Shown here piece by piece: positions 1 through 41,904 of a stretch of DNA of 41,904 nt (the stretch's first letter is position 1; each line of letters begins with the position of its first letter). The stretch lies in NCBI GenBank assembly GCA_944331935.1, contig CALVIV010000006.1, positions 1 through 41,904 of the forward strand, given 5' to 3'. The DNA is from an uncultured Bacilli bacterium. GTDB taxonomy: Bacteria; Bacillota_I; Bacilli_A; RF39; UBA660. Made by a program: the position numbers and the translations under genes. A model generated the notes under the pieces. That model made no database searches. It saw only the letters and a list, made by a program, of their open reading frames with translations, and was not told the origin of the DNA.

Positions 1-19
1 CTCGGATATACAACAATCA

Positions 20-62
20 AAAAATGAGGAAACCTATATATAATAAGGGATTCCTCATTTTT
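20..62. terminator. bidirectional hairpin terminator at the window edge
   Basis: An 11-bp stem pairs AAAATGAGGAA (22-32) with TTCCTCATTTT (51-61) and is flanked by A- and T-runs, so it could end transcripts on either strand. It most likely terminates a gene lying to the left of the window. Confidence 0.7.
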
Positions 63-93
63 ACTGTCAAAGTCAAGTTAAGAAAATTTAAAG

Positions 94-390
<297 letters not shown>

Positions 391-411
391 TCTTGATAAA
401 ATAATAAATGT

Positions 412-441
412 AAAAGAAGCTTTATTTATGGGCTTCTTTTT
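412..441 (+). terminator. ferredoxin terminator
   Basis: Stem AAAAGAAGC (412-420) pairs with GCTTCTTTT (432-440), with an 11-nt loop and a T-run, about 20 nt after the ferredoxin stop. Confidence 0.85.
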
Positions 442-462
442 GTATACTTTTAAATAATATAT

Positions 463-577
463 AGACTTAAGTTGCTTATTCCAGAAGTAATAATGCAATT
501 AATTACGATTTTGGTGTAAACACCAAAATCGTTAAAAGCATAAAATATAAAAGAGTGAAAGTGCTATTATTTTTTTA
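463..577 (+). repeat. left copy of dinD-derived palindromic repeat
   Basis: Positions 463-540 align base for base with 848-923, inside the downstream dinD-like gene. Read in the matching frame the segment encodes a relative of the gene's central peptide (for example DFGVNTKIVK against NFGVYTKIVK). It contains a 28-bp palindrome whose arms ACGATTTTGGTGT (505-517) and ACACCAAAATCGT (520-532) are separated by AA. Positions 541-577, a decayed hairpin plus T-run, have no counterpart inside the gene but match the right copy at 1581-1618. The 309-nt gap 391-699 therefore holds a terminator, this dinD fragment and the leader hairpin at 629-660. Confidence 0.8.
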
Positions 578-628
578 GATTTTTGTATACTTCTAAACAA
601 ATGTATGCTACACTATATGTATAAATGT

Positions 629-660
629 TATAGAAAAGCTACTGATATAACTTTTCTATA
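629..660 (+). promoter_or_regulatory. inverted repeat in the dinD leader
   Basis: A perfect 10-bp inverted repeat, TATAGAAAAG (629-638) and CTTTTCTATA (651-660), with a 12-nt spacer. It ends 26 nt before the AGGAGG at 687-692. No T-run follows, so it is more likely an operator or an mRNA structure than a terminator. No LexA/DinR-like box (GAAC-N4-GTTC) was found here. Confidence 0.5.
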
Positions 661-699
661 TATAGGTAATTATATTAGTCAAAGATAGGAGGTTTGTGT

Positions 700-1524
700 A
701 TGACTAAAGATTTAGAAAAATATGAAGAAATGACTTTTGAAGAAATTAAGCATATTGATGATAATGGTAATGAATTTTGGAGTGCTAGAGAATTACAACA
801 AATACTTGGATACAAAGAATGGAGATATTTTTCTGCTGTTATAGAAAAGGCTCAAGTCGCTTGTTCTCAAAGCAATAATTCAATTAATTCCAATTTTGGT
901 GTTTACACCAAAATCGTAAAAGCAGGTGCTACAACAAAAACTATAATTGATTACAATCTATCAAGATATGCTTGCTATTTAATAGTTCAAAATGCTAATC
1001 CAAAATATAAGAATGTTGCATTAGGACAAACTTATTTTGCAGTACAAACTAGAAAAATGGAACTAACTGAAGAAGAATATGAAAAGTTAAGTGAAGATGA
1101 AAAACGTTTATATAGAAGAAAACAAACTAAAGATGGTAATAAAGTTTTATATAGAATTGCTAAAGAAAAAGGTGTAAAGAACTTTGATAAGTTTACTAAT
1201 GCTGGATATAAAGGCTTATATAATGGTGAAACTGCAAATGATATTGCTAAGAGAAAAGGCTTAAGATATAGAGAAGATATATTGGATAATATGGGAAGTG
1301 TTGAATTAGGTGCTAATGTATTTAGAATAACTCAAACGGAAGCTTTACTTGAAAAGCAAGAAAAACCTAATGAAAATATGGCAACAGATACACATTATAA
1401 AGTCGGCAAAGCGATTAGAGAGACTATTAAAAAATTAGGGGGTACTATGCCAGAAGATTTACCTACTCCTAAGAAATCTATAAAGGAACTTGAAAAAGAA
1501 CGACAAAATAGACTTGAAGCATAA
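700..1524 (+). CDS. DinD-family (DNA damage-inducible protein D-like) protein
   Basis: 274 aa, starting at ATG 700, 7 nt after a strong AGGAGG. It matches the DinD family: an N-terminal FWSARELQQILGY segment like those of phage antirepressor-type Bro/KilA proteins, the hallmark LSRYACYLIVQNANPKYK, and ALGQTYFAVQTRK. A basic central segment and a C-terminal ANVFRITQTEALL stretch follow. E. coli DinD antagonises RecA filaments; that role is not shown for this branch. The gene stands alone between fragments of its own middle part (463-577 and 1531-1618), and its internal segment 881-917 carries the same palindrome. This suggests a mobile or recombining gene. The family assignment is confident and the function is not. 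Confidence 0.85.
   Translation: MTKDLEKYEEMTFEEIKHIDDNGNEFWSARELQQILGYKEWRYFSAVIEKAQVACSQSNNSINSNFGVYTKIVKAGATTKTIIDYNLSRYACYLIVQNANPKYKNVALGQTYFAVQTRKMELTEEEYEKLSEDEKRLYRRKQTKDGNKVLYRIAKEKGVKNFDKFTNAGYKGLYNGETANDIAKRKGLRYREDILDNMGSVELGANVFRITQTEALLEKQEKPNENMATDTHYKVGKAIRETIKKLGGTMPEDLPTPKKSIKELEKERQNRLEA
881..923 (+). repeat. internal copy of the palindromic repeat, within dinD
   Basis: A 22-bp palindrome with arms ATTTTGGTGT (893-902) and ACACCAAAAT (905-914) and loop TT encodes part of NFGVYTKIV. It matches 496-540 and 1536-1580 at about 90%, in the same orientation. Confidence 0.8.
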
Positions 1525-1530
1525 AAACTG

Positions 1531-1618
1531 GTAATCAATTAAATTACGATTTTGGTGTAAACACCAAAATCGTTAAAAGTATAAAATTAAAAAGAGCGAA
1601 TGTGCTCTTATTTTTTTT
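1531..1618 (+). repeat. right copy of dinD-derived repeat, ending in a terminator
   Basis: This copy carries the same 28-bp palindrome as the left copy (arms 1546-1558 and 1561-1573). It continues through a shared tail into a hairpin. It begins a few nt after the dinD stop and matches 496-577 closely, with a few substitutions and one-base indels. Confidence 0.8.
1592..1618. terminator. convergent terminator for dinD and rluB-like gene
   Basis: Stem AAGAGC (1592-1597) pairs with GCTCTT (1604-1609) around a 6-nt loop, with T8 on the plus side. On the minus strand the hairpin is followed by TTTTAATTTTA. The 3' arm overlaps the stop codon of the minus-strand gene at 1608-1610. Confidence 0.75.
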
Positions 1619-2324
1619 CTAAACTATAGACTATAGCGACTTCTTTAGGGGTTAGTTTTCTATATTCTCCACTCTTTAGGCCTTTTAAATCAAAGATAAA
1701 TTCTCGCTCTCTTCTTAATTTTAAGACTTTAAAACCTACTGCTTCAAACATCTTCTTAACTTCATGATTACGTCCTTCATGAATAGTAACTGTAAGCATA
1801 GAAGTATTAGTCTTATAATCTGTTTTTCTTAATTTAACTTTAGCTCTCTCATAACTTATACCATCTACTGTAACACCGTTTTTTATAGTATTAATGGCAT
1901 CTCCTTTAATAATACCTTTAACTTTAACAATATATACTTTCTCAACTTTATCATTTGGATGCATTAAGATATTGGCGAACTCTCCATCATTAGTAAGTAG
2001 TAATACTCCTGTTGTATCATAATCAAGTCTACCTACAGGATAAATTCTTTCATGACAAGGAATTAAATCAACTACAGTCTTTCTTTCCTTATCATCAGTA
2101 ACACTTGTTATTATTCCTCTTGGTTTATTAAGTAGATAATAAACTTTTTTCTCTTTTTCAATTTGTTTACCATCTACTTTAATTATATCTTTATTAGTTA
2201 CTTTAGTACCAAGTTCAGTTACTTTTACACCATTAACAGTTACTCTACCCTCTTTAATTAGCTCTTCAGCTTTACGCCTTGAGGCAATTCCTGCATTTGC
2301 TATTACTTTTTGTAATCTTTCCAT
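1608..2324 (-). CDS. rluB: rRNA pseudouridine synthase, RsuA/RluB family
   Basis: 238 aa. It has an N-terminal S4 RNA-binding domain (about 1-60, beginning MERLQKVIANAGIASRRKAE). The catalytic domain carries the family motif GRLDYDTTGVLLLTNDGE, with catalytic Asp101, and ends in the conserved region around EGRNHEVKKMFEAVG. The family isomerises one uridine in 23S rRNA (RluB) or 16S rRNA (RsuA); the length and Bacillota context favour RluB. The start ATG is preceded by AGGTAGTGA just after the HAD gene's stop. It is the last gene of a minus-strand run. Confidence 0.9.
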   Translation of the reverse strand: MERLQKVIANAGIASRRKAEELIKEGRVTVNGVKVTELGTKVTNKDIIKVDGKQIEKEKKVYYLLNKPRGIITSVTDDKERKTVVDLIPCHERIYPVGRLDYDTTGVLLLTNDGEFANILMHPNDKVEKVYIVKVKGIIKGDAINTIKNGVTVDGISYERAKVKLRKTDYKTNTSMLTVTIHEGRNHEVKKMFEAVGFKVLKLRREREFIFDLKGLKSGEYRKLTPKEVAIVYSLEKK

Positions 2325-2342
2325 TATTAATCACTACCTTTT

Positions 2343-3149
2343 CTATAGTTTCTTAACTTTTTGTCTATTTAATTTTCTATCTAAAAACTTTACTATACCA
2401 TCTTCATTGTTAGACTCTGTAACTTCTTTTGACTTGTCTTTAATCTCTTCTAAAGCATTTCCCATCGCTACACCTAAGCCAACTTCGGCTATTACTTCTA
2501 AGTCATTTAATCCATCACCAAAGAAAATCATCTCATCTAAACTTATATTTTCTATTTTACCTAGTTCTTTTAAAGTATTCGCTTTATTTACTCCTTTAGG
2601 ATTTATTACAAGCCACTTATTAATGCTATCAGAGTCTTGCATTATGAAGCAATTAACATTATCGTATTTAGTGCTTATTAACTCATAATAATCTTTTACC
2701 TTGTCTATATCTTTTAAGAATGCATTCATTCTAGCCACTGGTTCATCTATTTCCTCAATACTACTAATATCTCTGATAAAATCAAGATTGCTATTTTTCT
2801 TATTAATATATATGTAATACATATTATCTGTCACATAATCTATTTGTTCACAAAAACTCTCTATTTCTTCTGTAATAGCTTTAGCAGTGTCTTTATCTAT
2901 ATTTCCTTGATAAATCATTTCATTGCTATCTACATTATAAATAGATACACCATTATTTATAATAAGATAATTAAAGATATCTAAAGGTATTACATCTTTT
3001 GCACTCTTTAATGTTCTTGCTGTTACACCAACGATTAAATAACCTAAGTCTTTATATAATTTTAAAATATTTTTTGTGTTTTCTGATATAGTTTTATCAT
3101 CTCTTAAAAGAGTACCATCAAAGTCCATGGCAATTAATTTGTAATTCAT
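2343..3149 (-). CDS. Cof-type HAD-superfamily phosphatase
   Basis: 268 aa. Motif I is MDFDGTLLRDD near the N-terminus with the nucleophile and acid/base aspartates. The C-terminal metal-binding motif is FFGDGLNDLEVI, followed by VAMGNA. A large C2-type cap between the motifs is typical of Cof/YcsE-like enzymes, which hydrolyse sugar phosphates, FMN or similar metabolites. The substrate cannot be told from sequence. It lies 18 nt upstream of the rluB-like gene, probably in the same transcript. Confidence 0.85.
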   Translation of the reverse strand: MNYKLIAMDFDGTLLRDDKTISENTKNILKLYKDLGYLIVGVTARTLKSAKDVIPLDIFNYLIINNGVSIYNVDSNEMIYQGNIDKDTAKAITEEIESFCEQIDYVTDNMYYIYINKKNSNLDFIRDISSIEEIDEPVARMNAFLKDIDKVKDYYELISTKYDNVNCFIMQDSDSINKWLVINPKGVNKANTLKELGKIENISLDEMIFFGDGLNDLEVIAEVGLGVAMGNALEEIKDKSKEVTESNNEDGIVKFLDRKLNRQKVKKL

Positions 3150-3181
3150 TTAAATTCCCCCTATTAAAGAAAAAGAAGATA

Positions 3182-3799
3182 TTATTCTACTTCTACTAAA
3201 GATAGCTTATTATCTTCATGAACAAAAGTAAGAGTTGCTTTAGTAGGATAATCCATATCTTCTTTATATTTTATAGAAACCTCTACTTGATAAGCATTAT
3301 CATCAGTAAAATCTGTTCCTATAGTATATTCTATATTTTCTATATTTTCAACTGTTACATCAGTAACTTCTGGTAATTTTTGATTTCTATTACCATAAAT
3401 ATCATTTTCTACATACTTATAAACTGTATCTTCGCTCTTTTCTAAGAAGTTCGTTTTAGCATTAGTATGAACAAAATCAATACCACCAACATCTGTATTA
3501 GCAAGTTTATCATCTAAGGTATAAAAGTCCATTATAAACATTTTACTTATTTGTTTAAGATAGGCTTCTTCATCAACATTTTTCTTACTTAAAATGTCTT
3601 TTAATTCTTGAAATGCCTCTTTATATCTAGCATTTCTTGTAGATTTAAGGGTATAACCATAATCTTTTATTTCATTTTCAACTGTCGCCGTTTTAACAGC
3701 TTTAGGTTTTATGCTTTCATAGGCAAGGAAGCCTAGTCCTGCTACTATTAAAAGAATTGCTATTACTAGTATTACTTTTACTTTTTTCTTTAATTTCAT
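3182..3799 (-). CDS. membrane-anchored extracellular protein, unknown
   Basis: 205 aa. A basic start (KLKKKVK) and one hydrophobic segment (about 8-28) are followed by a roughly 175-residue extracellular domain of mixed charge. There is no lipobox Cys, so this is an uncleaved signal anchor or a secreted protein. The start ATG is supported by AGGGGAG 7 nt upstream. It follows the LTA-synthase-family gene by 14 nt, suggesting a shared transcript and a cell-surface role. I do not recognise the family. Confidence 0.7.
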   Translation of the reverse strand: MKLKKKVKVILVIAILLIVAGLGFLAYESIKPKAVKTATVENEIKDYGYTLKSTRNARYKEAFQELKDILSKKNVDEEAYLKQISKMFIMDFYTLDDKLANTDVGGIDFVHTNAKTNFLEKSEDTVYKYVENDIYGNRNQKLPEVTDVTVENIENIEYTIGTDFTDDNAYQVEVSIKYKEDMDYPTKATLTFVHEDNKLSLVEVE

Positions 3800-3813
3800 A
3801 GTTTTTCTCCCCT

Positions 3814-5883
3814 CTAATTCTCTTCAGATACGGCTTTACTTGCCTCTTCTTCACTATTAGGATTAAATAAGTCAAAGACAATTGCTTTATTAGAAACATC
3901 TAATAGTTTTTCAGCATATTCATTATTCTCTTTTATGTAGTTTTCATCGATTATTTCGTCTTTAAGTAGCTTATACTCACCTTTTTGACTGTTATAATAC
4001 ATCTTGTCTGTTACCCAGTTACCATTAGGAAATACTACAATATTGTTTTCTTTGGTTTCAAAAATATCATGTCCTAAAGCATATTTGTTATAGAAGCCTA
4101 ACATATTACCAATTGTAGGCATTACATCATACATACCCATTGTATAATCATATTGACCTTTAACTGCACCATCCTTTGTCCAGATTATAAGTGGCACTTT
4201 ACGGTCTAATTCATAATCGAAACTATCATACTCTACATATGTAGGGTCATCTTTATCTTTAATATCATCAGTGGCCGGGTCATAATTATACATTAAGTTA
4301 AATTCACTTCTAGGAAGTCTTGCATCATGGTCTCCAAATATGATTACAACAGTATTATCTAAAAGACCTGCTTCATCCATTTCACTAAAGAACTCTCCTA
4401 AAGCAGCATCAGCATAATGAACTGATTTAAAGTAGTTACCTAGTTTAGTGCCCTCTAAGTATGGAGCTTCTACTTCTTCTGTTGTACCATCTTCATTAGT
4501 TATAGTTGTTTTCATGGTAACAGGGAATTCTCCATATTTATCAGTATCAGAGAATGGAGTATGGTTTGTAAGGGTAATGATATAACCATAATATTTATCA
4601 TGTTCTTTACTTATTTTCTTTAACTTTTCTACTGATTGGGCAAAGAATGATTTATCAGATAACCCTAGTCCAATAATATTATCTTTATCAACATCATATG
4701 TTTCTTTACTATAGAACTTATCATATCCTAAAGACTCATGCATAGCTCTTCTATTCCAGAAGTCAGCGTTATTAGCATGCATACTGAAAGTATAGTAGCC
4801 TTTTTCTTTAAGTAAAGATGGTGTTGAGATATAAGTTCTATCAAAGTAACTTACGAAAGCGGTACCATTTTGGGTTGGCATTAGACTTGTATTATAAGTT
4901 AATTCAGTATCACTACTTGTTCCTACACTAACCTGAGAATAGAAATTATCAAAGTACATTCCTTCTTTAATCAATCTATTTAAATTAGGAGTTACTTCTT
5001 CGCCATTAAAAGTTCTATTAATAGCGATTCCTTGCATTGATTCAGCATGGATTACAATAACATTACGTCCTTCAAGAACATTAGTATATTCATTTGTATA
5101 ATCTTGTTCATTAGGTCTATCTTTGTAATACTCAGTAAATTCTTTCTTAGCATCGTCATAACCAAACATGGCAGATATTTGTGGTCTTATACTGGCGACA
5201 ATATCATTTCCTTGATATAAGTAAATACCAAATCTCATAACTATATATTCTCTATTCCATTGTTTAACAAATCTACTTATTTCTAGACTTGATAGAGAAA
5301 CTATAAATAAGACAAGTATAATTGCACCTGTTATAATAGTATTTTTAAACTTCTTAAGTCTTTTTTCTTTAGTATAGATTTTATATTTATCTTTTTTAGC
5401 AAGACGATGATAGTAATAGATGAAGAAAATAAGAGGAAATATATAGACTAAGTCTTTTATCTGTAAGACATTTTCTACAACTGCATCCCCTACTTCACCA
5501 ATATATTGGGTAAGAGATAACATAGATACACTTGCAAATGATGTATAGAATGTATAATAAGCAGAGTTAATTGTACAAATTGCTGTAAAGATAATGGCCC
5601 ATACTAGTAGATAAACATATCTTTTCTTTCCTTTAAAAAGGTACGAAAAAGAACCAATAATAGTAACAACTGCTATATCTGCGACAATAGGTTTAAAAGA
5701 TAGATAGTTCTCCATTGTCGGCATCGTAAATATTCTTAGTAATGTAGAATTTAGAACACACACTAAAACATAGACAAGAAAAAGTCTATTATCTTTAAAA
5801 TAATTACTTATCATCTTTTCTTCTTTTATTCTTTTTAAATTTTTAATAATTTTATCTTTGAATTTAGTTAATTTTTTCTTCAT
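3814..5883 (-). CDS. LTA synthase family sulfatase-fold enzyme
   Basis: 689 aa. The N-terminal part (about 30-200) has five hydrophobic helices. The extracellular sulfatase/alkaline-phosphatase-fold domain starts with NVIVIHAES (metal ligand Glu281). The catalytic Thr is probably Thr322 in GTSSDTEL, equivalent to the GKTSD-type site of LtaS. FGDHDARL and HTPFSD supply further metal-site residues. LtaS enzymes polymerise glycerol phosphate from phosphatidylglycerol on the outer membrane face; other members act as LTA primases or phosphoglycerol transferases. The neighbouring sortase and adhesin genes fit a cell-envelope cluster. Which subtype it is cannot be decided here. Confidence 0.88.
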   Translation of the reverse strand: MKKKLTKFKDKIIKNLKRIKEEKMISNYFKDNRLFLVYVLVCVLNSTLLRIFTMPTMENYLSFKPIVADIAVVTIIGSFSYLFKGKKRYVYLLVWAIIFTAICTINSAYYTFYTSFASVSMLSLTQYIGEVGDAVVENVLQIKDLVYIFPLIFFIYYYHRLAKKDKYKIYTKEKRLKKFKNTIITGAIILVLFIVSLSSLEISRFVKQWNREYIVMRFGIYLYQGNDIVASIRPQISAMFGYDDAKKEFTEYYKDRPNEQDYTNEYTNVLEGRNVIVIHAESMQGIAINRTFNGEEVTPNLNRLIKEGMYFDNFYSQVSVGTSSDTELTYNTSLMPTQNGTAFVSYFDRTYISTPSLLKEKGYYTFSMHANNADFWNRRAMHESLGYDKFYSKETYDVDKDNIIGLGLSDKSFFAQSVEKLKKISKEHDKYYGYIITLTNHTPFSDTDKYGEFPVTMKTTITNEDGTTEEVEAPYLEGTKLGNYFKSVHYADAALGEFFSEMDEAGLLDNTVVIIFGDHDARLPRSEFNLMYNYDPATDDIKDKDDPTYVEYDSFDYELDRKVPLIIWTKDGAVKGQYDYTMGMYDVMPTIGNMLGFYNKYALGHDIFETKENNIVVFPNGNWVTDKMYYNSQKGEYKLLKDEIIDENYIKENNEYAEKLLDVSNKAIVFDLFNPNSEEEASKAVSEEN

Positions 5884-5914
5884 AATAACCTCACTTCCTA
5901 GACATTATATCATT

Positions 5915-6496
5915 TTACTTTGTATTTTTCAATTTACTATGTCTAATATAACAAAAATGATAGATTGCTTTGTAAAGTATTAGTATTATAAAGATAATCT
6001 GGCTAAATAAAACTATTATAAACATATTATCATGTTGATAGATATTAGCAGTATTTGTTAAAGAAGTATTATTAGTAATCGCTAGTGATATAAAATTAGT
6101 AAATAAGTATAGATGGATAAGGGTAAGTACATAAGTAATAATTTTATTTAGTTTAGTTAGATTATTTTTTAAGATAGTATATATTAGTATAACTAAAGAG
6201 ATTATCGCTGTTAAAATATAAAAGACAATATTAGGAAAATAGAAACATCTCATAATAGTTTTAACAATTTCACTTAGAACTGTTATTATATCTTCTGAAA
6301 AATAAAAGGCTAGTAAGGAAAAGAAAAAGATTATGAGTGCAGTTATAGCATATTTAACTTTCTTATTTTGTCTTTTTTCATTGTATATTAAAAATATAAG
6401 AATAAGAAGGAATATTAAAAGTATTTCAATCGTTAAAAAAGATTGAAAGGGAAGAGTTATAAATGTTATTAATTTCTCTATTATACTTAAGTCCAT
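5915..6496 (-). CDS. multi-pass membrane protein, unknown
   Basis: 193 aa from the ATG at 6496. The upstream ATG at 6502 sits only 3 nt after AAGGAG, whereas 6496 gives a normal 8-9 nt spacing. It has about five hydrophobic helices with short charged loops and a basic C-terminus. It lies between the sortase gene (15 nt gap by the upper start) and the LTA-synthase-family gene. The family is not recognised; the position suggests an envelope-related role. Confidence 0.7.
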   Translation of the reverse strand: MDLSIIEKLITFITLPFQSFLTIEILLIFLLILIFLIYNEKRQNKKVKYAITALIIFFFSLLAFYFSEDIITVLSEIVKTIMRCFYFPNIVFYILTAIISLVILIYTILKNNLTKLNKIITYVLTLIHLYLFTNFISLAITNNTSLTNTANIYQHDNMFIIVLFSQIIFIILILYKAIYHFCYIRHSKLKNTK

Positions 6497-6517
6497 AAAC
6501 ATTTCTCCTTTTTATTC

Positions 6518-7171
6518 TTATATTTCTTCAAAGATATAGATTGTTTGATTATAATCATCATTATGAGTACATGTAATTAATGTTAAGGTTTTAACATTAG
6601 GATTACGATAGATTGCCACTGTTCCTGTCTTAGCTTGATTATAGATATTAGTCAAGCGATAATTATAGGTAACAGCATTATAACTAACACTAGCTTCATC
6701 ACCTATTTGTAATTTATATAGTTTATCAAAGAATGATATATAGGCATTACCTGAGTGAGCCATAAGGATAAAGTTACCTAGGGGAACATCAGGATAATTA
6801 GCTTCATTAGCGACTGTTATATTATACTCAATATTATTATAGCGAGATTCTTTAGAAACAAAACCTCTTCTAAGTTTTATTTTAGGAATTGATAATTCTC
6901 CAATATATGAGTAATTAGCTTTTTTATCATTTGCTTCTGCTTGCTCAGTATTTTCAGAAGTTACTTCTAAGTTTTCAGTATTTACATTGTTAATAGTTGT
7001 GTTATTAGTTTCATTAATATTTAATTGAAATATTGCAAGTCTCATTTCTTCAAAGACTTCTTCTTTTAATTTCCTTAAAGGTGTACTTATAAATACTAGT
7101 ATTCCTACGATAAGGAAGAAAAAGCCAACTTTAAAGAGTTGGCTTTTTAAGTTTTTACTTTTTCTTTGCAT
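6518..7171 (-). CDS. sortase (surface-protein transpeptidase)
   Basis: 217 aa. One N-terminal membrane helix (about 10-30) and an acidic, Asn-rich linker lead to the sortase barrel, which begins IGELSIPKIKL. The catalytic His is in LMAHSGN and the Cys in LTLITCTHND. The protein ends about 15 residues after that Cys (NDDYNQTIYIFEEI) and has no Arg there, where sortases usually carry the third active-site residue. The ATG at 7171 overlaps the end of the adhesin gene by 17 nt, so translation is probably coupled; a TTG at 7192 is possible but has no good ribosome site. Its likely substrate is the adjacent adhesin with a VPNTN sorting signal. Confidence 0.88.
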   Translation of the reverse strand: MQRKSKNLKSQLFKVGFFFLIVGILVFISTPLRKLKEEVFEEMRLAIFQLNINETNNTTINNVNTENLEVTSENTEQAEANDKKANYSYIGELSIPKIKLRRGFVSKESRYNNIEYNITVANEANYPDVPLGNFILMAHSGNAYISFFDKLYKLQIGDEASVSYNAVTYNYRLTNIYNQAKTGTVAIYRNPNVKTLTLITCTHNDDYNQTIYIFEEI

Positions 7172-8450
7172 TGTTCGGTCTTTTAGCCACAACTATTAAG
7201 ACAATACCTGCTATTATGATTAATGCTCCTATTCCATATATTAAGTATGATGTACTATTTGTATTTGGAACTGGAATTGTTGGTGCTTCTAAATCTATTG
7301 TTGTTGGAGCGGTTGGTCTTTCAATAAGTCCAAGTAAAGCTCTTTGTAATTGTACTCCAGAATGATCAGTTGGATTAGGATTATAAACATAAGCATCATA
7401 AAAGTTTGAAAAATATCCTATAACTGTAATATTTGCTTTAAAGTTCTCTGATTCAACCTCATTAAATGGAACTCTTAATTTAAAGCCTTGATTGGCACTA
7501 ATATTGTTAGCACTAATTGGATTATTATTTTCATCAAGTATTTCTATATTTTCAACAGAACTATTAATTTGAATTGAATAACTTTCAAAGCTTGTATTTG
7601 AACTAGTAGGTGTAATTAAACTAGTTTCTAGATAATTATTATCTATTGTATAAGTAATATTAGATGTGTCTATAGTAATTTCTTGTGTACCTAAGTTGTC
7701 ATTATAACTATTTTGGTTATTAACTGCTCCTTCTACTAAACTAACTACATATTTTCCATATGTGTTATCAGCGGCAATTGTATCTTTGTCAGCTGCTGAT
7801 ATATTATTATAGAAAGTATAATCACCATAACCATTATATTTACCATCTTCACTTGTTGTAGCAGTTCCTAAATCATAAGAAGTGTAGTTATAGTTATCGT
7901 CAAAACCATTTGCTCTATCTAGGTACCACCATACAGCAAGTTGAGTTATATAGTAATCTATTGCCCCATTCCCTGTAATATTATCATTTTGTAATATATA
8001 AATTAAACCATTATAAGTTGCTGTACGACCAGTTTCGCCTAAACTAAAACTTGATTTAACTGAATTTCCTTTTTCATATAAATGAGCAAGACTTGGATTT
8101 TCTGTAGTAGCTCCCATCATTCCTAAACGATGATCCATACAGTAAATATAACTTAATCTTTCATTACCACTAGTTCCATAAAACTCTTCTGGTAATGAGA
8201 TATCACTAATCAAATGTTGACTTTCTGTTGTCATTCCAGAATAAAAGCTATCTGGAAGTTGTTCTAAAAAGCCAGCACCATAACTTTCTTTAGGATTAAT
8301 AAATATTCCTATTATTAGTAACACTGCTATTAAACAACAAGAAACAATTCCGATTTTCTTTACATCGTTCATTGCTTTGTCCATTTTATCTTGGCTTCTT
8401 TTTTCTTTACTTCTTTTAATTTGTCTTTTTGAACTCATTTTAGAACTCAT
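7155..8450 (-). CDS. thioester-domain (TQXA) cell-wall-anchored adhesin
   Basis: 431 aa. A basic leader and signal helix (about 32-52) ends near ESYGAG. The thioester domain shows the pair that forms an internal Cys-Gln bond: Cys104 in YIYCMDH and Gln170 in YYITQLAVWWY (TQXA motif). A beta-rich stalk follows, then a Pro/Thr linker, a sorting signal VPNTN (394-398), a hydrophobic helix and a KRPNNAKKK tail. Such proteins can bond covalently to host surface amines. VPNTN departs from LPXTG at three positions and presumably matches the downstream sortase. Start ATG 8450 has AGGTGA 5 nt upstream. Confidence 0.85.
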   Translation of the reverse strand: MSSKMSSKRQIKRSKEKRSQDKMDKAMNDVKKIGIVSCCLIAVLLIIGIFINPKESYGAGFLEQLPDSFYSGMTTESQHLISDISLPEEFYGTSGNERLSYIYCMDHRLGMMGATTENPSLAHLYEKGNSVKSSFSLGETGRTATYNGLIYILQNDNITGNGAIDYYITQLAVWWYLDRANGFDDNYNYTSYDLGTATTSEDGKYNGYGDYTFYNNISAADKDTIAADNTYGKYVVSLVEGAVNNQNSYNDNLGTQEITIDTSNITYTIDNNYLETSLITPTSSNTSFESYSIQINSSVENIEILDENNNPISANNISANQGFKLRVPFNEVESENFKANITVIGYFSNFYDAYVYNPNPTDHSGVQLQRALLGLIERPTAPTTIDLEAPTIPVPNTNSTSYLIYGIGALIIIAGIVLIVVAKRPNNAKKK

Positions 8451-8472
8451 ATAATCACCTTACCTTAATTAG

Positions 8473-8501
8473 AGTATAGCAAAAGGAAAGTTTTTTTTCA
8501 A
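8473..8501 (-). promoter_or_regulatory. promoter of the adhesin-sortase operon
   Basis: On the minus strand TTGAAA (8496-8501), a 17-nt spacer and TATACT (8473-8478) form a near-consensus sigma-A promoter. The -35 overlaps the stop codon of the upstream phosphorylase gene. Confidence 0.75.
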
Positions 8502-9721
8502 GAGATTTCAAATATTCCGTCAAGATTAAATTTTGGATTGTCAATATTTGTATATAAACTAGCAAGTAGATCTCCTTCTTTTATCTCGTCACCTATATCT
8601 TTTTTTATAACAACTCCTGCATTATAATCAATATCATCATCTTTGCTCTTACGTCCTGCTCCTAAACTTTCACTTAATTTAGCGATTGATAGAGCATTTA
8701 TATTTTTTAATGTTCCACTCTTATTAGCTTTTATATTATATACTTTAGCATCTATTTCTAGATCATCTATATTACCATGTTGATATTTAACAAATTCTAA
8801 AAATTTATTTAAGGCTTTACCATTCTCTAAAGATTCTAAAACCTCTTTTCTAGCATCACTTTCATTTATTCCTTTTCCCATAGATACCATTTTACTTGCA
8901 AGTTCAACTGATAAATCTAAAAGTTCTCCTTTTACGTTACCTTTTAATACTTCTAATGCTTCTAATACTTCTAATTTATTACCTATATTATGCCCTAAAG
9001 GTCTATCCATATTAGATATAACTGTTCTAACTTCTTCTTGATAATATGTACCTATTTTAATTAATAAACTAGATAATCTTTCAGCTTCTTCTTTTGTTTT
9101 AATTAAAGCTCCACATCCTACTTTAATATCTATTACAATTTTATCAGCACCACCTGCTATTTTTTTACTCATAATACTACTAGCGATTAAAGGTATAGAA
9201 TTAGTAGTTGCAGTTACATCACGAAGGGCATATACTTTTTTATCTAAAGGGGCAAGATCTTTAGTTTGACTAGTTATAACAATTCCTATATCTTGGGCTT
9301 GTTTTTTTATCTCTTCTTCTGTTAAGGAAACTCTAAAACCAGGAATAGATTCTAATTTATCTATAGTACCTCCTGTATAACCTAAGCCTCTCCCACTCAT
9401 CTTTATTACTGGAACATTAAGGCTTGCAACAAGGGGTGCGACTATTAATGTAGTTTTATCTCCTACTCCTCCTGTCGAGTGTTTATCTACTTTAATTTTA
9501 TCTATAAAACTTAAATCTAGGATATCACCGCTTTTAATAAAAATATCGGTAAGAGCAAAGACTTCGCTGTCACTCATATCGTTTATACATATTGCCATCA
9601 AAAATGCACTCATTTGATAATCTTTTACTTCATCATTTAGATATCCCATAAATATTGTTTCTAATTCTTCTTTAGTTAATTCATATTTGTTTGCTTTCTT
9701 ACTAATTATATCTAATATCAT
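8498..9721 (-). CDS. pdp: pyrimidine-nucleoside phosphorylase
   Basis: 407 aa. It phosphorolyses uridine, thymidine or deoxyuridine to the free base and (deoxy)ribose 1-phosphate in nucleoside salvage. It shows the family signature VDKHSTGGVGDKT and the substrate-loop region KMSGRGLGYTGGT followed by DKLESIPGF. The last ~80 residues form the usual C-terminal domain. Thymidine-specific DeoA is close in sequence, so the substrate range is inferred. ATG 9721 is chosen over the GTG at 9730, which lies within the AGGTGA ribosome site. An IS66-family element ends 75 nt upstream and may have changed its promoter. A TATAAT-like -10 remains in the gap, but without a good -35. Confidence 0.9.
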   Translation of the reverse strand: MILDIISKKANKYELTKEELETIFMGYLNDEVKDYQMSAFLMAICINDMSDSEVFALTDIFIKSGDILDLSFIDKIKVDKHSTGGVGDKTTLIVAPLVASLNVPVIKMSGRGLGYTGGTIDKLESIPGFRVSLTEEEIKKQAQDIGIVITSQTKDLAPLDKKVYALRDVTATTNSIPLIASSIMSKKIAGGADKIVIDIKVGCGALIKTKEEAERLSSLLIKIGTYYQEEVRTVISNMDRPLGHNIGNKLEVLEALEVLKGNVKGELLDLSVELASKMVSMGKGINESDARKEVLESLENGKALNKFLEFVKYQHGNIDDLEIDAKVYNIKANKSGTLKNINALSIAKLSESLGAGRKSKDDDIDYNAGVVIKKDIGDEIKEGDLLASLYTNIDNPKFNLDGIFEIS

Positions 9722-9796
9722 TATTATCACCTAATTTAATAATAGTTAAAAAAAATTATAATTACAAGAGACTTCACAATATTTTACATTTTCTAC

Positions 9797-11423
9797 GTAA
9801 CTATTCAGACTATGAAAAAAATAAAGTGTAAAAAGTAGTGTCAACGATGCTGCTTTTTTCAGTTATATATGAGAAAATAATAATAGTTAAGGATAGTGGT
9901 ATAAATGATGAAAGTTACAAATGACTTCTATAGACAATTTGAAGAACTAAACAATAAGTTAGATTCACTATTAAAAGAAAATAAAGATTTAAGAAGGGAG
10001 TTTAAACAAGAAAAAGAAGACTTGAAAGCTACTATCAAAGAAAAAGATGAACTTATAGAAAAATTATTAAATGAAATAGATAGATTAAAAAATCAAATAA
10101 ATAAAGATAGTAGTAATTCCAGTAAACCGCCCTCAACTGATACAAGGAAGAAAGAAAAAAGTGGAGCCAATTTATATAATTCTAGAAAAAAGACAGATAA
10201 GAAAATAGGAGGACAAAAAGGTCATAAAGGACATAGTCTTACTAAAGATAAAGTTGAAAAGATGATAAAAGATAACCTTGTAGAAACTAGAACTATTTAT
10301 CATGAAAGTAACAATAGGAATGGCAAAGATGTCACTAAATATAGAATAGGTTTAGAAGTAAGTGTTTATGTAGAAAAACATATCTTTAAACATAATCCAA
10401 AAACAGATGAGAAAATACCAAAAGATTTTTATACAGATGTAACTTATGATAATAGTATAAAAGCTTTAACAATTGAACTTGGAACATATAACGTAGTGGC
10501 ATTAGATAGATTAAGTGATTTATTTAGTGTTCTTTCTAGAGGAGTAATAGATATATCTAATGGTACATTAGTTAACTTTCTAAAAGAGTTTAGCCTAAAG
10601 TCAAAACCAACTTTAGACAATTTAGAAAATGATTTATTAAATAAAGCTTTAATGAATACAGACGAAACAACTAACGATAATAAATGGTATATAAGGAATT
10701 ATAGTAATAGTGAAACAGTAATTTATAAACCTCATAAAAATAAGGGGCATAAACAGATAGAAGAACACGATATTTTAACAAGATATACTGGAGGTATTAT
10801 ACATGATCATGATACTGCAATGTATAAATATGGTTCTAACAACTATGAATGCAACGTCCATTTGGGAAGATATTTAGAAGAGATAATTCAAAATGTTTCT
10901 GAAGTTACTTGGGCGAAAGACTTAAAAGAATTAATATTTAAAGCATATCATGATAGAAAAGTTTTGATAAAAGAAGGCAGCAAAGCATTTTCTAGTAATT
11001 ACACTAGTGAAATCAATGCAAAATATGATGAGATTATATCATTAGCCAAAAAAGAAAATCAGAATATTGAATCTATATTTTATAAAGAAAGAGCACTTAA
11101 ACTTGCTAGAAGATGCGATAAATATAAAGATAATCATTTGGCTTTTATATATAATTTTAGTGTTCCTTTCGATAATAATCCAAGTGAAAGAGATTTAAGG
11201 ATTATTAAAATTAAAACTAAAATATCTGGAGGATTTAAAAATATAAATAGTGCTGAAGCATATTGTGATGCAATTAGTATTATAAAAACCTCTCTTAAAA
11301 GAAAGATTAATCCTTTTGAATCTATTAAAGCTATATTTAATAACGAAGTGTTATTTGCAAACTAAAAAGAGCAATTTTAAATAATTACTCTTTACTTTTG
11401 TGTGTTATAGTCTGAATAGTTAC
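9797..11423 (+). mobile_element. complete IS66-family insertion sequence, 1627 bp
   Basis: Perfect 17-bp terminal inverted repeats, GTAACTATTCAGACTAT at 9797-9813 and its complement at 11407-11423, begin with GTAA as in IS66 elements. The flanks TTTTCTAC (9789-9796) and TTTTCTAT (11424-11431) form an 8-bp target duplication with one mismatch, the length known for this family. The only gene is the transposase; tnpA and tnpB are absent, as in the single-gene IS66 subgroup. It sits between the terminator of the XRE gene and the pdp leader. Confidence 0.92.
9905..11365 (+). CDS. IS66-family transposase (TnpC type)
   Basis: 486 aa. A coiled coil (about 10-68, Lys/Glu rich with Leu heptads) is followed by SSKPPSTDT and GGQKGHKGHSL, both typical of IS66 TnpC. 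The DDE triad is probably Asp253 (MNTDETT), Asp301 or Asp303 (GIIHDHDTAMYKYG) and Glu428 (NNPSERDLR). The usual zinc-finger cysteines between the Lys-rich linker and the catalytic domain are missing. The reading frame is intact and all three acidic residues are present, so the element may be active. The start ATG is weakly supported (GGATAGTGG upstream). Confidence 0.93.
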   Translation: MMKVTNDFYRQFEELNNKLDSLLKENKDLRREFKQEKEDLKATIKEKDELIEKLLNEIDRLKNQINKDSSNSSKPPSTDTRKKEKSGANLYNSRKKTDKKIGGQKGHKGHSLTKDKVEKMIKDNLVETRTIYHESNNRNGKDVTKYRIGLEVSVYVEKHIFKHNPKTDEKIPKDFYTDVTYDNSIKALTIELGTYNVVALDRLSDLFSVLSRGVIDISNGTLVNFLKEFSLKSKPTLDNLENDLLNKALMNTDETTNDNKWYIRNYSNSETVIYKPHKNKGHKQIEEHDILTRYTGGIIHDHDTAMYKYGSNNYECNVHLGRYLEEIIQNVSEVTWAKDLKELIFKAYHDRKVLIKEGSKAFSSNYTSEINAKYDEIISLAKKENQNIESIFYKERALKLARRCDKYKDNHLAFIYNFSVPFDNNPSERDLRIIKIKTKISGGFKNINSAEAYCDAISIIKTSLKRKINPFESIKAIFNNEVLFAN

Positions 11424-11431
11424 TTTTCTAT

Positions 11432-11462
11432 AATAGAAAAAGAGATTAGTTAGCTAACCTCT
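11432..11462 (-). terminator. terminator of the XRE regulator gene
   Basis: On the minus strand AGAGGTTAG (11454-11462), loop CTAA, then CTAATCTCT (11441-11449) with one G-U pair, followed by a T-rich tract. The hairpin overlaps the gene's stop codon. The IS66 element is inserted just beyond it. Confidence 0.7.
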
Positions 11463-11802
11463 TACTTATAAGCTCAAGAGCCTTTTTAGGATCTTCTAAT
11501 ATCAATTGATGAAGAGATTCTATTTCTCTTAATCCTTTAATGAAGTCTATTTCTTCTTTAGCCATACTAGTAACTTTCTTATTTTTACCTTTAGGCTTAA
11601 CAGGATTATCATATCCTAATAGATAGTCTACATCAACATCTAATACCTTTCCTAATTTAGTTAATGTGTCTAAAGTTGGGACTCTTGTGCCATTTTCGTA
11701 GCAACAAATACTTACTTTCGTAACATTTACAAGCTCGCCCAACTCTCGTTGCGTTAATCCGTTTGAGATACGCAACTCTTTTAAACGTTTACTTAAAAGC
11801 AT
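11446..11802 (-). CDS. XRE-family helix-turn-helix regulator
   Basis: 118 aa. A Cro/CI-type HTH spans about residues 4-60 (RLKELRISNGLTQRELGELV, ending VDVDYLLGYD). A basic linker and a short helical tail (MAKEEIDFIKGLREIESL) follow, which may dimerise. Its promoter contains an 11-bp palindrome at 11825-11835 next to the -10, so autoregulation is likely. The targets are unknown; the downstream neighbour was pdp before the IS66 insertion. Confidence 0.85.
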   Translation of the reverse strand: MLLSKRLKELRISNGLTQRELGELVNVTKVSICCYENGTRVPTLDTLTKLGKVLDVDVDYLLGYDNPVKPKGKNKKVTSMAKEEIDFIKGLREIESLHQLILEDPKKALELISKRLAN

Positions 11803-11824
11803 ATTTGTCTCTCCTTAATTAATT

Positions 11825-11863
11825 GTTTACTAAACTATAAATCTTTTTAATAGCAAAAGTCAA
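11825..11863 (-). promoter_or_regulatory. promoter and likely operator of the XRE gene
   Basis: On the minus strand TTGACT (11858-11863), an 18-nt spacer and TATAGT (11834-11839). A palindrome GTTTACTAAAC (11825-11835) overlaps the edge of the -10 and is a plausible repressor site. Confidence 0.6.
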
Positions 11864-11903
11864 CTAAAAATTTAAAATTATTGAAAAATAAGTCTAAAAA
11901 TAG

Positions 11904-12251
11904 CTAATTATCAGTATTTTTGACATCATTTTTCTTCTTATTTGACAGAAAAGTAACTTTATCTGCAACTACTTCTAGAAAGTATCTTGAGCCTTCTTCT
12001 GTCTTAATAATATTACTTTGAAGACGTCCTCTAATACCGACAATGTCTCCAACTTTACAATACTCTTTAGTAAGTTTAGCTTTCTCTTCCCAAAGAGTAC
12101 AATTAATAAAGTCTGTTTCATAAACACCATCCATATTCTTAAAAGAACGTGGTACTGCTAAAGAAAGAGTACCTACTTTCTTACCAGATTCTGTTTCTTT
12201 AATATCGATATCTTTAGTTAGACGGCCTACTAAAATTAAGCTATTTAACAT
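11904..12251 (-). CDS. ssb: short single-stranded DNA-binding protein
   Basis: 115 aa, essentially one OB-fold. It begins MLNSLILVGRLTKDIDIKET, and the conserved DFINCTLWEEKA and GDIVGIRGRLQ strands are present. Full-length SSB proteins carry a flexible linker and an acidic tip (DDDIPF-like) that recruits partner proteins; this one ends in KKKNDVKNTDN without it. It may be a second, specialised SSB rather than the replicative one. The start follows AGGAGG. The 153-nt leader holds iterated repeats (see 12281-12353). Confidence 0.82.
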   Translation of the reverse strand: MLNSLILVGRLTKDIDIKETESGKKVGTLSLAVPRSFKNMDGVYETDFINCTLWEEKAKLTKEYCKVGDIVGIRGRLQSNIIKTEEGSRYFLEVVADKVTFLSNKKKNDVKNTDN

Positions 12252-12280
12252 GCAATTCCTCCTTTCGAAAGATACGGTAA

Positions 12281-12353
12281 CATAGTTTTAAAATCTATGC
12301 AAAAAGAGAAAATTGCAAATTCGAGCCAAATTTTACCTGAATTTTGCAAATTC
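12281..12353. promoter_or_regulatory. iterated repeats and palindrome upstream of ssb
   Basis: A 19-nt imperfect palindrome (12281-12299: CATAG, A/T centre, CTATG) lies next to two near-identical 15-mers, GAAAATTGCAAATTC (12308-12322) and GAATTTTGCAAATTC (12339-12353), spaced 31 nt apart (about three helical turns). A third partial copy (CAATTTGCAAAATTA) lies near 12393-12407. This looks like a regulator-binding array for ssb. Confidence 0.45.
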
Positions 12354-12369
12354 ATAGGGCGAATTTTAA

Positions 12370-12398
12370 AAATTGACCCTCATTTTGGGGGTCAATTT
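12370..12398 (-). terminator. terminator of the suf operon
   Basis: Stem ATTGACCC pairs with GGGTCAAT, extended by A-T pairs to about 11 bp (12370-12379 and 12389-12398), followed on the minus strand by T5. It lies just after the sufB stop. Confidence 0.85.
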
Positions 12399-12404
12399 GC
12401 AAAA

Positions 12405-13715
12405 TTACAAGTTTTTTTTCAAAAGTTGATTTAGTTCTACAGCATACTCCATAGGTAGTTCTTTTCTAAACTCTTCTAGAAAGCCTAAAACGATTAATTC
12501 TTCACAAGTTTCTTTAGGTATTCCTTTACTTTCTAAATAGAAAATATTAGCATCATTTATCTTAGAAACAGTCGCTTCATGTTCTATAGTACTAGTGTTA
12601 TTAGAGACTATATTTGTAGGTATAGTATCACTAATACTATCTTTATCAAGTATTAAAGTGTCGCATTTTATCATGGAATATGAGTTAGTGGCATCTTCTT
12701 TAATCTTAACATCTCCACGATATGTGGCATTACCTCCACCTCTTGCAATACTTTTAGAGATTATCTTACTGTTAGTATTTTTACCTAAATGAATCATTCT
12801 GGCTCCTGTATCTTGGATTTGATTATTACTAGCGACAGCGATACTAATACAAGTACCAGTAGAATTATCTCCTTTTAAGATGCAACAAGGATATTTCATA
12901 GTTAAAGCACTACCGATATTACCATCAATCCACTCCATAGTACCATTTTCTTCGACTAAGGCTCTTTTAGTAACTAGGTTATAGACATTAGGAGCCCAGT
13001 TTTGAATAGTAGTATAACGGCATTTACTGTTCTTTCCGACATAGATTTCAACAACAGCAGCATGTAAAGATGAAGTAGCATAAGTAGGAGCGGTACATCC
13101 TTCAATATAATGAAGTTCACTGTCATCATCGACAATAATTAAAGTTCTTTCAAACTGGCCCATTCCTTTACTATTAATTCTAAAGTAGCTTTGAAGTGGT
13201 CTATCTAATTTAGTATGAGGTGGTATATAGATAAAACTTCCTCCTGAAAATACAGAACCATTTAAGGCTGCGTATAAATTATCTGTGTTTTTAACTATCT
13301 TGCCAAAGTATTTTTTAACAAGGTCAGGATGCTCTTTAATGGCATTATCAATTGATGTAAAGATTACTTTTTTGTCAGTAAGTTCTTTAAGCATATTATG
13401 ATAGATTACTTCACTTTCATATTGAACACCCATACCAGCCATATATTGTTCACTTTCAAGGACACCTAGTTTATCTAATTCACTTTTAATTGGCTTCATT
13501 ACTTTAGACCAGTCATCAGTTAATTCATCAGTTGCACTCTTATAGTAAATAATATCATCAAAGTTAAGTTTAAACTTAGGTCCAAATGGTAAGTCTTTAT
13601 TCATTTTTTCAAAGTATTCATATGACTTTAATCGATAATTCTTGACCCAATCTGCTTCTTTTTTATGTTCTGATATTTTTAAAATATTCTCTTTAGTTAG
13701 TCCCTTAATCTCCAC
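12405..13715 (-). CDS. sufB: Fe-S assembly scaffold SufB
   Basis: 436 aa, close to the usual SufB length. SufB forms the SufBC2D scaffold on which new Fe-S clusters are built in the cytoplasm. The beta-helix core contains GGSFIYIPPHTKLDRPLQSYFRI split by family-typical motifs, followed by EGCTAPTYATSSLHAAVVEI and SKSIARGGGNATYRG. The C-terminus has NDANIFYLESKGIPKE, as in SufB/SufD. It is the last gene of the operon and overlaps the end of sufU by 11 nt. Confidence 0.95.
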   Translation of the reverse strand: MEIKGLTKENILKISEHKKEADWVKNYRLKSYEYFEKMNKDLPFGPKFKLNFDDIIYYKSATDELTDDWSKVMKPIKSELDKLGVLESEQYMAGMGVQYESEVIYHNMLKELTDKKVIFTSIDNAIKEHPDLVKKYFGKIVKNTDNLYAALNGSVFSGGSFIYIPPHTKLDRPLQSYFRINSKGMGQFERTLIIVDDDSELHYIEGCTAPTYATSSLHAAVVEIYVGKNSKCRYTTIQNWAPNVYNLVTKRALVEENGTMEWIDGNIGSALTMKYPCCILKGDNSTGTCISIAVASNNQIQDTGARMIHLGKNTNSKIISKSIARGGGNATYRGDVKIKEDATNSYSMIKCDTLILDKDSISDTIPTNIVSNNTSTIEHEATVSKINDANIFYLESKGIPKETCEELIVLGFLEEFRKELPMEYAVELNQLLKKNL

Positions 13716-14136
13716 TATTTTCCTCCTTTAGAATCTTATTAATTGTATCGACAGGAAGAAGGGCACAGTGTTTTCTATTAGGTTGCATATAGATAGTATC
13801 ATAGGCCATAAGTTCACCTAATTTTTCTTCATCATAATCTTTTTCATCGATTAGATGTTCATAGTTTTCTATTAAATCTTTAACTTCATCAACACTCTTA
13901 CCTATTATTTTTCTTAAGAAAATAGAGGTAGCAGAAGTTGAGATTGCACATGCTTCACCATCAAAGTTAGCATCTACTACCTTACCATCTTCTATTTTTA
14001 GTTCTATATCGATATTATCAATACAAGATTCATTATTAGTATTCGCTTTTTTATAACCACTTTCATTTTTTAGTCCTTTATGATAAGGATTATTATAATT
14101 ATCTAGTATTATTTCTCTTTTTAATTCTGCATCCAT
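13705..14136 (-). CDS. sufU: Fe-S assembly sulfur-transfer protein SufU
   Basis: 143 aa. SufU takes persulfide sulfur from SufS through a zinc site. The three cysteine ligands are visible in NNESCIDNI, DGEACAISTSATS and RKHCALLPVD, with an Asp (DNID) as the expected fourth ligand. The AISTSATSIF stretch is diagnostic for SufU/IscU proteins. It sits 9 nt downstream of sufS, in the order standard for Bacillota suf operons. Confidence 0.93.
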   Translation of the reverse strand: MDAELKREIILDNYNNPYHKGLKNESGYKKANTNNESCIDNIDIELKIEDGKVVDANFDGEACAISTSATSIFLRKIIGKSVDEVKDLIENYEHLIDEKDYDEEKLGELMAYDTIYMQPNRKHCALLPVDTINKILKEENSGD

Positions 14137-14145
14137 AAATACCTC

Positions 14146-15351
14146 CTACAATATTACTTTAAATAAATCATCAGACTTTTCTAAGACTTCTACTAACTTA
14201 TCTATTTCTTCTTTAGTATTATAAAAATATAAACTGATACGACAAGTATTTTTAATATTTATTTCATCTTTTAAGATTTTGGCACAATGATTACCTGCTC
14301 TTACACAGATATTATAATGGTCTAGGTAAATGGCTGTATCTTGACTAAATATTCCTTCTAGATTAAATGCTAGGACACCACTATCAGTACTTTTGTTATA
14401 TAAAATTACTTTAGTATTACTTTCTAGTTTAGAGACAAGATATCTCTTTAGTTCTTTTTCGTATTCATAGATTTTATCCATACCAATTGTTTGTAAATAA
14501 TCAATGGCAGAGCCTAATCCTATTACTTCAGCGATAGGAGGAGTTCCAGCTTCAAATCTTGTTGGAATGCTCTTATACTCTACTTCTCCTGTTACTTCAA
14601 AATATTGATTCATGCCTCCCCCATATTCTATAGGTCTCATCTTTTCTAAATATTCTTCTTTAGCATAAAGTACCCCTACTCCAGTTGGTCCTAACATTTT
14701 GTGAGCTGAAAATGTTAAAAAGTCAATATCGTCTTTAATAACATCTGTTTTCATATGAGGAACACTTTGGGCACCATCTACTACTAATATTATATTGTTT
14801 TTATGAGCGATTTTACTTATCTCATGAATATTTCTTACATCTCCTACAACGTTAGTAATATGAGCGATAGAGATTACTTTAGTTTTATCTGTTATAGTAT
14901 CAGTTAAAGCTTCTAGAGTTAATTCATGATTATCATTTAAAGGTATGTAACTTATCTTTATCTTTTTATCTTTAGATAACTCTAACCAAGGTAAGACGTT
15001 TGAGGCATGTTCACTTTTTGTAAGTAAAACTTCATCCCCTTCATTTAAATAGTCTTTCATAAAGCCAAAGACTATCTTATTAAGAGAATCTGTATCACCT
15101 GCTGTAAAAACTATTTCTTTACTACTCTTAGCATTTATAAAGTCTTTTACTTTATCTCTAACTTTCTCATATTCTTCACTTGCTCTTAAAGATATTTTAT
15201 AATCTCCTCTATGAATATTCGCTCCATAATTATAGTAATAATCATTCATCGCTTCAACTACACATTTAGGTTTTAGAGTAGTCGCTCCATTATCAAAATA
15301 TATTATATCATTATTTAAAATAGGAAAATCTTCTCTATACATGAATTTCAC
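14146..15351 (-). CDS. sufS: cysteine desulfurase SufS
   Basis: 401 aa PLP enzyme that removes sulfur from cysteine for Fe-S cluster assembly. It shows the N-terminal YFDNGATTLKP, the PLP region DGAQSVPHMK, the Schiff-base lysine in TFSAHKMLGPTGVGVLY, and the catalytic cysteine in RAGNHCAKIL. The start ATG follows AGGAGG. A nested inverted repeat (15361-15416) separates it from the peptidase-like gene upstream, so it may be processed or regulated separately. Confidence 0.95.
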   Translation of the reverse strand: MKFMYREDFPILNNDIIYFDNGATTLKPKCVVEAMNDYYYNYGANIHRGDYKISLRASEEYEKVRDKVKDFINAKSSKEIVFTAGDTDSLNKIVFGFMKDYLNEGDEVLLTKSEHASNVLPWLELSKDKKIKISYIPLNDNHELTLEALTDTITDKTKVISIAHITNVVGDVRNIHEISKIAHKNNIILVVDGAQSVPHMKTDVIKDDIDFLTFSAHKMLGPTGVGVLYAKEEYLEKMRPIEYGGGMNQYFEVTGEVEYKSIPTRFEAGTPPIAEVIGLGSAIDYLQTIGMDKIYEYEKELKRYLVSKLESNTKVILYNKSTDSGVLAFNLEGIFSQDTAIYLDHYNICVRAGNHCAKILKDEINIKNTCRISLYFYNTKEEIDKLVEVLEKSDDLFKVIL

Positions 15352-15360
15352 CTCCTAGTT

Positions 15361-15416
15361 TTAAATTGATTTTAGTGTAATTTGGCAACAATCTGTTGCC
15401 ATCTTCATCAATTTAA
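15361..15416 (-). promoter_or_regulatory. nested inverted repeat between pepE-like gene and sufS
   Basis: The outer arms TTAAATTGAT (15361-15370) and ATCAATTTAA (15407-15416) enclose an inner hairpin GGCAACA/TGTTGCC (15384-15390, 15394-15400; loop ATC). There is no T-run, so an RNA-processing site, attenuator or small mobile repeat is more likely than a simple terminator. The rest of the 107-nt gap is plain AT-rich DNA. Confidence 0.5.
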
Positions 15417-15458
15417 TATTATTCATTAAATATCATTATATTTATTATTCAACAGTTT

Positions 15459-16127
15459 CTACTTTCTTCCAAAAATATCTGGTATGCCACCAATAAATTC
15501 TATTTTTCCATCATTATATACAACAGCTTGACTATCTTTTATGGCATAGACTTTAAATTCATTATCTGCTAAGACTCTTTCAAAAAAGTCTTTAGTCCAC
15601 TTTTTATGGTCTTCTCTCATGTAATGAGGAATTATATTGAAATCTACTAAGTTTAGTTCTTCATGAGCTTTAGCAAGTTCTTTATCTTTTGGATAACGTT
15701 CTTCCCAAAACTTCTCGCTTGTAATTTTCTTACCAAGAACAATTGAACCTGCAGATGTACCCATTATTACTTTTGTTTTACTTATATTCTTAATTATATC
15801 TATAGTATCAGTTTCTCTAAAAAGTTTTTCTAATAAATGTTGTCTGCCACCAACTATATAAATTAAATCTGCCATATTTAAACGCTTATTTATCTCTTCT
15901 TTGCTATAGGCTCTAAAGTTGACAAAATCTATAATTCCACCAATGTACTTTTCGATGTTAGATAGTTCTTTTATTAACCATCTTTTATCTTTTGTACCAT
16001 CAAGTCCTACATAGGCTTCATTAATTATAGCAATGTTTATTTCTTTTAAGGGCTTCCCTACTAATTTTTCTACTTCGTTAGCAATTTCATTAGTAGTAAA
16101 ACCTTGTGATGCTAAAACTAATTTCAA
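15459..16127 (-). CDS. peptidase E-like protein (S51 family)
   Basis: 222 aa. It has the S51/class-I glutamine-amidotransferase-like fold with nucleophile Ser in VIMGTSAGSIVLG, the motif IYIVGGRQ, and a later conserved HYMREDH. Peptidase E cleaves Asp-X dipeptides; related S51 proteins include cyanophycinases. The TTG at 16127 is chosen because AGGTG lies 6 nt upstream and it gives the usual MKLVLASQG start. The ribosome site overlaps the stop of sufD, so the gene is co-transcribed inside the suf operon. No role in Fe-S assembly is known. Confidence 0.82.
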   Translation of the reverse strand: MKLVLASQGFTTNEIANEVEKLVGKPLKEINIAIINEAYVGLDGTKDKRWLIKELSNIEKYIGGIIDFVNFRAYSKEEINKRLNMADLIYIVGGRQHLLEKLFRETDTIDIIKNISKTKVIMGTSAGSIVLGKKITSEKFWEERYPKDKELAKAHEELNLVDFNIIPHYMREDHKKWTKDFFERVLADNEFKVYAIKDSQAVVYNDGKIEFIGGIPDIFGRK

Positions 16128-16132
16128 TGTAA

Positions 16133-16801
16133 TCACCTCATTACTTTATCTAAAATATTATCAAGTACACTCTCATAATCTTTAGGTAACTCTACCATCT
16201 TCATAAATCCATTTAAAAGAAGATTAAAAGATTCTTTCTTACTTATTCCTTTTGTTTCTAAATAGAATAATAACTTATTATCAAAGGGGCCTGTATAGGC
16301 AGAGTGATTGGCAACAGAATCAAATTCATCGATAAAGAGATTTGGTTCTATTAAACTCTTACCCTTATCTAAGTTAATTATTCTACTAGACTGATTACAA
16401 ATAGAGCCTATCATCCCCTTTTTAATATAGCCATTAACACTAAACTTTAAATCTCCTTTACCATAACTAATACCATGACATATAACATTACTTATAGTCT
16501 CTTTATTTTGATGATAAACATTTACTTCATTAGTTATCTTTTTATCAGTAACAGTCATATTATAAAAATCTAGTTTAGCTTTGTTATAGATATTAATATT
16601 AACAGTAATACTTTCTTCTGTAATATTATAAATAGTTGTAGAACTTTTAATATTAAAATCAACTTTTATATTATTTCTTGTTACAAGATATAGTTTTACA
16701 TTATCACTTTCAATATTAATAGTAGTATCTTTATCTAGTTCTAGTTTAAAAGTACCTTCTTTATTAAAACAAACTGTACTATCTAATAATATATTATTCA
16801 T
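16133..16801 (-). CDS. sufD: Fe-S assembly protein SufD, shortened
   Basis: 222 aa, about half the usual ~400-450 aa. The C-terminal beta-helix half is recognisable, with ANHSAYTGPFDNKLLFYLETKGISKKES split by short loops, which matches the conserved SufD/SufB terminus including the key His. The N-terminal half of typical SufD is missing. It lies between sufC and sufS in standard order. The ATG at 16801 overlaps the sufC stop (ATGAATAA), so translation is coupled. It is intact rather than a pseudogene; a compact SufD is inferred. Confidence 0.85.
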   Translation of the reverse strand: MNNILLDSTVCFNKEGTFKLELDKDTTINIESDNVKLYLVTRNNIKVDFNIKSSTTIYNITEESITVNINIYNKAKLDFYNMTVTDKKITNEVNVYHQNKETISNVICHGISYGKGDLKFSVNGYIKKGMIGSICNQSSRIINLDKGKSLIEPNLFIDEFDSVANHSAYTGPFDNKLLFYLETKGISKKESFNLLLNGFMKMVELPKDYESVLDNILDKVMR

Positions 16802-17555
16802 GATTTTCACTTGACTCCACTTCATTTACCCCAGTAAAACCTGTTTTTTCTATTTGTTTGGCAAGAGTAATATCTCCTGTTTTGATTATCTTACCATCTT
16901 TCATTTCATGAACAAAATCTGGTTTAATTAAATCTAGAACTCTACTATAATGAGTAATAATTAAGACACTGGTATCTTGATGTTCTTTTAAATATTCATT
17001 AATGTTTTTAGCAACTACTTTTAGACTGTCTACATCTAGTCCACTATCTAATTCATCTAAGATAATAAAACTAGGGGCTAAGACTTTTAGTCCTAAGACT
17101 TCATTTTTCTTTCTTTCACCACCAGATAAGCCTTTATTAATAGACCTATGCATAACATCTTTTGGTAGATTTAGGGAGTCTAATTCTTTTTTCATCTTAG
17201 TAATAAAGGTATATAGATTAGTATCACTACCTCTTTCTTTTAAAGCAGTTCTTAAAGCTTCACTATTACTTACACCATCAATAATAGATGGGTCTTGCAT
17301 AAGTAAATATATTCCTAATCTTGCTATTTCATCAGTAGTTAAGTTATTTAGAACTTTATCATTATAAGTAATAGTACCAGCATTAATAACATAATCAGGA
17401 TGGTGCATTATTACTTTAGATAAAGTACTCTTACCTACGCCATTAGGTCCCATAATAGCATGGATTTCTCCCTCATTTATGGTAAGAGAAAAGTCTTTTA
17501 AAATCTTTCTATCAGTATCTTTTATTAATACACTCAACTTATCTATTTTAAACAT
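16794..17555 (-). CDS. sufC: Fe-S assembly ATPase SufC
   Basis: 253 aa ABC-type ATPase of the SufBC2D complex. It has Walker A GPNGVGKSTLSK, the Q-loop LLMQDPS, the signature LSGGERKKNEV (characteristic of SufC), Walker B FIILDELDSGLD, and the switch His in LIITHYSR. It is the first gene of the operon, behind a good promoter at 17577-17604. Confidence 0.96.
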   Translation of the reverse strand: MFKIDKLSVLIKDTDRKILKDFSLTINEGEIHAIMGPNGVGKSTLSKVIMHHPDYVINAGTITYNDKVLNNLTTDEIARLGIYLLMQDPSIIDGVSNSEALRTALKERGSDTNLYTFITKMKKELDSLNLPKDVMHRSINKGLSGGERKKNEVLGLKVLAPSFIILDELDSGLDVDSLKVVAKNINEYLKEHQDTSVLIITHYSRVLDLIKPDFVHEMKDGKIIKTGDITLAKQIEKTGFTGVNEVESSENHE

Positions 17556-17576
17556 ATTATCACCCTTTCTAATTGT

Positions 17577-17604
17577 ATGATAAAATATATTATTAAATTG
17601 TCAA
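17577..17604 (-). promoter_or_regulatory. promoter of the suf operon
   Basis: On the minus strand a perfect -35 TTGACA (17599-17604), a 16-nt spacer and TATCAT (17577-17582), about 20 nt before the start of sufC. No obvious operator was seen. Confidence 0.7.
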
Positions 17605-17641
17605 TATTTATGTTAAAAGACATGCTTAGTATAACACATAA

Positions 17642-17670
17642 TTGCTTATATTTAAAGGTTTTGGTAAAAT
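17642..17670 (+). promoter_or_regulatory. promoter of the anchored-protein/HIT operon
   Basis: TTGCTT (17642-17647), a 17-nt spacer and TAAAAT (17665-17670). It lies inside the longest open frame and so argues for the downstream start at 17696. Confidence 0.55.
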
Positions 17671-17695
17671 AATAAATGAATGGATAGTGAGGCAT

Positions 17696-18355
17696 ATGAG
17701 TAAAAGAAAAATGAATAGTTTAATGTTAGGACAAGCGATGCTTTTTGGTATCATAATTATCTTTTTTGGTTTTATTATTGTTAGAGAAAAAGTCCCTAGT
17801 ATAAAGTCTAAGACTGTAGAAGAAGATATTAATACTTATTATGAAGAAAACTATAAGCGTCTAGATGTATCTCGTGGAGACTTAAAATATAATAAAGATG
17901 ATAATAGTTATAGTATTACTTATTATAATAAAGATTATGAAGAGTTAAATTTTGCTATTACTTCTATAAATAATAAGATAACTGATAATTATAAAGAGAA
18001 TTATGTAAAAGGTAAAGAAGTGTTGAGGAATGCTAGTAAAGAGGTTTTAGATAAGTATAAAGAGATTTTTAAAAATACTAACTTTCAAAACATTAAGATA
18101 GAGTTTAAAGATTTAGATAAGTATAGTAAAGCGGAAGCGATAGATATCTTAGAAGGTAATATTTATAATACAGGATACTACTCTGTTAGTTATTATGTTA
18201 AAGTTGATAGTTTAGATGAATTATATCTTAACAATTTAATTAATAGTTTTAATAGTATTGCCTTAAGTAATGGCTTAAATACAAATAATTATAGTGTTAC
18301 TTTTGATAATAATGGTATAATAAAGATAGTTGAAGGAGGAGATTTTAATGAATGA
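17696..18355 (+). CDS. membrane-anchored extracellular protein, unknown
   Basis: 219 aa from the ATG at 17696 (GTGAGG just upstream; the promoter precedes it). A basic start (MSKRKM), one helix (FGIIIIFFGFIIV) and a roughly 180-residue domain rich in Tyr, Asn and Lys with no cysteines follow. It is co-transcribed with the HIT gene, whose start overlaps its stop (ATGAATGA). The family is not recognised. The second half could be a small mixed alpha/beta extracellular domain. Confidence 0.65.
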   Translation: MSKRKMNSLMLGQAMLFGIIIIFFGFIIVREKVPSIKSKTVEEDINTYYEENYKRLDVSRGDLKYNKDDNSYSITYYNKDYEELNFAITSINNKITDNYKENYVKGKEVLRNASKEVLDKYKEIFKNTNFQNIKIEFKDLDKYSKAEAIDILEGNIYNTGYYSVSYYVKVDSLDELYLNNLINSFNSIALSNGLNTNNYSVTFDNNGIIKIVEGGDFNE

Positions 18356-18746
18356 TTGTTTATTTTGTAAAATAATTAAAGGAGATATTCCATCTTATAA
18401 AGTATATGAAGATGATAAAGTGTTAGCATTTTTAGATGTTAATCCTAATAGTGATGGTCATACTTTAGTAATACCTAAAGAGCATTATGAAAATTTATTT
18501 AGTACACCTAATGAAGTTATTACTTATATGATTGATACTATTAAGACAAAGATTTATCCTATCTTAAAAGAAAAACTTAATATTGATGGTTTAACTATTT
18601 GTCAAAATAATGATTATGGACAGGATGTTAAACACTATCATATTCATTTAATACCAAGATATAATAGTGATAGTTTTAAATGTACTTATGATAGTAGCGA
18701 AGTTAGTGATATTAAAGATGTATATGATAAATTTAAAACTGAGTAG
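18348..18746 (+). CDS. HIT-family nucleotide hydrolase
   Basis: 132 aa. It begins MNDCLFCKIIKGDIPSYKVY, with the C-x2-C zinc-type pair of bacterial Hit proteins. The active-site histidine triad is HYHIHLIPRY. HIT (Hint-type) proteins hydrolyse AMP-lysine-like phosphoramidates or dinucleoside polyphosphates. The ATG at 18348 follows GGAGGAG and overlaps the previous stop by 8 nt. Confidence 0.92.
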   Translation: MNDCLFCKIIKGDIPSYKVYEDDKVLAFLDVNPNSDGHTLVIPKEHYENLFSTPNEVITYMIDTIKTKIYPILKEKLNIDGLTICQNNDYGQDVKHYHIHLIPRYNSDSFKCTYDSSEVSDIKDVYDKFKTE

Positions 18747-18768
18747 AGAGTTTACTTTACTCATAGTT

Positions 18769-18807
18769 AAAAGTTTTACGGCTAGAGTCGCAAAACTTTT
18801 TATTTTT
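18769..18807 (+). terminator. terminator after the HIT gene
   Basis: Stem AAAAGTTTT (18769-18777) pairs with AAAACTTTT (18792-18800), with a CG/CG closing pair inside, followed by TATTTTTT. Confidence 0.8.
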
Positions 18808-18827
18808 TACATTTTTGCGATTATATT

Positions 18828-19325
18828 CTATTTTAAGAAGAAACTAAAAATAAAGTCAATTATGATTAGAACTAGAAGAATAATAGAAATAAACTTAGGG
18901 ATTTTTTCGATAAATTTATCTGTTAGAGGTTTTACTATATATAAGAATATGAGGCAAGCACTACCCCATACTAGGCTTACTTCTAAAGAGATGTATTTAC
19001 CAAAGTTATATTTCATATCTGTGTAGTCCCAGAAGCTTTTATGAAAAATAAACTCTGTTAAATATCCTCCTATTAACTCTATAATTGTTAATATAACTGT
19101 TACACTAATAAATAAAAGAATTATTTTCTGCCATCTTTTTATCTTTAAATTATTAAATATTAATCTAGTTAAAAAAATCATGATAATTACTCCAAATCCA
19201 TATATTGGCATCCAAGGCCCATAAAAAGGATTATTAGTTAAGGACCCTGTAGTTATTAAATGCATTATATTTTCATAAATAAAACCTAAGATAGAGAAAA
19301 AAAGAAAATTATTTAAATAATAATA
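18828..19325 (-). CDS. PF06541-like multi-pass membrane protein
   Basis: 165 aa from the ATG at 19325; an upstream TTG would include probable promoter DNA. It has about four to five hydrophobic helices. The motifs FSILGFIYENIMH, NPFYGPWMPIYGFG, SFWDYTDMKYNFGKYISLE and VWGSACLIF match the family annotated as a putative ABC-transporter type IV permease (CmpB-like). No ATPase partner is nearby and the true function of the family is unclear. It is a single-gene unit convergent with the HIT operon. Confidence 0.78.
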   Translation of the reverse strand, partial: YYYLNNFLFFSILGFIYENIMHLITTGSLTNNPFYGPWMPIYGFGVIIMIFLTRLIFNNLKIKRWQKIILLFISVTVILTIIELIGGYLTEFIFHKSFWDYTDMKYNFGKYISLEVSLVWGSACLIFLYIVKPLTDKFIEKIPKFISIILLVLIIIDFIFSFFLK

Positions 19326-19379
19326 CATAAGTATCACACTCTTTTCTATATTATTATTAACAATTTTCCTTATATCATA

Positions 19380-19410
19380 CAAAAAGAAACTCTAATAAAG
19401 AGCTTCTTAA
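19380..19410 (-). terminator. terminator of the tiny-protein genes
   Basis: On the minus strand AAGAAGCTC, loop TTTATTA, then GAGTTTCTT and T-run, with one mismatch. It lies immediately after the stop at 19411-19413. Confidence 0.75.
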
Positions 19411-19539
19411 TTAATATGTCATACAAGAACCTAAGATAATAGCTAGTAAGATGTATAATACAATTATGATTACAAAACTATTTCTTGGTCTAGATGTACA
19501 GCAGCTTGTAGTTACTGTTTGATTATTTGAACAAGACAT
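19411..19539 (-). CDS. small YjcZ-like membrane protein, 42 aa
   Basis: A strong AGGAGGTG precedes ATG 19539. The protein begins MSCSNNQTVTTSCC and continues with one hydrophobic helix (FVIIIVLYILLAIILG), ending GSCMTY. The layout of a short Cys/Ser/Asn-rich head plus the LIVLFILLVIIG-type helix matches the YjcZ-type small sporulation-associated proteins of Bacilli. It is a paralogue of the 26-aa gene upstream. The function of YjcZ proteins is not established. Confidence 0.7.
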   Translation of the reverse strand: MSCSNNQTVTTSCCTSRPRNSFVIIIVLYILLAIILGSCMTY

Positions 19540-19561
19540 TTTTACACCTCCTTATTATATC

Positions 19562-19642
19562 TTAGATATAGGCACCTATAATTATAACTAGTAAGATAAA
19601 TAATACTAAAATAATAGCACTGTTTGAATTACAATTACCCAT
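19562..19642 (-). CDS. tiny YjcZ-like membrane protein, 26 aa
   Basis: The sequence starts MGNCNSNSAIILVLFILLV and ends GAYI, preceded by AGGAGG 8 nt before ATG 19642. A polar Gly/Asn/Cys head and a single helix are typical of YjcZ-family peptides, usually made in the mother cell or spore. It lies 22 nt upstream of the 42-aa relative, in one transcript. Confidence 0.7.
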   Translation of the reverse strand: MGNCNSNSAIILVLFILLVIIIGAYI

Positions 19643-19723
19643 AACTTAATCCTCCTTTTTTTCTAGTGTTCACATTATTTTATGGTAATTAATAAAAAAG
19701 TGTGATAAATTTACCTTATTTAT

Positions 19724-19752
19724 TTGCAAGTTAGTTAAGTTAATGCTATGAT
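19724..19752 (+). promoter_or_regulatory. promoter of prsA
   Basis: TTGCAA (19724-19729), a 17-nt spacer and TATGAT (19747-19752), followed by AAGGAGG before the ATG at 19782. Confidence 0.65.
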
Positions 19753-19781
19753 ATTTAATGAACTGATAAGGAGGAAATTAA

Positions 19782-20786
19782 ATGAAAAAAATAGTTAAAG
19801 CGACTGCTTCTCTTCTTGCAATTTGTCTTTTAGTTACTGGTTGTGGAAATAAGGCTGAACTTAAAGATAACAATACAGTAGTTAAAACTGATGAAGGTAA
19901 GATTACAGCAGATGCTCTATATGAAGAATTAAGGGATAAATATGGTATTAGTGTTTTAGTTGATATGATAGATCATCAATTATTTGATGAGAAGTATAAA
20001 ACTGATGATACTGAAAAAGAAACAATTAATTCTCAGATTGAACAGATGAAGAGTCAGTACAATAATGATGATGAGGCTTTTCAAGCTGCTATAAAGCAAT
20101 ATTTAGGTGTTGAAGATGAAGATGAGTTAAGAGATATGTTATCACTTGAATATAAGAGGAATTTAGCGATTGAAGACTATGTAAAGAATAGTGTTACTGA
20201 TGATGAGATCCAAAAATACTATGATGATGAAGTTATCGGTGATATTAAAGTTAGACATATCTTAATTAAACCTGATACTAATGATGATATGTCTACTGAA
20301 GAAAAACAAGAAGCTGAAGATAAAGCTAAGAAGAAAGCAGAAGACTTAATTAAACAATTAGATGATGGAGCAGACTTTGAAGAACTTGCTAAAAAGTATT
20401 CTGATGATACTGGTAGTGCTAGTGATGGGGGCTTAATTGATTACTTCAATAAAGATGATAATATGGATGAAGCTTTCTTAAATGCCTCAATTGACCTTGA
20501 AAAAGGTAAATATACAGAAGAGCCTGTTAAGTCTAGTTTTGGTTATCATATAATTCTTAAAGTTGATCAGAAAAGTAAACCTAAATTAAAGAAAGTTAAA
20601 GATGATATTATAAAAACACTTGCTGATGATAAGCTTAATGATGATCCATCTTTAAGATATAATGCTTTGATTGCTATTAGAGAAGAAGCAGGTATTAAGT
20701 TTAATGATGATAGTCTAAAGAAAGATTATGATGATTTAATGCAACAACTATTAGATAGTGTTAATAATAGTTCAACTGCTAGTTAG
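19782..20786 (+). CDS. prsA: PrsA-type foldase lipoprotein (parvulin)
   Basis: 334 aa. The lipoprotein signal ends in LLVTGCGN (lipidated Cys near residue 21). The parvulin PPIase domain (about 150-260) shows IKVRHILIKP, FEELAKKYSDDTGSASDGG and VKSSFGYHIILK. Flanking N- and C-terminal helical parts act as a chaperone cradle. PrsA folds secreted proteins outside the membrane by cis-trans prolyl isomerisation and would serve the many exported proteins in this window. It is monocistronic, with its own promoter and terminator. Confidence 0.93.
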   Translation: MKKIVKATASLLAICLLVTGCGNKAELKDNNTVVKTDEGKITADALYEELRDKYGISVLVDMIDHQLFDEKYKTDDTEKETINSQIEQMKSQYNNDDEAFQAAIKQYLGVEDEDELRDMLSLEYKRNLAIEDYVKNSVTDDEIQKYYDDEVIGDIKVRHILIKPDTNDDMSTEEKQEAEDKAKKKAEDLIKQLDDGADFEELAKKYSDDTGSASDGGLIDYFNKDDNMDEAFLNASIDLEKGKYTEEPVKSSFGYHIILKVDQKSKPKLKKVKDDIIKTLADDKLNDDPSLRYNALIAIREEAGIKFNDDSLKKDYDDLMQQLLDSVNNSSTAS

Positions 20787-20806
20787 AAATAGAAAATTTA
20801 ATATTT

Positions 20807-20840
20807 AAGAGAAGTACTGTTTATGTTACTTCTCTTTTTT
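20807..20840 (+). terminator. prsA terminator
   Basis: Stem AAGAGAAGTA (20807-20816) pairs with the TACTTCTCTT arm (20827-20836), followed by T-run. The T-run forms the first bases of the next promoter's -35. Confidence 0.85.
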
Positions 20841-20867
20841 GACAAAATAAAGTTTTTGTAGTATAAT
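20839..20867 (+). promoter_or_regulatory. perfect consensus sigma-A promoter
   Basis: TTGACA (20839-20844), exactly 17 nt, and TATAAT (20862-20867): full consensus at both boxes and in spacing. It drives the unknown gene at 20899. Confidence 0.9.
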
Positions 20868-20898
20868 ATGCGACACAAGAAAAGAAAGGGATGATATT

Positions 20899-21591
20899 AT
20901 GAGAAAAGATATAACTGAAGAAACTAAGCAAAGATTAATTCCTATTTATGAGCAGGTAGAAAAAGATTTTAAAGAATTTCCTGAGATTAAGACAACAGAA
21001 GATTTCTTTATATGGAGAGATATTATAAAAAATGGAATAGAGGAACAAGCCATTAAGCTTCAAAAACCATGTGATGATAAAACAAAAAAGAAATTACGTA
21101 ATAAAATAGTTGAAGAAGCAATCGAAGGTAATGATTCTTTAGAACTTCTTTATGCATGGACTAAATGTACAAGAATGATAACAGGGGCAAAAGCTTTTGT
21201 TAGAATGGTAAATCATGAATATGGTATTGAAGGTAATGACCATATAATAAAAGCAACTACTATATTGCATAATTACCTTAAAGAAAATGGAAAAGCTAAT
21301 ACTAATGATTTATTTGATATTTTACAAATAAGAGAGCTTAGTCTATTAGTAAAGTATTCTTCTATGCAAAGAACTATAAATACACCTTATGAATTTGAAA
21401 GAGCGATTGTTAAAGAGGATGAAAGTGAAGCTTGGTCTGCTCCTTTATTCGTAACTATGCTTAAAGCTTATGGAATTGAAAAAGATGATTTGCTAGTAAT
21501 AGGTAGAAAAGTTATAGAAGATAGTAAAAACTATATAATAGATACAAGAAACAAATATAAAGGGCATCAAAAATCTAAGAAGATAGCCTAA
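20899..21591 (+). CDS. soluble protein of unknown function
   Basis: 230 aa, charged and predicted mainly helical, with no signal peptide or membrane helix. A Lys/Arg-rich tail ends GHQKSKKIA. Features visible: EETKQRLIPIYEQVEKDFKE at the N-terminus, TKCTRMITGAKAFVRMVNHEYG in the middle (split here only by reading), and ESEAWSAPLFVTMLKAYGIEKDD. I do not recognise the family. It is alone behind a perfect consensus promoter, so it may be strongly expressed. It ends at a terminator shared with recX. Confidence 0.7.
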   Translation: MRKDITEETKQRLIPIYEQVEKDFKEFPEIKTTEDFFIWRDIIKNGIEEQAIKLQKPCDDKTKKKLRNKIVEEAIEGNDSLELLYAWTKCTRMITGAKAFVRMVNHEYGIEGNDHIIKATTILHNYLKENGKANTNDLFDILQIRELSLLVKYSSMQRTINTPYEFERAIVKEDESEAWSAPLFVTMLKAYGIEKDDLLVIGRKVIEDSKNYIIDTRNKYKGHQKSKKIA

Positions 21592-21599
21592 TTAATAAA

Positions 21600-21630
21600 A
21601 GAGATAGCAATTAAAGTTATCTCTATTCTT
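21600..21630. terminator. convergent terminator, 20899 gene and recX
   Basis: Stem AGAGATA (21600-21606) pairs with TATCTCT (21618-21624), with T-rich flanks on the plus side. It overlaps the recX stop codon. Confidence 0.6.
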
Positions 21631-22372
21631 TTGGCATCTTAAAACCTAAGCTATACATCTTTTGTTTTAATTTATACTCTAGTTCCTTACCAGAGTATTT
21701 TTTACTTAGTTTATTATAATACTTTTGATATTCTTTTTTTGCAATATCATTATTTTCTTCTATAACAGTAGAGTTTAATACTTCTTTTATTATTTCTTGG
21801 TGAAAACCATTATTGATTAAATCTAGCCCTAGTTTTTGTTTTAAGACTTTAGCACTTTTATTATGATTAGATTTTATTTTCTTAGAGATTAACTTCTCTA
21901 TTTTTTCTTTTTCTAAGATGGTCGTAAACTCATCTAGGGCTTCATTATAATCAAGAGAAGTTACTCCTTTTTTAATTAATTCCTGTTCTATTTTTTTAGG
22001 ACCTTTATTAGAAGTTATAATAGCATTATGAACATAACTCTTAGCATAGTTCTTATCATTAATATAACCTTGTTTTTCTAAAGTGTTGATAGCAAAGGAT
22101 ATACTTTCTTTACTATATTTTTTTTCAGTTAAGAGCTTTCTTATTTCTTCTTTAGTTTTTATAGTTCTTTTTAAAGTCTTTAGGGCCTCATAATAACTTT
22201 CATAGTTTTTATTATCTTTAATTATCTTATTAAGTTCATCTTCTTCTATAGTCTTAGTTATTAGTAACTCATACTTTAATATTATTTCTTCATAGAAGTC
22301 ATAACTATTAAAATTATCTAAATATATTGTATATAATCCATTTGGTCTTTTCTTAAACTTTTCTACTTTCAT
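21623..22372 (-). CDS. recX: RecA regulator RecX
   Basis: 249 aa. It is built of repeated three-helix RecX units: KTKEEIRKLLTEKKYSKE, the hallmark LEKQGYINDKNYAKSYVH, GPKKIEQELIKKGV, and further C-terminal repeats ending in KLGLDLINNGF and YSLGFKMP. RecX modulates RecA filaments. The N-terminal ~60 residues form a variable domain, as in Bacillota RecX. It lies 10 nt downstream of the radical SAM gene and probably shares its transcript. Confidence 0.88.
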   Translation of the reverse strand: MKVEKFKKRPNGLYTIYLDNFNSYDFYEEIILKYELLITKTIEEDELNKIIKDNKNYESYYEALKTLKRTIKTKEEIRKLLTEKKYSKESISFAINTLEKQGYINDKNYAKSYVHNAIITSNKGPKKIEQELIKKGVTSLDYNEALDEFTTILEKEKIEKLISKKIKSNHNKSAKVLKQKLGLDLINNGFHQEIIKEVLNSTVIEENNDIAKKEYQKYYNKLSKKYSGKELEYKLKQKMYSLGFKMPKE

Positions 22373-22382
22373 ATTTTTCTCC

Positions 22383-23447
22383 TTATTTAATTACTTTATT
22401 AAAATGATATAACTGTTTACATAAAGGCTTCTTTCTAGTACCATTATGTATTTCTACTTCTTCTAAATTAGTATAGATATTAGGTGTTTTTATTCCCATA
22501 CTATTAAGTGTTTTTAAATCATATTCTTTAAAGGCTGCACATGGTAAAACTGTACCATCATATTTAATAACAAGTTTAGATAAACCTGCTGTGCACTTAT
22601 GAGTATCTTCTTCTTGTAAATGGATACCTACTCTTAAATTTCCTTTAAATTCATTTTTACATTTTTCATAGATTTCAAGAAACTCTCTAAATTCTTTTTC
22701 TGTTAAAGATAGTAAATCTTCATTTGTTTTACCTCTTCCTTGGGGAACAAAATTAAGAATGCTTAACTCATCAAATTCTGCAACATTAAGCATTTCAATA
22801 ATATCAACGAGTTCTTTGTAATTAATTTTTGTAGGAATGAAATGAGCATCGGTATTAAGTCCAGCACTTTTTGATTTTATCATTGATAATGTTACTAAAT
22901 CAAATAGATCTTTAGTTCCCATAATTTTATCATATACATCTTTGTTCCAAGCTTCAAAGTCAAAAACAATTTTATCAAGTCCACTTTCTTTTAATAGTTT
23001 ACAGTCAGATGATGATAGAGAATCAAAAGTTTTTTCATTATACCATAAGTAAATCTTCATTTGCTTTTCAATCAATATATCAAACTCTTCTTTAGACATA
23101 CCTTCAGATAAATATGACTTATACTGTTTTCTTAGATTGAACTCTAACATTTCTTTATCTTCTTCTGTCATTTTAGTCCTTAATTTTATGCCACTAGTGA
23201 ATAAGACTGTTTTAATATTATTTAGTTTACAATATCTAATCATTCTTAATAGTTCAGGATGTAATAGAGGTTCTCCTCCAGATATAGATATTTCTTTTAT
23301 TCCGCCTATACTAATAAAATAATCTATTACTTCTTTAAACTTTTTATAATCTATCATTCTTTTTTTATTAATAGATGAACAAGATGAACAAAATAAACAA
23401 TTATTAGGACAGGTTTCTATTATTTCAAAGCATAAATCATTTAACAT
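22383..23447 (-). CDS. radical SAM protein with C-terminal cysteine region
   Basis: 354 aa from the ATG at 23447, chosen because GAGGGGG lies 8 nt upstream; the longer start lacks a site. The [4Fe-4S]/SAM motif is CPNNCLFC near residue 13, with SGGEPLLHPE as the SAM-binding GGE motif. The C-terminal segment KCTAGLSKLVIKYDGTVLPC, and a later Cys, resemble a SPASM/twitch auxiliary cluster domain seen in peptide- or enzyme-modifying radical SAM proteins. No precursor peptide is obvious beside it. The substrate is unknown. Confidence 0.85.
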   Translation of the reverse strand: MLNDLCFEIIETCPNNCLFCSSCSSINKKRMIDYKKFKEVIDYFISIGGIKEISISGGEPLLHPELLRMIRYCKLNNIKTVLFTSGIKLRTKMTEEDKEMLEFNLRKQYKSYLSEGMSKEEFDILIEKQMKIYLWYNEKTFDSLSSSDCKLLKESGLDKIVFDFEAWNKDVYDKIMGTKDLFDLVTLSMIKSKSAGLNTDAHFIPTKINYKELVDIIEMLNVAEFDELSILNFVPQGRGKTNEDLLSLTEKEFREFLEIYEKCKNEFKGNLRVGIHLQEEDTHKCTAGLSKLVIKYDGTVLPCAAFKEYDLKTLNSMGIKTPNIYTNLEEVEIHNGTRKKPLCKQLYHFNKVIK

Positions 23448-23502
23448 TATTAATTCCCCCTCTACAGTCATTCTATCACATTAAATAGTTAATTTAAATA
23501 AT

Positions 23503-23532
23503 AAAACACATACCAAACTGTGATATGTGTTT
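23503..23532 (-). terminator. terminator of rpoZ
   Basis: Stem AAACACATA (23504-23512) pairs with TATGTGTTT (23524-23532), followed on the minus strand by a T-rich stretch. Confidence 0.7.
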
Positions 23533-23536
23533 CTTA

Positions 23537-23743
23537 TTAGTTTTCTTTTTCAACTACTTTTAATTTTCCCTCTAATATCTCTTCTAGGGCTCTACCAATA
23601 TTTTTTTCACATTTATATTGGTTTAAGGCTAGTTGATAGTGTTCATCTTTAGTCATTTCTTTACTACGTCTTGCAGCGATATGAACTAATTCATACTTAG
23701 AACTTACAATATTAAGTAATTTATCAATAGATGGATAATTCAC
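23537..23743 (-). CDS. rpoZ: RNA polymerase omega subunit
   Basis: 68 aa from a GTG at 23743, which gives the usual start (M)NYPSIDKLL. The GTG at 23752 touches the AAGGAG ribosome site. The family signature is YELVHIAARRSKEM, followed by NIGRALEEILEGKLKV. Omega helps assemble RNA polymerase and, in some bacteria, ppGpp binding. It is separate from gmk/priA-type neighbours that often accompany it in Bacilli. Confidence 0.9.
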   Translation of the reverse strand: MNYPSIDKLLNIVSSKYELVHIAARRSKEMTKDEHYQLALNQYKCEKNIGRALEEILEGKLKVVEKEN

Positions 23744-23851
23744 TTGTATCACACTCCTTATTATTATCTTATAATTATAAAGAATATTTTACAAGTGATA
23801 TGACATAATTAGACATTTTTTAACATGTAAATAAGAATATATTATTAATAT

Positions 23852-24799
23852 TTAAACTTCATAAACTTTATTAAAGTATTCTTTTATTATATCTGTTTTA
23901 ATTTCTTTATTTATTTCTGTATTTTTCCATGGTTCTTCCTCATGGGTAAAATCAATTAACTTGTTTGCCTCCATACTTCCATAACTATCGATAACTTCAT
24001 TAATTACTTTTTCTAAACCACTTGATATTTTTTTAACTTTTCCGTCAATTTTAATTTCATTGCTATGATTTTCTTTGTATTTTTGATATACTTCATTCAC
24101 AACCGGCCCATATGACCATGCCATTATTTTTTCTTTAAAAGCTAGTTTTTCAAAGACTTGTAAACTAATAGCTTGAACATAATATAATAATTTTTGTAAT
24201 TTTAAATTGGTTATATATTCAGGAACAATATTATATTCTTTTACTAATTTATCAACTTTTTCGTTATATATTTTTATAATATTTTCTGCTACATCAATTG
24301 TATTCTCTTCTTTAAAAGATAATAGTTTTTTATCAAATGCATTTATATCTATAAGTTCATGTCTCTTTAATGTCATTAATTCTTGTACTTTATTTAAAGT
24401 TGATTTATATAATGAGTCGGTTATGTTATTTTTGTTTTTCAAAAGTAGAAAATACATATTATTAGGATTATTTGATAATCTCATTATAGAATCAACTGCT
24501 TCTGTTTGAATCGCTCCTTTTTCAAAACGATGAATAGTTATTTCGCCCACTCCTATAATAAAAGCATATTCTTTTTGTGTTAATCCGTATTTTTTTCTTA
24601 TTTCTTTTATTTCTGTACTTGTTAATAAGTTTTTTTGTTTTTTATAAGTATTATATAATCTATTATCATTTTCTATTTCTATCTCTCTATTAAATATTTC
24701 TTCACCAAATTCATCTACTAAATAATACTCATCATAAGAAATAATTTTGTCTTTAACTTGCACTTTGACTTTTCTAACTCTTAAGTTATTATTTTTCAT
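23852..24799 (-). CDS. HTH-Panacea (SocA/DUF4065) antitoxin
   Basis: 315 aa. N-terminal ~60 residues occupy the place of the MqsA/YgiT zinc finger but contain no CxxC pairs. An XRE-type HTH (about 60-105) reads LTSTEIKEIRKKYGLTQKEY, then GVGEITIHRFEKGAIQTEA. The C-terminal Panacea domain (about 195-310) shows NLKLQKLLYYVQAISL, AWSYGPVVNEVYQKYK and THEEEPWKNT. Panacea domains neutralise many unrelated toxins. The partner is the 106-aa gene upstream. It should also bind the operator palindrome at 25171-25194. Confidence 0.85.
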   Translation of the reverse strand: MKNNNLRVRKVKVQVKDKIISYDEYYLVDEFGEEIFNREIEIENDNRLYNTYKKQKNLLTSTEIKEIRKKYGLTQKEYAFIIGVGEITIHRFEKGAIQTEAVDSIMRLSNNPNNMYFLLLKNKNNITDSLYKSTLNKVQELMTLKRHELIDINAFDKKLLSFKEENTIDVAENIIKIYNEKVDKLVKEYNIVPEYITNLKLQKLLYYVQAISLQVFEKLAFKEKIMAWSYGPVVNEVYQKYKENHSNEIKIDGKVKKISSGLEKVINEVIDSYGSMEANKLIDFTHEEEPWKNTEINKEIKTDIIKEYFNKVYEV

Positions 24800-24814
24800 G
24801 GTAATCCCTCCTAA

Positions 24815-25135
24815 TTAATACTCAGCTTCATGACAAGATAATATTTTTATCCTATCATAAGTAACTTTACTATCTTTTTTTATTTTAACATAGAAAGTTA
24901 CTCCTGTAATTATTTCTTTCATAAAAATATATACTTTTTCACTAGGCATATCTCTATCTATCTCTGGTCCACTTACTAAATCTTCCTCAGTAATAGATTT
25001 TAAAAAATCTTCAATATCATACAAAGTTAGTCCATATTTTCTTCTAGAGTTTCTATTTTTAGCAGTAGGAACAAAATCATAATCTTTGTTAGAGACTGAC
25101 TTATGTAATAAATTTATTATTGCTGTAACATCCAA
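24815..25135 (-). CDS. MqsR-like toxin
   Basis: 106 aa, starting at TTG 25135 with AGGTGA 6 nt upstream. The pattern YGLTLYDIEDFLKSITEEDL, then SGPEIDRDMPSEKVYIFMKE and TGVTFYVKIKK, follows MqsR-family mRNA interferases, which cleave RNA and arrest growth. The toxin-first order with the antitoxin 15 nt downstream is the mqsRA arrangement. The assignment rests on motif pattern and context; a structural match would settle it. Confidence 0.72.
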   Translation of the reverse strand: MDVTAIINLLHKSVSNKDYDFVPTAKNRNSRRKYGLTLYDIEDFLKSITEEDLVSGPEIDRDMPSEKVYIFMKEIITGVTFYVKIKKDSKVTYDRIKILSCHEAEY

Positions 25136-25170
25136 TATTCATCACCTGTAATTATAATAACATAAGATAT

Positions 25171-25194
25171 TAAAATTATCAATTGATAATTTTA
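25171..25194. promoter_or_regulatory. 24-bp perfect palindrome, likely TA operator
   Basis: A perfect 24-bp palindrome, TAAAATTATCAA followed by its complement. On the minus strand it contains TTGATA, which with a 17-nt spacer and TATTAT can serve as the toxin-antitoxin promoter. It is positioned for repression by the HTH antitoxin. Confidence 0.65.
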
Positions 25195-25205
25195 GATTTA
25201 TTCAT

Positions 25206-25232
25206 GTAAAAACCAAGATGGTTATCTTGGCT
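25206..25232 (-). terminator. terminator of the CotD-like gene
   Basis: Stem CCAAGAT pairs with ATCTTGG (25213-25219, 25224-25230), loop 4 nt, with T5 following on the minus strand. Confidence 0.85.
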
Positions 25233-25233
25233 T

Positions 25234-25575
25234 TTAACGAAAGTTACAACATGAACCTTGGTCGATATTGCAACAAACATTTTCTTCACAGCAAGTATAT
25301 CTAGGACAATAAGTATGTTTGAAAATGTGATGATTAACTATTCTTGTATGGATTGGACATACATGAGGTACTTGATGAACGAAAGTTCTATTTATTTGAC
25401 GCTCTTGTACTGGTTCAATGATTGGAGACTGGCTATCCATCATTTCCATATTATTTTGGCCCATTCCCATACTATTATTGTTCATATTGATATCAATATT
25501 CATATCTTGGTCAACGACATTATTATTACCATCGATAGTAGAATTCATATCGATAGCTTGATTATTAAATAACAT
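25234..25575 (-). CDS. CotD-like spore coat protein
   Basis: 113 aa. A long Asn/Met/Asp-rich head is followed by a His/Cys-rich tail. The core QVPHVCPIHTRIVNHHIFKH and the ending YCPRYTCCEENVCC match the CotD family, whose members carry HxVxHxHIxKH-like repeats and become crosslinked in the spore coat. The match is by pattern. With the YjcZ-like genes it hints at a sporulating lineage or one derived from it. Confidence 0.75.
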   Translation of the reverse strand: MLFNNQAIDMNSTIDGNNNVVDQDMNIDINMNNNSMGMGQNNMEMMDSQSPIIEPVQERQINRTFVHQVPHVCPIHTRIVNHHIFKHTYCPRYTCCEENVCCNIDQGSCCNFR

Positions 25576-25635
25576 ACACTTTCCTCCTCTAGTATTAAGA
25601 TATTCACTTAGGAAATTTGTGTATAAATTATTTGC

Positions 25636-26943
25636 CTAAAATGGCATTTTAAAGTTACCATTTTTCATTTGTTTCATCATTTTTTTCATGTTTTCAAACT
25701 GGGTTAATAGTTTATTTACTTCTGATACTGATAATCCGCAACCTTTAGCAATTCTGGTTTTACGAGATGCTTTAATAATAGATGGATTTCTTCTTTCTTC
25801 TTTAGTCATAGAAAGGATTATCGCTTCGATATGAGCCATTTGTTTAGGGGGAATATTTACATTAGTTAGTCCCATCTTTTTAGCACCTGGTATTAATTTT
25901 AAGATGTTTTCAAGTGGTCCTAGTTTCTTTATTTGTTTTAGTGTTGATAAAAAGTCTTCTAAGTCAAACTTACCTTGCTGCATTCTTTTAGCAGTTTTTT
26001 CAGCTTCTTTTTCATCAATAGCAGCTTCTGCTTGTTCAACTAAAGAGACGATATCTCCCATTCCAAGAATACGTCCTGCCATTCGTTCTGGGTCAAATGA
26101 GTCTAGTCCATCTAGTTTTTCACTTGTACCAATGAATTTTATAGGTACATTAGTTAAATGTCTTACGGATAGAGCAACTCCGCCTTTAGTATCACCATCT
26201 AATTTAGTAAGTATTACTCCTGTTAGTTTTAATTTATCATTAAAGCCTGTTATAACATTAATAGCATCTTGTCCCATCATTGCATCTATTACAAGTAATG
26301 TTTCTTGTGGAGACACTGCTGCAGTAATATTTTCTAACTCGTCCATTAAAGCTTCATCTATTTGAAGACGTCCTGCAGTATCGATTAAGACATAGTCATA
26401 ACCATTTTCTTTAGCATAGTTAATAGCATTCTTACTTATTTCTACAGGATTACCTTTACCTTCACTATAAACTTCGATATTAAGTTCTTTTCCTAGTTGT
26501 TTTAATTGGTCAATGGCAGCAGGTCTATATACATCACAAGCGACCATTAGAGGTTTCTTACCTTTTTTCTTACGTAAGTAATTGGCAAGTTTTCCGATAG
26601 TTGTAGTTTTACCACTACCTTGTAGTCCTACTAACATAAGTATGGCAGGATTACCATTAAGGTTTAAAGGCGCAGAGTCTCCTCCTAGTAATTCAGTTAA
26701 TTCATCTTTAACTATCTTAACAAATAAATCTCCTGGTTTAATACTAGTTCTAACTTCTTCTCCTAAAGCTTTTTCTTTAACATTATTAACAAACTCTTTA
26801 ACTACTTTATAATTAACATCGGCTTCAAGTAATGCTAGCCTTATTTCTTTCATCATATCGCCGATATTATCTTCAGTTATCTTACCATAACCTTTTATCT
26901 TATGTAGAGCATTTTGTAATCTATCTCCTAAACTTTCAAACAT
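25636..26943 (-). CDS. ffh: signal recognition particle protein Ffh
   Basis: 435 aa. N-domain helices (about 1-95) are followed by the GTPase domain, with G1 GLQGSGKTTTIGKLA, DTAGRLQIDE, and TKLDGDTKGG. The methionine-rich M domain ends KKMMKQMKNGNFKMPF and binds 4.5S RNA and signal peptides. It pairs with FtsY at 35714 to deliver nascent membrane and secreted proteins. In most Bacillota ylxM precedes ffh; here ylxM lies about 8 kb away beside ftsY. Confidence 0.97.
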   Translation of the reverse strand: MFESLGDRLQNALHKIKGYGKITEDNIGDMMKEIRLALLEADVNYKVVKEFVNNVKEKALGEEVRTSIKPGDLFVKIVKDELTELLGGDSAPLNLNGNPAILMLVGLQGSGKTTTIGKLANYLRKKKGKKPLMVACDVYRPAAIDQLKQLGKELNIEVYSEGKGNPVEISKNAINYAKENGYDYVLIDTAGRLQIDEALMDELENITAAVSPQETLLVIDAMMGQDAINVITGFNDKLKLTGVILTKLDGDTKGGVALSVRHLTNVPIKFIGTSEKLDGLDSFDPERMAGRILGMGDIVSLVEQAEAAIDEKEAEKTAKRMQQGKFDLEDFLSTLKQIKKLGPLENILKLIPGAKKMGLTNVNIPPKQMAHIEAIILSMTKEERRNPSIIKASRKTRIAKGCGLSVSEVNKLLTQFENMKKMMKQMKNGNFKMPF

Positions 26944-27000
26944 TTTATCACTCTCTTTTCTTTAAATATTATAACTGATATATATGAAAAAGTAAAAAGA

Positions 27001-27023
27001 AAATGATTAAATATCACTTTCTT
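27001..27023 (-). terminator. terminator of the DGR-target-like gene
   Basis: On the minus strand AGTGAT, short loop, ATCATT, then TTCTTTTTACTTTTT. The sequence closely repeats 29089-29113, the stop/terminator of the next gene upstream. Confidence 0.55.
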
Positions 27024-27086
27024 CCATAATTATTTTGCTTAAACTTCTTTTTATCATTTTCTAACTTATTTAAGTCTCTTTTCGCT

Positions 27087-27102
27087 TAGTCCTTACGGAC
27101 TA
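27087..27102 (-). other. stem-loop with GTAA tetraloop at the variable-region end
   Basis: On the minus strand TAGTCC-GTAA-GGACTA: a 6-bp stem with a GNRA-type tetraloop containing the stop codon TAA. Diversity-generating retroelements need such a small hairpin just downstream of the variable region. There is no T-run directly after it, so it is not a standard terminator. Confidence 0.65.
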
Positions 27103-28958
27103 GGGCTCATCACGAGGCGAAACGAGCCGTTACTGCCACTAACACCAATATGCTGACCGAAGTTAAATACACCAGCACCAGAACTACTACTATAATATAT
27201 ACCGCCGCGCAACAACCAGGAATATGTCTCGTTAACCGTGTTGTGATAGTCATTATACCATCCTGCTGTCTCACTCAATCCATGACTTAGACATATGCTT
27301 CCATTACATGCTGTATTTACATCACTTGTTATATATTTATCATAATATTTTGATTCTGGCATTGTTAGAAAACCACTTTCACTTATTACATCATTATAAT
27401 TTGCCATTACATATTCCCATGATCCTCCACTCATATCATAGACTCCATAAATATTTCCTGTTGTTGAAGCTCCTGTTCCACTTACATTTACATCATAGGT
27501 ATATTGACATCCATAATCTGTGTTAGCATTTGATGGGCTTCCATAACTACAGCCTGTTATATAACTATCTGATTTATTTTGATATACTTCTTTATTCGCT
27601 CCACTAAAATTATCATTTCCTAACTTTCCATATTTACTTTGAGATAAATATGCTACTATTGCCCACTCGCTATTTTTCATCATATGAGTATCTGTACTAC
27701 TACTAAAGCCATATCTATTTCCACTATCATTCATCTTTTGGGCTACTGCAAAAGCATTACTTACATTTATATTTCTCCAACTTGTTACATTTGGTTTTAT
27801 CATTGCATCTAAGCTTGTAGTGTTATCTCCTCCATTTTCTGCACTTGGATTACTACTACTTGTCTCAAACTTTCCTACCCAGATTCCACTTAGTTCTTCA
27901 TCACCAAACGTAAAAGCATCTGGAGTATACCAGCTATTATCTTCAATTCCTGAACTAACTAAATATTTGGCAGTTCCTCTATCTTTAGTTGAAGTTGATA
28001 CAAATTTTACATCTATCTCTCCTGGTAATGCTTGAGTAGGACTACTACTTAAATAATCTCCCTGTTTCCCATAATAATTTGTTCCATCTTCACTACCTAT
28101 TGTGTAACTATATCTTGGGATCCAGACCCACATCGTCTCTATATCATCCATACTTACTACTGTACCTACACTTGCATTCTTATATGTATCTCTTGTAGAA
28201 CTACTTACTGTTACAGCATTGGCCCATTCCTGTTTATCATAGTTATACCAGTTATTTGTACTACCATCTGCTTTTACCCAGTTACTTCCATCATATCTCA
28301 CTGCAATCATTCCACTATCTAACTCTGGTTCGTTTATTTGAACTGGGGCAACTGCACCATCTAATCCATAGACATTTATCCTTACACTAAACTCTAAATT
28401 TCCTCCATCTCCTTGAGGATTATAATCTTCATCAACCCACATTCTAAGTCTATAATTATTACTTTCACTTGAGTTCATACTACTTGTATATAAACTCATC
28501 TCTCCTGCTGGTCTTCCTGTATATGAGTTACTACTTATTTCTTCATTATAGACTTCTGGTGTCATTAACTCTTCTTCTCCGTCATCTGTCAATCTTGTTA
28601 AATATAACTTTATATTAGAACCATCTATCTTTCTAACACCACTATCTGTTACATCCTTTGCACTTATCTCATAATTTATATTTGTATCTCCTGTTATATT
28701 ACTACTTACTGTAAAATCAAAGTACTCTCCTTGATTTAATCTTGTTTTACCTGTTTTATCTGTTGTTGGTAAGGCTCCTGTTAAAGATATTGTATTACTT
28801 GTTTCTGTATAAGTCATAGTAATAGATCCTGTTGTTATAGTATTTACTTTAGTTCCTAATCCACTATAATTAAATGCAGCCCAACTTACTCCTATTATTG
28901 CTATTACCATTATTACTAATAATACTATTATTACTATATTTTCTTTTTTCTTAAACAT
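27093..28958 (-). CDS. surface protein with FGE/C-type-lectin-like end, probable DGR target
   Basis: 621 aa from the ATG at 28958. The N-terminal signal helix ends near GVSWAAFNYSG. A beta-rich domain like TasA/camelysin follows (VNTITTGSITMTYTE, later NYRLRMWVDED). The C-terminal half has MWVWIPRYSY, GIWVGKFETSS, GVYDMSGGSWEYV and WLLRGGIYYSSSSGAGVFNF, ending NGSFRLVMSPSP. This is the formylglycine-enzyme-like C-type-lectin fold used by DGR variable proteins. The last ~120 nt are about 50% GC against about a third elsewhere. The terminal codons are mostly NNT or NNC where adenine mutagenesis of AAY would act, and rare codons (CGC, CTC, TCG) mark the invariant end. No reverse transcriptase or template is in the window. 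Confidence 0.75.
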   Translation of the reverse strand: MFKKKENIVIIVLLVIMVIAIIGVSWAAFNYSGLGTKVNTITTGSITMTYTETSNTISLTGALPTTDKTGKTRLNQGEYFDFTVSSNITGDTNINYEISAKDVTDSGVRKIDGSNIKLYLTRLTDDGEEELMTPEVYNEEISSNSYTGRPAGEMSLYTSSMNSSESNNYRLRMWVDEDYNPQGDGGNLEFSVRINVYGLDGAVAPVQINEPELDSGMIAVRYDGSNWVKADGSTNNWYNYDKQEWANAVTVSSSTRDTYKNASVGTVVSMDDIETMWVWIPRYSYTIGSEDGTNYYGKQGDYLSSSPTQALPGEIDVKFVSTSTKDRGTAKYLVSSGIEDNSWYTPDAFTFGDEELSGIWVGKFETSSSNPSAENGGDNTTSLDAMIKPNVTSWRNINVSNAFAVAQKMNDSGNRYGFSSSTDTHMMKNSEWAIVAYLSQSKYGKLGNDNFSGANKEVYQNKSDSYITGCSYGSPSNANTDYGCQYTYDVNVSGTGASTTGNIYGVYDMSGGSWEYVMANYNDVISESGFLTMPESKYYDKYITSDVNTACNGSICLSHGLSETAGWYNDYHNTVNETYSWLLRGGIYYSSSSGAGVFNFGQHIGVSGSNGSFRLVMSPSP

Positions 28959-29054
28959 ATAAAACACATCCTTACTTCTATCTTGTCCAAAATAATTATT
29001 TATTATACTTATACCTTTGTAATCATCTATTTCCCCAATCTTTTATCTATTACA

Positions 29055-29083
29055 ATATTAACACATAGAATCCTCTGTTTCAA
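29055..29083 (-). promoter_or_regulatory. promoter of the DGR-target-like gene
   Basis: On the minus strand TTGAAA (29078-29083), a 17-nt spacer and TAATAT (29055-29060). It gives a leader of about 90 nt before the ATG at 28958 with AAGGATG near the start. Confidence 0.55.
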
Positions 29084-29088
29084 TAAAA

Positions 29089-29113
29089 AAATGATAGTTA
29101 AATATCACTTTCT
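29089..29113 (-). terminator. terminator of the 29098 gene
   Basis: On the minus strand AGTGATA, loop TTTAAC, TATCATT and T7. The hairpin contains the stop codon of the gene ending at 29098. Confidence 0.7.
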
Positions 29114-29844
29114 ATATTATTCATATCATTAGCAAGGGTTGTTAACTCATTAAGTAAGTTATTATACTCATTTAAGATATTATCATCACTAATATAAATA
29201 TCTGTATCAGTATATTCTATATAATTAGCATTAGTTTCTAATAATGTTAGTATTTCATCTACTTTATCTAAGAATTCATTTAAATTATTAGATAGAGTCT
29301 CCATTTGTTCTTTAGTACTCTTAAGTGTTTCTAAATCTTTTTTAGTATACATAAGGTCTAGATAAAAATCATAATAATATTCACTATCACTAAGTTTATC
29401 TTTATCTATTAAGTTTTTAATAGTATCTTCTTCACAGAGACTACTAATATTTTTTAACTCTTTTGTTACTTTACTTTTAGTATTGCTTATAAGAGCATGA
29501 CTCTTTGTGTAATTAGGACTATCATTTCTTAGACTATTAATAGTTAATATATTAGTTAATTCTTCATCATTTAAATAACTATTTATCGCTTTAACACTAT
29601 CTGATAGACTCTTATAATACTTTTTAACTGCTTCTTCTACATAGGCTCTATCTCCTGTTGTTTTAACCTTAATAGAATAATCATCTGTCGCTAAGTCTTT
29701 ATTACTGTAGTTAATTATTTCTTGTTTTAAAATATCTTCTTCTTGTAATTCTTTATATGCCATAAAGAATATTAATCCTAAAAATATGACAACTGCTATT
29801 ACAATACCAATAATTATCTTTTTAATACTTTTTTTCTTTGTCAT
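29098..29844 (-). CDS. membrane-anchored helical protein, unknown
   Basis: 248 aa from the ATG at 29844 (AAAGGAG upstream; an earlier in-frame start lacks a site). A basic start (MTKKKSIKKI), one helix (IIIGIVIAVVIFLGLIFFMA) and an extracellular domain predicted as long helices follow (about 90-230, Leu/Lys/Glu/Asn rich). It could be a coiled-coil sensor or scaffold. It follows the 29911 gene by about 65 nt. The family is not recognised. Confidence 0.65.
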   Translation of the reverse strand: MTKKKSIKKIIIGIVIAVVIFLGLIFFMAYKELQEEDILKQEIINYSNKDLATDDYSIKVKTTGDRAYVEEAVKKYYKSLSDSVKAINSYLNDEELTNILTINSLRNDSPNYTKSHALISNTKSKVTKELKNISSLCEEDTIKNLIDKDKLSDSEYYYDFYLDLMYTKKDLETLKSTKEQMETLSNNLNEFLDKVDEILTLLETNANYIEYTDTDIYISDDNILNEYNNLLNELTTLANDMNNIESDI

Positions 29845-29910
29845 AATTTTCTCCTTTATTAAAATCAAATTTTTCTTATTCTTATAAATATTATTTTAGT
29901 ATAAGCTATC

Positions 29911-30654
29911 TTAACTTTCTGGTATTTCTATATCTTCTATTTCCCCAAAATTAGAATAACTAACAGTGATTGTTGTAGTAGTAGGCATATTGTTAACATA
30001 TGTAGAATAACTAGTTAAATCATAAGTAATTTTAACTACTTCATCTTCTTCATTAGTCTCTAAGGTTATTTTATTAGGAATATCGGCAATATCAAGGTTA
30101 CTATTATTAATAATAGAGTCTATAGTGTTTGTAGTTATCTCATAATTATAAGAAGTATTACCACTTTCATACTCTGTTTTAGATACTAGATAAGCTTTTT
30201 CTAAGAATTTAGATATATTGTTATCATCAGTAATATTATTAAAGTGATATAATTCACTAGTTACTTCATATTTATCAGTAGTCTTTATTAAATTAATATT
30301 ACCATAGATAAAGTAATTATATAAAGTATTATTACTAGTCATTACTCCTTCTATTTTGTCATCATTTTTATCTCCTGTAAAATTAGTTATAACTCCATTA
30401 ATATTCTCTTCTCTTGTAAAGTGATAATTACCACTTTCTATACCATCTAATTTATATTCAGTATTAACTTTATTATCATTTGGTGTATCAACAGTTCTAT
30501 TACTATTATAATTTGTTCTTATTAGAGATATCAAAACGAAGAAAAAGATAAAATAAAAGATAAAGAAAAGTATGGCTCTTCCTCTTTTACTGTTAGATAA
30601 ATCTTTAATAAATTTTATATATTTATTTTTTTTCTTTTTCTTCTCTTCTTTCAC
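29911..30654 (-). CDS. membrane-anchored extracellular protein, unknown
   Basis: 247 aa. The GTG start at 30654 overlaps the fmt stop (GTGA), so translation is coupled. A strongly basic N-terminus (KEEKKKKKNKYIKFIKD), one helix (AILFFIFYFIFFFVLISLI) and a Thr/Asn/Ile-rich domain that looks like beta-sheet lie outside the membrane. The family is not recognised. Confidence 0.7.
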   Translation of the reverse strand: MKEEKKKKKNKYIKFIKDLSNSKRGRAILFFIFYFIFFFVLISLIRTNYNSNRTVDTPNDNKVNTEYKLDGIESGNYHFTREENINGVITNFTGDKNDDKIEGVMTSNNTLYNYFIYGNINLIKTTDKYEVTSELYHFNNITDDNNISKFLEKAYLVSKTEYESGNTSYNYEITTNTIDSIINNSNLDIADIPNKITLETNEEDEVVKITYDLTSYSTYVNNMPTTTTITVSYSNFGEIEDIEIPES

Positions 30655-31589
30655 TTTAATACTACTCCTAACAACTCTTTTTTATCTATACCGTTTAAGT
30701 AATCTTTTACTAAGCATCTTTTTTTACCTTCTATAGCGATATCTGTTAGTATTATTTCTTTATCACCGGTAACGACTCTAATACCATCTTTTTCAAAGCC
30801 AACTATTGTTCCAGGAAGTGTATTAGCATAATATCTATCACTAAGTCTTACATCATATACTTTCATTCTTTTACCATTTAAAGTTGTATAAGCACCTGGA
30901 GTTGGATTTAAGGCTCTAACTTTGTTATCTACTTGGATGTTTGTTTTGGTAAAGTCAATCTTCTCATCTTCTTTAGTAATGTTATAGCCATAAGTAACTT
31001 CAGATTCATCTTGTTTAATGGGATTAATATTACCACTAATTATATTAGGTAGAGTTTCTAATAATAAATCTTTACCCATTTCACTTAATCTATCATGAAG
31101 AGAACCTAGGGTATCATCTTTAGTGATAGCAGTTTCAGCCTGACTAATAATATCTCCTGCATCCATTTTTACATCCATATACATAATAGTTATACCAGTC
31201 TTATCATAACCATCCATAATGGCATGATGAATAGGGGCCCCTCCTCTTAATTTAGGTAGTAATGAAGCATGAACATTAATACATTTATATTTAGGATAAT
31301 CAAGTAATTCTTTAGGTAATATTTGTCCATAAGCACAAGTTACTATCATATCAGGTTCATACTTTAATACTTCCTCATATTCATTCCTTATCTTTACTGG
31401 TTGTAATACTGGTATATTATATAATGCACTAGCTTCCTTAATTGGAGAAGGTGTTAAAATTTGTTTTCTACCAACTTTTTTATCTGGTTGGGTAACAACT
31501 GCAACAACGTTGTAGTTATCGGCAAGGGCTTTAAAGATTGGGACAGCAAAGTCAGGTGTTCCCATAAATACTATTTTAATATCTTTCAT
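30651..31589 (-). CDS. fmt: methionyl-tRNA formyltransferase
   Basis: 312 aa. It formylates the initiator Met-tRNA using 10-formyl-THF. Motifs: IVFMGTPDFAVPI at the N-terminus, the folate/catalytic motif NVHASLLPKLRGGAPIHHAI (Asn, His), and the catalytic Asp in MDAGDI. A C-terminal tRNA-binding domain contains RALNPTPGAYT. The ATG follows GGAGG that overlaps the previous gene's stop. The usual partner def is not adjacent. Confidence 0.95.
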   Translation of the reverse strand: MKDIKIVFMGTPDFAVPIFKALADNYNVVAVVTQPDKKVGRKQILTPSPIKEASALYNIPVLQPVKIRNEYEEVLKYEPDMIVTCAYGQILPKELLDYPKYKCINVHASLLPKLRGGAPIHHAIMDGYDKTGITIMYMDVKMDAGDIISQAETAITKDDTLGSLHDRLSEMGKDLLLETLPNIISGNINPIKQDESEVTYGYNITKEDEKIDFTKTNIQVDNKVRALNPTPGAYTTLNGKRMKVYDVRLSDRYYANTLPGTIVGFEKDGIRVVTGDKEIILTDIAIEGKKRCLVKDYLNGIDKKELLGVVLK

Positions 31590-31591
31590 GT

Positions 31592-32812
31592 TTAACCTCC
31601 TAATACTTTTAAAATTATGGTCAGTGTTGCCCCTAGACTTATCATAAGAAGTCCTGTTAAGGCAACGACGTTAGCATTACCATAACTAAAAGCATATTTA
31701 TAATTAAATCTTTTTTCTTCTTGATAATCCTCTCTTGTCCTTGTTGTTAGTAATACTTTATGTTTATCTTTAGAAATAAACATATTATTCTTTATTTCTC
31801 TATAACTAGGCATAGTGATAACTGTTAAATCTAAAGAATCAATATCACTATATCTTCTTATAATTGGATATTTACTATCTGTTATTTTAGACACTAAGAT
31901 ATTTAAATCTATTGTATCGACACTATTAATAATATCATCGATATTAGATAAGTAATTCTTTGCTAAATCACTTCTTTTAATAAAGGCAATACAAGGAAGT
32001 GACTCTGATAAATTAAGAGCTTTCCATCTTTTATCAAAAGTTTTAAGAATAGTTGTTTCTTCTTTAGTAGTCATATTAACATGAGAACAAAGAGATGCTA
32101 AATTACTTTTACATTTATGATAGTCTTTAAGATAAAAGGCATCTTTATTATAGTCTTTAAGATAATTATAATACTTACTAAGAGAAGTTAATTCAGCCAT
32201 ATATTCAGGGCTTCTAAAAGCATAGTAATAAGCCATAGCAGGAGAATCTGTTATATATATCGCTCTACTCTTTTCTTTTAAGTTTCTTGATATGATATTT
32301 TTATAGTTATGATTAGAAAAAATATAGTATATTTTCTTTAAATCATTCAACTCTTTAATATCTATATCTTGGGTTAGACCAACTTCCTCTGTTTTTCTTT
32401 TAAAGATAGAAGGAAAACTATGGAAGCAGTAACCATTAACGATGTATTTATCATAGATATATTTAAGTATTTCTTTTTTATCAAGAGAATTAGTAGTAGT
32501 TACATTTAATTTATTAGAGACTAAATCAATTAATAAAGAATTCCCTTTGATTATTAGGTCCCCGTGATTATTATAATTATTAGTAATAGTATCTAATTTA
32601 TTTAAGAAATAATTATTATAAATATCATCATTAATTATAATTTTATATTTAATTACTATATCCATTGTTATTAATAGAGAATATCTATTATAACTATAGC
32701 TTTCTCCATTAATAGAGGCATTAGACACTTTGTTTTTAGTAGTTTCATTTGTTAAGACATTATGAAGAATTGATAGTAAATGTTCATTTTTTAATAGTGA
32801 TTTAAAGTTCAT
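31592..32812 (-). CDS. tail-anchored protein of unknown function
   Basis: 406 aa from the ATG at 32812 (GAAGGG upstream). A large soluble N-terminal part (about 1-375), rich in Tyr, Asn and Lys, contains ASINGESYSYNRYSLLITMD and RAIYITDSPAMAYYYAFRSPE. One hydrophobic helix lies at the very C-terminus (VVALTGLLMISLGATLTIIL), so the protein may face the cytoplasm. It is first in an operon with fmt. I do not recognise the family. Confidence 0.65.
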   Translation of the reverse strand: MNFKSLLKNEHLLSILHNVLTNETTKNKVSNASINGESYSYNRYSLLITMDIVIKYKIIINDDIYNNYFLNKLDTITNNYNNHGDLIIKGNSLLIDLVSNKLNVTTTNSLDKKEILKYIYDKYIVNGYCFHSFPSIFKRKTEEVGLTQDIDIKELNDLKKIYYIFSNHNYKNIISRNLKEKSRAIYITDSPAMAYYYAFRSPEYMAELTSLSKYYNYLKDYNKDAFYLKDYHKCKSNLASLCSHVNMTTKEETTILKTFDKRWKALNLSESLPCIAFIKRSDLAKNYLSNIDDIINSVDTIDLNILVSKITDSKYPIIRRYSDIDSLDLTVITMPSYREIKNNMFISKDKHKVLLTTRTREDYQEEKRFNYKYAFSYGNANVVALTGLLMISLGATLTIILKVLGG

Positions 32813-32839
32813 AACTATCAACCCTTCTTTCTATTTTAA

Positions 32840-32869
32840 ATTATACCACAAGAAAAAGTACTTTTACAA
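32840..32869 (-). promoter_or_regulatory. extended -10 promoter of the fmt operon
   Basis: On the minus strand TTGTAA (32864-32869), an 18-nt spacer, and TGG-TATAAT (32840-32845), an extended -10. It overlaps the terminator of the upstream HerA-like gene. Confidence 0.6.
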
Positions 32870-32878
32870 TAAAGTACT
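32853..32878 (-). terminator. terminator of the HerA-like gene
   Basis: Stem AGTACTTT (minus strand) pairs with AAAGTACT (32857-32864, 32871-32878), followed by T5, immediately after the stop at 32879. Confidence 0.75.
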
Positions 32879-35056
32879 CTATAAAGTTTCATTATCTTTT
32901 ATATTTATTTCAGGAATAGGACTATTAGGTATCGGCGATTGTCCTAGTGTTTCTCTATTATTTAAAATATCTAAACTAGGATTACTAATATTGTTAGGTC
33001 CTTCTACTCCTATATTAAATGTAGGTTTATGTTCATCTGCTTTAGGAATTTCTGGTATATCTGTTGGAGTATTATTAACTGGGGTTATATCTTGTCTTGT
33101 TATTCCTAAATCACTTGTATTAAGTTCTGGTATACCAACATTAGTAGGTTCTTGTATAGATGATTCACTTATTGTATCATTCTCTACTCTTTCACTTGAT
33201 ACATTGTTTGTAATATTATTAATTTGATTAACTGCATTAGTAGTAGCCTGCTGTTCTTGAACATTATTTACTTCTGTACTCATAGTTTGTCCGTTACTAT
33301 GTCCGTCCCAAATTCTTACTACATCACAGTTACCACTCATTGGCATTGGATTAGGCATCTTTAATTTAACTATTAAAGGTATTTTAAAGGCACTACCAAA
33401 GGCTAAACATGTTCCTGATTGTAGACTCTTTTGTTTTTCTACTATTTCATCAGAAATATTTGGTACCATTTTTTTAATATAATCAACATCTGTTGGGTGG
33501 TTCATCTTAAATATTAAAAAGTTTGAACACTGAGAAATAACGGTATCAGACATTTCTACTGGTCTTTGAGTAATTAATCCTAAGATAAGTCCATATTTAC
33601 GTCCCTCTTTAGCGATACGTTCAAAGATGTTATATCCTATTAAAAATCTATCTTTATCATTTTGAATATATCTATGAGCTTCTTCTACAAAGATATGGAA
33701 TGGGATACTTGCTCTATCTTTTAGTCCTTTAGTAAATTCAAATAAAAGCCTTGAATATATTTTGGTTATTACTTTGGCAAAGTCATCATCCACATCATCA
33801 AGATTAATATTTACTAGTTGATATTTTTTTCCATTGCTAATCATTAAATCTGATAAGTAACTTTCTAGTGAAATATATGTTCCCTTTTCCCATTTAAAGA
33901 AATTAGCATTACTTGAGGTAATTAGTGAATGTAATCTAACTTTTAAAGTAACTGAATCACCATAAGTATTTTCATTTCTAAGCCATCCTTCACTAATTAG
34001 AGTAAAATTTAAAGCCTTTTCTAGATCTTCTAAAGTGTAATAACAATTTTTATTAGGTTCAAAGTTATCATATTCATCATTTATAAAACTTGAAACATAC
34101 TCTGTTAATAATACACTTTCAGAAAACTGTCCATGTGAATCTATTAAAAAGCACTCTCTAAACTTTCTAACATATCCTATTCCTTGAACTGGAGCTTCTA
34201 AATTAAACTGATCAGTTGAACAACTGTTAAGTATTGAAAATACTTCATTTCTTTTATTAGGTGCAGTTCCATTTGTATAAAGGATTGTCATAATAGCTTT
34301 AGCAATTAAATGATTTTTATATTTATTAGCATCTACTCCTGTACTTGCAAATATCCTTGCTAGTTTTAACATTCTTTCAATAATTGGTAATTGTGAGTGT
34401 TCTGTCGCTTGTAAAAGAATAGTTAGATCATCTTCATTAAGTAAGAAAACAGGTAAACGTAAAGGTTCACCTTTACCTTCGGTTTCATTAGTAGTAATAA
34501 AACGATAATTATAGTTAGGGTTTATTTTACTTAGGTCTTTAAAAGCATTGTAATACTCTCCAGATGAATCAAATAAAAGAATATTTGATTTATATGGGAA
34601 TAGGCGCTGGTCTTCAAACATATTCTGCATAATTCTAGAGATACCACAGCTTTTACCACTACCACTGTTACCAAAGATAGCGAAGTGATTACTAAAGAAA
34701 TTATTAACATCTAAGTATACTGGAAAATCATTATAATAAGGACTAACTCCAAAAGGCATATATCCTGTTTTATTTTCACCAGTTATTAGAGGTATTTCTT
34801 CTTGTTTAATTACTCTTATCTTGGCATCTAATGATGGTTTTCTTAAGACTCCACCAATTAAACGACCATTTGCTATTTCTCCTAGGAATCTCGCTTTAAC
34901 AATACCATCTTCTAAATCATCTACTTCTCCTAAGATAGTCTTATCTTTATCTTCAAATATTAAATGTAGGTTCATTAAGTTAATTGCTACTTCTTCGCCT
35001 TCTTTTAGTTTAATATTAGCACCTTGATCACTAATATAGATTATTTTATCAAACAT
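32879..35056 (-). CDS. HerA-like ATPase (DUF87 family)
   Basis: 725 aa. An N-terminal HAS-barrel-like segment (about 1-100) is followed by the P-loop IFGNSGSGKSCGISRIM, Walker B FHIFVEEAHRY, and the sensor/arginine region YGLILGLITQRP then SQCSNFLIFKM. These define the HerA/FtsK hexameric translocase group used in DNA end processing. The last ~120 residues are low-complexity and Asn/Thr/Pro rich. NurA, the common partner, is absent here. Start ATG follows AGGAGAG. Confidence 0.85.
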   Translation of the reverse strand: MFDKIIYISDQGANIKLKEGEEVAINLMNLHLIFEDKDKTILGEVDDLEDGIVKARFLGEIANGRLIGGVLRKPSLDAKIRVIKQEEIPLITGENKTGYMPFGVSPYYNDFPVYLDVNNFFSNHFAIFGNSGSGKSCGISRIMQNMFEDQRLFPYKSNILLFDSSGEYYNAFKDLSKINPNYNYRFITTNETEGKGEPLRLPVFLLNEDDLTILLQATEHSQLPIIERMLKLARIFASTGVDANKYKNHLIAKAIMTILYTNGTAPNKRNEVFSILNSCSTDQFNLEAPVQGIGYVRKFRECFLIDSHGQFSESVLLTEYVSSFINDEYDNFEPNKNCYYTLEDLEKALNFTLISEGWLRNENTYGDSVTLKVRLHSLITSSNANFFKWEKGTYISLESYLSDLMISNGKKYQLVNINLDDVDDDFAKVITKIYSRLLFEFTKGLKDRASIPFHIFVEEAHRYIQNDKDRFLIGYNIFERIAKEGRKYGLILGLITQRPVEMSDTVISQCSNFLIFKMNHPTDVDYIKKMVPNISDEIVEKQKSLQSGTCLAFGSAFKIPLIVKLKMPNPMPMSGNCDVVRIWDGHSNGQTMSTEVNNVQEQQATTNAVNQINNITNNVSSERVENDTISESSIQEPTNVGIPELNTSDLGITRQDITPVNNTPTDIPEIPKADEHKPTFNIGVEGPNNISNPSLDILNNRETLGQSPIPNSPIPEINIKDNETL

Positions 35057-35117
35057 ATAACAACTCTCCTTTATTCTATAAGTAAATTATATCGTTAAAT
35101 TAAAAAAGTGACAAGAG

Positions 35118-35417
35118 TTATAGGGAAATTACTTCTTGTAATTTACGTTTTATCTCTTCATCACTTGTTTTTTTAATAATATTTTCTAACATTTCATTCT
35201 TTTTTGCTAATTTTAATTTATCTTCATAATTTTCTAATCTTTTTATAGTTTCTTTAATTTGTTTATGAATAGCATTTCTACTGATATTATATTTAGAGGC
35301 AAGTTCGCTTAAAGATAAGTTTTTAAAATAATAATCTTCAAAGTATTCTTTTTGTTTATCAGTTAAAAGGCTACCATAAATATCATATAGTAAGGTATAA
35401 TGTACTAACTCTTCCAT
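35118..35417 (-). CDS. ylxM: YlxM-type DNA-binding protein (UPF0122)
   Basis: 99 aa. The sigma70-region-4-like HTH core is DKQKEYFEDYYFKNLSLSEL, followed by ASKYNISRNAIHKQIKETI and a helical tail. YlxM/p13 proteins are linked to the signal recognition particle and normally precede ffh. Here the gene follows ftsY and a small membrane protein, with 1 nt between genes. Confidence 0.9.
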   Translation of the reverse strand: MEELVHYTLLYDIYGSLLTDKQKEYFEDYYFKNLSLSELASKYNISRNAIHKQIKETIKRLENYEDKLKLAKKNEMLENIIKKTSDEEIKRKLQEVISL

Positions 35418-35418
35418 T

Positions 35419-35721
35419 TTATAATCCTAATAGTTTTAATATGGCTAGAACAATAGACCCTAGTCCTATTATTATATAAAGAATTGTTAAGTTTCTTCTT
35501 TTATAGATTAGAAAATTATTTAGGCCCATAACTAAGAGTGTAATACCTAAAAGTATTTCAAAGATGTATAAAAGGTCTGTTTTAAAGATAGTAATAATAC
35601 CAAAGATGATTAGACCAATTGTTAAAAAGAATTGTAATATTATTAAGACTTTTAAATAACTAAAGCTTTTTTCTTGTTGTTTTTTAGCTTTAGGGTTTAG
35701 TTGTACTACACTTTTACTCAT
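35419..35721 (-). CDS. small membrane protein between ftsY and ylxM
   Basis: 100 aa from the ATG at 35721 (GGAGG 6-7 nt upstream), whose ATGAGTAA overlaps the ftsY stop. A cytoplasmic basic head (VVQLNPKAKKQQEK) is followed by three to four hydrophobic segments and ends ILKLLGL. The family is not recognised. Its coupling to ftsY and ylxM suggests a link to membrane targeting, by position only. Confidence 0.7.
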   Translation of the reverse strand: MSKSVVQLNPKAKKQQEKSFSYLKVLIILQFFLTIGLIIFGIITIFKTDLLYIFEILLGITLLVMGLNNFLIYKRRNLTILYIIIGLGSIVLAILKLLGL

Positions 35722-36724
35722 TTTTATCCTCCATAAAGTCTTTAAATAGACTATAAATATATTTTTCGATATCAAACTCCTGTAAGTCTTTGGCAGTTTC
35801 ACCTAATCCTATATATTTAACAGGTAGGTTTACTTCTTCTTTAATCGCTAGAACTATTCCACCTTTAGCAGTTCCATCTAGTTTAGTTAGAATAATTCCT
35901 GTTAGGTCTGTTATTTCTTTAAAGGCTTTCGCTTGGCTTATACCATTTTGACCTGTGGTGGCATCTATTACAAGTAATGTTTCATCTGGGGCTCTATCTA
36001 TTACCTTTTTAATTACTCTATTAATCTTTTCTAGTTCCATCATTAAGTTAGTTTTATTTTGAAGTCTTCCTGCTGTATCTATTAAAACTGTATCAATATC
36101 ATTATTTATGGCATATTCTAATCCTTCATAAATAACACTAGCAGGGTCTACTCCTTCATGTTTTCCATAGAAGTCTACACCAATTCTCTCTGCCCACTCT
36201 TTTAATTGTTTAGTCGCTCCGGCTCTAAAGGTATCTCCTGCTATTAAAAGAACTTTTCTGTTTTTTTCTTTTTCTTTACTGGCAAGCTTAGCGATAGTCG
36301 TAGTCTTACCTACACCATTAACACCTACAAATAAATAAACTGTAGGATTAGAGTCACTTCTTTTTAAATTAGTAGATAATACTTCACCACTTACATAGAT
36401 AATAAATAATTCATCTACTATAACTTCTTTTAAAAATTCTGGTTCTGTTATCTTTTCTTCTTTTACTCTTTTTCTTAATTTGTCCATAAAGTTCATAACA
36501 GTATTAACACCAATATCGGCCATAATCAATATTTCTTCTAACTCTTCAAAGTATTCTTCATTAATCTTATTATAACGTTTAGTTAAATCTAAAAGACGTG
36601 ATGAGAAAGTATTTCTACTTTTAGTAAGTCCTTTATCATAGACTTCTAGACTTTCCTTCTCTTCTTTAGGTTCTTTTTCTTCTTTTTTTATAAATTTATC
36701 TTTTAATTTACTGAAAAAACTCAT
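35714..36724 (-). CDS. ftsY: SRP receptor FtsY
   Basis: 336 aa from the ATG at 36724 (GGTGATT upstream). A short basic/acidic N-terminal region is followed by the N domain and the GTPase domain, with G1 GVNGVGKTTTIAKLA, DTAGRLQNKTNLM, and TKLDGTAKGG, and an ending EKYIYSLF. It docks Ffh-ribosome complexes at the membrane. It starts a three-gene set with a membrane protein and ylxM. Confidence 0.97.
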   Translation of the reverse strand: MSFFSKLKDKFIKKEEKEPKEEKESLEVYDKGLTKSRNTFSSRLLDLTKRYNKINEEYFEELEEILIMADIGVNTVMNFMDKLRKRVKEEKITEPEFLKEVIVDELFIIYVSGEVLSTNLKRSDSNPTVYLFVGVNGVGKTTTIAKLASKEKEKNRKVLLIAGDTFRAGATKQLKEWAERIGVDFYGKHEGVDPASVIYEGLEYAINNDIDTVLIDTAGRLQNKTNLMMELEKINRVIKKVIDRAPDETLLVIDATTGQNGISQAKAFKEITDLTGIILTKLDGTAKGGIVLAIKEEVNLPVKYIGLGETAKDLQEFDIEKYIYSLFKDFMEDKNE

Positions 36725-36758
36725 GTTAATCACCATCCAGTCTTATTTTATCATAGTT

Positions 36759-37043
36759 TTAATTAGAAAGTAAATTAGATAGTACTGAGTTATAGCCATT
36801 TTCCTTTTCAATAACAACATTATTTCGCTCATTAATAGTAATTATTTTTCTAGGTTCATCTAATAAGTAAGACATTTTAACTCCTAGAAAGTCAGCGATT
36901 GTTTTTATGTTACTAAGCTTTTCTCCTTTACCTCTTACTAGGTCTAATAAAGTTGTATAAGGAATGTGAGTTTCTTTTGATAATTGAAAATAACTTGGAA
37001 TACCATTTAATCTCATAAGTTCATTTAATACTTGTATATTCAT
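36759..37043 (-). CDS. XRE-family helix-turn-helix protein
   Basis: 94 aa. The HTH spans about 10-60 (YFQLSKETHIPYTTLLDLVR, then IKTIADFLGVKMSYLLDE) and a short variable tail follows. It is alone and divergent from the transporter at 37186. The A/T-rich intergenic region would hold both promoters. Control of the transporter or itself is plausible but unproven. Confidence 0.82.
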   Translation of the reverse strand: MNIQVLNELMRLNGIPSYFQLSKETHIPYTTLLDLVRGKGEKLSNIKTIADFLGVKMSYLLDEPRKIITINERNNVVIEKENGYNSVLSNLLSN

Positions 37044-37127
37044 AAATTACCTCCAGTTACATTTATTATATATAATAATTATAAAAAAACAAGCTTTTAG
37101 GTTAAGTTTACGAAAACTCGTATATAG

Positions 37128-37157
37128 TTGATTAAAAGTTAATAATTTGTTTATAAT
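37128..37157 (+). promoter_or_regulatory. promoter of the DMT transporter
   Basis: TTGATT (37128-37133), an 18-nt spacer and TATAAT (37152-37157), with AAAGGAGG before the ATG at 37186. Confidence 0.6.
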
Positions 37158-37185
37158 GTATTTAGAGTTTTAAAGGAGGAATTTT

Positions 37186-38040
37186 ATGCTAAACAATTGG
37201 ATATTTTGGGTTATTTTGTATTTAATATTTGCAGTAATCTTTTCCCAGACCTTTAAGAAAACTAATAGAGGAATGGAAGATGCAGGAGCTTTGACTATTC
37301 TATTAGAATTATTTACGGCTTTATTTGCTCTTTTGTTTTTACCGTTATTTGATTTTAAAGTTTCTAATGATATTAATATTTATATTACTTTAGGAATAGT
37401 TATGATAATTTATGCAGTTACTGATAGATTAAATATTGAAGCGAGATATGGACTAGAGCCTTCTACTTTTAGTATGTTAAAACAATTATCTACAGTATTT
37501 TTAGTAATTTTGGGAATTATATTTTTAGGTGAAGATATCTTATTTAATCAGATAATTGGTGGAGTATTAATTATTACTTCTAATATTTTATTGGCAGTTG
37601 ATAAAGAAGGTAACTTTTCTTTTAACAAGTACTTTATTATGTCTTTTGTTTCTAATTTTCTCTTTGCTATTGCTATGCTTATTAATGTTAATATATCTAG
37701 TGAATTTAATCTTGCTTTGTATACAATATTTACAGTTAGTGTTCCTGCTCTTTTAATATTTATATTTGGAAGATATAATTTAAAAAAATTAAAGCATGAA
37801 TTTAGGTTATACGATAAGAAAAAATTTTTATTAGCTTCTTTCTCTTGGACTGTTATGCTAATATCTTCTGTTAGAGCATATCAATTAGAAAGTGTTAGTG
37901 TAGTGGCACCTCTTTTGACTTTAACAGTAATTTTAAATGTTATTTATGAGTTTTTAATTAATAAAAATAGAAAGGAACTTATTACTAAGTTAATACTTGG
38001 TAGTTTAATTGTTATAGGTGTTATACTAATTAAAATGTAA
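37186..38040 (+). CDS. DMT-superfamily (EamA-like) transporter
   Basis: 284 aa with about ten hydrophobic helices in two similar halves. Typical EamA landmarks: STFSMLKQLSTVFLVILGI and FLGEDILFNQIIGGVLIITSN in the first half, SVSVVAPLLTLTVILNVIYE and LGSLIVIGVILI in the second. Such proteins export or import amino acids, nucleosides or similar small molecules; the substrate is unknown. Confidence 0.85.
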   Translation: MLNNWIFWVILYLIFAVIFSQTFKKTNRGMEDAGALTILLELFTALFALLFLPLFDFKVSNDINIYITLGIVMIIYAVTDRLNIEARYGLEPSTFSMLKQLSTVFLVILGIIFLGEDILFNQIIGGVLIITSNILLAVDKEGNFSFNKYFIMSFVSNFLFAIAMLINVNISSEFNLALYTIFTVSVPALLIFIFGRYNLKKLKHEFRLYDKKKFLLASFSWTVMLISSVRAYQLESVSVVAPLLTLTVILNVIYEFLINKNRKELITKLILGSLIVIGVILIKM

Positions 38041-38114
38041 GAATAAATCCTCTTTAGAGTAGCCAATAGTAATTATTTACATATAATACTTTGAACTGAA
38101 AGGAGGATTTTAGT

Positions 38115-38579
38115 TTGAAAAATACAATTATTTATATTGGTGTTATTTTAGTTATATTTTTAGGAGCTTGTGCTGTATTATTTAATTTTAATAAGAAGGA
38201 TGATAGTAAGGATTTAGAGACTGTAATACTTGCTGAAGTAGCACACTCTATTTTCTATGCACCTATGTATGTAGCGATTGAAGAGGGTTATTTTGAAGAT
38301 GTGGGAATTGATATTGAACTTAGTCTTGCTAATGGGGCGGATAAAGTAAGTGCAGCAGTACTTGCAGGAGATGCTGATGTTGGTTTTGCAGGAAGTGAAG
38401 CGACTATTTATGTATATAATGGTGGTGAAAAAGATTATCTTAAGACTTTTGCAAGATTAACTCAGAAAGATGGTTCATTTATTGTAGCAAGAGAAGATAT
38501 TAAAGATTTTACACTTGATGATTTAGTTGGTAAGACCATTATTGGTGGTAGAGCGGGACATCGGATGATAAACTTATAA
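38115..38579 (+). pseudogene. ABC substrate-binding lipoprotein truncated by an integrated element
   Basis: 154 aa remain of a NitT/TauT/ThiY-type binding lipoprotein. The TTG start at 38115 has GGAGG 8 nt upstream. The lipobox is FLGAC and the family motifs HSIFYAPMYVAIEEGYFEDVGIDIE and NGADKVSAAVLAGDADVGFAG run in order. The frame is normal to GGRAG near 38556, where homologues continue with GGMPEM-type sequence. Here it turns into HRMINL and stops. The rest of the gene, and the permease and ATPase genes, should lie at the element's far end beyond this window. Confidence 0.8.
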
Positions 38580-38649
38580 TAAAAATTCTTTGAAAAATTT
38601 ATTATAAATTTTAATGTCGATTAACTCATTGGTTATTAAACTTATAATA

Positions 38650-40212
38650 TTAGTTTAACTTAAATTTATAATGTATTTCTATTGTCTTATCTTCACTTAT
38701 TAATATTTCATCAATTAAATTAACTAATAGATTTCTATTAGGTTTAGTAAAAGATAAATATTCCTTTATTTTTTTTAATGTATCTTCTTTTTCTTTTACT
38801 GTTTCAGTTGTGCCTATATTATTAAGTTTTTCTTCTAATTCTAATTTCTTATTTTTAAATAGTTCTACTTCTTCTTTATACTTTAAAGATAAGCGATTAA
38901 ACATTTCTAAATCAATATTATCTTTTAACTTATCTTCATATATCTTATCAATGTATGTTAGATTATTAGTAATTTTCTTATCTAATACATTAATGTCATT
39001 TTGTAATTTAACTCTAATATCATTTTGCTTTTTACTTTGTTCTACCTTATCTTTAAAAGTTGAACTATCAACATATTTCTCACACATATCTCTTATATTA
39101 TCTAAAACTGATTTTTCTAATTTATCATAGTTGCAAGAATGCGGAGTACATAAACCATATTTACTATGTGATACATAATAAGTACAACAACAATATGCTC
39201 TTTTACCATCACTACTTTTATTTATACCTATGGCATGACCACATTCTTTACACCTCATAAAGCCACTTAATAATTTCATATTTTTACTATTTGCTTTATT
39301 CTTATTTTTCTTTAACAATTCTTGAACTGTATAAAAAGTATCTTTATCTATAATTGCCTCATGGGTATTTTCAGTAATTATCCACTCTTCTTTAGGTGTT
39401 CTAATTTCTTTTTTAGATTTATAATTTAACTTTTTTCTTCTACCTTGGGTAAGATTTCCGATGTATGTTTCATTTGTAAGCATTTCTTCAATAGTTCTAG
39501 GGCACCATAATTCATAAGCAGTTGATTTTAAACCACGATTTAAGTTAGCATAAACACTTGGAGTTGGTATTTTCTCATCAGAAAAAATATTTGCTATTTG
39601 TCTTGGACTTTTACCATCCAATGCCAAATTAAAAATTCTTTCTATTATAGGTCTTACTTCTTCATCAACAATTAACTTATGTTTATCATTAGGGTCTTTT
39701 TTATAACCATATACTGCCTTCCAACCTAAAAATTGTCCTTTCTCTTTTTTTGCTCTTACAATTTTTCTTATCTTCTTTGATGTATCTTTTAAATAATAAT
39801 CATTGAACATCAATTTAAATTGCAAAAACTCTAATCCTGGGGTTTCATATAATGTATCTATATCATCATTGATAGCGATATATCTTATACCTCTTTCGGG
39901 GAATATTCTTTCAATATATTCCCCCATTGAGATATAGTCTCTGCCCATACGAGATAAATCTTTGGTAATAATAGTATCAACTTTACCACTATCTATATCG
40001 TTTAATAGTTTTTTCCAAGAAGGTCTATCGAAATTAGAACCAGTAAAGCCATCATCGACATATTCATCAATGTATCTTAATTTTTCATCTGTTCTTTCTA
40101 AAAACATATGAATTAAGTCTCTTTGATTTTTTATACTTTCACTTTCCATATTATCACCATCTTCACGAGATAGTCTAATATATAAAGCACAGTTATATGT
40201 TTTACTTTTCAA
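38650..40212 (-). CDS. large serine recombinase (integrase)
   Basis: 520 aa from a TTG at 40212 (AGGAG 7 nt upstream); the GTG at 40239 lacks a site. The resolvase domain has the catalytic Ser in YIRLSREDGD and the DTIITKDLSRMGRD active-site helix. The recombinase domain contains NRGLKSTAYELWCPRTIEE. A zinc ribbon reads FMRCKECGHAIG, then CCCTYYV and CTPHSC. A coiled coil (about 400-480) and a short beta tail follow. It presumably integrated the element into the lipoprotein gene. The reading frame is intact. Confidence 0.93.
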   Translation of the reverse strand: MKSKTYNCALYIRLSREDGDNMESESIKNQRDLIHMFLERTDEKLRYIDEYVDDGFTGSNFDRPSWKKLLNDIDSGKVDTIITKDLSRMGRDYISMGEYIERIFPERGIRYIAINDDIDTLYETPGLEFLQFKLMFNDYYLKDTSKKIRKIVRAKKEKGQFLGWKAVYGYKKDPNDKHKLIVDEEVRPIIERIFNLALDGKSPRQIANIFSDEKIPTPSVYANLNRGLKSTAYELWCPRTIEEMLTNETYIGNLTQGRRKKLNYKSKKEIRTPKEEWIITENTHEAIIDKDTFYTVQELLKKNKNKANSKNMKLLSGFMRCKECGHAIGINKSSDGKRAYCCCTYYVSHSKYGLCTPHSCNYDKLEKSVLDNIRDMCEKYVDSSTFKDKVEQSKKQNDIRVKLQNDINVLDKKITNNLTYIDKIYEDKLKDNIDLEMFNRLSLKYKEEVELFKNKKLELEEKLNNIGTTETVKEKEDTLKKIKEYLSFTKPNRNLLVNLIDEILISEDKTIEIHYKFKLN

Positions 40213-40260
40213 ATTTCTACTCCTTTCTTGGTAAAACACATTAACAAATTTATTATAAGA

Positions 40261-40365
40261 TTATTTTTTGAAAAAGCCAATTTCAAGGCAATAATCAACT
40301 AAAAATTCTTCCATTATTTGTTGTAGTGTTTTTCCGTTTTCGTTAAAGATATTTACTATCTTCAT
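40261..40365 (-). CDS. 34-aa ORF beside the recombinase
   Basis: It begins MKIVNIFNENGKTLQQIMEE and ends DYCLEIGFFKK, from ATG 40365 with GGGTGATT upstream. It lies between the recombinase and the resolvase-like gene, in the same direction. No family is recognised, but the amphipathic Leu/Ile pattern and good ribosome site support a real small protein. Confidence 0.55.
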   Translation of the reverse strand: MKIVNIFNENGKTLQQIMEEFLVDYCLEIGFFKK

Positions 40366-40409
40366 ACTTTAATCACCCAATAAAATTTATGATTAAATCT
40401 AATTATTTA

Positions 40410-40826
40410 TTAAAATGGTGTATCTTCACAAATAATGAATTGTTTATTTTGTTCTAAAATATTATCATCAATTAAGATACAATTAGATTTCAAATTTTTA
40501 CCAATAACGCCTTGTTTAATTGTTTCCAATTCTATGTTAACAATATCAAATATTGCTTCAAACATGACTACTTCTTTATCACAACTTGCCATATCATTAA
40601 TATCATAAATAATTAATTTATTTATGCCATCGGGATTTATAGAAATTACATCATCAAGAATTGTTTTAATATCATTATGATAAACTTTTCTAATAATCTC
40701 TGCTACTTTATAGTTCCTATACTCACAATATTCTTTAAGTTTTTCTTCTATATTTATACTCAATCCTATATTTTCTTCATTATAATAAGATAAAATTATA
40801 ACACTTTCTTTATTTTTTATTTTCAT
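40410..40826 (-). CDS. degenerate serine-recombinase-like protein
   Basis: 138 aa that follow the resolvase N-domain from start to end: an IILSYYNEEN strand where recombinases have YxRxS, a helix NIEEKLKEYCEYRNYKVAEI, then DGINKLIIYDINDMAS in place of the DLSRxxR helix. One Ser is in place, but the active-site arginines are missing, and there is no DNA-binding domain. It may be an accessory or regulatory relative rather than a recombinase. The family call is inferred from pattern. Confidence 0.55.
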   Translation of the reverse strand: MKIKNKESVIILSYYNEENIGLSINIEEKLKEYCEYRNYKVAEIIRKVYHNDIKTILDDVISINPDGINKLIIYDINDMASCDKEVVMFEAIFDIVNIELETIKQGVIGKNLKSNCILIDDNILEQNKQFIICEDTPF

Positions 40827-41015
40827 AAAAATATCCTCACTTTCTTATGCTAAACAAAAATTATATCCTAGGAAAAAATATTTATAATTTCCGTTTGCAA
40901 TAAAAGGATAACAAAAAAGAAAATAAGTTATAAGGAAATTTTTAAATATATTTTTCGAAAAACTGTCCGACATATGATAAAATAAAGAAAATTTTTTTGA
41001 AAGTGAGAGATTAAT

Positions 41016-41837
41016 ATGTATTATTTTAGATATAGCGAGGAATTAAGTACAAATAAAAAGGACAAACCATATATTTCATTTGGTTATAAAGTAAATGATA
41101 GCAATATGAAAATACATGATACTATTACTTATTTTGATAATTTATCTCCTTCTGCAAAGGAAGAACTTGATATGATTTATAATTATTCATTAAAACTAGG
41201 AAAAGATAAAATTGATAAGGATTCTTATTTTACTTTTATAGTAACTCATAATATATCAATTCCACCAATTAGTAAAAGAATAACAAGGCATCATGTACGA
41301 TTATCTAACGAAGCTAATATAATCATGCATTACGCAGAAAATAAGAAAGATAAAGAATTAGTTTTTTGGGATAAAGAATTGGCATTACCTAAAAATAAAA
41401 ATGCTTACATCAACTTATTAGAGGCACAAGTAAAAAAAAATAATGGTGGTTCTTTTGATTTAACTATTCATAAAGAGGGAACCTATGAAAATGATATAGA
41501 ACTACTTTATATGCTTTTAGATTGCTTATTTTCTTCCAATATTTCATATTACATTAAAAAATGTGAATTATGTAATAAATATTATGCTACTAATAAACCT
41601 AACAAAAGATATTGTTATAGAATGACTTTTGTTTATGGTAAACAAACTATATGTGAGAATGCTGTTAATTTACTTTATCAGTCAAAACAATATAAAATTG
41701 CTACTAGGAAAGATGAAAAACTATTAAAATATTTACATAATTATCCTAATAAATATGATATTGATAATTATAACTATGAAAAAAATATAATAAAAAAAGA
41801 GTGTATTAAAAAACTAAATATGACTGAGAGTGTGTAA
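41016..41837 (+). CDS. zinc-finger protein, possibly DUF6076-like
   Basis: 273 aa. The N-terminal ~170 residues are of unknown fold. Then a Cys motif KKCELCNKYYATNKPNKRYC and a later Cys (KQTICENAV) follow, as in DUF6076-type proteins of Bacillota mobile elements. A Lys/Tyr/Asn-rich helical tail follows. It is oriented opposite to the recombinase, inside the element. The role is unknown. Confidence 0.6.
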   Translation: MYYFRYSEELSTNKKDKPYISFGYKVNDSNMKIHDTITYFDNLSPSAKEELDMIYNYSLKLGKDKIDKDSYFTFIVTHNISIPPISKRITRHHVRLSNEANIIMHYAENKKDKELVFWDKELALPKNKNAYINLLEAQVKKNNGGSFDLTIHKEGTYENDIELLYMLLDCLFSSNISYYIKKCELCNKYYATNKPNKRYCYRMTFVYGKQTICENAVNLLYQSKQYKIATRKDEKLLKYLHNYPNKYDIDNYNYEKNIIKKECIKKLNMTESV

Positions 41838-41870
41838 GGAAATCTGTGTAAATGAGATATCTCCATGATT

Positions 41871-41899
41871 AGAAGTAAGTGTAAATTCTTACTTCTTTT
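41871..41899 (+). terminator. terminator of the zinc-finger gene
   Basis: Stem AGAAGTAAG (41871-41879) pairs with CTTACTTCT (41888-41896), loop 8 nt, then T-run. Confidence 0.8.
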
Positions 41900-41904
41900 G
41901 TTAT

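Follow-up and report, generated by a model that had tools for sequence, protein, structure and literature searches.

A tandem template array with a candidate stop template in a diversity-generating retroelement, and a probable remote target gene in the same Bacilli genome

We examined a window of 41,904 nt (the whole stretch of DNA analysed here) from an uncultured Bacilli bacterium, whose genome (G000) is, like all of the genomes compared, metagenome-assembled, with 92% completeness in 83 contigs. At the end of one minus-strand gene of the window, the following features were annotated.

27093–28967, minus strand: target gene, the 624-aa product of which is membrane-anchored and ends in an FGE/C-type-lectin-like domain (from the ORF, a subthreshold Pfam match and phmmer)
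27202–27208, minus strand: 5′ anchor GCGGCGG, the start of the variable region (VR), in common with the templates
27126–27201, minus strand: variable core of 76 nt, in which NNY codons predominate; cognate template not found
27106–27125, minus strand: GC-rich homing tail (IMH-like) TCGTTTCGCCTCGTGATGAG, with one mismatch to the template consensus
27087–27102, minus strand: target-only hairpin TAGTCC-GTAA-GGACTA, with the stop codon inside

The 624-aa protein has a membrane segment at its N-terminus. Its C-terminal domain matched Pfam FGE-sulfatase at 17.4 bits, under the cut-off of 23.3, and in phmmer matched 5VF4, which is TaqVP, a solved variable protein of a diversity-generating retroelement (DGR), with an E-value of 0.0011; the AlphaFold model of the domain had a pLDDT of 29, too low for use. 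The last 123 nt of the gene (27093–27215) had a G+C content of 0.47, where the gene as a whole has 0.34 and the window 0.27; only 0.05% of equal-length stretches in the window attained such a value, and 24 of the 27 codons in the variable stretch ended in C or T, compared with 46% in the remainder of the gene. The tail GCTCGTTTCGCCTCGTGATGAGC is translated as SFRLVMS, and the stop codon TAA lies within the hairpin, which has a 6-bp stem and a GTAA loop. The original prediction, made from the sequence alone, had pointed to this G+C-rich coding end, to the predominance of NNT and NNC codons and to a stop codon within a 6-bp GTAA hairpin, and each was borne out by these counts; it had also held that a surface protein ends here in a probable DGR variable region, which agrees with a homing tail, anchor and hairpin that match those of a DGR in the same genome. 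By its homing tail, NNY-rich variable stretch and hairpin, the region 27087–27215 on the minus strand was thus confirmed, at the level of sequence, as a true DGR target site. The gene is one of 11 paralogues in G000.

The 20-nt tail occurred nine times in G000 with up to three mismatches, while its reversed control did not occur at all, and its recurrence is therefore far beyond chance. These copies comprised three genes (in the window, on contig C53 and on contig C1) and six non-coding copies on contig C1. Across the genus, 22 of 41 target genes but none of 72 template copies had a 5-bp stem closed by a GNRA loop 3′ of the tail, and the stem of the target hairpin showed a compensatory change between genomes G008 and G025. 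At one locus (L105, G004:C52), the tail and hairpin were almost directly joined to an N-terminal membrane segment; either this target has lost much of its interior by deletion, or the assembly is wrong here.

The locus on contig C1 (L014), which has the tail, 5′ anchor and hairpin in common with the window gene, was arranged on the minus strand in the following order.

13093–11213, minus strand: adjacent target gene
between target and templates, opposite strand: flavin reductase/rubredoxin-like gene
10165–8333, minus strand: six template-like repeats
8207–7812, minus strand: Avd
7827–7161, minus strand: DGR-type reverse transcriptase (RT)
5242–7160, minus strand: group II intron

Avd matched the NCBIfam DGR-Avd model NF033474 at 81.9 bits (cut-off 80) and PF22296 at 2.5e-22. 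RTs were classed as DGR-type by the presence of [ILV]GxxxSQ and YxDD, and the C1 RT, 353 aa when spliced in silico, contained LPIGNYTSQ and YMDD. The gene is split after YMD-G by the intron, which matched Rfam RF02005 at 138.8 bits and RF00029 at 52.6 bits and has its own maturase ORF; reading from exon to exon restored YMDDFIMF. The RT was uninterrupted, with 79–93% identity, in nine sibling genomes, including Candidatus Onthousia faecipullorum and Ca. O. faecavium. Introns closely related to that at L014:5242–7160 (minus strand, G000:C1) were found at the identical point, the second Asp codon of YMDD, at L136:1337 (G009:C20) and L137:1209 (minus strand, G011:C17), in two different kinds of DGR-type RT gene, which suggests a mobile intron that homes to the catalytic motif of the RT. 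A viral origin was rejected, as neither the RT nor the tail was found in IMG/VR.

Tandem template arrays of 3–26 modules per RT were found between the adjacent target and Avd/RT in nine genomes of the genus (with Candidatus Onthousia), these being the genomes with sufficient contig around the RT. Each module, usually spaced at 310–400 bp (a unit of about 330 bp), consisted of a promoter-like element, a template repeat (TR) with anchor GCGGCGG, core and tail, and an RT-14-like structured RNA. The promoter-like element, TTGTTT-N16-TGTTAAYTTT-N8-GGGARAAACTT, was recognised upstream of the TR in 45 of the 72 modules; the putative promoters were identified by resemblance to the consensus, and a sigma-70 scan of the array gave no excess over shuffled sequences. 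Ordinary TR cores were 73–91 nt long, and all 65 were open in the VR frame with a length of 1 mod 3. In the spacer RNA, seven of 28 predicted pairs had compensatory changes on both sides. The RT-14 model (RF02921) scored the array spacers at 21–43 bits, below the curated cut-off of 48.1, which was exceeded in G005 (89.9 bits); in other genera of the family, RT-14 RNA lay directly 3′ of a single TR at, near or above the cut-off (L140–L143). The DGRs of those genera were ordinary, with one TR and with TR/VR mismatches almost all at template adenines, and within the sensitivity of the searches run, multi-hit template clusters were confined to this genus. The Rfam RT-14 RNA is thereby accounted for: it is the spacer RNA that immediately follows DGR templates. 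An ATPase-like ORF of 442 aa (L088:1321–3036) was inserted between modules 3 and 4 of G002. The idea that new templates arise from archived VRs was considered and rejected, with no convincing TR–TR pair differing at adenines only.

Adjacent VRs were aligned to own-genome templates with tolerance for adenine changes, giving seven cis pairs; the other two arrays, of G032 and G028, have 11 and 5 modules.

G000: module 6 of 6, 7 adenine and 1 non-adenine changes
G014: module 20 of 26, 5 adenine and 0 non-adenine changes
G015: module 2 of 6, 17 adenine and 0 non-adenine changes
G012: module 3 of 5, 11 adenine and 0 non-adenine changes
G008: module 3 of 3, 14 adenine and 1 non-adenine changes, and one 3-nt deletion
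G025: module 3 of 3, 15 adenine and 0 non-adenine changes
G002: module 2 of 5, 13 adenine and 0 non-adenine changes

Pooled over these pairs, 82 of 190 TR adenines were changed versus 2 of 353 non-adenine positions (Fisher test, 5e-41). Every adjacent target had one own-genome template at 0–1 non-adenine mismatches, with runner-up templates at six or more, and since the matched modules vary by species, orthologous adjacent targets differ in the array position that they fit. The C1 locus, with its type of RT, Avd, adenine mismatches between TR and VR, homing tail and target-side hairpin, is on these sequence features classed as a DGR. Between G008 and G025, which were 99.2% identical over 6.4 kb, 18 of 51 differences fell within the 76-nt VR (P = 4e-22), and between G000 and G028, identity was 98.5–100% from a point 5′ of the VR as far as module 4, dropping to 81% in the VR bin, where each VR fitted its own array. 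Both comparisons show recent rewriting of the VR, and this hot spot between close genomes is an indirect sign that the C1 DGR may be active in mutagenic retrohoming. The target-to-module-4 segment itself (L090:4400–7200 versus L014) was 98.5–100% identical between two species whose surrounding sequence differs by about 10%, and is taken as a recent exchange of array DNA.

In seven of the nine arrays, the first module was a short, T-rich and adenine-poor cassette with in-frame stops. The cores of these cassettes were 66–70 nt long with 9–18% A and 0–1 AAN codons, all seven contained in-frame stops, and they were alignable across seven species and followed by a spacer RNA type of their own. The adjacent VR of G028 was identical to its stop cassette (68/68), and that of G032 differed from its own by one A-to-G change and one extra T; in both, the target protein ended directly after the RGG motif while 584–586 upstream codons were open. 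A simple assembly artefact is made less likely for these two VRs by the A-to-G difference and by flanks specific to the target. We infer from these sequences that the first module may truncate the target and so act as an OFF template. Across species, the stop cassettes (L014:10089–10158 and orthologues) kept a stretch like TTCTTTKTTGCTCTATTT, beyond the need for stop codons.

The main rival to the OFF-template reading is that the stop cassette is a degenerate, dead template captured by accident, as its variation in length between species, with a reading frame that is not kept, and the ordinary cores at the first position in G008 and G025 would allow. We consider this unlikely, given that the stop cassette is always the first module, that its spacer RNA and core are conserved across the seven species, and that it is present in the VR of two distant species with the upstream frame intact. 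It is less probable still that every array template serves a single target of its own, with one TR for one VR as in some phages, leaving no cassette choice. Such pairing is known from the multi-TR DGR of the Lera phage (PMC12386605), and each genome has several more tail-bearing targets; however, the module that the orthologous adjacent target fits is 1, 2, 3, 6 or 20 depending on the species, only the VR differs strongly within the nearly identical region of G000 and G028, and no remote G000 target fits an array template of its own genome.

The template of the window gene was sought in the same way. Its VR differed from the best own-genome template (of six in the assembly) at 11 of 45 non-adenine positions and, at 9 of 45, from the closest among the 72 templates in the genus, none of which fitted at the non-adenine positions. 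The C53 VR had no template match either, and none of the remote VRs of G000 and G002 fitted an own-genome template as closely as the adjacent VRs do. Two remote targets in other genomes matched templates known only from the arrays of other species, G009:C5 with changes at 18 of 26 adenine and 0 of 47 non-adenine positions and G034:C88 at 12 of 25 and 3 of 54, respectively, so that remote targets were at one time rewritten by such templates. A distant RT and template repeat had been predicted for the window gene; Avd, RT and templates do lie on contig C1, but none of the six templates is its own, and the proposed genome search for a template copy beside a DGR RT likewise yielded a DGR-type RT with templates but no cognate one. 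As no match was found among the templates of the assembled genome and of its sampled relatives, the further claim that the gene is now diversified in trans stands unproven. On a fair reading of the sequences, the window feature is very probably the VR of a remote target, present or former, of the template-array DGR on C1 of the same genome, with a template that may be unassembled or lost.

As to its present state, we give about an even chance to a frozen former target, for which the template was lost or rewriting ceased and which evolves now as an ordinary paralogue. Eight of the 11 paralogues in G000 are already without the GC-rich tail and hairpin, the tail of the window gene has TTT for TTC, a substitution absent from the templates of G000, and turnover of array content is seen between close species, even though the tail and hairpin of the window gene are still almost intact. 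This near-perfect tail, anchor and hairpin would suit an active trans target with its own template in the unassembled part of the genome, as a further array piece or an orphan module, and we regard this as possible but somewhat less probable than a frozen target. The assembly is incomplete and fragmented, and arrays of repeats are hard to assemble; G002:C9 has an orphan template module, and G009:C5 and G034:C88 illustrate targets with templates seen only elsewhere. Against it, the spacer pattern and the RT-14 model located only the six array places in the G000 assembly and revealed no second module, and the remote VRs of G000 and G002 lack the close own-genome fit of the adjacent VRs.

For the array, the following mechanism is proposed. 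The group II intron would have to splice out of the G000 RT for a working enzyme. The promoter-like element of each module would drive transcription of that module; the RNA at its 3′ end, which stands where known DGRs have their spacer RNA, would recruit RT–Avd, and the mutagenized cDNA would replace the VR of the target, so that cassette choice and adenine hypermutation would be combined. The adenine-poor first module, with stops in the VR frame, would truncate the target and set it to OFF until it is overwritten by another module. With one RT and a template library that includes a stop template, the surface protein could therefore be rewritten, swapped or switched off, and the window gene would retain the landing site for a template absent from the assembly. 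On balance we lean towards such a template-library DGR with a reversible OFF switch, in which a growing tandem library of independently transcribed modules serves one RT–Avd and a surface receptor is both swapped and hypermutated; a single retroelement would then unite hypermutation with phase variation and the switching of cassettes.

In silent-cassette antigenic variation, such as that of pilin (pilS/pilE) and vlsE, one expressed site is rewritten from a library of silent copies. The arrays resemble this in that a library of copies rewrites one site, but the agent here would be a mutagenic reverse transcriptase and not gene conversion alone. With the BPP-1-type DGR of a Bordetella phage they share Avd, an RT with GxxxSQ, adenine-only TR/VR changes, a GC-rich homing tail, a hairpin after the VR and a structured spacer RNA after the TR (PMC3240598, PMC12875486), the requirement for the hairpin and the role of the spacer RNA having been reported in PMC3240598 and PMC12875486, respectively. 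That system has one TR, whereas 3–26 tandem TR-plus-spacer modules and a stop template are found here, and its hairpin loop is GRNA, in contrast to GTAA on a 6-bp stem. Multi-VR DGRs are common, and DGRs with 2–6 TRs per RT have been reported (PMC6642488, PMC12386605), including those of the Lera/ct1yV3 crAss-like phages and Stenotrophomonas sp. SKA14; these likewise have more than one TR per RT, but Lera pairs each TR with its own VR (PMC12386605), and a tandem modular array competing for one VR or a stop template is not described there. The trans-acting DGRs of Thiohalocapsa PB-PSB1 also have targets far from the RT, which unlike the window VR fit a remote TR at all non-adenine sites (PMC10907252). 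The RT-14 RNA (RF02921) matches the RNA 3′ of single TRs in related genera and that of most array TRs weakly, the array spacers being a divergent subtype below its cut-off. In the literature searched, where subscription journals were thinly covered, no description of a tandem template array, of template choice at one VR or of a stop template was found.

Known DGRs explore sequence around one or a few templates, and a library of up to 26 scaffolds per RT multiplies the accessible space and adds cassette switching; if the stop template works as proposed, it would also add an on/off state that is absent from purely adenine-mutating systems. The natural, interchangeable template modules could make template choice by RT–Avd directly testable. 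Further DGR-type RTs also occurred in the genus (L138, L139 and L024), with LPIGNYTSQ in 317 aa and LAIGNVTSQ in 368 aa, and at least one of them adjoined an adenine-biased repeat pair.
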